From positions 6,254,001 through 6,318,000 of the forward strand of contig SCHM01000001.1 of NCBI GenBank assembly GCA_004123355.1: 64,000 nt of DNA, read 5' to 3'. The DNA is from Amphirosellinia nigrospora (taxonomy: Eukaryota > Ascomycota > Sordariomycetes > Xylariales > Xylariaceae). Position 1 is the first letter of the stretch. Every line of letters starts with the position of its first letter. The notes beneath the pieces were generated by a model. It worked only from the letters and a program-made list of their open reading frames with translations, had not been told where the DNA came from and made no database searches. Made by a program: the position numbers and the translations under genes. Shown here one piece after another: positions 1 through 64,000 of this stretch.

Positions 1-3000
1 GGTAGGTAAGACAAAGAATTTTTCGGCTAAGGCGGGCCGGTTTTTCATGCGCCAATCAGGGATTCTTTTGCTAAGAGGACTTGATCTCTGCTACTCGATG
101 GGCGTAAGATAGGGTGAAATGGTTAAAGGGGATAGTGGTGCTGGGGACTTAATGAAGGGGGAGCCCCAAGGGCGGCTAAGCCTACGAAGCACGTAGAATA
201 ATGAAAATTTAAACTCATAGGTAAACGAGTACGCAACCCGAGTTTCTCTAGTAACTCATTCTTGATTAATTGGTAAATATAAAAAGTTTCCGTGCACGCC
301 TCGGGGGTGATCTCAGCCCCGAAATAAACCCCGAGAAACTCTCGGCGGATCAGTGTCACGATCGATCTTAGTTTGACACTAGGTGTGAATACTTGGCGAT
401 AATCTACTAAAACCTAAATCTGAGGAGTCGACAATTACATCATAGGCTTGGCTATAAATACCACAGGATCCAGCATGTGTGTCATGAACCCTGCAGGGGT
501 GGGGTGTAAACATCTGTTGTGGCACGGAGAAGCAGTGAAGTCATCTTCGTGGGCTCTTTGTGACTACTTGACTATATACAGAGAGTTTCTTTGTCCCGGT
601 TGGATCCATGTGTCTAGATCCCTGTTTCTTGGCAATTTGTGCGCCTGTCAGTGAGGTAGCGTGCGGGCGTCTGTCACCAATGTAACAAAATTATTCATCT
701 TACGAAGCTCCGTAGTTCAGTTCTTGCGCTCAAGGCGTCTCGTCTCGGGAAGTCTCCCGTTCCCATCGTCACCGCGCGCAGTCTACTACTGAACGAGGCA
801 ATCTTATACAGTTACAATCACGCCATCTCATTCCTTTGGTCGTCGGCTAGTACCACGTTGACTGCAGCGCGCGAGCGTCGTCTAGACTTCCCGGAGCAGT
901 GTAACACAGTTTGGTTGATCAAGACTTTTTTTTTTTTTTTGGATGCCTACGAGTCGGCGTCTATCTGTGGGTCGAGGGAAGAGAGGCTGACACTCGTGAA
1001 ACGCGGAACGAGCGGGCGAGAGGCGGGATATCCGCGCTTGTGTATCGTCGGAAAGAGTAAATAGTTCACTTGAACGTGTTACAAGCAGGTTGCCAAGATT
1101 TGTTGGAAGTCATCGTTGGATTCATGGAGGGAACCAATAGACAGTAAGGGCCATGCATGGTCTTATCTTTAGGAGGATTCATGCCGGTTAGATGGGGATG
1201 GAACCGTACTTACGCTACTATGCATGCATGTTCATCACCGATGTTAAGGGGGATCGTGAGGCTGGCTTCTCAGGGGAACCGTCGACGGCGACGGGATTCC
1301 TTTGCAGTAGGTGGTACACTTTTTATTTCGCCGTGCCCGATGTGAGATGAAGTGGTAGATGTTGGCTAGGGCAGGTGCCGTGTAAACGAATAGACACACG
1401 ACACGTTATTACATCATATTTGAGGTTGAAGTGAAAAGAGCCGAGTCCCTTGTGTCTTTTCATGTCAAATCAACGGCGGAAGCACGTCAGAATGCTACAC
1501 CCCCTATCACACGCATAATCCGCCTCTCTCTCGACATCTTTTGTTAGCTGTCATCTTCGCCGCCACGACGGTATAGTAGTTAATATATAGAGTCTCACTC
1601 CAATATAGAAATTACGACGACTCTCGTACGATCAGGAAGAAAGGCAGCCTCATAATCTCAATACGGTGTGACATAGCCTGACGACGTTGGTTTCACCACC
1701 GGCCTTCTCCTGTGTAACAAAAAGCAGAGGGTTACTTCTAGCATGGAATGCTGCGTCGCTTGAGGCCCAATGATCTCTCGCGATAGTAGTTGAACTGATA
1801 TTGTGACACATGAGACTTACGGCACCAGACGGGTAAGTCGCCAAGGCTCAAAGGATTAAGAAGCATCTACGATTTTGATTGACGGTATTGCGATATCATT
1901 ATTTCAGCCGCTTGGGTTGACTGGTGAAGTACCTTGATTTTGTAGTTGTATACCATACATGACCGTTACATCTCTCGGGACCTCAGGCTACAGCCCCCTT
2001 GTTGCGAACCGTTCACAAAGCCTCGTTGCCTTGATACGCGGCTACTCCTTTGCTCAATGTCCAAAGCCTAGAATGTTATTCGCTAATGTATGTTTATAAT
2101 TTATTTAGGTAGGCTACACAAACGCCGATCTCAGCTAGAGCCTTGCACCTATTTGGGGTGTCAGAACGCCCCTATAGTTACCTAGGAATACGTAATTTAA
2201 GGTATAGTTTTGTCTCGAGTACTGTTTATTGGATGGGTAGTCCCGAGACACCTTTGTAGGCAGGCGATGGCGCAAATACCAAGTGCAGTTTGTTCCGTAG
2301 TACCAAGGAGCGGCTGGGTCAGATGTCAACGAAGAGGGCCCAGAGCCCTCAGATTCGCTCTCATGTCAGCATCTCAGCTAGAAAATTGTCCCACCGTCAC
2401 TAGCGGAAGCAAAATCTAACCTATTCGCTGTGGTTGATAAGGCGGATGCAAAAGAGACGCCATGGGTACGCTCTAGAATCTAGCGCGGGCACAGATTTCT
2501 CTAGTTTGCTATGTTATGTCTCCTCACAACCTGCTATCCCATCCGGCTAATTATTGGTGTATAAGTAGATAAAATAAGGTCAGTCGTACACGAATAACAA
2601 GAACAGTGGTCTTGCGTATCGAAGTAAGTCGTGGACCTAGACCTTGAAGCTATACCCGCTTCGACTAGAATGACTGGGATATGAATTCATATGCCGTTAA
2701 GTAAGTAGGAGGCAGATCAGCAGCCAAATACATGCCCAAAAACAGGCTCGTTAGGGCTAACTAATGAACCGCCGTGAATCTGCCTAACCAGTCTCCACCC
2801 TCTCCACAAGGCCAGCCTCGGTAAGATAGCAACTCCGTACCCATCCCCGTAGAGCTAGCTTATCTCCGTCCCTGTTATAAGGGCTCAAATAGACAGAGGG
2901 CTTGGAAATAGTTCAATTGAATGATAATCAACTCAGGTGCCAAAGGTGCCATGAAGATCTAAGTTTCTATTCTCCAGGCAGGAGGATTCCGTGCCCCTTT

Positions 3001-5208
3001 TATGCTTGAATTTCTTCCCATCTTTCCTACATCCTCGCGGGCCTCCGTAGACCTGAACAGAGAACCGTGTAGCCGGAGTCTGTGTGCCTCGGTGATCTAT
3101 CTCGGCTCTCAGTGAATGCCTAAGACTCACGAGATTCGTACGACTTTATCAGCCTCGTAGGGTAGTATTCAGCGAGCTCTATGCAAGAACTGTGTGACGG
3201 TCCCTTTCGCTCGGAATAGCTCAGAGTGATTCGGGTTATAGATGAGAAGTAGTCCCTCCCCAAACTATGATCTCCGGTGAGCCCATTGTATATATGTAGG
3301 CCCCTAATTAGATTTCAGTGGTAGGTGAAGAGTGAGACTCAATACTATCTCATACTAGATGTGGTAAGCCATCATCTTTAAGGCTCTCGAGGTTTTAGTC
3401 TGGGCCGGCCGTCACGCCAAGACCATGCGGTCATAAAAAGAAGAGGGCCAAAAGAGAGGGTAGTATCCCGGGATATAGGGACGATGCGGTCCCGCGATAA
3501 TGTGATGAGGTGGCATGCTACAGCATCTAACCCACAGCATGTTCTCATTGGTCATGGTCATTCGCAACATGCCATCCCACGACGCGCGATTCAGTCATGA
3601 TTCAGTCCGCACACAGTCAGTCCGGAGCCCAATACCTTGGCGTCGAAGAATGGACCATGCAAATGACTCCGGCCGTGCGCTCTACAACGTACGATGAGGA
3701 CAACGTTTGTAACAAAAAAAAGAAAGCCAAGGCTCGGAGATGCTGCTCGGAGATGCGAAAGGACCCCTCTCACGACACTTGACCCTGGAAAAAGTATTCA
3801 GCTTTTCAACATCACGAAGTCGGGATTGGAAATACAGATGTCCAGTTTGGGTCTAGTCATGAAAGCAACGGGATCTCGCCGAGGCTGCAAAGCGTATTAC
3901 CCCCAAGTAACTAGGGAAGTGAGTCCTGAAACATAGCAGAAACATAGTCGTTGGCCTCAATAACTGATAACGTGGGGTCTGCGGCGTTTGTCCCAACATG
4001 CCGTCCAAGCTCAAGGCAGGGCTTCGACGTTGGTGTCCATTTTTAATTGCCGGTTTAGGTAATAGCTAATAGTCTACCGAAAACTCCGGCTCGCGTGTAT
4101 TGAGATGCAACACGATCGCGCGGCGCAACCTGCTAACCAATTGCGGATAGCATCAGCCGCATATGGCAGTCAGCTTGCCAGGGGTCCCGCTATCTTTTAC
4201 CCGCTAGACGAATACGGATGAGCGGCGTCTAAGCTAAGACGCGCTTCTGGAATACGATCTTGGCCCCGGCACGTGGTCGGGTCTAAACACGATAAAACCA
4301 GCCACCTCCCTGGTCAGAATATGAACAGACGCCGGACCGCCATTATTAATCTTCACTGGCCAGAGAGAAGACGGATCGACCCAGGGAGCCCAGGGCTAAG
4401 TGTATAGTCGCGTCAGATCCCGACGCCGTTTGGGGAATAGCGTCGGGTCAATTGCAACCGCCAGTGGCCCTCAGCAGTAGCCTCTCGTATCTTCACCTCG
4501 ACTTGCCTCAATACGAAACAGCAATCAAAGATGTCCTGTCGAATCAGCCCCTGCTCCTCCCGTGGAGGCCCCCACGAACATCCGGGAGATCCACCCAAGC
4601 ATGCCCACGAACGTCATTGCAACCTGCAGAGTCCAAATGCAGCCCTACGTATGCACGCGATGCGCTTAGCGTTGCCGTTGCTGAATCCTAGTGCCTGGTG
4701 ATATCGTTCGTTGCCGTACTTTTTCTCGATTTGGGAGAGGGCGAAGACTGATACGGTAGGTAAGTAAATGAAGCGCCGCTGACGGGGGTTCTCGGAGCTG
4801 TTCCCTAGATACGGTAACATCGTTCTCGTGTCGCTGCTAGTATGCCGTGAGAGCCTTGTTGCTTCAGAGTTGCAATCCCGTCGATATGGCCAGCCGAGCT
4901 TCACTCACGATGGCGAGCACTTACCTCTGTATCTGTCATGTCGTATTAGCTTGAAGGGCCCGCCTATGATTTGTACAACGAGAATGTAGGCCTCAGTTGG
5001 CTCTATAGATATGTAGAACCGGCCGTCTCGTAGAGCTAATACATCGACACTTGACGATCAAGGCATTCTAGATCCAACGGCAGACACTCTAGATTCAGAT
5101 TCAGTACGGGTTGGCGAAGTGCAGCTTCATCGTTCGAGGGGAGATTTCTCTTACACAGTAATGCAGCGGCGATAAGAGTCCAACATATTTATCAAAACGC
5201 AGTGCAAG
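1..5208. other. gene-empty left flank
   Basis: No coding region can be supported on either strand. The open frames are short, overlap at random and show no recognisable domain, no signal peptide and no chain of exons with matching phase. Base composition is even and CpG is common, so this is not the AT-rich product of repeat-induced point mutation. A run of 15 T lies at 926-940. I found no terminal repeats and no transposase or reverse-transcriptase motifs. It may be old decayed intergenic DNA. Genes made only of very short exons could be missed here. Confidence 0.55.
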
Positions 5209-6821
5209 ATGGTTGGCGTACCGGGAAAATATAAAGGTATGTCCCCAACCGAAACAAACACCCCAATATCTGTGCTGGGCTAAGTCTATTGAGGCTGCAA
5301 TACTTGCCGAGTTCGTCGAGTCAAGTGCGACAACACCAGGCCATTCTGCAAGAAGTGTATCGACTATGGTCGTGAATGTGGCGGATACGAACGAGAAACC
5401 GTCTTTATCGTTGGTACACAGGACGATAAAGGGAGAGTCGGATCTCACCCACCACGCAATACGCAAGCATCGAGAGCCACCCAGTCGGAAGCAAGCACTC
5501 AGCATGCTACAAGACTCGAATTTATCGTGGCTGAACCGGCACAGCCTGCATGGGACGAGACCGTACTCTTGAAATCGGGTCCAACGTCGCAACTCTTTCG
5601 CATAGTTGCGCGACACGTAGACCTTGACTCAGCTACCAAGTATAGCGGGTCATCGGACGCCCGTGGTGTATCGCTGTCACTGCTTGGCTCCGAGCCTTTG
5701 GATGTGACTCCAACATTTCGTGAGGAAGACTTCACTATGAAGTCATTTTGTTTTGTCAATCCAGCTGAAGCCGGCGACGACTCGACACCTGGTTCGGACG
5801 AAGGGTGTGTCTGTTTCTGTATCAGGTAAGCCGAGAACAGTGATGTTACCGATTGACTTGTTGCTAAATAATCATCTAGCAAAATTCGTCGACAATATAC
5901 ACCACGGAGCCTACACTGGCAGATGCAATACGCGAGCCGGGGCCTGCTGCGTACCAGACTTTCCCAGCGCATCATTTCTTCGCGCGTGTCTATAGGCCAA
6001 GCGCAGTGAGTGATGAAATATTAAAATATAGTATACGAGACTAACCAAAGCATTAGATATGGGCTGCCCTGTTCAATCGTCAGCCGACCTTCTTATGCAA
6101 CCCCGAATGGACGGTCGTGCCGTGGGAACACTACCCCCGGACTTCTCTTGATGATCTACTCGACATTGTCGTGCTTTTGCCGTCGATCTTTTCGCGGGCC
6201 GACCAAATAATACCGCTTGACGCAAACGCTGATCGCCGATTGATGGCGAGAGATCTATTAGAGAATTGCGTGAATATAGAGGCCCAGTTTGACATCTGGC
6301 TCAGAGTGGTCCAACAAACGACCGGATCATCGTATTGGGTGGCGGACAACGCAGAAAGCGCCGAGCATCTACCATTCAAGGAGCCATTGAGTTTCGCCAG
6401 TCCTTTACTGTGTCTCGTGCACGTCTATTACTGGACTGTTCTCGTATGCTTCCATCAATGCATATATACGCTTCTCAAAGCCGTTCGAGAACCGCAAGAT
6501 AAGGGTCCAAACCAGAGCGCGGAGCCTGAGTTGCCTGCAGGCCTTGACCCACGAAAGTACCAGCCAACAGAAACCAGAGAGCTGGCTGCCCTGGTATGCC
6601 GCAGCCTCGATTTTGCCCTTCGAACCACAACACAACCCGATCTTTTGGTAGCCCCCGTCTGGGTCGTCCAAGAGTTCTACAACCGCATGAAGGCCTTCGG
6701 GCTCTGCGAATTAGAAGGCCTTTGGGTTGAGGACTTTGTAGGAAGGTTGGAGGAGCGCAGCGGTCAGATGAGTGCCTGGCTAGAGGAGAAACGATGGACC
6801 AACATCAGACAATTTGGTTGA
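5209..6821 (+). CDS. Zn2Cys6 (Zn(II)2Cys6) fungal transcription factor
   Basis: A fungal binuclear zinc-cluster regulator. Exons: 5209-5236, 5294-5808, 5880-6005, 6057-6821 (477 aa). The first exon holds only nine codons (MVGVPGKYK) and one base. The intron 5237-5293 (GTATGT...GAG) splits the Gly codon just before the finger GCNTCRVRRVKC, giving C-x2-C-x6-C-x6-C-x2-C-x6-C at about residues 11-37, followed by CGGYERETVFI, the usual start of this class. The C-terminal half (RVYRP, PTFL, EWTVVPWEHYP, DLLDIVVLLPS) looks like a fungal regulator domain. Intron 3 (6006-6056, GTGAGT) is clean. Intron 2 is doubtful: only a weak GTCTGT donor at 5809 keeps phase, while the better donor GTAAGC at 5826 does not. 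Compared with family members as I remember them, the middle region seems shortened, so an internal deletion or a base error is possible. The target genes are unknown. Confidence 0.75.
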
Positions 6822-7563
6822 GTTTGGCTGACTGTAGTATCGTGTAATACTTCATGTATAACGATGGTGGATTAGAAAAAGCGGCATTTCTATTTCTTGT
6901 ACAACACAATAATTTGTAAGTATATTGGAGAAAATTTGAGGAGGGAAAAAGGGAAACTACAACAGCTGGTACTGTTAAAAAGCAATACATGTGTTCTTTT
7001 GATTAGCCACCTTCCATATATACGAAGGCTCGTGTGCGGACGGTATACTACTTATACTATTGTGTCAACTATGCAAGTTAGTACCTAGGTACCTACCAGG
7101 CACCGACTTTACTTACCTACATACGTTTGTGTCTAGTTCCCTCGTACCCCCCTCGTACCCCTCGTATCTATCCTACGACGCTGTTGGGAGTGAAACTTGA
7201 ATGTGGATATTGAATGTTGTGTCTAAGAACAGATAAAGTAGGTACTTGCAGGTTAGGTAATCAACATTGGTAGCTACCGTGAGGGGTAAGTCTTATGCAC
7301 TGTCTATACTGTCTGCGGCTGTGGCTGTGGCTGTGGCTAAGTTAAAGGTACGAGGTGACAACCCAGCCCACCATCCCAGCTTGCCAAGCTCGGGTTGGCT
7401 GGAGCTCCTCAGCTGGCTGCTGTTTGAGAGCTTCGTAATTCTGGCAGCCTTGCAAGTGAACCATCCTGGAACTAATCGTCCTCAACTTCCTGTTCACGTC
7501 GCAACGTCTACACCCTTCAGATTACACCCGACAACATTTAGCGACTCATAATCACTTCACATC
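6822..7563. other. intergenic, upstream of the proteasome gene
   Basis: No gene is seen. AT-rich sequence follows the regulator. A palindromic TACCTAGGTA lies at 7082-7091 and a short (GGCTGT)n run near 7318-7339. The part next to 7564 is the presumed promoter and 5' leader of the proteasome subunit gene. Confidence 0.5.
7082..7091. repeat. TACCTAGGTA palindrome, copy 1
   Basis: A perfect 10-base palindrome in intergenic DNA, about 470 bases before the proteasome alpha4 start. It is one of five exact copies in the window. Confidence 0.6.
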
Positions 7564-8603
7564 ATGGCGTCAGGATACGATAGAGCTCTCTCAGGTACAA
7601 ATTCATTCGTAAATTTAGCAGCCATGTATCTCGACTAATCGTTACTACTTATAGTCTTTAGGTTGGTACCTTTCACGAACGTCTGGCTACGTCAGCTTCC
7701 TAATAGTCAACAGTCCCGACGGACACGTATTCCAGGTCGAGTATGCTGGCGAAGCAGTCAAGAGAGGTAGAGACTCGCCGTTTTCGACAACGTCGCTACC
7801 CAACACCGATCTAATGCCCGGTTTCTAGGTACCTGTGCCGTCGGCGTGAAGGGCAAGGATATCGTCGTCCTCGGTTGTGAGAAGAGATCGGCCATGAAGC
7901 TACAAGATACACGCATCACACCTTCCAAGATCGGGCTCGTCGACACACATGTATGCCTTGCGTTCGCCGGTCTGAACGCCGACGCCCGCATCCTGGTCGA
8001 CAAGGCCCGCCTTGAGGCGCAATCACACCGTCTGACAGTCGAGGATCCCGTGACGATCGAGTACATCACAAAATACGTCGCCGGCGTGCAACAACGATAC
8101 ACGCAGAGTGGTGGTGTGCGGCCGTTCGTATCAGCACTATGTCGTGGGATTCGACAAGGGCAGCACCGTGCCCCAGGCTTTACCAGACAGAGCCCAGTGG
8201 CATCTACTCCGCCTGGTGCGTGCTAGGACATGAATTGCCTCCCTCGTAAATATGCCAGGGGCTAACCGTGAGTAGGAAAGCGAATGCTATTGGCCGCTCA
8301 AGCAAGACAGTGCGAGAATTCCTAGAGCGAAACTACAAAGAGGACATGGATCGTGAGGCAACAATCCGATTAGCTATCAAATCTCTGCTAGAAGTCGTCC
8401 AGACGGGGGCTAAGAACATCGAGATCGCCATCATGGCACCAGGTAAGACGATTGAGATGCTACCAGTAGAGGATATCGAGTCGTATGTCAAGACTATCGA
8501 GCAGGAGAAGCAGGAGGAGGCCGCCAAGAAGAAGACTGGCCGGACACCTGGCACAGGAAGTGCAGCTATTCTGACGAGGGAGCGGGAGGGCGGCAGTGAT
8601 TAG
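7564..8603 (+). CDS. pre6: 20S proteasome subunit alpha type 4 (Pre6/PSMA7 type)
   Basis: A structural alpha-ring subunit of the 20S proteasome, in cytosol and nucleus. Exons: 7564-7594, 7707-7766, 7829-8215, 8276-8603. They join to [10 protein letters not shown], then [20 protein letters not shown] (the alpha signature), [31 protein letters not shown], and a Lys/Glu-rich tail. Length is about 268 aa, normal for the family. Alpha subunits lack the catalytic Thr, as here. All three introns have good sites, and GCTAAC precedes the last acceptor. The third exon carries three single-base frame changes against the expected protein: GG read as G at 8128, GG as G at 8141, CCC as CCCC at 8171-8174. 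Because this subunit is essential in yeast, I treat them as consensus errors rather than decay. The gene is convergent with the CHY zinc-finger gene. Confidence 0.93.
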
Positions 8604-8877
8604 TCAACCTTGAGCCAAATGATCCAAGAGGTGTTATGAAGTATAGAAATAATCACAGCAAGAGGCTCTTATGCTAGAGATACCCTCAGATTACGTGTAC
8701 ACCGGTTCGCTCCAACGTGTTGGTATGAAAATCTTTTTGTCTTACTCGTTGGTCTCGTAATGTATAAAGGTGTGGTATCATAGGACGAGTCTACCCGCTG
8801 CCAAAATTATGCGTCTCCCTCCATTTCCCAATCCCCAATTCCGAGTACTCCCGACAGAAGCGCAAGCATCATCATCA

Positions 8878-9452
8878 TCAGCCCAGCTTATCCGCGTCAC
8901 CCTGAATGTCGAATATCGTCCTCTGTTCGTTATTCTTGACACGGTCGTCCTTGAGCATGCGGTTGTCCACGCGGGCGTCCTCGCCCTCGACACGGAGGGC
9001 GGGCTTGGGGATGACGGCCTCGAGGACGAAGTGGTTGTCGCAGTGGGGCAGTACTCGTCGGCCTCCTCGAACTCCTGGGCGTCCTTGCGGAAGCACTTCT
9101 TGCACTTCTTGCACGCGAACGTCATCTCGAGGGTCTGCTGGAGCTGGTGCGACTCCTGCTCGTGGTGGCAGTCGGCGCAGTCGAACCATTTCTTGCCTGT
9201 AAAGTTTTTTCCTTGCCCCCGTGAGAAAATGGCCAGCCATGCATGCATGCAGAAATCGGGGTTCGGTTCTCCGATTTTATTTCGCATGGACATATAGGTA
9301 TCTTCTATCTTAATCATATTATGGGCATAGAGACTTACAACATGGTGACCGGATCGCCACTTGGGCGTTCAAGATGTGCTTGCTTTTTCGACCTGTTAGT
9401 GTGCCTGGCGTCAAGGATAGGAGAAGCTGGTATGATGCTATGCTTACCACAT
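8878..9452 (-). CDS. small CHY-type zinc-finger protein (Hot13/RCHY1-like domain)
   Basis: Exons on the minus strand: 9452-9448, 9382-9339, 9196-8878 (about 122 aa). The first exon codes only ATGTG, and phase then gives MCKHILNAQVAIRSPCCKKW, followed by DCADCHHEQESH, CKKCKKCFRKD and EADEYCPHCDN. These spaced Cys/His pairs are the CHY zinc-binding layout. Yeast Hot13 uses such a domain to help Tim13 in the mitochondrial intermembrane space, and RCHY1-type ligases carry it next to a RING; there is no RING here. Introns are 9383-9447 (GTAAGC...AAG) and 9197-9338 (GTAAGT...CAG). The frame breaks once at the GGGG run 9044-9047 (plus strand), where one more G is needed to read CPHCDN. This is probably a base-calling error. 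The exact partner is unknown. Confidence 0.8.
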
Positions 9453-10307
9453 GCTTGCGACCGAACGAACTGTGTATCGAGAAGTTGGTAGCCGGGATAT
9501 CTGCAGAATAGACAGTATAGCCTTGGGCGCGTCACGAAATTTTGGTCGATTTGCACTTTATTTCCAAGTACCTACCCGCTTAGATAATGCGGGGTGGCAG
9601 TTGGCATTTTTAGCGCCCCTCTGCCCCTGTTGCTTCGCCGGGATCCGCTAAGGGTCTAGCCGATTCTGGCTCTCTTGCCAACATTAAACATACAGCTTAT
9701 GTTTAATATCAAAGTACTTGTCTTCTTATCTGAATAATGGTATTTATATTGCCTTTGTTACAACTGATTAATATTTCTTGCGAATTAAACCATTATTTAT
9801 ATTGGTCGTACGGGAGTAGTAGCTCTATCCGTCCGCTCCGTCCGCGACCACTTGGTTTTCACCACAACAATAAAAAGCTACCTGGGTAGGTTGTGTTTTG
9901 TTTTGTCGTTATGTATTTGTCTTGCCTAACCGAATACCAACCGCGATCAATGAATCTTGCCCTATCGCAAACGCCCGTTCCCAACCACAAAAACAGGTAT
10001 TAATAGACCATAGAGCCACACAAACCACCCGCTCGGGTATCTAGGAACACTAGCAGGAAGGTGTCGAGCTGAAAATCATAGCCCTCATCGAGTTTCGTGT
10101 AGTACCGTTAACGCCAGAACTTCCACTTCCCTAGGCCGAAGGGGGCCCCAGCAACTCCCGAACGCATCCAATCGACCCAGATTCCATATCTCAGGGGCGT
10201 CCCAACCATGTCGTATCATAGCAGCGCAACACAGGTTGTCAAGGATTTCGCTGCCGCCACCCGACGGGACCGTATCTCAGCATGAATGATGATGTAGGTG
10301 TGTTCAG
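9453..10307. other. intergenic, no gene recognised
   Basis: The part next to 9453 should hold the leader and promoter of the CHY gene. 9660-9830 is AT-rich with a short inverted stretch around AACATTAAACAT and ATGTTTAATAT near 9681-9710. The rest shows short open frames only. Confidence 0.45.
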
Positions 10308-10433
10308 TTAACGAAAGCAGTTGAATTTGCCGAACGAGAAGCGCCAAGGCCCTCGGTGTACGCCGTTGCGACTAACGTTGACGTTGGTGCCGAAGTGTCT
10401 GCCGCCGATGCCCTTGTTGTAGAATAGAGGCAT
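10308..10433 (-). CDS. short ORF, 41 aa, Gly/Arg/Asn-rich, hypothetical
   Basis: Reads MPLFYNKGIGGRHFGTNVNV, then SRNGVHRGPWRFSFGKFNCF and a final Arg before TAA. The frame is complete, basic, and has no membrane segment or signal peptide. The composition (GGRHFGTNVNVSRNGVH) is non-random and resembles small conserved fungal proteins of unknown function as I remember them, but I cannot name a family. It could also be the first exon of a longer spliced gene. No neighbour explains it. Confidence 0.35.
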   Translation of the reverse strand: MPLFYNKGIGGRHFGTNVNVSRNGVHRGPWRFSFGKFNCFR

Positions 10434-11230
10434 TTTGGTCGAAAATGGTGGAGATTTATAGGTTATTGGGTAGGTAAGTAGTTTGTTTTCTGTTGACTGT
10501 TAGATTGCTGAATTGAAGGTGCTGCTGTTATTGTGCATAAGATTCGAAGGATGATAATGGCCATGGGATAGTGACGCACCTGAATATGAACACGTAGTAA
10601 TCGGATTTGCTTTGGAGGACAAGATGAGTTGTTGATGTGATGTGTAGGACCGGATAATGGCAGGTTTATACCATCAATTCATTCTTGGGCATTTGCCAGG
10701 TTTCTCAAGGCCTGGTCGTGAATCAGTTGCCCTTGGCAAGAGCACTATACATTACGTCATAACCATCGTACCAAGCTTAGATCGTTGCTTCCAGCACAGA
10801 AGTGATCGTTTTAGGCACTAGGCTCGGTTCTCATTGGCGGAAGGTTGCTTCCGGCGCCACACACCACCTAAGCCACGATCCCAAGAATCCCTTACCGTGG
10901 CTTTAATATGTTGTATAGAATTACCGTTCAGGCCTCACGAAGCCCCGTCATGCATGTGAATTCATACCTTAGCAATCGGCACTTGGCCAACATAAACTGT
11001 AGCACAAAGGTCAATAGTTCCTACGCAGCGAGGGCTAGCTATTTTTTCCAAATTAAAAGAATGTTTATTCACTATTCCTCTATGATCTAGAAAAATGTCA
11101 TTGTCCTCTAATCTAAGAAAATCACTAGTTTAAAGGGAATGGAATTCAATTTCCCATCTCTCTCCGTACGAAATTGGAAACCAGGTACCTAACTTCAAGC
11201 TCTGTCGACGTGCCTTTGGTCTCGTCATAC
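10434..11230. other. intergenic, no gene recognised
   Basis: Contains the upstream side of the 41-codon ORF and the 3' side of kynureninase. Nothing beyond short random frames is seen. Two near-copies of a segment containing GGTTGCTTCCGGCG or CGTTGCTTCCAGCA lie near 10783-10855. Confidence 0.4.
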
Positions 11231-12762
11231 CTACTTCTGAGTGGCCAACAAAACCGGCTCGAACGCCTCAACGAAGGATACACAATCGTGGAAATTGTTG
11301 TAGAGTGGTGCAGGTGCGACTCTGATGACGTTGGGTTTTCTCTCATCCAAAACGACACCGTGTTCTTCCAGGCCATGCATCACAGCATCCAATAGCCCAT
11401 CCGCAAGCAAGAGGCTCAGTTGAGCTCCTCTCTGGTCAGGATCGGGCGGCGTAATGACCCGGAAAAGCTTCTTCGCCTCTTCTGACATCGACGAGAGACA
11501 GTTCTCCATAAATGCAGTCAATTTCTTAGATCTCTCCCGTAGGGGTATCATGCCACCGGCTAGCTCAAAAATCTCGAGCGATGCGCAGACGCTCGTTATG
11601 TCGATGACACTGGGGTTACTGAGCTGGAAGCCGGCGGCTCCCTTGACGGGGTGAAACTTGTTTTCCATTTGGAATCGTGTCGCTTTGTCATTCCCCCACC
11701 AGCCTGATAAGCGGTTACCGTAACCTCGCTCAGGCTCCTCATCCGTTACTACAGTCGTAACCAGGCTATTCCGCTCGTGTACGAATGCACCCCCTATAGA
11801 GCCTGGCCCGCCGTTCAAATACTTGTACGTGCACCATGCCGCTGCATCAACGTCCCAGTCGTGGAGAGAAAGGGGCACGTTGCCTACGGCATGCGCCAGA
11901 TCCCAGATGATGAAAATGCCGTGGTTACGAGCATATGCCGTTATCGTGGGTATGTCAAGCAGCTGCCCGGTGTAGTACTGTATTCCAGGGAGCAGGATGA
12001 GGGCCGTGTCCGCGGCGTGTTTTGATATTACGGACTGGATATCATAGGTGCTGATGACTGCATTTTCTGCGAAGGGCGACTCAATCGTCACCATAGACGT
12101 CTCAGGGGAGAGCCCGTGATGTTTGATCTGGCTCAGTACAGCAAACTGCCATGCTACCTTAGCTCACTTCTCTCGTAAAAATTACTAAGTGATACCTACA
12201 TGGTCACTTGGAAATGCTTTGCTCTCCAAGATAATCTTATGCCGACCGTTGGGGTCAGGGCGGTAAAATGCAGACATCAGTAAATGGAGATTGGCTGTCA
12301 AGGTTTGCATGACGGCCACTTCCGTCTCTTCCGCACCAACTATGGGAGCCATCATTTTGGCTGCCCGATGATCTGCGTTGAGCCATGTGGGCAGAGGAGA
12401 ATCCTCAAGTGGTTTGAAGTGGCCCTGAACGCCCTGCGTTGCCCATGTCGCAAGATACTGCTGGATGCGGGTGGCCGTCCTCTTCGGTTGCACCCCAAGG
12501 GAGTTCCCGCATAAGTACGTGCATGGCGTTGTTTCATCGATATGTGCGTCATTGCTACGATCTACGGATGTTCAGCTACTTTCAAGGCGTCCCTAGAGGA
12601 GACAGATATCTCACCACCTGCTAGAAGCGTCTTTCTCTTGACGTCGGCTTTCGTTGGTATGTGAAATTCGTCTCTGAGGTGGCGAAGATCATCATCTCGG
12701 TCGAGGGCCTCGGCTTGGGCGCGGAGGCCCGAAAACCGCGAAGCATCAACCGGAGTAGTCAT
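11231..12762 (-). CDS. bna5: kynureninase (L-kynurenine hydrolase, EC 3.7.1.3)
   Basis: A PLP enzyme that cleaves kynurenine to anthranilate (and 3-hydroxykynurenine to 3-hydroxyanthranilate) in tryptophan breakdown and de novo NAD synthesis; cytosolic. Exons: 12762-12615, 12561-12200, 12145-11231, all in phase, 474 aa, the usual length. Visible motifs are YLCGNSLG near residue 70, ESKAFPSDH (about 160-170), [12 protein letters not shown] and [14 protein letters not shown] with the Schiff-base Lys in TYKYLN, then the C-terminal [20 protein letters not shown]. Introns are 53 and 54 bases with GTGAGA and GTAGGT donors. The gene shows no frame damage, unlike several neighbours. It is not next to other kynurenine-pathway genes in this window. 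Confidence 0.95.
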
Positions 12763-15700
12763 GGATGATCGAAACCCGAAAGATCCTTCTAGGTCAAAGT
12801 ACCTTTCAAGCGGTGAACAGGAGAACAGAATGGTATTATGGCCAGATATGACCAGTCAGCTACGGACGGGAGCTATTGGCGTTGAGGTTGGGTTGGATGG
12901 AGCAGAACCTCTTTAGGCTCGACAACAAAGTCGTGCGGGAGCAGCTCGAATATTCCGATAGGCCCGCCCCGCAAGGTGGGGTGAGTCTATGACGGTTGGA
13001 GTTAATAACTTCACGAAGTATTCAGACCTTCTATATGTGGGGTGGTTTTTTTTTTTTTTTTGGAGATGTAATAGATGTTATGGCCGTCGGCCGTCGGCAG
13101 ATATGTGAGTAACTACATGATTGTAATTTCTCGCTTCGCCGAACCTCAGTCATTGTTGCCAATGCCGATTTGTTAGTGCAGTCGGTGTGTGATTATCGAG
13201 CCTCTTTGTCGGTTTGGGTCAAGCTTTTTAGACAAGCTTTTTGATGCAACCGGTGATACCTAGTACGGAGTTGGGGTTCTACAATATGCATTTCGCCCGT
13301 GGATGCTCCGAAGCACTACGAATGTGGCAACCCGTGAAGTAGAATCTGTGGTTTGCCTGCATGTGCTCTGGTTAGGACTCTGGTTAACACTCCGAGCCGC
13401 ATTATGGTGCATGAAGAAGCTATTGATCTTAAGGGAAGTTGTGTTCTTTGATGTGCTTCCTATACTCACATTTATTATCATCAACGTTATCCACATCGAC
13501 ACGTTGGGGTAAAAGGTGTTTCTAAACCAATCTCCAATCCCAGTGATCCATCTGTTTTATTGTAGGGAGTATGTCAAAATGGAACTGGTATGAGGTATGA
13601 GTTACACTTACATGTTTTGGTCCGTTGGATTGGATACACGTGTATCATTATAGTTTGCTTCATCAGGGGCGAATAATCTGCACCCCAGATTCGTAGCTTC
13701 ATTTTAAGTACCGCTTGTGTTGACCTTGGCACTTCAAATAAAGAAGACATTCGAGGGCTAGCCGGGACAACTCCGAGGAGAACCAACAAGGGAACCAGCT
13801 TCAGTGCATATACTTGCTCCAGATGTTACGGAGAGAGGGATAGTAACAATGGACCGAGGGTGTTGCCGAGCACCTGTTAGCTTCAGTTCTTTAGCTAATA
13901 GTTAAGTACAACTTTGTACGAACGGCAAATTCCTGTCAAGTATTCGTCAATGTCGCAAGGATCGCGAATGATGGTGGAAGCGGTAAGCATTAGTCGCTTC
14001 GGCGGTGTCACCCACGATGTGAGACTTAGCTTAGTTTCCGTGATTTTGCGACAGTAATCGATGAAATTGTCAATTGGCATCTCCATTTTCAAGCGGATTC
14101 TATGACAAACGTTTGGAGCCTAATTCTAGCACCAATTGAGTAATTTCCGCGGGAAATGGTGTGGTGACACAGGTGTCAACCTTTTGGACCAGAAATTGGT
14201 AGCTCCCACGATGTTCGTTTTGGAGAAGTTTTCACGATGAATTGGAGAACCTCAACAAACCTCCGACCAATTCGGTGGGGCGCGAGTGGATAGCTAGGGC
14301 ACAGCAAGCTAGGGGGATAAAATCTGGGGTTTAATTTAGCTAGCCAAATACAAGGTTTTGCCTAGGCGGTTTTCGACGGTATCCCCGGCTAAGCTCAGGG
14401 GACTTGAAAACGGTGACTATCACGAGATCGGCTTGGTTTGTTGGGCGTTTCAATCGGCTGACGAAGGGGGGCGAGCGGTATGGGCATAATGGGGCTGGGT
14501 AATGCTTCAATCAGGTAAAATGGGGGTAATAGAATGGTCGGTAGGGGTAATAGAAACCGAAAAGGCGAAAGACGCGTGATTGTGTTAGTCAATGGATGAC
14601 GGGTCCGGGACACGGTTACAGTGCTCAGCACGGTCCGGATGGCTCGACGGCATTTGGTCGACGAGCTGGACGAGATTTGCTTAGTTTTGCCTGGAAAACG
14701 CGGGGCAGGAGTGGATGGAAGCAATTCAAGAAACAAGTCACCCGCTTCGTGATGCGCGCCGGCCTGCGCCCTGACTAACACAACCATGCCCGAGAGGGAC
14801 AAGGCCAATGTCCCCGATCGTCACACGATCTAAGATTTTGCGGCTTCCAGAACCACCGTGGCCCCATGTTCCGATGCCACTGGTCTGTCAGTTTTTCAAC
14901 CCCTGAAACTAGCATTACGAAGCCACGTACATTGGTGGACATGATCCCGGAGTTGTATGCAATTAGATAATTCTAGAAAAGATTTCGCAGGTATACATAC
15001 TACAAGTAACAAACCAGGTAGGTAGGTATTCGGGGAGAGGTGGTATTTCGGATGAGAATCCGATGTTGATGCGCCAGCCCATTTCTGAGCCAGCCGAGAC
15101 GTATACCTAGAGATATTTACAATGGAAAGAATACCTTGAAGACGGGCATGGTGAAGGTCTAGCTAGTACGGAAAACTCGGAGAGATGTTGTAAGAGGTAG
15201 GTAGGTACCTACCTATGTATTCAAGAAGAGCCGCTATCCAGGTGCGGTTGTACAGGTGTCAGAAAAAAGCATGAATTGTGGTACCTAGGTAGAGCCATGT
15301 TTTCACGTATGCAACGGACAGAACCCGTTCATGCTGCCTCGAATAGCCGCCAACATTCGCTGCTAAGGTTAGTATATCGCGGTCAGTGGAGAGCCGGTAG
15401 CGTTGGCTTGTCTGACCGACCGCTGTAGTGTACTTTGTACGTACTGTAAAATTACCACTGGTCACATGGTATTCCGTACACGACACGAAGTATAATTCCG
15501 ACTCTCAGCTGCTTACATAGAATGGGCATGTTTTCGGATTTACAAAGCCCATCCAAGGGGCCATCTTCCCTTGCCCATTGCCACTGTCCCTGACCTGTCA
15601 AAGTACTTTTACGGTTGCTAATCTCGGGAATTACGTACACTGGAGTACTGGCAACATAATTATGCCCTCGAGGTGCGCAATCCTGGAATGATTTTTGTTG

Positions 15701-17767
15701 GCGTTGTGTTGCGAGTAAAGCAGATGCCGTACCATTGCAGATGTACACGCCACACTACAGGTCACAGTGACACCGTAAGGTATCTGGATACATGTAGTCT
15801 AAGAATAGATGAGCTCACTGTGTAAGTATAGGAGTACCTCTACTCTGACGTACTCATCCGTAAAGTGGTGGGACGGTACAGGGACACACAGGTGGGGATT
15901 TTCAGGTACCGCCTGAATGGGCCAATTGGACCATAGGCCGCATCCTGTTTCAGCTAGCGGTGGCTGCGAGGCGACCCTCTTGTTCGTCACCTCGAGCGAA
16001 GAGTTTTCAGTTTCCCATCTTCATCGACGCCCGGTACGTCTCCATTAACCGTAAGTGACGTGATGTAGGTACATCGGTACAGTATCGCTCGTGCGAACGG
16101 TATGCCCAGAAACGGCGCCAACAGGGTTACTTGGTTACTTGGAATAGCTTTGACAAAAGGAACAATCTGCTTCTCTTGATCGGAGCGGTCTCATGCCCTG
16201 AGGAGTCCTACCGTGCACTTATTCACTAAGCGGCTGGGCTGTAGACAATACAATAGGCATATAAAGACCTCACGAGCCCCGTTCTTTACACGACTACATT
16301 CACTCTGTGACTCTGTGACGGTGCTCCTCATTCAATCCAATTCAGTTGACCCATTTCGCCTATCATGGACGAAACCCCCACCTACTACTACAACCGATAA
16401 CCTTGAACCTTCAGTTATTGCCTAGCCCAACCCAGACAGCCAGCCCTACGCCTACGGCCTGTTTGTTCTTGACATCAAATCCATTCCGCTCCTCGATCTA
16501 TTCTATTATTTTGTGGCTTCCATTGGTCACGGCTGCAACATTGAACTCTCGGCATATTAGTCAATAAAGAAAATACAGTTCTGCTTTATTGTCGTTCTTG
16601 CTCTGACTTCGAAACGAACACAAACATCCCATTCGGTATCATTCAATAGCGCAGGACTGTGCTATCAGCTCAACGGTCATCATCATAACTTCTGGGACCT
16701 CACCACTCGACGCACCGGGAAGGCTTATCATTTAAGACACTTGCCAATAATCCGTGATTACACGAGTAATCCCACCTCTGCCCGCCTCTCAGCTCTCCCC
16801 TTCTCATCTTTGGGATCTTTGGGACCAACGCCTTCTTTCTGAACTCTGGAGTCAGCCCATTACCAATATTGTTGATTGTCATTAGCTTGATTATTGCTAT
16901 CAGCTCTTTCAATTGGCCTGCTCAACTAATCACCTCCAATCGACATCCCGTGAACACCTGGCCCGAGGACCCCGAATTCGAGGTCTCCGTCTTCTGCAGC
17001 TTGGCCCGTTCCGCTCTTCCACTGTACTGCCGTGTTGCTTTCAATACAGCAACCCGGAAAATCTATCTCCTTTTTCGATAGAGTAGTATCCTGTCGGTAA
17101 GTCCCATCGTCGTTCAGCCTGTTTGTTTTGGTCTGTTTTCATTATCAAATCGCACAATTTCACCCGACCCCTGGTTTTTCAAAGCAACACAGCGGCGAGG
17201 CAAAAATTCCCCGTTCCATATCCCCTACACGAAGCGGGGGATCATCCACCTCTCACTACTTTTCTCGTTTATTCTGCACGCAGCTGGCATTTTGTTGATG
17301 TTGCATATGCTGCTACGCGGCCTGCATGGCTCGATATATGTACTCCACCCCCGGGTGTAATTACCCTATTCACTGCCGATTCTGTTGCATCATGTCATGG
17401 TAAATTGTGCTCAGTTGGTGTACCTCAATATCAGTATTTGGAGCACAGACCTTGGGGACGAGCACCCCTCGTATACTGAAGATCAGATCTCTTCCTGTCA
17501 TTCTCTCACGCTAGCTTATTGTCCCCCACTCCTTTCTTCCTTATAAGCCCGTAGTTTCCCATCCATATACAACCTCCGAAACCTCGGCTTTGGACATTAT
17601 ACCATCTCCCCTTTTACTTAGTTCCCTGCTATGGGTTTAGTATCTAGCTCTCAGCCATGGTTGTCAAATTGTTGACTTCGCAAACCACTAACTTGCCCCA
17701 GGACCGGTTGCCCGACCACATAGACACCTTGGAATCCCCAGAGAGTTCTCGGTGTAACAGCGAAATC
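12763..17767. other. 5-kb gene-poor interval
   Basis: No exon chain or domain could be supported on either strand. A run of 16 T lies at 13046-13061, a TACCTAGGTA palindrome at 15282-15291 and a related GTAGGTAGGTACCTACCTA at about 15196-15214. From about 16,200 to 17,700 the plus strand is pyrimidine-rich with several short upstream ORFs. This fits a long 5' leader and promoter for the glutamate dehydrogenase gene that starts at 17768. The minus-strand frame at 14395-14808 (137 codons, Pro/Leu-rich) has no recognisable feature. Confidence 0.5.
15282..15291. repeat. TACCTAGGTA palindrome, copy 2
   Basis: An exact intergenic copy inside the gene-poor interval. About 80 bases away lies GTAGGTAGGTACCTACCTA, a longer imperfect palindrome with the same core. 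Confidence 0.6.
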
Positions 17768-20700
17768 ATGGCTTCCAACGATCTAACTTCAGCGGAGGCC
17801 CCGCCCTGCTAACAGGCTGCTCGGCAAGGTAAAGGATGAGCAGCCGTCTCGTCACCCCTCGCCACAGCCAACACACTTCAACGTCCCGCTCAATCCTGAG
17901 AGGATTAATGGCCATAATGGACACAATGGACACAAGGTCTTGCGATCCGCTACGGTCGGATACATTGCACCCGGAATTCAAGGGCAAGGACGAACAAATG
18001 AAGTCAGGTAAGGCCTATTAATCGATAGTGTCCGCCAGTGTTTTGCTAACAAATCACAGTCAAGGAGCTCATCGGAAAGGATAAGGAATCCCAGCTTCAC
18101 ATCTAGACGAGCAGATATCCTGGTTCTATAATGAATTGGCATTGATTGTCTACTTTCAGATGGAGAGGCGGAGGTCATTGCGAACAACATCACATCAATG
18201 TATGCTGCCAAGGTCGCACCACTCCCGCATAGACAAGCGAGAAGAAATACAGTAGATATGGAGTCTGTGGACCACGCCATCTATATTGACAGCGTTCCCG
18301 GACTTTCCAACATCAAAGGTCCGCGTTACGAGAATCGACTGGAAGCAAAGTACCTTGATCACACAGATCCCGATAAAAGATTCCGGGTTGAGACCTTTCG
18401 CTCGCCCGTATCTTTGTCCAACGATAAATCGTCTACCACGTCTTTACGTTGCTACTTCGTTTATCAGTGTCAGTTTGTGGACTCAAGGCCAGATCCCGAT
18501 GAGACTCGTCTTGAAGTCATCAGCGATAGAATGTTCCTTACCAAGGCGACTAAGAACACCAAGCTCATTTATCACGACATCATCAAACTGGCTGTTAGCC
18601 GTACGGGTCCGGTCATCGAAGTATTTGACATAGAGGGAACAGAAGAGAAACGTTTGTCGTCGCTTTCCGTTCCCGTACGGCTCGCGGTCTTTTCAGCGCT
18701 TTGAGTGACTTATACCATTACTATGGAGTTACTAGCTCCAGGAAATACGTTGAACAGTTCTCAAATGGCATCACTGTTATGAGCATCTACTTGAAGCCGG
18801 CGACTAACATCGAGGCCAACATTATGCCATGGAACAATCAATTCATCAGATCACCAAAGAAATATCCCTCCTGTACTGCATCCCGCAGAACAAACTTCAT
18901 CCATTGTTTGCATCCGGCGAGCTCAGTCTTCAGGAAACCGTGTATGGACATTGTGTTTGGGTTTTCGTGCAGCATTTCCTGAACCGTCTCGGCTCAGAGT
19001 ACACCTCTATAAGGAATGCCCTGAATGCCACTAACGCGGCACACGCGGAGATGCTTGCCAAATTGAAGCGCCGTCTGCGCACGGAGACATTTACTCCTGA
19101 CTACATCCTAGAGATTATCTCGTCTTACCCTCAACTGGTTAGATCGTTATATGCAGCTTTTGCCAGTGTTCATCTGGCTGTTGGTGCTGGGTTCGAACGG
19201 CATCTCATTGCCCCAACTCCCTCGGTTGATATCCTATCAGATGCTCATCTGAAGGAAAAGATTAACCGGGAAGTGTCAAACGAACACGAAGAGATGGTTA
19301 TGACTGCATTCCGTATCTTTAACAGCGCTGTCTTGAAGACAAACTACTTCACACCTACCAAAGTAGCCTTAAGCTTCCGCCTTGATCCGGATTTCCTCCC
19401 AGAATCAGAGTATCCCCGTCGCTTATATGGCATGTTCCTTGTCATCAGCGCTGAGGCACGTGGCTTTCATCTTCGATTCAAGGACGTTGCTCGAGGAGGT
19501 ATCCGAATTGTTAAATCCCGCAGCAAGGAGGCATTTAGTATTAATGCCAGAAATCTATTTGACGAGAACTACGGCCTCGCAAGCACACAACAGCGCAAGA
19601 ATAAGGATATTCCAGAAGGCGGTTCGAAGGGTGTTATTTTGCTTGACGCTAAACAGCAAGACCGAGCGCGTGAGGCATTCGAGAAATATATCGATAGTAT
19701 TTTGGATCTACTCCTCCCCGCCAAAACACCTGGCATCAAAAATCCCATCGTCGATCTACATCGCAAAGAAGAGATCATATTCATGGGCCCTGACGAGAAC
19801 ACAGCTGACCTGGTCGACTGGGCTACCGAGCATGCTCGTTTCCGAGGCGCTCCGTGGTGGAAGTCCTTCTTCACAGGAAAGTCTCCCAGATTAGGCGGCA
19901 TCCCACACGACGCATATGGCATGACTACATTATCAGTCAGGGAGTATGTAAAGGGCATCTACCGCAAGCTGAACCTTGACCCTGCCACAGTCAAGAAGAT
20001 GCAGACCGGCGGCCCTGACGGCGACCTAGGAAGCAACGAAATACTTCTCAGCAATGAAAAATACACTTCCATTGTAGATGGTTCCGGTGTACTTGTCGAT
20101 CCCAATGGCATCGACAAGGATGAATTACTTCGCTTGGCCAAGCAGCGTGCCATGATATCTCAATTTGACGTTTCAAAGTTGTCGAAGGACGGTTACCGAG
20201 TACTATGCGACGACGCGAACATCACGCTACCTTCCGGCGAGTTTGTCGGTAGCGGTACATCCTTCCGCAATATCTTCCATTTGAGAGATTCCGACCTGAC
20301 AGATATGTTTGTACCTTGTGGTGGCCGCCCCGAGTCCATTGACCTTTCGACGGCCAATAGGCTTATCAAGGATGGGCGAACAAAAATACCCTATATCGTC
20401 GAAGGAGCCAACTTATTCATTACCCAAGACGCTAAACTGAAGCTAGAAGAAGCTGGATGTGTTCTGTTCAAAGATGCCTCGGCGAACAAGGGTGGTGTCA
20501 CATCATCATCACTCGAGGTTGCGTCGCTCAGCTTTGACGATAAAGAGTTCGAAGAAAATATGTGCTGCGATGCTCGAGGCCAAGCACCAGAGTTCTACAA
20601 GGCGTACGTTAAACAGGTTCAGGAGACTATTTGCGGTAACGCCGTTCTGGAATTCGAAGCAATTTGGAAAGAACATGAAGAAACAGGTGTGCCTCGCTCG

Positions 20701-21054
20701 GTGCTTTCTGATAGGCTGTCTGTTGCCATCACAGACCTTGATGAAGAACTCCAGCGGTCCGATCTCTGGAAGAATGAAAAGATCCAAAGATCCGTATTAG
20801 CAGACGCCCTGCCTAAGCTCCTCCTCAATAAGCTTGGGCTTGATACTATCATCAAGCGCGTGCCAGATTCTTATCTCCGAGCGATTTTCGGAAGCTACTT
20901 GGCGTCTCGTTTCGTGTACGAATTCGGCAGTCAGCCTAGCCAATTCGCTTTCTACGATTTGTAAGTTCCCATATCTAATGCTTCACACTGGCGCTCTTGA
21001 ACATAAGCTAACGATTTCCTTAGTATGTCGAGGAGAATGGCGAAAGTCGCCTAA
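17768..21054 (+). CDS. gdh2: NAD-specific glutamate dehydrogenase, large type (EC 1.4.1.2)
   Basis: Converts glutamate and NAD to 2-oxoglutarate, ammonium and NADH for nitrogen release. Start ATG at 17768 (MASNDLTSAEAPP); introns 18008-18059 and 20961-21023; last exon 21024-21054 ends MSRRMAKVA. The expected length is about 1057 aa, normal for the fungal Gdh2 class. Recognised segments are HPSPQPTHFNVPLNPERING, DEQISWFYNEL, YFVYQCQF, SALSDLYHYYGVTSSRKYVEQF, RFKDVARGGIRIV, DIPEGGSKGVI (catalytic-Lys region) and VPCGGRPESI. From 18829 to 20960 the frame is unbroken over 711 codons. Before that, from 17804 to 18828, at least eight single-base shifts are needed (for example extra C at 17804-17806 and 17970-17972, missing G near 18084, 18138 and 18656, missing C near 18828). 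I saw no substitution-type stop. Base errors are more likely than a half-dead gene. Confidence 0.9.
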
Positions 21055-22321
21055 TTCCTTCTCTTATCTTCTCCAGAAGTGAAAAAAAAAAGTGATTTGG
21101 GTACAAAGTAGCGGCACTCCAACCAGCGTCTTTGCATTTATTCTAAATATGCAATGCATCTGAGAACGTGTCCCGCTCGACGGCGTCAGTAGGAAAAGGG
21201 ATAGACGGACCTGAGGTCCCACCATAGCATCATGACTCTAAAACCGAAGCGTTTAACTTAATAGTACGAGAGCATTACGCTCTCATCCTCCAACACCTTT
21301 TACCGCTTTACACTTTTCGTGATGATTTAGTCTCTTGGTAATACTAAAAGTGTGTCTGTTATCGAGCCCATAGGCTGTCATGCTGTATAGTCCTGCCTAC
21401 CATACACGACAGCACATGATAGTAAGATTTTGAAGTTACTCTGGAGCTGCGACTACGAGAGCATGTAACTTATACTCTGTAGCTAACTGGCGAGGCCATC
21501 CCTCGTAATACTTGAAGGTTTGATGTCCAGGCAAGTGCCAAGCTGTATTTATACATCTCACGGATATATTGAATAACGGTGCGATATGTACTTAGTTTCA
21601 CCGATGCCTTGGCGGCGGCGACGGAGATAAGGTGATGATGCCTATGAGCCGCATACTTGGCTGCTGTACAGCTGCCTTGGTCCGGGGCCGTCCCGTCCCG
21701 TCCGTCCGTCCGCCTGCTGCATGGTCCACGGTTGCTTGTGGAGCTGTGTGCATCATTGTCAAGTAACCTTAAGCAAGAGTCGCCGTCTCCTGATTATTCT
21801 CCGATTCAAATAGCGTACTTCGGGGAAAGAAAGAAGCTAATACAGAGCAGAGAATGCTGCATACGAAGCTATGAAGTGAGGACAGAGGAGGAGGAAAGAT
21901 CTGCTTACCATCAAGGCCCTCAGAGGAATCATAGTCGTCGATGGAGGAGTTGATTGTTCTTTACTCACTTATATAAATGCCTATCTATACTATTTTGGAC
22001 TATTTCATGACATCCTAAGTAGCAGACCGGTTGGGATCAAAGTGCGGAATGTTATAAAAAAGTATTTCTTAGTAGGTAATAGCAATAATTAGTTGAGCTT
22101 GAGGATGGATGATGAATTAGGACCTTGGGATTCCATGTTGGGAGTGCGTTAGCATCAATGGTGATTAGTACGCATCTGGAAATAGGAATAACCTCAAGTT
22201 TTTGAATGAGTCTATTAACAAGTGGTGTGCCATTTCTTCGTCAATACTGTATTACATACTCATACATGGGTAGTCAAATTTATACTAGGACGCAACCTCT
22301 ATAGTAACAGTCCCCCGCCGC
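21055..22321. other. intergenic between convergent genes
   Basis: Holds the 3' regions of glutamate dehydrogenase (+) and the processing-peptidase subunit (-). An A-run follows the dehydrogenase stop near 21081. The 98-codon plus frame at 21657-21953 has no recognisable feature. Confidence 0.45.
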
Positions 22322-24217
22322 CTAATTCGTACACTGCGTAACTATCGTAGGGTATATATATATGGGGATTGTTAGAAACAGCTGGCCCCATCGACCAAAA
22401 TGACTGCGATATGGGACATGGCGTTTAATAATGTATACCAAGTCCCATCTAAATATTCTGTCTTGAATCTCCTCCCAGGTCATCGGTTTCGCGGTGAAGT
22501 GCGGTGCGTCTGCTTCTTGTATGATGACAGTTGGTGCACCACTACCGTTTCCTGTATTCTCGACAAGACCGCCTATGACTTCTTTCGCGACCCGTCTCAG
22601 ATCATTTACGGTTAGGTTCTGAATATTACGGCACATCTCCTGCACCGGCACTTTTCGACCATGGACTTGGACTTGTCTGCCAAGATCCTCTAGCTCGACC
22701 ATGCGGCTCTCGAGGTTCATCAACAAACTCGACCGAAGTTGATTCTTGGCGCGCTGGACCTCGACTACGCCAAGTGCTGAAAAGCCAGTATCTAAGGTAA
22801 GCGCTCTAAGTTCCTGGCACATGGCGTCTAGCATATGTTTGGTTCGGCCTGGCACACATAATGCGGATATTCCAAACAACCCAGAATCTGTGTATGAATG
22901 GTTGAAAGCCATACAATTCTCCACCCATGCGTATTGGTTGAGAACGTTGGTGTACAACCGAGAGTACATGCCCTTTCCGGGACCGCCGGCGGAGAACGAG
23001 CCGCCTCCGCCTAATAGTGTGTTTAGTGTCGCGAGTGCATATATGTCCTTAGATGCTATAGGTAATCCCTCAAAAGCTATGTGAACGTGGCTGAAGGCAG
23101 GTTGCATAGGATTTGATGAAGGTGGCTGAGTGGGAAGTGAAATGAAACCACCTGTATATCGAGCGGGAGCAGAAATGTCCTCTAAGCTTGGGGTAATATC
23201 TGTTGAATCTATGACGGCGGCATTCTTGCTGGCTGAAGTGGAGAGGTTTTTGAAGAGTGGTAATTTGGAGAAGAGGCCTGACGAATGTTGGGTTGAGGTT
23301 GTAGATGATGAAGATGATGAAGCGGAGGATTCAGTCCCGGTTGATGATGATGTACCTATAGATGTTTCTGAGCCGGTTCTTGATAACAACGGCTGTCCGG
23401 TGGCTTTCATGTCGCCGAAGTGCTCGGTGGCTAGTCGCACAGCCTCAGTATGAGGTACACCGGCGAAGGCTACGACTGTTCGCTCCGGGCGATAGAAAGC
23501 GTCTCGATATGTCTTGACGGCCGACCTGTCAATATGTGGGATCCGCTCCATAGGACACAATAGAGGGTTACCGAGAGTATTGCCTTTAAATGCTGCCATG
23601 TGTACCAATTCGGGTATGATGAGTTCGGGCCTTTTCCATATCTCGGTGATTTCATATTGTGCAGTTTCCAACTCTTGAGCAACCTCTGCTTCGACAATAC
23701 GGGGATTTCGGATCGTGTCAGCAAGCAGTTCGGTTGCGACGGGAACCGTTGAGTTGAAAGTGGCCGCTTGGTACATGATGGATTCTCTGGAAGAAACACA
23801 TTGTATATTTCCACCGAGGGACTCGACTATCTCTTGGATCTCCTCGCCTGTCTTGCTGGTCGTCGACTTGAGGCCAGGCGATCGATAATATGGCTTAGTC
23901 CGCTCAGCTGAGGGTCTCGAAACGTGAGCCGGCCTCGACGTAGACGCCCACGCCAGAGAACGACCCGGGTAGGGCTTCGGATGCAACACGAACACCATTA
24001 GGAAGCGTCGTAATCTGGTCGAATTGGGTAGGTTCCTAGGCAAGGGTCAGAGGAGGCCATAACGACATGAGAAAATCAGGGCTTTGGCTACCTGGGCGTC
24101 TGGGACTGTGACGGTGGCAAGGGTGCGGCGCAACGGGAGGCGAGATATCGGAGCCCTACCAAGCATAGGCGAGGCAATGCCTCTGGCCAGTGACTTGGAA
24201 GTGTATGCGCGAAACAT
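22322..24217 (-). CDS. mas2: mitochondrial-processing peptidase subunit alpha
   Basis: The non-catalytic, substrate-binding subunit of the matrix peptidase that removes import presequences. Exon 1 is 24217-24092 (MFRAYTSKSLARGIASPMLG, a basic amphipathic presequence); exon 2 runs from 24035. The junction reads TVPDAQ then EPTQFDQITTLPNGVRVASE. The peptidase M16 fold is clear (GVGVYVEAGSRFE, SHIIDRLAFKST, TGEEIQEIVESLGGN). The Gly-rich loop GGGGSFSAGGPGKGMYSRLY that marks the alpha subunit is present, and the beta-type HxxEH is absent as expected. Three one-base shifts lie at about 23910-23912, 23893-23894 and 23871 (plus strand). The family normally ends near WEEIQDRIFRWDLG; here the frame runs on for some 38 unrelated residues after a GG at 22438-22439, which suggests a fourth lost base. 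Expected mature length is about 570 aa. Confidence 0.92.
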
Positions 24218-27200
24218 AACGAGTTGCGCATGCGTTGTCCAGCGTTCGTTGTCGCAGTATTAAGCCGAGCCTCTAAGTGGCGGGAGATATTTGATGTGAC
24301 GACCGAAGGAGAGAATCCCCTTATCGGGACGACAGGGAGGGCTCTTATCGGCAGACGCTAAAAGTGCACTAGGTACCTAAGTACCTATGCTATGGTCCGT
24401 GCTCCAGCGCGAGCAGACTCCCATTGCAAGAAGTAGATAGCTTAGGAGGGGTAGCACGAGATGAAGACAAGTAAAATATCAATGCAAGCAATGCTGCATC
24501 TACATCGGTGTAACAACTTTTTTCAGTAGTACGACACGCGTGGTTTCTTGCGGCTTTCGCTGCCTGGCGCATTCGTATCGCATTTCGTACCAAATCCAAC
24601 TTTCAACGTCCCCATTGTTTAATCTATACTCAATAAGCTGAAAAGTCCCAAATTTCCCACGAATTTAGTGAGCAAACCATTGCTGCTACACCCAGGTAAA
24701 TAGATTCTACTATCATAACGCCCGAACATTTATCTTTAAGAATAAAGATAAAGGAGAAAATTATTATCTATGATAATGGATGCTAACTCCAGTATAGCTT
24801 CCTAACAGCTTATCATCTCACTGCAACCATGTCTTGTCCTATGAGCGGGCGAATTGAAGACGTGAATTTTTATTCACCGCCTCACATAATCATACATATA
24901 CATGAATTTCGCATTCACCCCGCGCGCCAGGATTAAGCTGTTCCCAGCATATGCATTTCATGATCACGCTTGGGCAACCAGTCTGAGTCGAGTGTTCTCG
25001 GCAGTTCACATGCATTTGGGAAAGGCGTTCCACACCGCCTGCTATATAACGAGTGTTAAGGAACATAACCACCACTCACACCCTCGATATCCTTTAGCAA
25101 GTCTAACACACATTAGGAATCATGCAGCGATATAATGCGAGTCGATCAAAAAAGGCCAACGGGCCGCGGGTATCTACTATATATTTTATTATACCTTACA
25201 CAGGTAGGTAGGGACTCATGTTTTTGATACTTTGTATAAGCTCGGAGGCACGTGAGAACTTCTTGGTTGGCTAAAAGCTCCCGAGGTCATCCAGCCTTGC
25301 TAGTAAGGTTATTTTACACACCATGTACAAATACTATGTGGTAAGTGGGTTAGCTTCTTCCGGTTTTTTCTCCCCTGAGGTTGTCAAGGCTGGCCTACGA
25401 ACAGCTGCAGGTCATGCCTAGTGCCGGCGGACAGTCTAGAAGCGAGGCCGTCGATTTCGGTTGCACCGACAGGAAAACCTGGGGGTGGGTACGATGGGCT
25501 GAGCTTGCGGAGCATAATTACCCCTGATTGGCTGGTTCGGTGCTTGGTTCAGGAAGCTGAAACAAGTGAGACGTTGCCCATGCCACCCATGCCCAGGCAG
25601 ACCCAGGCTGTTCTAAAATTACCTGCTCTGATGGGGCCACTAAAGTAGTTTCCACTAATCTTAGCGTATTTGCCCCTCTTGCCTCCTTAGGCAATACAAT
25701 CGTTCCTGTTTGCTGACGACCTGGCTGACGACCTCTGCAACTTTCCAACCATCACCACAGCATGTTAATAGTAAATCAACAAGGGATGTTTTCGCTTATC
25801 GAACTCTAATGTGACATTATCTAGGTAGTAAGATCTTTATTGCTTTCCCGACTTCTATTATTCGCGCTTGTCGGCATGATGCTTTGCTTGTGACGAGTTT
25901 GAGGCAAAAAGTTATAGGTTAATAACGGCTAGCCCACTCGGTAGTCGTCGCCGTCAGCGCTGTAGATGATCGACATTACCACTTACAAAAGGGGGACACG
26001 GTGCTAGGATCGGACTGGATATAACGTGCTATGTATAACTATGGTTCCAGTGTAACTATATGTAATTTAGTAATTACACATACTTCATAATTTTACCATC
26101 GTCATCATCATCATCATCAGCAACATCAGAATCTGATTGACTGAGTTCCTTCCCGCTCCACTGTCATCCTCACTACCTACCCTAGGCAAAAACAGGGTCT
26201 CCAACTAACAAAAATTATGCCGGTACCTACTGTTCAGGGTAGGCATGGCTGGTACAAATCCAGAAGATTCCCTATTCCAGTAAGACATGACCCAAGAGCG
26301 TTACAGTAGGATGAAGGTGCAGGCTGACTGCTTCTTGTACTGCTTCTTGTGATATGATCATTCGATACCTAAGTATTGTCTGCGGGAGCTCGAATAATTG
26401 TTTCACGTAGAAATGATGATTATGGTGGCCACGATGTGTCCGATAATGCTCTTAGCCCATAGCCCATAACCCGATGTGTGCTGACCTAAACTTAGTGAAG
26501 GCTTGAGATTATGCGTTAGTACCTAGTGTAACGCCAGTGGTCACGAGGCTTTTGCTAGGGAAATATTAACCATACAATATGTATCATATACAAGTACTCT
26601 GTAGAATGAGCTCGATTATAATTAATTCTTAGATACAAGAAGGGGCTGATAGGGCCACGATTATGTGCTCGCTCTTGGGCCTGAGGCTCATGGTGATGGG
26701 TTCATGGTGATGGTTTGGTTTGTGCTAAAGGAGGGGATGAAGGGATCGCGCTAGTTCGCCACTTCGGGTGTCTGCACCATATCCTCAATTACTTTGAGCT
26801 AGACATGGCCATGAGAAAGACTAAAACTGGCAGGTAGTCCAGCCAGCCCGCTAAATAGCTAAATAGGGCCGCGCTGCCTTGCCTGTCCAATAGGGCGATT
26901 TGTTAACCGGCTCACTTAAGCTAATTCCCGAGGTCATTTGTGTCAAAGCGCATTGCTGTCGTGCAGGTACTAAGATTACATAGTATTTACCCAGCGTTCG
27001 GTCTAAATAGGGACGTCCCTTGTTCAGTCTTGTTGACGTTGTGGTTGCTTGCTGCGTTCCTAACCATCCTAACCATCCTGATGGGAGATCATCATGAGCT
27101 TACACCCTCTCAGCCCCGGTGGATTTGTGCCCCTTGCTCGTTATTATTTAGTCCAAGTTGTAGCGTACGGCAGATGACAGATCGGTCTTGGTATTAATTA

Positions 27201-27955
27201 CAGCAGGTATATTATTATCATGCTTTGGCTGTCGCTTTCTTTACCAGGATTTCTCGACGTCTTGAAGGTTATTTTCTTTTGTTTTTCACCTGCCAACTTT
27301 TTAGCTCATCCTATCCTATCCTACTGCATGCAGTCCGGCGACTCGTATATGTGCGTTTGACATTCTATCCCGCGCGCATCTTGACTTCGCCAACTACCGC
27401 CTCACATTGTTCCGTGCAGCCTACCTGCGGAATACATGTGTAGCCCCGTCTCATGACCCCTCGTCTTTCAGCCAGTCGACCCATCAAGATCACGTTGTTA
27501 AAATACCGTTTGGTACGCCTCGACTGGTAATGCGTGTATCCATATACTCGCGCCCTATAGGTAGTTAGCTCACCGGCATATTCGATTCGACTGGAATTGT
27601 CTTGAGGCATATTATCTATTAATTATTCGTTTCGTCAACTCCATACCGCCGCCTTTGTTGCTTTTACACCAACAGTCCATTAATACGGGAAACGCTTGAG
27701 GTTGTTTTATACGAGCTGCCCAGACCCAGATACCCTTGCCTGCTTGTTACAGCTTATACCCGCTGGCGAATTGTCTCCTGCAACCTACCCAACCCAGTAG
27801 CGACGCCTCATTACCCCCGATCGTCGTTAGGTACTGCTGCACGCCTAACAGCAGCCCACCCGCCATTTCAAACCCCCCAAGCCGCTATAAAACGCACGCG
27901 ACCACCGCCCGGCCTCGCTCCACGGGGCGAGATAGGCCCATTGTTCAGGCGATAA
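24218..27955. other. gene-poor interval with simple repeats
   Basis: No gene recognised. The part next to 24218 is the presumed promoter of the peptidase subunit. The window holds GGTACCTAAGTACCT near 24372, a (CAT)n run near 26103-26117, an imperfect tandem GGTTCATGGTGATGG near 26691-26715, and C-rich sequence before the FHA-RING gene. Short frames such as 25421-25648 and 26940-27197 have no domain. Confidence 0.45.
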
Positions 27956-29834
27956 ATGTTGTCCCAACCCGCAGGCGTTCCGTCGCCTACCCTTTTCGAC
28001 CCCCTTGCTTCTTCCGCCTCCTCACCACCAACGTCATCCGCGCGACGACGCCTGAGCGGCCTCATCAACCTCCGCAGCTACGCCGCCAATTCGCTCCTTT
28101 CCAGCCGTGAGTCCGCCAGCTCTCGAAATCCTAACCGCCACAGCTTTCACGGCGGCCTCTTTCGCTCTTCGTCCAACCGGGGCAACAGCACCACTCGTGC
28201 ACGCTCCAACACCCCTCTTCCACCAACCAGGAGAGTCGACCCTCGCTGCTACTATTTCGGATGCCCTCAATCTCAATAGCTCGGATTACCTGACAGGGCC
28301 GCTTTCCATACTCTCGACACGGCAATAGTCGAACCCGTTCCCGCGCCAGCGCCCGCCGCGATACCAACCGCAGCTCGAGTCCCGACAATCGTCGCTTCAG
28401 CACTCGCTTCAGTGAGGCGGCCGCAGCGGCCTTGTTGCAAGAGAGGTCTTTACTGACTTCGAGCCCCGAGCCAGAGTCGCCTGTGCCTGTGGTCGACGTA
28501 GATATGACAAGGTCGCGTTCGGCAACGCTAGGAACTTTAAGTGAAATGCCCAACGAATCTCTCCCCTCCATCCGCCTGTCGGCTTTTTACGATCCGCGGG
28601 CGACCCGTCCTTCCTTGTCCTTCACCCCGGTCGCGCGCACTTTGCCAACCGGCAAGGAGACGATCAAGGTCGGCCGCTATTCAGAGCGAGAAAACCATGC
28701 TCCCGTTCCCATGAATTCTCCGTCGGCCGCGCCGGTTGGTTTCAAGAGCAAGGTCGTCAGTCGCCGCCATTGCGAATTCTGGTTTGAGAAGGGAAAGTGG
28801 TACATCAAGGATGTCAAGAGCTCATCGGGCACGTTTCTCAACCACATACGACTGAGCGCCCCAGCGACCGAATCCAAGCCATATCCCGTCAACGATGGCG
28901 ATATTGTGCAGCTGGGAATAGATTTCAAGGGTGGCGAGGAAATGATCTACCGATGTGTTAAGATGCGCATCGAATTAAACAGAGGCTGGCAGGCAAAGCC
29001 CAACACCTTTAAGTATGTCTTCCGGCGCCGAACATTATTCGAGCGCAAACTCGGCTTAGCAACAGCTTACTAACAGCATTGTAGTATGGCAACTCACAAA
29101 CGCTTGAGAGATTTAACAATAGGGACAACGGCATCTACATCTACATCCACAGCTGAATCTTCACATACCCAAGACTGTTCGATCTGCTTAAATGCAATTG
29201 CGGTACGTTCCCAACCACTCAAATGAAGCGTACGATGTAATATCGAGCGTACTAACGCCATCCGTAGCCGTGTCAATCACTTTTCGTTGCTCCGTGCTCT
29301 CACACGTGGCATTATAAGTGCATCCGCGAAATGTTACAGGGCCCCTCGTGGCCTATTTTTATGTGTCCTAACTGCCGAGCTACCGCCGATCTTGATGCTG
29401 AAGTTGAGGAGCCTCAACCAGACGAGTGGCAACAACTCCCAGAGGAGAAGGCCGAAGATGAAGCAGCCCAGACAAGTAATGCGGCAATACCTTCGGGGTC
29501 GCAATCCAATGGTGCGACGCAGGCTAACCAAAGGGATCCCAACGAAACAACGATGATGCATTTTGAAAATACAACATCGCCTCAGGCACCTGCTAATGCT
29601 TTAAGGCATGCAATGTCTGATCCTGTCCCTATCCCTAATACATCCCAACGAAGGACACCGTCACCAACCCGAAATGGTCTATTAAGTGCCCATGAAGGAC
29701 CGATTACGCCTAGAAACGATGCCGGTCCATGGGTATTTGACGGTAATCCGGCACGCATCTCTCAAGAAAGCACGAGAAGGAGTGGGATGGCAAGTTTGAA
29801 TGCTGCAGCACAGACTGGACCGAACCAAATATAG
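27956..29834 (+). CDS. FHA-RING E3 ubiquitin ligase, Dma1-like
   Basis: Dma1-type ligases bind phosphothreonine through an FHA domain and ubiquitinate targets at the spindle and septin checkpoint. Certain exons: a region ending at 29012, then 29085-29202, then 29268-29834. The FHA domain lies at about 28650-28990 (KVGRYSER, SKVVSRRHCEFWFEKGKWYI, SSSGTFLNHIRLS, NDGDIVQLGIDFKGG). The RING is split by an intron: DCSICLNAIA, then PCQSLFVAPCSHTWHYKC, then FMCPNC. The acidic, Ser/Pro-rich tail has several SP/TP sites. The N-terminus is less certain. The frame from ATG 27956 (MLSQPAGVPSPTLFDP) must connect to GNSRTRSRASARRD at 28321 either through a weak intron 28235-28296 or through two base shifts, because a third frame there also reads as protein (ISDALNLNSSDYLTGPL). 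Confidence 0.82.
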
Positions 29835-31223
29835 GATCTTGATCGATCCCTGTCTAATATGAACATGCATGGATCTGTGAGGCAATAACAGCGGTTGCTC
29901 TCTGATAGATCTCTGGAAGTTAAATACTCAGTGAAACAACAGGGGCAGTCCCGATATTTGGGCTGGGGGAATAATCAACTCGCCAAGGGCAGTTTGCATG
30001 GCGTCTCGCCCGGTGGGAAAAGTGTAGTATGACAATTATTATGAGACGATGACGGGCATTACAACTCGATTGCATTAGTGGTAGGTATAAGAAGGAATCA
30101 TGTCCATACGAGGGTTATAGCATGGAGCGAGTACTTATGTCTTTCAAAGGACGGATGGCAGTCCTTACCAATATCCAAATACCCAGTGAATACTTACCCG
30201 TGAAGCAATTCATGCCGATTGCTTCGATTGTTTCAATATCTGTTCTAAACATCACTGACACTGCAGAGTACGGTCAAAGCCTAACCAGATCGAGATTGTG
30301 TAAACCAAACTCAGAGATAGTGGTTCATTATTTGAATGATACGATACTCTATACGTTAGAAGCAGTGCAACCATGTTATCATCGATCAAGATCTTATTTT
30401 CATATTTCAACTATCTAGATACCTTTATTTTAAGGGTATGTTCTTTAACTGAGGTAAGACGATAGTTACAACGTATTTTATCGCCTTCAAGTCTGTTATA
30501 AGCGTCGGTGTGCATCACCTCTGTTTAAGAAACTTAGCATCGAATTATATACAACGAGGATATTTATGATGATAGGATCAATAAAGCAATGACGGCTTTT
30601 CTTGTAAACACAACCTCTAAAGTTAACTGAGACGTTGTATTTAATTGTATGTATATCTTTGATCGCAGGACTACCTGCCTTATGTTCATCATTGATTACA
30701 TAAGTTACACAGATACGCGATCTACGAATAGCGAGGCGGCCAGCACTACCTTAGCTCAGGTTTAGATAGCGTCCAAGCCGGCCGATATAGGCTCCTCAGC
30801 TGGGAGATCTAGCCTAGACTAGGGCTGCGATGCGACCTCGGATGAAATTCTCAAGTGGGTCCGAATCGCGCGTGGTTAACTACCTAGCGCGAATATCTTT
30901 CAATGCAGTCAGATCTCGGGTGCCGGTGATCTCATAATAGCCTTCCACTTACTTACATTCATTTATAGATTTGTCAAAGCCTTTATTTGCCATGACCACT
31001 TCAGAGACGGCCCGGACCTAATGCAGAAATAACCTTACCTGTGCGCCAAGTCTCAGCCAGCCTTTAAGTCCCGGTCCCGGGTCGACTAGCTCCTCCGAAA
31101 GTGGCCGCTTCTGGCCGCCCAACCAGCTGTTCGTTGTCCGCTGCCGCCGTCTTCTTCACGTCTCTGCTACAACATTCACGACTGAATTGCCCATTGGTGC
31201 GTGACCGAAGACACGGGGGCGCC
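29835..31223. other. intergenic, no gene recognised
   Basis: Holds the 3' region of the ubiquitin-ligase gene and the promoter of the carrier gene. 30,100-30,700 is AT-rich. The 98-codon frame at 30122-30418 has no recognisable feature. Confidence 0.45.
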
Positions 31224-32563
31224 ATGTCGACCACTGCTGGGTAAGTTGCGTTGTCCTGCATTGCGCTGTGTTGCGCTCTTTGGGCGATTCACCAATCCCT
31301 CTCTTCAACCGGCTGACCCGGAGATATAGAGCCTTCATAGCTGGCGGCATCGCCGCCTGCGGCGCCGTCACGGCCACGCACCCTTTCGAGACGGTCAAGA
31401 TCCGGTATGCAACCTCCTCCTCCTCCTCCTCCTCCTCCTCTCCTCCTCCTCCTCCTCCTCCTCCTCCTCTCTCCTCCTCTCCTCCTCCTCCTCCCTCCCT
31501 CCTAGGCGATCTCGAGGCCGCGGCACCGTGAGCAGAATGTTGCAGGTATAGAGCTGGGTAGTGAGTGGGCTGACGCAATGGTCGTGACGCAAACAGAATG
31601 CAGTTGCAGGGCGAGCTCAAATCGAAGGGTCATCAACCACACCACTACCGAGGCCCCTTCCATGGCGTCAGCGTCATCGTCCGGAATGAGGGCGTTCGAG
31701 GGATTTATAGGGGTCTAGGGTGCGCATACGTATACCAGCTCCTGCTGAATGGGTGTCGGTTAGGCTTTTACGAGCCCATGCGACATAGGCTTGCCTCGCT
31801 CCTCCTCAACGACGGCGCCAAGCAGAACCTCGGTATCAACATGTTCTGCGGTGCGTCGTCAGGCGTTCTCGGGGCTGTCGCCGGCTCCCCCTTTTTCCTC
31901 GTCAAGACTCGTCTCCAGAGCTACTCACCCTTTCTACCCGTCGGCACCCAGCATAACTACCGTAATGCCGTCGATGGCATGGGCCAGATTTACAAGGCCG
32001 AGGGCGTGACTGGTCTCTACAGGGGTGTAGGTGCGGCCATGATCCGTACCGGCTTCGGCAGCTCCGTACAGCTGCCCACCTATTTCTTCGCGAAGAGGAT
32101 GCTCACGAAGCATGTGGGTCTGGAAGAGGGCGCGCCACTGCACTTAGCGAGCAGTACCGTGTCAGGTTTCGTGGTTTGCTGTTTTATGCACCCGCCAGGT
32201 GAGCCTCTTATTCTACCGTGTGCTTGAACGGTCATGAAATCCTGAATCTGGCTATAATCGAAGCACTAATTTCCAAATAATACAAAACACAATGTGGAGT
32301 GCTAACACATAATGTTAACAGATACGATCATGTCCCGTCTTTACAACCAGCACGGTGATCTGTACAAGGGTGTTTTCGACTGCTTAGGCAAGACGATCCG
32401 CACTGAGGGCCTTCTCGCCATCTACAAGGGCTTCTTGCCCCATCTGGCTCGAATATTGCCTCACACCATCCTGACGCTCAGTCTTGCAGAGCAGACAAAC
32501 AAGCTCATCCGCAAGGTTGAATCAAAGATATTACCCGCCTCCGAGTTTGGCAATGCTCCATAG
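31224..32563 (+). CDS. oac1: mitochondrial oxaloacetate carrier (Oac1-type, SLC25 family)
   Basis: An inner-membrane carrier; yeast Oac1 moves oxaloacetate, sulfate and isopropylmalate. Exons: 31224-31240, 31330-31404, 31597-32198, 32322-32563; all phases agree, 311 aa. The three SLC25 repeats show PFETVKIR, PFFLVKTR and PPDTIMSR at the ends of the odd helices. GSPFFLVKTRLQSYSP followed by PVGTQHNYRNA is typical of the Oac1 subfamily. The first exon codes only MSTTAG minus one base. Intron 2 (192 bases) contains a (TCC)n microsatellite. The gene is convergent with the Ncs2/Ctu2 gene, with 523 bases between stops. Confidence 0.92.
31413..31503. repeat. (TCC)n microsatellite in carrier intron 2
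   Basis: About 90 bases of interrupted TCC repeats just inside the donor of intron 2 of the oxaloacetate carrier. The minus strand reads as a long poly-Glu/Arg/Gly frame, which is an artefact. The length should vary between strains. Confidence 0.95.
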
Positions 32564-33086
32564 AGCCAAGCCATTAAGGAGAGCGATCTACTGTCAAGTT
32601 CACGATAGACATGTGAGGGTCTTACTCAGCAACGATGTCGAGAAAACTTAGAAAACAAACTCAAAAGCGCAAGCATAATTCAGCGGGCGGAATTTATGGC
32701 AGTATGTGGCTTAGATGGCATTAGGACCGGCGGCGCGGATTCGGGTGGAAGTTCCTAGACGGTAAAATTACTCCTGGATATATGGAAGATGAGATGGTCT
32801 CGATCCATATAGGTAGGCGTCGCATTCCAATTTATGATCCGGAGTCCTGGGCATTATTAGACAGACAAAAGCTTATTGCAGAGTTTTGGGCAAGGCGGTA
32901 GATAGATAAGCATGTCTGCGCGAGTCCAGGAAGACATAGAAATATGTATATAATACATGAAGAAACAACAGGATGTGCATAGACACCTGTATTGTCACTT
33001 CGAGCATATTTTCTCTCGGTCAATATGTTCAGGCATTGCTTCAAGTGAATACGCTCTCTTCATATAGCGGGCTTTATTTTCACTAT
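32564..33086. other. intergenic between convergent stops
   Basis: The 3' untranslated regions of the carrier (+) and Ncs2/Ctu2 (-) genes. Nothing else is seen. Confidence 0.5.
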
Positions 33087-34434
33087 CTACCCCTTCACAG
33101 ACCTCTCGCATCCGTAACATAGCTTACTCTTACTACTCGCCAAGCCATTTGCGTCGGCTTCCCCGATCTCCCCCTTCCAGCGCTCGTCGCCCAGGGGATC
33201 CAGCCCCTCGCCGCACAGTCCGCACTGTCGCCCGCCCGAGGTCGTCCGGTTCAGCTTCCCCGTCGTCCGCACCACGTTGGCCACGACGCTCGGGTACGAC
33301 GCCTCCACGTCTGCGAAATACCGCGCCACGACATCATCCAGGCTCAAATCGCGGTGCGAGACCACGGCCGCCGCGCGGGACGGCGATGATGACGAGATGG
33401 TAGGGAAGAGGTCCGTCAATGGACCTGCCGCGGAGCTAGCGATGGAGAGGTAGGTCAGGATCTCTTTTCCGAAGACCTCGCGGAGGGGACTGTAGATCTG
33501 TATCGTGTCGGCGCCGCCGTTGGTCTGTGAGGGGAGGGAGGATGTGAGATCCCCCGCGTCGTCGCCGTCCGCGATGGCCCGCGGCAGGGGAAACGCCCCG
33601 TCGTTCACGAGCCACGGGATCCCGAAACCCCGCCCCTTGGCCGCCTCGGAGAGCGTCAGCTGGGCCAGCGACGTCGTGTTGTACCCCAGCAGCACCACGC
33701 CGCAGTCGTGAGCGGCGGCCGCCGCGAACAGCGCGTGCCGCGTCAACAGGCGCGAGACGTCCGCGCGCGCGCTGGGGGAGGGGAGGTGGGAGAGCAGGGC
33801 CGCGAGGCGCTGCGAGGGGGGCAGGGATGGGTCTTGCGCGGGTAGCGAGGTCCAGTCTATCTCTCGTGACGAGAGGATGCTGGATAGTGGGACTTTGTGG
33901 ATTGTTAGGTCTGGGAAGTGTGCGGCGAATGCATCTGAGGGTTGTGTAGGGTCCTCCGTGCTTGTGCTGGGTGAAGAGGGGGATGTAGTTGTAGCTAACG
34001 GCGATGATGCCGTCGTCGTCCTCCTCTCATTGACGTCGACGTCGACATCGACATCGACAAACACCGGTACCACCTCGAGATTGACGCGCCGCCTCCTCTC
34101 GCGCTGCCTGCGCGCGTTCTCGTTGAGGATATGCAGCAGCGCCGTCGACGAGGGCCCGCGCGACAGCGCAAGTAGATAGCGCTGCGGGTGCGATGGTACT
34201 ATCCGCCCCCGCGTCTCGCGCTGCAGCACCTCGAGTCGCTTGACGGCTTTGGTGGCGACGAAGATGGTGAAACATGTCCTATTGATGAAATCAGACCAAA
34301 AGATCTGCTGGAAGAAAGGGTATGGGAAGTTTATAAACGTACTCGCATACTGCGTCGGAGCGCAGGTCTAATACCCCGTCTTGCTCTTTGCACCGTGTGC
34401 AGAGCGGGGGTGCCGCTTTCGGTTCTGCGGTCAT
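33087..34434 (-). CDS. ncs2: cytoplasmic tRNA 2-thiolation protein 2 (Ncs2/Ctu2)
   Basis: Partner of Ncs6/Ctu1 in the 2-thiolation of wobble uridine in cytosolic Lys, Glu and Gln tRNAs. Exons: 34434-34343 and 34278-33087, 427 aa. It starts MTAEPKAAPPLCTRCK (N-terminal CxxC), followed by the degenerate PP-loop region LALSRGPSSTALLHIL, where the catalytic SGGxDS is lost as usual for Ctu2. It ends CGLCGEGLDPLGDERW and SKLCYGCER, the C-terminal zinc-binding pairs. An acidic run VDVDVDVDVN from a GAC/GTC repeat follows the PP-loop. The coding strand is GC-rich. It shares the minus strand with the kinase-like gene upstream (363 bases apart). Confidence 0.92.
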
Positions 34435-34797
34435 GGTAGAAATTCTAAAAAGAATTGTAGAGTCTGGCCTTTATCCTATGAGATAGCGAGTTTAAATTTC
34501 TTGTAGTTTTATATAAGCTAGATTATTCTTGACGTGGAATAAAATCAGACTTGCTTGTACTTGACTCACTTTTTGAACGGGGTGGGGATTTTTTTTCAAG
34601 TGAATTGCAGCAGTGTAAGTAGTGTTCTGACTGACCCCCTAAAAGCGGTCCCGGGTAGGCTTTGCTACTTGAGGTTCAAAATAAAACGATACAGACTTTT
34701 CTCACGAAGAATAGACCGTAAAATAAATTTGATTCGATGGATATGCATAGTTAAGATATGACGTCATTTCGCTTTCTTATTCATAAGTCTAATTATC
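34435..34797. other. intergenic, AT-rich
   Basis: Upstream region of Ncs2/Ctu2 and downstream region of the kinase-like gene, which end and start on the same strand. No gene is seen. Confidence 0.5.
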
Positions 34798-36049
34798 TTA
34801 TGAAGTCGACTGGAATAGACACGCCAAGTCGCCTCCTCGAAACCACTCGCGGTCCTTCTCCCACGCATGGACTATAATATCTCTACCTGTGCGGGCGACC
34901 ATTTCCACCTGCTCCGGCGTCCCCCAGCCCTGAACCGATGTCCCGAAACTTATCAGATGTGCTCCGACCTGGATCGCCGTTCGGAACGCGAAGTCATCGC
35001 TCACTGCACCGTAGCCTTCCACGAACCCCTGCAATATCCATAAGCCGGCAGTGATGTTTTTATAGAGCTTCAATTCGTATAGTTCGGCGATCATCTGCCC
35101 CACGTCGAGGCTCGTTACCCCTATCTGCGACATCTCCCAGTCGATGACGAACAAGGTAAGGTCATCCCCTTGCTGGATGAGCGTCTGTAAGAGAACGCTT
35201 CAAGTGCTGTTAGAATGGCACCCCTTCGCGACATAGCAGATACGAGGAAATACTCACTTCCCGGTCCAAAAGTCGCCGTGGATGACCTGTAGCCGGCTCT
35301 CGTCTTCGAGCTCTTTGGCGGCCATGTCTTTGACCTTCTCAAACACCTCCTTCGCCTCGCTTAGGATTGCGGGGAACTGTGCGACGCGGTCGAGGAGCCA
35401 CGAGTAGTTGATGGCGTGCTTCAACTTCTGAATGTCAGTGTTTCCGGCCACCGTCTTGCGCAGGTCCGCCTGCGTCGCGGACCAGGTGTGGAAGTTCCGC
35501 AGCCACTTGCCGAGGGCGCGGCCGAGCTGGAGACATTGCGGGCGCAGGTCGTCGGGGGTATCGGCTGGAAAAGTCCGGAGGGCATGTGTCTTGAGATCGC
35601 AACCATAAGGTAGAAACTCTTGGAACTGCGTGTTGTTCTGCTCGTCGAAGTGGTAGAACTTGGGCGTCCTCACGACGAAGTTGAAGTCCTTGTTTGCTTC
35701 TGCCTTTCCCTCAATTGGAAATTTAGATAGTGCCCTCAGACACTCTTCTTCGATCCGCTTTATTATTCAGTTAGCCTGGCATTCTCAAAAGGTAGGTATG
35801 GCTTCAGGGGCGTCGCCTTACACAGCGAAGCAATGTCAACTTAAAGCTTGGTGAGTTGGCGATATAGTCTTCGCTATGCTTGATGAGAACGTCATCCGTG
35901 CCATCGGCAAGGGGTTTCTTCAGGATTGCATGGTAGATAAAGTTGGCTGTGCCTCCTGACAGCGCCACCAACGATGTGGCTGCATATGGGGTCTGCTCCA
36001 GATCTGCCAGGACCTTTGACTTGATCTTGTCCCGAGCCGCTGCATCCAT
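34798..36049 (-). CDS. APH/choline-kinase-fold phosphotransferase family protein
   Basis: Exons: 36049-35822, 35757-35258, 35197-34798; all phases agree, 375 aa. An ATP-loop-like strand (LVALSGGTANFIYHA) sits near residue 30. The catalytic loop reads VIHGDFWTGNVLL (Asp and Asn of the HGDxxxxN pattern), with the Asn codon split by the second intron. The metal-binding segment follows as LFVIDWEMSQIG. This is the layout of the phosphotransferase enzyme family that includes aminoglycoside, choline and methylthioribose kinases. The substrate cannot be read from sequence. No signal peptide or membrane segment. The second acceptor is AAG at 35198, not the CAG 13 bases further on, because only the former keeps the frame. 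Confidence 0.87.
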
Positions 36050-36155
36050 AATGATTTACAGTATTAAAAGGTTGTGTTGAGTTCCCTGAGGGCCGTGTTC
36101 TCTTTTTGGAAACTGATCATCTAGTAAGTTGACATTTTTGTTATTTATTTAGGCA

Positions 36156-36203
36156 GCTGAATCATTCTGAATCATAGTGTTGAGCTGAATCATTTTGAAT
36201 CAT
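36156..36203. repeat. direct repeat, two 20-base copies
   Basis: GCTGAATCATTCTGAATCAT at 36156-36175 recurs with one change at 36184-36203. Each unit itself holds TGAATCAT-like halves. Confidence 0.8.
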
Positions 36204-36524
36204 GGCATCGAGAAATGCAACTAGTGCCTGGTAGAGTTACTTCGTCGGCCAATACCCACATAGAATCATCGTGCTACAGCGCTTAGTTAAACAATACGAT
36301 CGTGTCGTCGCATAGGTGCTAACCAGAAGGAAGGTATCTACTACTGAATATAAAGACTTATGACTTCGGAAGGTAGCTTCCTTTATTTAAAAGCTAGGGA
36401 GTAATCAACTTCCTAACCATCTATGATTATGTCATGTGATAAACAATAAATAAGGAGAAGAAGGAAATTGGAAATGCTATACATACCACTCCCTCTAGTC
36501 TTCAATTATTAGAAGGGCGCCCGA

Positions 36525-36556
36525 GAAGCGCGGGGACGAAGCGCGGGACGAAGCGC
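36525..36556. repeat. short tandem GAAGCGC-containing repeat
   Basis: Three copies of GAAGCGC spaced 12-13 bases apart in a GC-rich patch inside AT-rich DNA. Confidence 0.7.
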
Positions 36557-38017
36557 TTGGGTCCAACCAACGTATCCACAATGTGCAACATCGGTACCCC
36601 CACTCTTATCGATTGGCTCTGAGGTCCTGGCGATAGGGACCAGACCAACCACAAGCCTGCACAGGTCAATAGGATTCGGGGCAGGGGTTACGGCGTCTGA
36701 GAGCTCAAACAGAGCGACGTTTCGTTTCCCTACGACGTCAGCGTGCTCTTTCTCTCATTGGCCCATTCTTACGAGCTCGGTCCATGCCCTTCGCCATGGG
36801 CAGACAGGGGGGACCGACTATCGTACATCGTACCCTGTGCCCGTTCACGCATAATGGGTAGATCATGGTCTATCGGGCAGATGGTGAGACCTAGCCAAGG
36901 CCATGAGCGCTTTGGATTGGTGGTATTCGCTCATCGGTGGATGCAGGGGAAGGCGTTCTGCTGGGACGACTGACGAAATATGGGATTCTATTTGAGAAAG
37001 AAGGCCAGCAATCCTATTACTACATGTGTGTTGCACCTGCACCGTCAGGTACAACTTGAAAAGAGTAGTTGTTTCCTCAAGTTGTTTTCTTCCTTGCTGT
37101 CGTATTCCCTCCCCAAACAAATCACATCATCTTCCTACTACAGAAGACCATATCGAATTCTCTTCCCACGTTTTGGTTTCTTGGCTGCCGCTGATCTGGA
37201 TACTTCTTGGGTGCCCGTCTCTTCGCTGCTCTGTATTATTACATTCGTCGGGTTGATATAATCCCATTGTGTTGGAACTTTGGGCATTGAATAATCAACC
37301 TTGGCCATCTATTTGCATCCAGAGGACGCCGTTACTATTCATGGTCCGCTTTACTACATCCAACACGATCAGTGCTTCAAAATTTCCGTTGAACTATATT
37401 TGAGGCATCGGTGATCCATTTGGCTGATCACACCACGTCCGCCAATCGCATTGCGCATTTCTCAACTATCGGCACATGATCTGGTTTGAACCACTGGCTG
37501 ACTGGATTCTAACTGCATTATACCGTGGGAGGTCGCCGCAAATACAGGTGTTCGCAGGCATACATGATCACCAGCAAGGGCGGGCGTCACCATAGCCACA
37601 CTTGGGACGGGAGGATCTAGAGAGATCAGACACAACATCGTACATCGTTGCAGAGTAACTTCGACTCCGGATATCCGATCCCCCCAGGAGTTGAAATCTG
37701 CATCATTTAATTGGAGAACCACGTGTCTGTCCCGTCATCGCGGCCCTTTGACACACCTCGTGTTTCGGGACATCAGGAACTTGATCTGCACTATTTACCC
37801 TAACCTCGAATCGTCAATTCGATTAGTTGCCTTGGAAGTCAGGTCATCGGAGCTATAGGGTCTGTGCATAACCTGCAAGGAACGTTCCAGGAGTCTTGGC
37901 CACTTCATTGGGACCAATACTAAGGGCTTCCGAGCCAGGAACACGAGAGACGCCCATATAACTCAAATAATACCGTCCTTCAGAAGGGAGCTTTCATTTG
38001 GCCTTGTTCTTTCAACG

Positions 38018-38797
38018 ATGAAAGGATATAGACGACCACGAAGGCTTATAAAGCTTGCCCAACTCTTAACGATTGCCTCAACGGCTTCGGCCGTTTCGTT
38101 GCAAGATTTTCAAGCTATAACAATCATCCAAGTCCCATCATTGTCGTGCCTTAGCGCCTATGGAAGCACAATATCGGGGTGTTCGCGCAGCGACTTCCGT
38201 GACGATGTTCAATGTTCAGAGAGCTGTGCAAGGGGAATTCAGCAAGACCAGGCCAACATTATATCGGCATGCAGGAATCTCGAGGTCAATGCTAGGTCTC
38301 TGCTGGGATTGGCATTGCAAAGCGGGCTACTGGATGCACTGTGTCCTGACTTTCAGGCTACCTCGGTAACCTCGACCGTGAAGCCAACTACGACGCGTAC
38401 CTTTTTAACACCTAGCCAGACACAAGAGACAACAACAACAACAACAACACCCACAACCAGCACGATAGACAGCTCTTCGACAATAACAACGTCGACATCC
38501 GATGGTAGCGAAAGCTCGACGACGGCAGAGAGCACCCCGAGCGAGACTGATACCACAACAGTTGTCAGCGCCACACCGACTATGACCGAAGGTACGACGA
38601 CGACTCTGTCGACAAGTACCCCGAGTGCCACACAAACAGGCGACGACGGAAATAGCCGGCCGGATAGGGGCTCATCGGGCGGCGGGAGCCCATTCGATAT
38701 GGTGTTCGGCGGGGGTGCGGAGAGGATGCTGCAAACGAGTGCTAGCATGCTAGTAGTTTTGACTGGGACTCTAATGACTGCATTTTTTATTGGATGA
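38018..38797 (+). CDS. secreted Cys-rich, Ser/Thr-rich protein, probably GPI-anchored
   Basis: Single exon, 259 aa. A basic start then the hydrophobic LIKLAQLLTIASTASA gives a signal peptide with cleavage near residue 25. Residues 26-115 hold six regularly spaced Cys (SCLSAYGSTISGCSRSDF, VQCSESCARG, SACRN, ALCPDF), a compact disulfide domain. Residues 116-220 are almost all Thr/Ser/Pro, a typical O-mannosylated stalk. A Gly/Ser stretch and a hydrophobic end (SASMLVVLTGTLMTAFFIG) fit a GPI signal. The Cys pattern recalls fungal extracellular CFEM-like proteins but lacks a clear eight-Cys CFEM motif, so I leave the family open. Probably a plasma-membrane or wall protein. Confidence 0.8.
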   Translation: MKGYRRPRRLIKLAQLLTIASTASAVSLQDFQAITIIQVPSLSCLSAYGSTISGCSRSDFRDDVQCSESCARGIQQDQANIISACRNLEVNARSLLGLALQSGLLDALCPDFQATSVTSTVKPTTTRTFLTPSQTQETTTTTTTPTTSTIDSSSTITTSTSDGSESSTTAESTPSETDTTTVVSATPTMTEGTTTTLSTSTPSATQTGDDGNSRPDRGSSGGGSPFDMVFGGGAERMLQTSASMLVVLTGTLMTAFFIG

Positions 38798-39469
38798 TTA
38801 CGACAAGAGACGAGAAATAATTAGGGGGAAAGAGAGCCTACAACGGCTATAATGTCTGAGTAAGGGGAGGGCTTGAAGGACTTTATTGAACCCATAGCAA
38901 CGGCGTTTTTTGGACTACGGGGAATGATACCAGCATATGTATTTACTACACCGGTAGAAGAAAACCGGCACATAAGCATGAAATTTGGCTCCTTGGGTTG
39001 TGGAGCTATATTTTGAATTGAGTTACGTTCTTTTACTGCCGGTGGTAGTCGTGTGTCCCTTGAGAGCTATGTTCTATTCAATCATTGGTGGGTTGATTGC
39101 TCGACAAAGACGTATCAACAAGTTGGTCAACAGTGTTTAGCTGGTTACGATATGAGGCCAATCTCATGGCAAGTGAATAATACTAATACGAGGCCGTTGC
39201 TTCATGTACTCCATCAAAGGCTGTAACCTGCCGTCATATAATGACCGTGATCTCTACTCATTCTTATGTACAATCGAAGAGCTCTAAATTCCTCGTTTCT
39301 CTGCCCTATTACAAGTTACCCTTTTTACCTGCGTGTAGAGATCTTCCCTAGACCAAATGAGAGCTCCTTCTTTCATCACAATACGGCATTTACTTGGCAT
39401 ATACCGTTACTTGCGGCCGTACTCGTCACCGTACTTCTAAAAAGACACCAAAAGTCATTACAGTCCCCC
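38798..39469. other. intergenic between convergent genes
   Basis: 3' regions of the secreted protein gene (+) and the Pex11-family gene (-). Nothing else is seen. Confidence 0.5.
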
Positions 39470-40441
39470 CTATTGGGCCGTACTGCGCCACAGATCGCGG
39501 ATTTGCAGGACACTGGGGATAGACGCGAGCGCGCCGACGGCCATCTCGGACACGAGCCCCTGCTCGAGACTCCAGTGCAGGGTGAGCGGGGCCCAGGCGA
39601 GGTTGCGGACGACGGTCTTGCGCCAAGTCTCTGTCCACTCGCGCTCCTCGCGCTCGACGACGGCGACGGTCTTGCCGCCGGCGAACTTGTCGGCGCGCGT
39701 GCGGCGGCCGCGCTTCGAGGACTCGTAGAACAGCCGCACGATCTCGAGGCCGACGAAGGAGCCCCAGAACCGCGCGCTCCACCGCGCCGCCTTGCCCTGC
39801 GTCGCGGGCGCCCAGCCGAGCACGCCCTTGGAGGACAGGTACGCGCCGTTCTCGAGGGCCTGGAACACGACGCAGGCGGCGAGCTGCGACCACGCGATGG
39901 TCGTCTCGAGCTTGTCGGTGCTCCCCTGCTGCTGCTCCTTTGGCTGCCGCCACTTGAGAATGAGTCGGCGGGCCCAGAAGTACATGCCCAGCAAGCCCCA
40001 GAGCCGCATGATGGTGCGCGCCTCGCTCGTCAGCCCGCTCAGCGCCTTGAGACGCTTCGCGAGCTCGAGGACCAGGGCCACGGTGTTGGAGGGCAGGGCC
40101 TTGGCGTCGAAGACGAGCGTCGCCGAGGGGGGCAGGGCGCTCGCGAGGGCGATGAAGCGCTCCGCGCTGCGCTGCAGGGCGGGCTGGACGAGGGTCGTGA
40201 GGACGGCCGACGTCAGGCGCGACGAGTAGCAGACGAACAAGAGGACCGTGTCGACGCCCGTGGGCGTGGCGAGACAGCGCTGCAGGTGAGCGAGGAAGGC
40301 GTCGACGTTGGAGGGCGTGGCGGCCAGGAGCTCGCGCAGGGGTAGAGACTTGGGCTTCGGGGCCGGCGCGGGCGGTGCCGAGAATGGTACCGGGTCGCCC
40401 GTGGGCAGGTCGGTGGTCGACGTGATCTCGGTCGACGACAT
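39470..40441 (-). CDS. peroxisomal membrane protein, Pex11 family (Pex11C-like)
   Basis: Pex11 proteins elongate and help divide peroxisomes. Single exon, 323 aa from MSSTEITSTTDLPTGD; an in-frame ATG at 40579 would add a 46-residue extension that I think is leader. A Pro/Ala-rich start is followed by VDAFLAHLQRCLATPTGVDTV, an amphipathic helix, then KRLKALSGLTSEARTIMRLWG and LLGMYFWARRLILKWRQP. The C-terminal helices (FWGSFVGLEIVRLFYESSKR, EMAVGALASIPSVLQIRDLW) fit the Pex11 domain. Third positions are strongly GC-rich, above most neighbours, and the opposite strand has a long open shadow frame. Assignment to the fungal Pex11C branch rather than Pex11 proper is inferred from length and the divergent N-terminus. 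Confidence 0.82.
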   Translation of the reverse strand: MSSTEITSTTDLPTGDPVPFSAPPAPAPKPKSLPLRELLAATPSNVDAFLAHLQRCLATPTGVDTVLLFVCYSSRLTSAVLTTLVQPALQRSAERFIALASALPPSATLVFDAKALPSNTVALVLELAKRLKALSGLTSEARTIMRLWGLLGMYFWARRLILKWRQPKEQQQGSTDKLETTIAWSQLAACVVFQALENGAYLSSKGVLGWAPATQGKAARWSARFWGSFVGLEIVRLFYESSKRGRRTRADKFAGGKTVAVVEREEREWTETWRKTVVRNLAWAPLTLHWSLEQGLVSEMAVGALASIPSVLQIRDLWRSTAQ

Positions 40442-41192
40442 GACTGTATTGTTGTTGTTGCTGCTGCTAGCTATGTTCTGTGCCTTTTCGATGTTTAATT
40501 GCGCCGATAGCCACCTCTTTGGACCCGAGGTTGTGGATTGTCGATCTCGGTGGGGGAGGAGAGGAATGAGATGTGCCAATCAATCCAATTGCGCGCGTTT
40601 TTTTTTTTTCTAATATCTCATACAGGCCGATGGCTCGAGATACGCAGGCAAAAAATCACACGAAGGAAGGAAAATAAGACTTTCAAAAGAGAGACGTGAA
40701 CTGGGTAAAGAAAAGAAGAGGCTTGCGGATGGGTTGGTAGCCCAAGTAGGATGAATACACAGGAATCTTGAAGGAATTCGGAAATTGCTCGAAATCTTTC
40801 GGGCCAGACGCTCACATGCTACCTCGAAGTAGTTGAAGTGGAGGTTGCAAGATGCCGAATTGAGCAAAGACGACCGTTGGCAGCTTACCCAGTGCTTACC
40901 GTAGTCGGCCGGGTAGGCAAAGTCGTTGACTGGTTGGGTAAATAATCAAGAATGATGGTACCTCGGCACGGCGGCTCGGTCGGTGATGGGGCAGGATGGA
41001 GTGGGGGAACCCCGATGCACAGTCCCACTTCCCCTGAGGACCCTTCTGTGCCTAGGTAGGGTTGTGGCTGTATCTGTGGCTGTGTATTAAGGGCTCGTGT
41101 GGCTTAGATAACGGCTTCCCCTATTTGAGATTTCCACTCACATCTGACATTCGTCACAGGAATTCGCTATTATGACGAAGGAGCGTAACTAG
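40442..41192. other. intergenic, Pex11-family promoter side
   Basis: A CAG/CAA-rich patch lies just upstream of the Pex11-family start (minus strand reads a short Asn/Ser run) and a T-run lies at about 40602-40611. No gene is seen. Confidence 0.5.
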
Positions 41193-44100
41193 CTATACGG
41201 GCTTTTCCACAGTTTCCCAGGTGGCCGTATCTCGGTTCCAAGTTGCGAATGTCGACGGCTGATACTCAGGAATCTTAAAGGGGAATGCTGGGAGCCAGGA
41301 CGACCGCTCCCTGAAGCCTGGGGCGCGTAGTTGGGCACGTATATAATCAGCAAGTCTTTGAAGCGCCGCCATGAAAGCCTTATTGATGTGGACACGTCTT
41401 ATGCGCCCAAAATAACCTATTGCCGGTCAGTTACCGTCAACCGAGGCTACGTCACAGAGAGGGCGTTACTTGCTTATAACATCCATTGCCTCCTTCACGA
41501 AAGCCTCTCGGCTAGTGGCCCTAACAATCCCCTCATTGGTAACGCGCCTGAAGAACCGATCTCCCCCTAGCATCTTTCCTGGCTTTGATGACCCCCCGCG
41601 GAGGTTAATGGTGGGCGGGAATTGATCTCCCACCGTCTGGCTCCGCTGGTGTGTGGACGTGTTGACCGCTATCCAGGCTGATACCCGCCCCTCTGTCCGT
41701 AACGGCAATGCCGCCAACATGAGCAAGCCTACGCCATATGGCAGTGGTTAGCTCGATATCTCTTGACTCGCTTGTATAGACAAGTCTAACCTAGGCAATA
41801 GAATAACCATGTAGGTGGATTACCCGTAGTCGAGCCGATTGGCGGTATCTTGGAAACCGAATCCCCTTGAATACTTAGTTAACACAGAGTAATCTTGTTG
41901 GGTGGTATTTAAAGCGACTATTCACTTGACTGCCAGCCAGATGAAAAGTAAGCCTTAAAATATTCGGGAGTTGCGTTGGGACATACTCCGGAAAATTATT
42001 TCATTGTTGAATGCCGTAACCGGGAGGTTTCGTTCTAATCCCCACGCAATATCCGCGCATGCGTCCTTGTCTCTGGCTTCATACGCCACGATGAATTTAT
42101 GTACCGTTTTACGGAATTCCACATAACCCCACGGTGTCTAGTCATCCATCTTAATTAGCTACTTTCGACACGGAGACGACTTTGGGAATGTAATGGACCC
42201 TCACGAACCCTGAGCCACGTTCTCAAGGCCGAGTCGTACCACGACCGTCTCGAGGACTGCCAAATCGCTTGTCGTTCAGCCCACCCCCGTGTCATGACCT
42301 GAAATCGAACCCCGCGTGCGGCGTCAGGGTTCGTTTTGACGGTCCTGTACACTGCTCTAGAGGTATATCTCTCTGTTACTTTCCTCGTGGTGAAGAGGTT
42401 GGGGAACAAAAACCCGTCTTTTCCGGACGGCGGCGCCTGATCCCAGAAATAATTAGACTGTAGCAGCCAAAATAATGCTGCTGGAAGGAATGAAACCTCA
42501 ATAGGTGCGCCAAGTTTCAGTAAGGGGCTGTGAGAAATCAAGAGTTAGTAACTGCCGATTATAGCAAAGTCGACTTGTGTATAGCATGTTTTCGCAAGTA
42601 TGTATGAGTCTGTATGTGGCCCAAAAAAGCACGATCCTTCCCAAATCGAGCAATAAAAGATTTAGAAATACTAACTGGCTGTCTGACTTCGCGTCCCAGC
42701 GGGTTACGGCATATTGACTCGGATATTGTATATTCAGCTCCAGCATTGGAATGTTCTGCGCGTAGTTGCCGCCGCGAGGAAAGGGAGCGTCGTACTATCT
42801 CATCGAGTCAGCAAGCCCAGTTCTAATCTCCGTTATTAGACCTGTCAAAATCGAGATGACTCAACTGGTGTTCCGCCAAAGACGGCTGCTTCGAAAGAGC
42901 GGCCGACCTCCTTAATGGGTTCATTGTTTATATACTGGATAGATAGGGTTTGGTTAGATAGAGTTTTTGCGTAGGTTGTCGTCGACAACCGTAGAACACA
43001 TACCGGGTCTTCATAGCGCTGTAACTTTGTGCTTTCGGCCACGTTCTTTAACACCTCTGGACTTAAGTTTGCACCTTCATCGATTCGGGACCTAAATATT
43101 GCGTGCATCAACTCGTCTTTAGAGTCTCAGTTAGTACATAAGTTGGGTATTACATCTGTCACCTTTAATTTCTGGCCCCTTTACTCGGTAACAAGCTAGT
43201 TGACTTGCATAAACGTAGGGTGGTTTCGACTACATTCAAGCACAACCGAAATAAAGCGAAAGCAAACCTACGTAGTATCTAGATGGGATCTATTATTAAT
43301 ACATTATACTTACACTTTAGATGTATGTATCACACTTACCGTCATCGCTTGCCTCACATGTAACATGCATCTCTCAGCAATACTGATATTAGCGCCGCAA
43401 AGTAACTTCAAGATATTCGAATTGATCCTGCATATCTGCCCACTTTGAAAAGAATTGGTAATTCCACGCGGCCTTTGGTTCGAAGGAATAAAACCCCAAA
43501 CCGTACGCCTCATCAAGTGTAAGACGAAATTATAGCGTCTCAACATGTTGGGTTCAACATCTCGGCCTAAAAATGGTTTTTGCATTTGCCTGCATATATC
43601 CCTCTCGGCGTCTGGGTCCATGAGGATTCTGTAGTCTTGGCTTCCGATATGCTTTTCATAATCGGCTGGGTCTGCGTAAAGCTCGTACCATAATTGGACG
43701 CGACCGTATAGCAATCCTCCAAGCCTGTGATCCTATTAATGATTCTAAACATGAGTCGCTCGATTCAGAGACCCCGGATCTTACCACGTATTGTTATCCG
43801 AGACAAGGGTTGATAGAATCCGGCTTGCTATCTCGATACTAAATCGTAGCTCCTTCCAGACCCGGTCGTCATCTACACTCCACGTACTCGTCTGCCACGT
43901 CGTCCCATCTCTTCCCACAATGGTATCCGAGTAACCCTGATCTAAGTCATACCACCTATCTCTACACAGGAACGGTGCCCAGCTAGTCTCATCCACTTCG
44001 ATTCTCCGTGACATGTAGTCCTGAAGAAGTATAGGGTAGAGCCGATCATCCCCTAGCCGATGCCCGCCCAATAACACGGGTACATTCTCGTCCCATGAAA

Positions 44101-44455
44101 GGACGCTGTTCAAAGGTGGGACACACCATGATGGGATACCGAACAATAAATGGCGCTGATACTCCTCCGCAACCAAAATGTCGTCGATTTGTTCGTCGCG
44201 AACCGGTATCGTAAATTTATCTATCGAGGGGAACGAGTCGTAATATTGCGGGTGAAGACTGGATCAGTATGTTAATTTGCCGTTGAATGTTCAAATTTAT
44301 CCGCACGGTTGCGAGACTACGTACTCGGGATGTAATGGTGCAACTCCACAGCGTAAGAGGTCGTCCCTCCTCTTCAATGAGAATGGGGGATCCTCGCCGG
44401 TGCCAAAACGTTCGGTCCAGGGTGATGCCGGTTCATCAAAAACGGAGCCAGCCAT
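41193..44455 (-). CDS. putative zincin-like metallopeptidase, 743 aa, 11 exons with a 7-base microexon
   Basis: Exons on the minus strand: 44455-44325, 44258-43785, 43724-43340, 43278-43272, 43116-43004, 42934-42866, 42794-42676, 42527-42209, 42137-41987, 41728-41470, 41397-41193. All phases close, giving 744 codons with the stop. Exon 3 ends AERCMLHVRQAMT. The 7-base exon ATACTAC adds Ile, Leu and the first base of His; exon 5 then gives HELMHAIF at residues 333-340, an HExxH zinc motif. Candidate third ligands are Glu in NEPIKEVGRSFE (about 375-385). Other conserved-looking blocks are SPWTERFGTGEDPPF, LLFGIPSWCVPPLN, ICRINSNILKLLCG, VGDQFPPTINL with PGKMLGGDRFFRR, and a C-terminal FPFKIPEYQPSTF. 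There is no signal peptide, so it is probably intracellular. I recall unnamed fungal proteins of this kind but no assigned function. The last intron and the 258-base intron before it are the least certain. Confidence 0.75.
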
Positions 44456-47427
44456 TACGTTACGATCGCGTCCGATACAATTTTAGTAGGCACGAGAGTA
44501 GTGTAGCTTAGGACGAATGTACAGAGATACGCAAGCGCCATCACGTTTCAACCAAGCCAGACTACAAAGGTAAATGAAAACGGTACGGGGTAGCGAAAAA
44601 GTCAACAAAGGATTTTGATTTCATCCGAGCTAGGGCATTCCCAATATCTAGCTGGCTCTAACATAAAACCCCTTGAGTGACATAAGGGATATGATCATGA
44701 ATGTAAATATGAAGAACTAAGGAAGTAGAAAAAAAAAGCTTTCAGCTGATCGGCGTGCCTGTAACTCAAGTTGCTAGCGGGGCAATTTAGCCTATAGTTT
44801 AGAGCGTTTAAGGTACCAAAAAGGGGAATATTATATTATAACCTAGAGCTTCACGACCTGTCTGCACTTATTATTCATGACTCGTGAGTTGCATAGGGGA
44901 GCTAGGAAGGGTACTTAATCAAGGCAGCTAGGTCATCGTCGCGAAATTACTGCAAGAACGTCTGATCTATTTACAAGTGCTGTGCATAGATCTAACAGAT
45001 AGATGATGCTATCCCGCAGTGATCCACTTTGCGGGTACGCTGCGGTAGGCGGCCGAGGCCTACCCGATGCGGCAGTTACCAGAAATGGATGATGGCAGAA
45101 TTTCAACAAGTTGGCAAACTTTTCAAGATATGATTTGAATATAGGACTCTCGCTTTTAGTCGTTTGGGCGACAGACCTATAAAAATTTGGATAGTACCTA
45201 GGTAGTCGTTGAGAAGAAAAAGAGAGATTGTTGGCGTTGCGCACGTAAGGCACTATGCGCGTATAAAAGGTACTTATTGGTCTCGATGATTCAAACAACG
45301 GGAGCTCGATAATCCAGCTGTCCTGATCCGAGTCAATGTCTAATTGTATTTGTTACCAAAAAGGGAATTAATAGTCTAACTCTGATGAGTTGTCAATAGA
45401 CAAACACACGTTTCTCATGCGTCATGATGTTTGGCATCTCGTATTCCAACATCTCAGATTTCTGCTAGTCAGTCTACCAAGTGCTTAGACTGGGCGGGGT
45501 TTGACATGGCAAGGATTCTTAAAGCTACGGCTACCGGCATTGCATTACCAGTAGATTGGCGCATGCTACCTCCCTGGCAGATCCCCCCGCCCGAGGCCCG
45601 CTGTTGTGTCCTACTTGCATCAACATAAGTAAGGCGTCATCCGATCTTAACCTGTTGGCTGTGATATCAGTACACGTATATGGAGATGCATCATTCATTG
45701 GTCTGAGTATTACCTCAACGTTCTACAACCCAACCTCTTCAACCTTTTGATTAGTTCGGGTTTGCTGCCCAAGAATTTAACGGTTCGGACAGCCCGGAAA
45801 CGTGTCTTAGGGTTAGCGTGGTAACGTTGAACGTGGGGAATAAGGAAATCTATGATGAGGAGGGGCCTGGTAACCCGACAACCGCTACACAGTACGTAAC
45901 TATGCCTAAGTTTTGACATTGAACATCTGAGAGGGATTGCAATTCGTCCTGTCGGTGGTAGAAACCAGACCGATGTGTTGTCGATGGGCTGACGTTGGAT
46001 CGAGTAAGAGAAAGCGAGGTAGCTAGCTGGCTGGCTGTTTGTGTCATGGACCTACATATGTAATATGGAATCGGCGGGGCTGGGAAAATCAAGGCGGTCG
46101 TGTTGATGCGACCTCAAAACCTGTGGAGATGGGTGAGTGGAAAAAAGCTGGTTTTTTTCAAGTATCGCCGAGTTGTCCTGACTACTGGGTAACACAGATC
46201 GTCGCCTGTTACCACACTCGTGAGGGGCCGGTTCCGGTCAGCCTAACGGGTTCCGTCCGATATTCTAACGGCTAGGCAGAAGGCTAGGTGCATTGTTAGA
46301 CGCATGGTCTATACCGCCGCCGAGCGTTGCTTGGTTGAAGCACATCTTGATCACCATCCACCACTGCATTAACTAAAGAATAGCAACCATCCTTCGAGCG
46401 CCATGAACGAGGCAGTTTACGAAGAGAACCTTAGTTATGAGAGACTTACAGTCCAGAGAAAATCAACACGGCGGAACGTCCACAGGTGATAATTCCACCT
46501 TCGTCTTCTACGTGGCTGGCTCTACGACATCTTGTCGAACCAGTGCTCGTAACGTTGCTGACACCTCATATCTTGGTTGCCCTGGAGCTAAACACTGCAC
46601 GCTATATGAGGTGGCCTGACGCCCGCATTCTATGGACTAGACATGCAGTACGAGAACAGCATGATCGCGTTGTACTGCATCGTAGTGAGGGAGGGGTGGG
46701 GGGCTGGCTTTCGGCCTTGACATCATCTTATTGCTCGAGCAACGTGCATAATCCCTGGGAAGACATTTTTCGCGTACAGATGGCTCCCGATAGCTAACCC
46801 ACTCTTTTAGACGTCTCGTCTTGCAGGGCTGGCCCTGACGACTGACGAGGCTCATCATCAGTTCTACCGAACTATTGCAGACGCCATTCTACACCACACT
46901 ATGTCGTTGATCGTGAGATGTCTTGATAAATGTAGCTTACCGAGACATAATCACCGTTGCCGCTTCTCTATTGGCCTCTTCTACCCTGTCCCATCGATCT
47001 CTTTTCGGACTTGGTTTCCCTAGCCTCGTATCACGTCGGCTGGCTCCCCTCAGTTCGTCCTTTGTTCTATAGAGCAGGCATGAGAGGCTAGCATTACCAC
47101 TCATCAGACTATGTCGGCCAATGCGGTGAGATGGGAGTGGGGGGACGTTGTGGTGATTACCGGTCTCCCAACTGATGTCATTGGAGCCCACCGTCTTCAT
47201 CATACTTCCGTGATATGATTGACGTCGACGTGGATAAAAGCCTGGCCGACTACCATCTCACTTGCCTACCTCTCTCTACCTTTATGCTTCCGAGTACCAG
47301 CCTTGTTGAATTTCAAGTCAATTCGCTTCCAGCTCATCAAGTAACTCGTTCGTTAAGGTTACTTGGACCACCACCCCCTCGCTACTCTCGCTCTTTGCCT
47401 TAGCAATCAGATCGAACTCCCGTAATC
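44456..47427. other. 3-kb gene-poor interval
   Basis: No exon chain or domain was found. A TACCTAGGTA palindrome lies at 45195-45204. The longest frame (44933-45298, minus, 121 codons) shows no domain. 47,200-47,427 is pyrimidine-rich and probably the leader of the wall-protein gene. Confidence 0.45.
45195..45204. repeat. TACCTAGGTA palindrome, copy 3
   Basis: An exact intergenic copy about 740 bases upstream of the zincin-like gene start. Confidence 0.6.
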
Positions 47428-48691
47428 ATGAAGGCTTACTTCTCCCTTTTGGCGCTGGCTGCCTCGGCCATGGCAGGAGGATATGGCGGTGGATATGGCG
47501 GTGGTGACTACAGTTACCCGCCTCCGGATAGTACTACAACGGATTACGCGACAACTTACACAACGGTCACCACCTGCCCAGCTTACACAACTGTGACTAG
47601 TGGGGGATCGTAGGTCATGGGGCCCTTTGAATTCCTAGAAGACTTGGCTCATATTTCCTTAGGACATACGTCGACACGATCTTAACCACTTCGACCATTG
47701 TCGTAACAGAATGCCCAGGAGGTTCATGTGGAGGCGAGGTCACCGTTTCCAAGCCTGACACCACGGTTGGCACCACTACCCAGGTTGAGGTCACTTACAC
47801 AACGACCTGCCCGGTCACTGTACGTAATATGGTCCCGAATCTATATATAACGCGCTGTACATTGCTGAAAACCGTCACTAATCGCAAACCATACAGGAAA
47901 CCACCACGGTCGGCGGCTCAACATACACAAATGTTTACACCACCACTAGTGTTGAAGTCACCTACGTGGATACGACAATTTACGCGACTGAAACGTCCCC
48001 CCCCGTTACCGAAACAACAGGGGAGGTTGTTTACACCACGCAAACCTCTCTCTGCCCAGTCACGGAGACGAAGACTATTAGCGGAGATACCATCGTCGTT
48101 ACCTGGACGTCCACTTCTACGATCGTAACAGAGGTCCCAGTCACTGCAACCGAATACACCTCCTACACAGTCACCGAGCATGTCGAGACGTCGGTCTACG
48201 AGACGGTGACATGCCCTGAGACCACATACGCCACTGTCTCCGAGGGTAGCACCATCTACATCACCGACACCGAGACTTTCACCGACTACATCACGAGCGA
48301 GTACACTGTGGTCGAGACGATCCCCGTCACTCAGACCACCGAGGTTGACGTGACTATCACCTCGCAGGCTACCGAGGGCGCGACCGTCACCACTCAACCT
48401 ATTATCTGGGTCACTTACAGCAGCACTGCTGTTATTAGCGAGTCAGGGCCCACTACAACCGTCGTGTACCCCACGACTGTCAGCACCGTCATCTCTTATT
48501 CTTCCTCCGCCGCATCGTCGTCTTATCCCGCCCCGCCGGTGAGCAGCTCTTCCTATTCCGTCGTGAGCAGTTCTGCAACTAGCGGACCCACGGGCATCAC
48601 CACCGCAACAATCCCAACCGGGCTCGCGCCACAGGTGACTCCCGTCGCAGCCCTTCTCTTCGGTGTCGCTGGTGTTGCTGCGTTGCTTTAA
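47428..48691 (+). CDS. Thr/Ser-rich GPI-anchored cell-wall protein
   Basis: Exons: 47428-47609, 47663-47819, 47897-48691, 377 aa in phase. Signal peptide MKAYFSLLALAASAMA, then a Gly/Tyr run (GGYGGGYGGGDY). The body is a Thr-rich array with repeated TTCP, CPVTE and YTTVTT-type units and sparse Cys in pairs (ECPGGSC, TTCPVT, LCPVTET, TCPETTY). A Ser-rich segment (SYSSSAASSSY) precedes a hydrophobic end VTPVAALLFGVAGVAALL, the GPI-attachment signal. Introns are 53 and 77 bases. The composition points to a heavily O-glycosylated wall or adhesin-like protein. No ligand-binding domain is visible. Confidence 0.85.
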
Positions 48692-50131
48692 ACGCGTAAA
48701 GTAGACGGATCAAGATCTCGCCAAAAATGGCACAGCAGCATCTCGCCACTAACTCTTTTGATATTAAGGGGTGAGATAATGAGGAAGAGATGGAAAAAAG
48801 ACGCTTCGTTTGCTTTTTGCTACCCAAAATCTTTTTAATTCTAATCATCTAATTCGCATGAGACCGGGGAGGGCACTTTTTATTCACTTGGGCGCGGCTT
48901 TGTGTTGCCGGCTCAAATTTTCATGACTGGATTTTTTTATGATAATGAAGACGAGAAAAGTCTAATTCAGTATATAAAATAATCAAATTGACCTGTTAAA
49001 GGGGCTATTTCAAACGTACCTACCATCATGTGCTTGCTCACTAACTAAATCACCGCCGTTAATTCCTTCTTATTCTCCAGCCATATAACTGACTATCTAG
49101 TCGCGTAACACATACGAAATGCCAAGCTAAGTAGAAGCGTTGAAGCGTTACTTACAGCATCACGATGAACAAAAAAACCGTTACCTGTCGGTTAACCGTT
49201 CCTGGCCAAGTTGGGCGGGAGGGAGCTCTAGCGTAGCGTAGCGTCTGGTCTGGGTGGATTGCATTCTAGAAAACTTGGCAGGCACCATGTCGCATTGTCG
49301 ATCGATCGGCGATGTGAGCAAGAGATCTCGAAACTTAGCGTTCCATCTCTTTCTCTTCTCTGGAGGCTCTGCAAGATGCTAACCAGAACCAGCCTATTAG
49401 TTTAAATCATAGCTTAAATCCCGGAGATAGCTCCGGAGGGAGGCTCAGCGAATCTTGAATCTGGTTAGTTTAGGTACGCTTACTTAATCCATTACTACTA
49501 TCAGTAAATTAAAAGATATACACATAGTTGAGTGCTGAGTGTGTGATGTTGGGCTTGTAAGAAAGGTAGTTAGGCTCTAGAAAATAGCAGTGGTTGTCAA
49601 CTCATTCGCCGACATGCATCTATTAATAGACTGGTAACAGCAAGGCGTGGCATTACCGCTTCAATGAACAACACGGGGATACCAGGCAAGGTCATACATA
49701 ACTGTAATTGCGGGGTATGCCCCATCTTGATCTTTTTTATCTAAGTCTTCGGACTAGTCCGGTTCACGAATCGACAAAACTTATACGTACAAACGTATTA
49801 TGCTTCGTACATCAAGGTACATCCGATTAACCCGACCTCAGAGGGATCCCTCTGCCAGCTGCGTCTTCCGGCAGCAGACAAATATACGCCGCCAATGATA
49901 ATGCAATGCCTACTTTGTAACAACCCCCAAAATGCACAACCTGAACCCCGCCAGATGCCCTACAGATTACATGAAAGACAGAGACGTATGCGTCGAGGGA
50001 TTCGACCACATTAGTACGTTCACCCTGCACCGGCTGTTCGATATTCCTCGTCTTTCTCCTTTGATACGATTTCTTGCTTGCCGCTAGTCTATATTCCATC
50101 TTGGCTATGCTCTGGACCGAGAGGACGAATT
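48692..50131. other. intergenic, no gene recognised
   Basis: AT-rich sequence between the wall-protein stop and the stop of the large actin-binding gene. A GTAGC tandem (GCGTAGCGTAGCGT) lies near 49233. Frames are short. Confidence 0.45.
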
Positions 50132-53100
50132 CTAGTCACTCAAGGCCTGCAGGGCCTGGCCTAAAGACACAACTTTGAGGCTACGACCCCTTTTTAAACC
50201 AGGGTTCGTGTTTGTGATTGTAGGACTTAGAGCTTCTTGCCACTTGCGGAAAACGCTCTTCATGTCTCGCGGAATACCTTCAAGCACAACAGTGGAGACT
50301 GGCACAAACGGTCTGTCTTCCGCACTGGCTGCTAGGATTGCGTATTCTTGCGCGAAGTCTAGCGCGTTGTGGAATGAGGCATATTCAGCTTGTGCGTGCG
50401 ACCCCACAACGATATATAATTCGAAGAAGGCATCAATTATGTAGATGCTTATTGGCGATAAATCGGGCTGAGAGAATGTGGATAGCTCTACGATCTGAAG
50501 TGATGATGCGTTAGTGACGAGATGTAAATGTGGAATTCAGAAACGATTCACCTGCTGCTTAGAGGCAGCGTCCGACAGGAATAGTCGGCTGCTGTATTTG
50601 TCGTAATTGGGCTTGAGCCGCCAGTGGTCCGCAGAACCAAACCTTTTGGCACCGCCAAAGAGATCCCAAAACACTGCGGGCTCGTTGCCCTCCTCAACCT
50701 CTTCCAATTCGCCCGAGAGTGCATAATCCATTCCTATCAGACGTGCACAGCTGAGCTCGTCTGCACTGCTACCTTTGCCTTTCCACAAGTAACATTTGCC
50801 AGCTTGAGTGATGAGATAGGGGAATCCAGAGCAGAGCGCCGACGATGTGAAATCGACTTCATCAAAGACAACGTGTTCGCGATACCGACGTCCACAAAGC
50901 ATGTGCGGAGCGAGTGAGTCATATTTATTACCTGAGCCACGTTGGGTAATCACAATACCGCCAAGAGCTTGGAGAAACTCGGGCGTCTCTTTCCCTTGTT
51001 TAACCTTGATCAAGACGCCACCAAAAGCACGTGCCTCACGGGCTACGGCAACTTCCACATCTTCGATGATAGACCTAGATACTTCGTCTCCGGCCCAGAA
51101 ATAAACTTCGGCTATTTTTCTGCCGATTTCGTTGTTGAAAGTGTGGGTGCAAATATACATTTCATGTTCGAACAACGTGCGCTCGTGATGTGCAGGAACC
51201 GGTTGCTTCTTACCGTCAGCCGACAACTGAAATAGCTGGGCGCTTAAAGTCTGGATTTTTGACGGTGTTGAATCTGGTCGTCGCATGAGCAACTCAGCAG
51301 TGTCGACACGATATTCTCTGCGACGGCGATCTGAGCCAAAGAAATCTCGAATCATAACCGAGGGATCACTTGATTGTTTGGTAGGGGATCGCATGGGCGA
51401 AGTAGTGACGGCAAGCGACTTAAGTCCCGGTGACGATAAGGATCCACTCGACGTACGAACTGGGGGGTTCGGCAGTGGCCTGGGACCTGAAGGAGCGACC
51501 ACTTTACTTTCGGCTTTGGTACCAATACCACCAGCTTCAGTCCTTGGAGACTGTTGTTTTGGGGACAAGGATGAAGGGGAAGGTAAGGGTACTTTGGGTT
51601 TATTCAATGACGGTGAACGCTGCTGTTGTTTTTGTTGTGGGTCTTGGGTTGATGTTTTGTCGAGAAAACTTCCCATTTTAAGGGGGGTCTCGGACGTTGT
51701 AGGTCGCTCAGGCGCGCTTCTCTTATCTACAGTCGACGCAGCGTCTGCAAACTGGGAGAAACGGTTTATGTTGAGCTTTCCAGGGCTTGCAGATTTGGGG
51801 GATATCTGCTTTGGCTCATCCGAAATCTTCCCCGATATAGACTGTTGCCCCTGGGCTGCTAATGCCGCGATCTGTCCAAGAATCTTGCTCTCTGGCTTTG
51901 AATTATCGGTAGCAACTTCACTCGGTGCCGTTGGTTCGGTAGCAAGTTTTGATAAACCCATTAACGTAGTTGGCTTTGGACGTGGTTGTATGGGTGTTGT
52001 GTATGCCTTTTTTGAAAAATCGAGAGGATTCGCTTGAGACAAGGGGGCAGCGTTATCTAGTTGCATGATTGAGCTTCCTACCCGCGCTCGTTTAGGTGAA
52101 TCGGATTTAGACTCTTCGTTAGTTATAAGCGGCGCAGGAGATTTCGTCGGTGCTTTTCTCTTAGGGCCGCGCGCACGATTCTTGGTCATGTGCATCAACT
52201 TCGGCCCAGATCCGGCCTCATTATCGTGAGTCTCAGCTCTAGAGCCTGAGAGGCTTGTCTCTACGGAGTTGGCTCTGGGGCCCGAAGTGGTAGGAGGCCC
52301 TCTAGAGAGAAAACCAGCAAGAGCAGGGTTGAATCGGTTCGCCAACGCACTTCCGCCAATCTTTCCTGGGAGACGTGCCGGGCTATTCATCTCAGTGGCC
52401 CGGTCTGTTGAACCACCGGTAGGTCTAGGAACGGAAAGTTTTCGTATGCTCAGTGGCTCTGTTGATGTGCTTTGCCCTTCCGTTTTTGGGTTTGATGGCT
52501 CCATAATAGAGCCACGTTTCTCCAGAGTACTGAAACGCTCGAATCTTCCTGCAAGGCTTCCCGATACGGAATCCCGCTGAGATATGACACTCGGTCTTCG
52601 TGACTCTATCCCTGTCGCATCCGAAGCAACTGAGTCTCGTTTAACAGTGTTAGAACGACCAAGTTCAGCTCGTTTTAAAAGGCCTTCAGGAATTGGATTT
52701 TCACTCGACACACTATTATTTCGTGTTGTGCCTCGGCCTTCGGACTGGGCCACCTTGAACTCCTTTTTCTTAGTCAAAATAGCATCTTTGAACTCATCTA
52801 CTCGCTCTGACTTTTGGGGACCACCTGTAGCATTCAATGCTGCCTTCCCCCTAGTGATGTTGTTTTTCAATTCATCCGGAGCCTGGTAGTTCTGCGTTGT
52901 TGTCCTCCGAAGATTGCCAAACACGTTCTTAAATTCTACCTCATTTGAACTGGTAGGAGGAGCGGCTGGTGGTGCTCTGGCTTTCAACGTTGCCCGAAAA
53001 TCTTTCTTCGGGGGTGTTGCAGGTTTTGCTTTGCTGACTGAAGGTATTGCTGCTTTAATTTCACCGACAGGCTCAGATTTGGATTTGACTGGACCTGACA

Positions 53101-55052
53101 GCGTTGGCAGTTGTGGTTCGCTAGGTTTTGTGTTCATCACAGGAGCATTGATGCTGCTGATAGAGGGAGATGGGCTATGCAGACTGCCCCGTACCACTGG
53201 GGTAGTGGTCATGCCAGGCGCAGAGGATCTCATAAGCCCACCAATGCTAACTTGATGTTTGTGTGACACGACTGGGGCCTTGCTGGTTTCTGTTCCAGAG
53301 TTACTGGCCTTCTGTGCTTTCGCCTTCTGGATTTCTGCCATCCATGCAGGCTGGCTAGGCGGAGCCGGAGCCGTTTTTGGCTTCGGAGATTCGGGCTTGT
53401 TCAGCGCCGATTCAAGCCAGCTAGATTTCTGAGGACTCCATCTACGAGGATCCATGGTTTTTGAGGGACTAACTGGAGGTGTGACTCTTCCGGAATCCTG
53501 ACCTTGCGGCTCCGGAGACGCCGCAGTATCAGGTTTTACTGAAGTACCGATTCTCGACGCGGGTCGTTCTTCTTCGTAATCCTCACTCGAGCTAGGCCTT
53601 GTCTGTTCCGAGAATGGAACCCCAAGCACGCTTATCGGTCTGGCTTTGGAGTTGGCTCTTGCCCGAGCCGTAGGGTCATAGCTGTTGCGGTTTGAAACGA
53701 TGGAATCCGCACGTTGCAACCCCGGGGGTGATTGCACATTCCACCTTTTGCTAACACTCTCAGACCTCTTCAACATAGCGCTTTGTACAAAACCTCCCAT
53801 GCCTTTCGTAGGTGAAACAGGTCGTTCTGTTCTAGTGGGAGATGTTCGGCCGGGTGGAGGAGAGAGTGGACCATGTGTTTCCTGGGCTAATTCGACATCT
53901 GGTTGACTGTTATTCGGAGGGGGGTCCAGTCTCTGGGCATCGGATAGGTTGGTAGGTGAAGTAACTGTGCTCCGAAGTGCCGGTGACTCCAGGAGGGAGG
54001 TGTTTCCGTTGCGGAAAGACTCGCCTGATGTACTGCGCGACATACCCGGTAGCTGGGTCTGGGCGGAAGATAGGTCTACGGTTTGTGTATCTTCGACCTG
54101 CGTTCGCCTATAGGCAGCGGAACTGGTGCCTCTATCGGCAGTCTGGCGGAACCAAGCAGGGTCCTTGGAAGCCAGTGCAGAAGCGATCTGGTCCCTTGAT
54201 GGGGTCTCGGCGGTGGTATCCTGTTCAGGGGTATGATTGGAAGAACGGGTTGCATTTTCAGCTGCAAACATAGAGAGCGGGCGACTTCTTGATTGCTCTG
54301 AGGCCTGTGAATTGGGCCGTCTCTGCCATGAAAGACCCCGAGCGGTAGTCCCCGTCCGCGTAGGGGACGATGGGTAATTTGGCTTGATTTCGGCCTCCAG
54401 AGGCGACTCGTTCTCCTTTGCCGGGGAAGTTGAAACTGACGCGACAGCAGCCATGTTGTCTTCCTCAACGTTGGGTGCAGACTGCAATTGGGAACTAGAG
54501 GGCGGGAAGAGAATTGGAGACGCGGCCAGATCCAGGCGTTCTGCACGGTGACCGTCGTTGGGCTGAGGCGGCGGCGGGGTGTTTACCGGCGACGCTTTTT
54601 GGGGGGAAATGGATCTAGCGCGTTCTGGTGGGAAACTCGATTGTCAGCAGTTGTATTCAAACAGACGACGGTAGCACTTGTGATAGCAACAGAAGCACAA
54701 GCAATAATAGAGCGCGCACTAAGTGCTGCGGCGGGATCACTGTCTGCGCACAAATGCCCCGATACGGAGCAACGAGGCGCACCATCACGGGCCGAGAGGC
54801 AGCAAAGATGGAACAGCAGCGGGGACAAAACAATGCCCAAAGCACGCGGGATAAAATGTAAAATAGCGCGAGGTAGGATGGCGACGAGATGTCAAGAGAG
54901 GAGAGGCTCTTACCACGACGACGGGCTTGCCGCTCCTTGCGGTCTTGCAGTATCTTCTCCTCTAATTCCCTCGACCGAGCTTCATCCTCCTCGACTCGGC
55001 GTTCTCCCAGCTCTTTAACCTGGGACAGAAAGCGGGACACGTCCTCAGACAT
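50132..55052 (-). CDS. DUF4045 and gelsolin-domain protein, 1524 aa
   Basis: Exons: 55052-54914, 54624-50552, 50494-50132; phases agree. Residues 1-46 form a charged coiled-coil start (SRFLSQVKELGERRVEEDEA, RELEEKILQDRKERQARRR). A disordered Ser/Pro/Lys-rich region follows to about residue 1130, with many SP/TP sites, short KAxxPP-type blocks (FRATLKARAPPAAPP, FKNVFGNLRRTTTQNY, LKNNITRGKAALN) and a QQKQQQ run. This is the DUF4045 layout. The C-terminal third has gelsolin-like repeats (AEVYFWAGDEVS, GKCYLWKGKGSSADEL, SFHNALDFAQEYAI in the last exon). Such proteins are expected to bind actin at tips or septa; that is inference. Intron 1 is long for this locus (289 bases). No frame damage across 4 kb. 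Confidence 0.87.
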
Positions 55053-56801
55053 CGGGACGAGGGCAACGGCGGTGGTGGGGGGTGGACTCTAGGCTCTTGT
55101 TTACAGAGTTGCGGGTACGAGCGCATGACAGTGGAAACACGCGCGACGCTTAATCGACCCAGGGCACTTAGTATAGGTAGTCTTGGTCTTGTTATTCGGT
55201 ACCTACACTTACCTATCTGTGCCGTATAAAGGTAGAATAAATGTGGTGGTGGATAGCCAAGTGGGGAGGGACACAACCGGAATCTGTTGTTGCGGTAACT
55301 GCCTACACTGCGCGTATTACGTAGGCATTGAAGGATTCTAAATAGTAGCGGGCAGTCTATTGTAAAAAACGACGAAGCTGAAAGATCAAGGACGGTTGGT
55401 TGCACGATGTTTTGGACGCACGACAGGGTTTTGCTTATTTCCTAGCTCCGTCAGCTATTGCAAGTAGTGTAGTGTACTATGTACCGTACGCACATTCACA
55501 TTGGGTGGTGTAAGATGGATACAGTGCCCAGTGGTCTCTGCAGTGGCCTGTCTGGTCTACCACCCCTGCCTTGGCCCTACCCGGTGTGGGCATGTGTGGA
55601 TACATAGCTCGTCCATGACAGGTGGTGGTCTGGATTGCGCCATTTTAATTGGCTCGGTTCTTTTTGTCAATTATGCCTTGTATTAAAGTTGTTTTGCATT
55701 AACTCTACCTCTTCAACTTGAACCTTCCCGCTTTGCAAGCCCGTAACAAGAGCGCGTTGTTGTGGTTCTAGCCAGGTCCTAGCACCCTTAAGCCCGTTCC
55801 TCGATCGCCTGAACCAGGGATTATGTGGTAGCCATGTAGGCGTTATGTAAAGGAACGGGCCTCAAACCGGTTATCGAAGTCGTTGGGTTTTCTTACGATC
55901 CAATCATAAAACGATACATATACTTACAATTTCATCACACCGCAATATTCGGTCTGCCGGTCGCTCCGGGAGCGCCTTCTCCGATGCGGCTCCTCTTCCG
56001 GATGTCGAACTACTAGATGAGGCGGGCCAAATGTCAGGTTTCCTGGTACCCTATGTGCCGTACCAGCGATCCTCAGATCGGCACATTTCTTGCATGTTGG
56101 GTTATATAACGGGATTGAACCCATCATGCAGGCTTATATATTAGGTTACCAATTGTAGATGTCTATACGTTGACAAGTAGATGTCCTGCGGCTCCTGGTA
56201 CCAGCCGGACGGGAAAATGTCGTCTTGTCGGACCCGGTAGGCGTTGTGGACCCTGTTGCGTAAGCCTCTCGAAGGCATGCATGTTGTAGACGAGGCAGAA
56301 CAGCATCGTGGTCACAGAGTGGTTGAAAGCTTAACTTTTAAAAGCGAGCTCCTTGCGTGTAAGCTTCCTCCCGGCTTCGGGTCCTTGGCTACCATGAGCG
56401 AAGACACCAGCGATAAGCTCGCCGAAGAAGAAGGGATTCAGGGGCACCTAGTGAATGTGGTAGCCAAATAAACATCGGCGGCCCGGGCGGTCGAAGCTTA
56501 TCGATGCCACACAAGAATAGGCGAGAGGCTTGACTGACATGTCGGGGCTTGATGAGCACTCAATCTCACGGATATATAATAATAGGTTGAGCATAACTTT
56601 CTTTCTAGCTATGCTACCCAGATCGGGCGCATTATTTGAGTCTGTTAGTCTGTGGCCTATATATTAAAGACGTTGCTGCGATTATGCCCCTGTGCCTTGG
56701 TCCGTTAGCATTGCCAATCGCAGGTAAATTGTTCATTGTGAGCTTCACAATTCCGTGACCAATTTCCAGGTTGTTGATAGCTGCCCCCATATTTCATTTA
56801 C
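55053..56801. other. intergenic, no gene recognised
   Basis: Holds the promoter of the gelsolin-domain gene and the 3' side of Arl2. The frames 55501-55686 and 56244-56471 lack features. No tRNA-like fold was found by eye. Confidence 0.45.
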
Positions 56802-57627
56802 TCAATACAAGAACAATCTCGCCTTCGCATCTTCAACAACCCATGCGACGCCTTCGTTCAGATTGTCCCCTGTCATAGCGCTACAACGCAGGACATGCCA
56901 CTGGTGGGAGCGGATAGCCTTGAGCTGAAGGCCCTGCAGAATCTCTGCCTCGTCCATGCATCCCTGGACGTCGGTCTTGTTGGCGAAGATGAGGAGACTG
57001 GCACCCGAAAGTCGCTTGACGCGAGTGTTAGCAACATGTCGATAGAAAGCATGTGTGCTAACAAGTAGGTTCTAACCTCTTCCTGCAATAGTCCGTGTAG
57101 TTCCCCGCGACAGTCGTCGATGCGCAATCGATCCGTGGCGTCTACGACCCAGATAAGGGCGTCTGTCTTCTCAAAATAGTTGCGCCAGTACGAGCGCAAC
57201 GTCTTCTGACCGCCGACGTCCCCTGTCATTGTTGTTAGTGTTTACAGTCCTACGGGATTGTATAGTTGTTGCACTCACAGATATTTAATTTATACCTAAT
57301 AAACGCCCGGGGAAATGGTCAGCCGTCTGTATGGTTTTCGTGTAATGGCAGGAGACAAGAAAAGGAAGTGCCAATAGAGAGCCTCACCCTTCGTAATCAA
57401 TCGTCTTGATAATGAACCCCAGTGTAGGACTGACGGTATTAACGTCCTCATTCATGATCTTTTTGACAATCGTTGTCTTCCCCGCATTGTCCAGGCCCCT
57501 TAGCAGCAATTCGTTAGCCCTGTAAAGCTAAATTTGTAGCGATTGACAATCAGGAAGGGAGGTCTTACAGCATCAGGATTCGCATTTCCTTGTCTTTTGA
57601 CCTCGCCTTGCGTAAGATTGACAACAT
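56802..57627 (-). CDS. arl2: Arl2-type small GTPase (ADP-ribosylation factor-like 2)
   Basis: Arl2 (Cin4/Alp41) acts with tubulin cofactors in beta-tubulin folding and microtubule maintenance. Exons: 57627-57569, 57498-57388, 57295-57279, 57222-57077, 57014-56802; 181 aa, all phases close. Motifs: [20 protein letters not shown]1 GLDNAGKTT, Thr switch SPTLGF, G3 [19 protein letters not shown]4 FANKTDV, and a CSAM G5 block. The start lacks the N-myristoyl Gly, as in Arl2. Exon 3 is only 17 bases and codes YKLNI plus parts of the flanking Gly and Trp codons. The acceptor of intron 1 is AAG at 57499, downstream of GGCTAAC. The family Phe-Asn after LGF is FII here (LGFIIKTI). Confidence 0.93.
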
Positions 57628-57963
57628 GTTTGATGTCGGAATGCTGGCGCGCCTAGTAAATTGGCGTTTTTTGGTATTCTTTGCGTTCAATTCCCATATT
57701 CAGGTTCGTACCAATGGCGAGGTGTTTGAGGTAGCTAAATCTTCAGTGTCGCCCTGCGCAACTGCATCGATTGCTGCCTAAGTAAATACTTCACGTGATG
57801 CTCGCATCCACACTCACACAACACAACCGCCGAACTTTGGAACTGACTCTGATTTCTGATTAAAGGATGCTTACGGATGTGTGTTGTTATGGCGTTCTTA
57901 TGATAATTATACGACTTAATAATTCTAGTCGAATCTATACAGCTTAGCAATTCAATCCTTCCG
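57628..57963. other. intergenic, Arl2 promoter side
   Basis: 336 bases between the Arl2 start and the stop of the DUF2235 gene on the same strand. Nothing else is seen. Confidence 0.5.
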
Positions 57964-60539
57964 CTATCTTTGTTCACTCACGCTCTGTCCCTCGGTGCCA
58001 CTGTTATGCTGAGCTGGGTTCCCAGCCTTCAGAGCCTTTTGCTCAAGGTGGTGCCACTCCCTGTGCAGACGCTTCATCATCTTTCTGAAATTCCAAAGAT
58101 GGAACGCCTTAAACTCGCTGACGTCCTGCTTTTCTGCATATTTACAGACATGCACTTTACCAGCCGCCAACGCCAACAGATGTTGTTCGTACGGGCCCAT
58201 GTTCTCCTCCACCATCTGTCTGATGGGGGGCGCCATAATTTCTGGTCCAATGTATTCCCACACCCAGCGTTCCGAAGGGTCCAGGCTGAGCATCATCAAT
58301 TCTTCTGCTGAGACGGTCGCTCTATCCTCTGCGCTGCTTCCTGCTTCTTCTGGTGGGAGAGCCGTTGTTCCAGGTTGGCCCCTGGGACTTGTTGGCCCCC
58401 AGTCTGCCGTCCGTGGAACGGGATCAAAGAATTGATCAGTAACTCGCCGAGGTCGCCAGTACTGTAATAGCCCAAGTTAGCTATCGTCGCTTTAAGCGCG
58501 GTCTGTGAGTATTCTAGAGTTGTAGGGACCCCCTAAAAACAATACATCCCAATCGACCTCTTTTATCCTCGGGTTTAGAATGGGAAGATGTTGACTCAAA
58601 AACCACTAACTTTGAGCAGAGCTGGGCAATCCCAGACAGCTGAATCGTTCAGACCGAGACCTTCACAAGCCAATCGTACCCTGACGCTTGGATGAATTCG
58701 CTCGTTAGTGTCTTCTAGAAATTCTGGCAATGGGCGTCCGTTTTGGGGGTTGATTTTCTTGTACATGCCCGGCGCGCGCGAGACACTTCCAATCAAATCA
58801 TAGAGGCAACCGGTGGCAGATTGAATATAATGTAGCGACCATGGGCGAATCGGCTTATTCTGTTCGTAGATGGTCTTCTCAGCCCAAGCTGTTGGCATCT
58901 TGTTTCGGCGGTGCGGGGTACTCTCTGGCTCTCGATTCGTGTAGAACTTCACAGTCGACTCATAGGCCCTTCCGAGTGCGTCGGATCTGAACTCGCAACC
59001 GACCGACGACAGCTGATCCATCATCCCTTGTAAGATGTTAGCTTGCTTCCTAGTAGAATATGCTCGGTAGACTGGGAGGGTAGTAGTGTAGACAATACGG
59101 ACAAGCAAGCGTGGTATTAGCAACACCCTGGTCGGGCCATCCGCCTCCAATATTCGCATGACTGCCTGGGACTGAGCTCGGAGTTAGCGACCGCCACTTA
59201 GAGCGTGACGTTCGAGGATTTCCCAAGCAGTTAGGCACTATTTTGCCTTGGAAAGGAGATCTAGTACTTTAGAAGTTGTCAAAGATTCCGAGAGTTGCTT
59301 ACACCAAACTTGCCGAAGATCGGATGTGTCCTGCTCCTGTGCCCGCCTTTCCTAGAGGGTTGGAGTGAATGGGCCTCTCATCTCGTCTAAGGCTAAGGCG
59401 TGAAAACCATGTTGGATCTTGCTCGAGAGGTGAGTATTGTAGAACTGGTATGTGCACGTCGTTAGCTTGCATACTTGATAAATCGGGTTTAAGAGAGACT
59501 TATTCATGTGTACATCGCTTGATACCTAGTCTTGATAAGAACTCTATATCTGGTATGCCCAGGGACCCAACAGTGTCCCATACGCCTTTCTGACGTTAGT
59601 GACATTTCGATGCGGTTGTTATCTAGGCAGTCGTACCAATTGCCAACACTCGAATCAGGGAACCCTGTCCATTGTTCCCTTTTACTCGCGAATACCCTTT
59701 CTGATGTTCACACTGAGGTCAGAACAGCGACTACTTCAAAAATTAGAATCCTTACCTCAATGAGCCGCTCACGGTAAGTCGAGGCTGCATTCTCGCCCTT
59801 GGGTTTGTTCGTAAACGGCATTGTTGGGAACGGATCGTCGTAATGCTCATTGGTCCAGTTTTGCATATCTTTAAAGATGGGGTAGAAATATTCCATCCCT
59901 TCTCGAGTTAGAAGCCCAAGGTCTGATATCATGCCACCGATCGACCTTGCCGTAAAGGCACCTCGACTGAAGCCGAGAAGGACGATTTCGTCTCCGTCGA
60001 CATAGTTTGCGCATATAAAGGCGTAAGCTTCGCGGATGTTCTGTCGCTCGTAAGTATATGGGTATAAATATCTGCCTGGTCGCAGCTGACCTCTGATATA
60101 CCAATACCAAAAGCGCCACCGAATAGCCTATCTATGAACCCCGATCTCGAGCCGATGCCGGATTGGTAGTAAATTATCTGGAACTGCAGTTCTTGCGGTT
60201 AGCATCGCCGCCGTAAGTTTTTTTCGACTTAGGAAAATCTCCTAGGTAGGGTAAGATAAAACGTATTGGCCAAAATTGGAAGAAAACTACACGCAGAGTT
60301 ACCTACTACTCCATCGGAACACGTCCTCTTGAAGCACCTCGAGATCCGAGTCACATTGGAAGGAATTTGAAGCTTAGGTTCGGGTCTGTCCCCTTTTGAG
60401 CTAATACGTCCATCGTCCCTAGAATTGTAAGCATTGTGATAACTTAATGCCTAGCGCTTTACCTATGCGGTGCGTACGAGTTTTGCCATGTTCCATCGCA
60501 ACAAACAATAATTCGCTTTCTCGACGTCGATGGAGGCAT
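57964..60539 (-). pseudogene. DUF2235 alpha/beta-hydrolase gene with one in-frame TAG
   Basis: DUF2235 proteins are alpha/beta hydrolases related to Tle1-type phospholipase effectors; fungal members are uncharacterised. Exons: 60539-60463, 60418-60307, 60183-60091, 60040-59756, 59712-59637, 59585-59526, 59473-59303, 59171-59103, 59026-58611, 58461-57964, a phase-consistent chain of 619 codons. Blocks in order: RKRIIVCCDGTWQNS, IPSNVTRISRCFKR, IIYYQSGIGS, the nucleophile elbow GFSRGAFTARS (Ser in GFSRG), GVWDTVGSLGIPDIEF (Asp), HALALDE, and RQVWFPGSHANIGGGW (His in GSHANIGGG). So the catalytic Ser, Asp and His all remain. The codon at 59354-59352 is TAG where the family reads Trp in TLWERR, one G-to-A step. 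Nothing else is broken, so it is either a recent pseudogene, a strain allele or a base error. The junction 59526/59473 and the 149-base last intron are less certain. Confidence 0.75.
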
Positions 60540-60936
60540 GTTTGCATGATTGCTGCAATGGACATGTATTTGGGTGAATATCAGATACAAGATAGGTGAG
60601 ATGCGAATTGATATTTATTGGCGAAAATCAGGTTTTCTCCCAAGGCGGCCTGCCAGACGATGATGAAAGGATCATTGTTATACCTGCACAAGGCTATTTG
60701 GGACAATACCTACTTAGGTACCAACGACCACCGACAATCGAGGTCCGGCAGTAGCCTTCTCCTTCGTCGACCTTCACGAAGGCAGGAAAGACGACTGGTT
60801 ATGTACCGCACCTATACATATATCACTTGGATTCACTCAAAGCAAGGCAAGAACGTCTCAATGAAGCCAGGCTCGACAGAGGACCTCAAGTCCAGGTCCA
60901 GATGCAATACCTGAGGAATGAGCATTGGCGGTTAGG

Positions 60937-60946
60937 TACCTAGGTA
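60937..60946. repeat. TACCTAGGTA palindrome, copy 4
   Basis: An exact copy about 400 bases upstream of the DUF2235 start, in the divergent intergenic region. Confidence 0.6.
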
Positions 60947-61435
60947 TCTACTAATTGCCGTGTTTCCGTCAGACAAGCTTCTTATTCGACGGAGGCGATG
61001 ATAAAACTGTCTGAATGCTATCAGGAGTTTGCCATGCTGCTAGAATTTGGAATATTCCTGGTCACATGCAAAGAGAGCTTCCGCTCGTGGCCGAGATAAG
61101 GAGGTCTGTATATCTAAAGAGAGTCATCTTAACACATACCAGTCGCAACTTTTCGTGTGCCTATTATTCCTTTAGAGATCGGCCATTAATAAGATATGAA
61201 GGCAAGATAGCACTTGATAATAAGCTAAGAGGGAAGCCTTAAAAGTGGTTGGTTCTGTACCTAGTGGAGAGATTTGCGGCTGACACTGCTAGGGCCATTT
61301 TTAGGACTGCTTACAGGGGGCACAGTTGGGTAGGTAGACAGGAGCCTTGCCCCAGACATAGCACCAATCGTATTTCCCCTTCTCGGACCCCAGATTCTCA
61401 TACCTTAAACCTCAGAGACATACACCTCAAATCTC

Positions 61436-61445
61436 TACCTAGGTA
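61436..61445. repeat. TACCTAGGTA palindrome, copy 5
   Basis: An exact copy about 620 bases upstream of the second APH-fold gene, in the same divergent region as copy 4. Confidence 0.6.
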
Positions 61446-62064
61446 ACGTCGGATCTTCCCGGAGTTTCATGCACCCGGTGCTCCAACAGCACATCTAGAG
61501 GTTCCATGTGGGATGCAGGAGCTTCTAATAGGTAACGGCATGGAAGAAATACCTATTATAAATACTAATCTAGCATGAATCCTCCCACCCCCACGCTTTG
61601 CAATAGACAGTCAGCAACCAACAATCTAGTTTACACCGGCTGAAGCCGCGTAATGGCCGGGGGGGCCAGCGGTTCGTACGGCAAACGGCCGCTACAGCCG
61701 CAAAGGGTATCATGCTTTCTAGCTACACCGGGCACTTGCATGGGAACAGGGATTCTCCAGCTTGGAATAGCCCATACTACCTACCTAACCTCATACTAAA
61801 CGTATGATGGCTGTCGGCCACTAACAAGATGGCTCACCAGACACCCATCAGTCACAGTTTGGTGAGCTTATCAACCGAACTCTACCCCTCATCCACTCAT
61901 TTCGTCACATGCCTTACGCTATCATGGTAGCCCTGAACTCCATGTATAGCTTGAACTTAGAACATTGAGGTATTAAAGAGCCGCAAAGTAGCTTCCCAGC
62001 CCCCTGTTGTAGGTTTCTATCGTATCTATCTACTAAGTAGTCAAGTCCCAAGATCGAGAGCAGA

Positions 62065-63135
62065 ATGGCAAGCCCATCCAAAGACTCGGGCGTTTCCCTC
62101 GCGCCCTTTTTTGACCGCTGCAAGCTACCAGCCACGGTGAAGGACGACTGCGACGCCTTTATCAGGTCCCAATACTCAGGCCCTATCCGGCCGGCACCTT
62201 TCCAGGGTTACTGCTCATATACCTTGTTCGTCGGTGAAGAGGTTGCCGTGCAGTTTCGGCCGTTCGCTCATAAACTAGATATTGACATGACAAAAACTGC
62301 CTGCAACGTCTTTGAGCACTTAGCCCCGGAGACGGATTATCTTGGGCAACTAGAAGGAGCTGGCCTATATGCGTTTTCTATGAGGAAATTACCAGGCATA
62401 TCCCTTTCGGACTATCGAGCGTTATCAAGTAAGAGGTCGGCGCGTGAACGGATGGTAAGGGACTTCGCGCGGCTACAGGCGCTGGCATGGCACAAGGCAA
62501 GGCGTGCTGAGGAGCTGCTTGACGAAAAGCGGACGGTGGGTTCAAGTCTTACATCGCGTTTGGAATTGATGAGCGCCTCACTTCCTGTACGCTTCCGTCG
62601 TTTTGCCTCTTCCATCCTAGGCGACATATCCGAGATCGAAGCCTTACCATGGGTATTCACTCATGGCGACTTCCTACCAACCAACATTATGGTCAACCCA
62701 TATTCCGGGAAACTAACTGGCTTGCTGGATTGGGCGGAGGCTGAGTGGCTACCTTTTGGAATTGGCATGTATGGACTTGAAGAACTCTTGGGAGAGGACA
62801 ATCCGGATGGCCAGTTCGTTTACTATCCAGAAGCCAAGCGTCTTAGGCATACGTTCTGGAAAGAACTTATGCTGTTGATTCCAGAGCTTGCTCGCGATCC
62901 TAAAACGACTTCCCTTGTAATAAAAGCTCAAAAATTTGGCATCCTATTATGGCATGGCATTGCTTTTGATGATGGAAACCTCAATCGCGTCGTAGAAGAA
63001 GGGAATGACGACCGAGAAATCCAGAGACTAGCTATGTTCCTTCCGAGTACGGAACAACTTAAGCTACAGAAAATTGGCATGTCGCTCATCTCACCGCTTA
63101 CTTTGATCCGCAGCTTTCTTTTAAGAAAAGCATAA
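62065..63135 (+). CDS. APH-fold phosphotransferase family protein (second copy type)
   Basis: Single exon, 356 aa, undamaged. The N-lobe has YCSYTLFVGEEVAVQFRP (Val-Gln-Phe-Arg where other members carry an ATP-contacting Lys). The C-lobe has the catalytic loop WVFTHGDFLPTNIMVN (Asp and Asn) and the metal segment LTGLLDWAEAEWLPFGIG. These mark the fungal phosphotransferase family with the aminoglycoside-kinase fold. It differs strongly from the gene at 34798-36049 in length, introns and sequence, so it is not a recent duplicate. The substrate is unknown; such genes are common, lineage-specific and often accessory in filamentous fungi. Divergent from the DUF2235 gene. Confidence 0.85.
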   Translation: MASPSKDSGVSLAPFFDRCKLPATVKDDCDAFIRSQYSGPIRPAPFQGYCSYTLFVGEEVAVQFRPFAHKLDIDMTKTACNVFEHLAPETDYLGQLEGAGLYAFSMRKLPGISLSDYRALSSKRSARERMVRDFARLQALAWHKARRAEELLDEKRTVGSSLTSRLELMSASLPVRFRRFASSILGDISEIEALPWVFTHGDFLPTNIMVNPYSGKLTGLLDWAEAEWLPFGIGMYGLEELLGEDNPDGQFVYYPEAKRLRHTFWKELMLLIPELARDPKTTSLVIKAQKFGILLWHGIAFDDGNLNRVVEEGNDDREIQRLAMFLPSTEQLKLQKIGMSLISPLTLIRSFLLRKA

Positions 63136-64000
63136 GCAAGGTATTTGTCCCCTCTGTTTGATGTGCAGACATCGCTAAGTAAAACTTCAAGCAAATGCCT
63201 TACCTGAAAGTCGATCTCTCAAATAGAACTAGTTTTCTAACTCGTTATGATACGATTCCCTACGGTTACGTCTTTCTCCGCTGTCTATCAAGCGGGTTAC
63301 AACTGCTCCGCTAAGTATAGCAGCTGGCAGAATCGAGTACTGAACTATAGGCCGGTTATCTAACAATCGTTGGGATATCTCATAAGAACTGGTCTCGCAT
63401 GATCAGCAACTGTCAGAATGATGAGCATTCATCAATTGCTGTAGACACACAATTGTCTTGTCTTTGCAGCTTTTCCATCTGAAACGAACGTACCGGCAGA
63501 GCGCAACACATATGCTCCCTGAGAGCTACGTTACACGCGTCGTAATGAAGGATGTGTGGTTTCGGCCAGCATTGTACGACCACTAGCCAGAGATCAACAG
63601 CGTCTCTTTGCCATATAACCATCAGCATTTATATTTTGAAGTTTGGAATGCCTTCATGGCCGCGCTCTTTCGTTCCTTTGTTCTTTATTCGGGTAGGAGA
63701 AGCTGCGTTTCGGCTTTTTAATGTTAATGATATCTCTTGTACACAAGATTAGCACTGAACATACCACACAGACCAGAAAATGTCTATACCTTAATTGTCT
63801 CTCATATCGAGCTCTATCCTTCTATCTGTCGCATTAAACTTACAAGCACAAGTGATTGAGAGTAACTATTCCGATTGGGGAGACACTTGATAGAAAAGTC
63901 AGCTTAATACTGCGTACGAGAGAAATAAGTTTACTATTCGGGTTTACGAGATCGAAAGCATATGCCACATGTATAACTGCTAGGAAGTCACAACGGCAAG
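63136..64000. other. right flank, no gene recognised
   Basis: The 3' region of the APH-fold gene and then AT-leaning sequence with short frames only. A gene could begin beyond the window edge. Confidence 0.45.

Follow-up and report, generated by a model that had tools for sequence, protein, structure and literature searches.

A putative 7-nt exon that would complete an HExxH motif in an uncharacterised gene of the ascomycete Amphirosellinia nigrospora

Introduction

Tiny exons are already in print for fungi, and the one considered here is, if confirmed, a further example. In Fusarium, a 1-nt exon of CYP621A completes a PKG motif and is backed by 20 orthologues, an intronless relative and RNA reads, and the extracts of that report used here describe accurate splicing under several growth conditions (PMC12940212). 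A 20-nt microexon of Xlr2 in Trichoderma encodes two Cys residues of a zinc cluster and is regulated by glucose, according to extracts of its description (PMC11121469). P450 genes of Phanerochaete chrysosporium are reported to have exons down to 6 bp (PMC1184071), and codon-sized microexons are attributed to the nank genes of Tuber melanosporum (cited in PMC4986451). A further paper, PMC3990503, was set aside as a precedent, its extracts concerning read mapping only.

Here we describe a putative exon of 7 nt in Amphirosellinia nigrospora. With CYP621A, as presented in those extracts, it shares a filamentous ascomycete host, an inference from phase mismatch, the completion of a conserved motif and an unusually long apparent intron, and it differs in length (7 nt against 1) and in concerning a zinc motif, not a P450 (PMC12940212). 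The likeness to Xlr2 is that of a microexon in a filamentous ascomycete which encodes zinc-ligand residues and is absent from the consensus gene model; the Trichoderma case differs in its Zn2Cys6 DNA-binding domain, glucose regulation, genus-wide conservation and RNA-seq data (PMC11121469). Phanerochaete chrysosporium is alike in having very short fungal exons and unlike as a basidiomycete whose examples lie in P450 genes (PMC1184071). The Tuber nank genes belong to a filamentous ascomycete and also have very short exons, which differ in being multiple, alternatively spliced and presented as a means of diversification (cited in PMC4986451).

Sequence data and methods

The sequence analysed, hereafter the window, is the whole stretch of 64,000 nt from contig SCHM01000001.1 of assembly GCA_004123355.1, and all coordinates refer to it. 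Splice sites were scored with weights set by hand from what we take to be the ascomycete consensus. Eleven junctions were solved and ten were used for training; conserved genes supplied six of these, and the model of the HExxH gene the other four. At one kynureninase junction two solutions were tied at 8.7; the 54-nt solution was taken on a presumed protein likeness, the alternative being 72 nt long with its branch motif 31 nt off.

Codon log-odds were computed from the exons of the HExxH gene itself (545 codons) against its introns (412 overlapping triplets). GT-AG joins were searched with donors from 43430 to about 43309, acceptors from 43280 to 43081 and introns of at least 40 nt. Shuffled sequences preserved dinucleotides and covered either the core 43306-43140, with the 3' end (and hence ELMHA) kept, or the whole interior 43306-43096.

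Gene model and splice sites

Open frames and splice sites give the following model.

42155 to 44455, reverse strand: gene model of 8 exons and 556 aa, from open frames and splice sites; no family assigned; may continue downstream.
43340 to 43724, reverse strand: exon 3, with a phase-0 end before GTAAGT, from open frame and splice sites.
43279 to 43339, reverse strand: intron 3, 61 nt, GTAAGT...CATCTAG, score 11.6.
43272 to 43278, reverse strand: putative microexon ATACTAC, which would encode Ile, Leu and base 1 of His, from sites, phase and shuffle test.
43117 to 43271, reverse strand: intron 4, 155 nt, GTAGGT...TACTAAC...AAAG, score 9.6.
43004 to 43116, reverse strand: exon 5, the remainder of the split His codon followed by ELMHAIF, from the model and codon use.
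42866 to 42934, reverse strand: exon 6, carrying EVGRSFEAAVFGG with a Glu as candidate third zinc ligand, from sequence.

On inspection, the donor GTAAGT lies at 43339, TAG ends at 43279, ATACTAC occupies 43278-43272 and GTAGGT follows at 43271; AAAG ends at 43117, and exon 43116-43004 stops before GTATGT. The phase is 0 before ATACTAC and 1 after it. Spliced with the microexon, the sequence reads V-R-Q-A-M-T-I-L-H-E-L-M-H-A-I-F, the first His codon being split as C/AC. An earlier note on this DNA had placed the sites and phases around ATACTAC, and the split in the active-site His codon, exactly so. Joined straight to 43116, position 43340 gives ACG/ACG AGT TGA (T-T-S-stop), a stop after two residues. 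With 7 nt, which is not a multiple of three, and flanking introns that score 11.6 and 9.6, the putative exon falls among microexons as usually understood (about 30 nt or less, usable flanking sites), with the AAAG acceptor as a caveat.

The joint after exon 6 (42934-42795, reverse strand) is doubtful. Junction 6 of the model was excluded from the training set: the model join scores -0.4, and the best alternative, 42907-42795 (6.5), deletes the Glu of EVGRSFEAAVFGG. Further downstream, open frames at 42137-41193 (reverse strand) probably prolong the gene, with possible extension joins at 42208-42138 (score 8.4) and 41986-41729 (score 12.0, 258 nt, good sites). The joint after the likely tenth exon is also doubtful, and for the joint to the frame 41426-41193 the search range offered no solution that keeps the frame. 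A length of 743 aa, given previously, could not be reproduced: the model yields 556 aa in 8 exons, and the downstream extension fails at that last joint. Because the same gene has the 258-nt intron candidate with good sites, the long intron between exons 3 and 5 needs no hidden exon, and its length was dropped as a sign of one. A tblastn search of the window found no paralogue of the 556-aa protein (off-gene matches at E 0.21 or worse).

Splice scores, codon use and shuffled sequences

The ten training introns score 7.0-14.4, a range that is partly circular because these introns were picked with the same hand-set weights. All of their acceptors are CAG or TAG, and a branch-point-like motif stands 10-19 nt from the AG. 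Both introns flanking the putative microexon lie inside this score range, and TACTAAC is placed 14 nt upstream of the AAAG acceptor, also within the training distances. An AAG acceptor, such as that of intron 4, occurs in none of the ten training introns, and it is here that the model is weak.

Stretches of eight codons have a mean log-odds of 3.1 in exons (sd 2.5) and -3.7 in introns (sd 3.5), a separation that is flattered because the averages were computed on the training data themselves. ELMHAIFR, which the microexon model retains, has +0.9; VSVIHTSK, the stretch added by the main single-intron alternative (43313-43092), has -5.9. By this measure ELMHAIFR lies closer to exons and VSVIHTSK resembles introns, the opposite of what an intron at 43313-43092 requires. 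ATACTAC itself, followed by AC, is intron-like, with -3.4 over three codons.

Shuffling the core produced a microexon of up to 10 nt whose introns each reached a score of 9 or more in 171 of 3000 sequences, and one that also completed the PS00142-type zinc signature in 6 of 3000. When the two scores together had to reach 20.9 (the real introns sum to 21.1), the figures were 100 of 3000 and, with the signature, 4 of 3000. When the whole interior was shuffled, microexons arose in 29 of 3000 sequences and none of the 3000 carried the signature (20 and 0 by summed score). For microexons of up to 30 nt with the 3' end kept, 187 of 1500 sequences gave one and 12 of 1500 gave one with the signature (115 and 5 by summed score). 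All these counts are to be read with thresholds that were chosen when the real scores were known, and with the freedom to inspect many introns and motifs left uncorrected.

Reading frame and assembly quality

Between the flanking frames, the range searched contains eleven open single-intron joins and 194 open two-intron joins whose middle exon measures 1-38 nt. The microexon model has the top score among the 194 two-intron solutions, and HExxH is absent from all eleven single-intron joins. The insertion of 7 bases, said earlier to restore the frame, is indeed required for the pair 43340/43116; it is not the sole way of doing so, and the claim that the microexon alone restores the frame fails on the eleven single-intron joins, of which 43313-43092 has consensus sites.

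Pfam recognises several further genes in the window, namely those for kynureninase, NAD-specific glutamate dehydrogenase (GDH2), an M16 peptidase whose nearest PDB match is the alpha subunit of yeast mitochondrial processing peptidase (MPP-alpha), an FHA/RING protein, a mitochondrial carrier, CTU2, PEX11, a DUF4045/gelsolin protein and an APH-type protein. The mitochondrial carrier gene has a Ser/Pro low-complexity run at 31400-31510 (forward strand) that is open in more than one frame. At 50537-54643 (reverse strand), one open frame of 1368 aa contains DUF4045, DUF7904 and a gelsolin repeat.

Two of these genes change frame at places too tight for an intron. The GDH2 gene shows three frame switches at 18088-18838 (forward strand), where profile coverage overlaps and leaves no room for introns. 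At about 18165-18171, GDH2_N positions 21-49 are followed by positions 48-65 in another frame, both below the cut-off; at 18638-18656 and 18820-18838, GDH_2nd positions 3-138, 133-199 and 194-224 fall in three frames, above the cut-off. In the MPP-alpha-like M16 gene, at 23916-23872 (reverse strand), the flanking segments align to the yeast protein up to residue 40 and from residue 56; 43 nt stand where residues 41-55 need 45, and the frame changes. The net effect is a single switch; if a middle frame is used, for which no PDB or Pfam match was found, it becomes two single-base events. No switch was noticed in the DUF4045, PEX11, kynureninase, carrier, FHA/RING and CTU2 genes, whose open frames were inspected and not systematically aligned. 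The switches in the housekeeping genes are most likely uncorrected small assembly indels.

Because of the frame switches in GDH2 and MPP-alpha, phase mismatch is weaker evidence than the earlier note supposed, and with in-frame single-intron joins also available the phase argument alone is weak. The locus may contain no microexon at all: a small assembly indel would lie near the junction, and the real genome would join exons 3 and 5 by one intron. This explanation is favoured by the four or five frame switches, counted over some 13.6 kb of conserved coding DNA (by hand-set coordinates), and by the doubtful joins elsewhere in the HExxH gene. We hold it to be unlikely: one switch per roughly 3 kb would make an error in the critical stretch of about 100 nt a matter of a few per cent, and a well-placed microexon that completes the signature would have to be there by chance, as in 6 of 3000 shuffles.

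Single-intron alternatives

Two of the single-intron joins are listed for their coordinates.

43092 to 43313, reverse strand: rival single intron GTAAGT...TTTAG, in frame, which takes out ELMHAIF (join search, codon use).
43112 to 43339, reverse strand: rival single intron with GAG acceptor, in frame, giving AMT-LMHAIF without HE (join search).

Removal of the one intron 43313-43092 would give a protein reading AMTVSVIHTSKV-SRIDEG that has no HExxH. The join is in frame and stop-free, has a consensus donor and a YAG acceptor, and scores best among single introns, a score that is not directly comparable with that of the two-intron model because different numbers of terms are summed. We consider it improbable on several counts. 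By codon use, it would retain the intron-like VSVIHTSK and discard ELMHAIFR. TACTAAC would stand about 38-39 nt from the AG, against 10-19 nt in training, and another AG comes earlier, at 14 nt; of the branch points closer to the acceptor, the best has a score of 3.5. The intron would have to contain the motif by chance, as happened in 0 of 3000 shuffles.

More doubtful again is one intron with an unusual site, either 43339-43112 with its GAG acceptor or 43335-43117, which has a weak donor and reads TVNELMHAIF. Both are in frame, with TACTAAC at the usual distance from the acceptors (19 and 14 nt). The GAG acceptor has no counterpart among the ten training introns, however, the donor at 43335 scores -0.9, and both joins drop the HE of the motif.

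Protein function

In the microexon model, TILHELMHAI matches, as a regular expression, the signature pattern that we take to be that of PS00142, so that HExxH stands in a fitting context. Fungal proteins of like make-up, with HE..HA and then E.G...E...FGG, probably occur. The Glu in EVGRSFEAAVFGG is, from the sequence, possibly a third zinc ligand.

When the 88-aa core around the microexon was compared with Pfam, Peptidase_M78 was touched over 23 residues at E 0.013 (15.7 bits against a cut-off of 22); with the full protein of 556 aa the same family came at E 0.19, below its cut-off. The likeness to Peptidase_M78/IrrE, which are zincins, lies in HExxH with fitting neighbours and in this weak match; the difference is that the match is below the family cut-off and ends with the motif region. 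Tox-MPTase3 (E 0.26) and flagellinolysin (E 0.18) were also touched by the 88-aa core in the HExxH stretch, below cut-off. Among four junction cores compared with Pfam, metallopeptidase models were touched by the microexon core only; of the three rival cores, two had no match and one touched DUF5743 at E 0.16.

No family came above cut-off in Pfam or PDB with the full protein, or in Pfam, NCBIfam or PDB with the microexon core. The best NCBIfam score for the core was 11.2 against a cut-off of 205, and the best PDB matches (E 0.12 for the full protein, 1.2 for the core) are not metallopeptidases. Matches of the full protein to SopA_C (Pfam, E 0.026), PLDc_2 (Pfam, E 0.29) and SopA chains in PDB (E 0.12 or worse) were taken as chance. 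A zinc metallopeptidase is therefore suggested by the motif.

A plasmid collection gave no tblastn match to the protein at E 1. In viral and prokaryote genome contigs, six 8-residue patterns, which reach close relatives only, picked out 15 and 13 stretches, none of them confirmed by tblastn. Literature searches with the motif letters returned, among the matches listed, none related by title, and those for HExxH, zincin, ascomycete and uncharacterized returned, among the matches listed, no obvious match by title.

Regulated splicing as a proposed switch

The earlier note had proposed splicing as a switch of enzyme activity, for which we find no support. A microexon that is real and regulated, so that inclusion or skipping switches the enzyme, has a precedent in the glucose-regulated 20-nt Xlr2 microexon of Trichoderma with its two zinc-cluster Cys residues, as far as the extracts of that work describe it (PMC11121469). 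It is very improbable here: the exon length is not divisible by three, and skipping leads to M-T-T-S-stop, which removes the protein and does not leave an inactive form. The CYP621A exon, the closest fungal counterpart among ultra-short exons, is reported to be spliced accurately (PMC12940212). Since skipping yields an early stop, splicing could silence the gene, not create an inactive isoform. Least credible is the full proposal of a 7-nt exon holding part of the first zinc-ligand codon, in an undescribed fungal metallopeptidase family, whose conditional inclusion toggles the enzyme.

Conclusions

A 7-nt exon that completes HExxH is the best of the models compared and is probably, not certainly, real. 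The sites, phases, scores and rarity in shuffled sequences stand in its favour; the in-frame rivals and possible indels stand against it. We lean, by a little, towards a constitutive exon at 43278-43272 in an uncharacterised fungal gene, giving TILHELMHAIF. In this constitutive model, the 7-nt exon would be spliced in vivo between introns of 61 and 155 nt and would always be included; the HExxH would bind zinc, possibly with the Glu of EVGRSFEAAVFGG as third ligand, and the protein would be a zincin-like metallopeptidase.

If the exon is false, the locus is a warning that plausible microexons can 'repair' phase mismatches in assemblies that bear indels. If it is real, annotation pipelines would probably misread the gene as one without an active site, and the HExxH metal site would join the fungal motifs that are completed by ultra-short exons.
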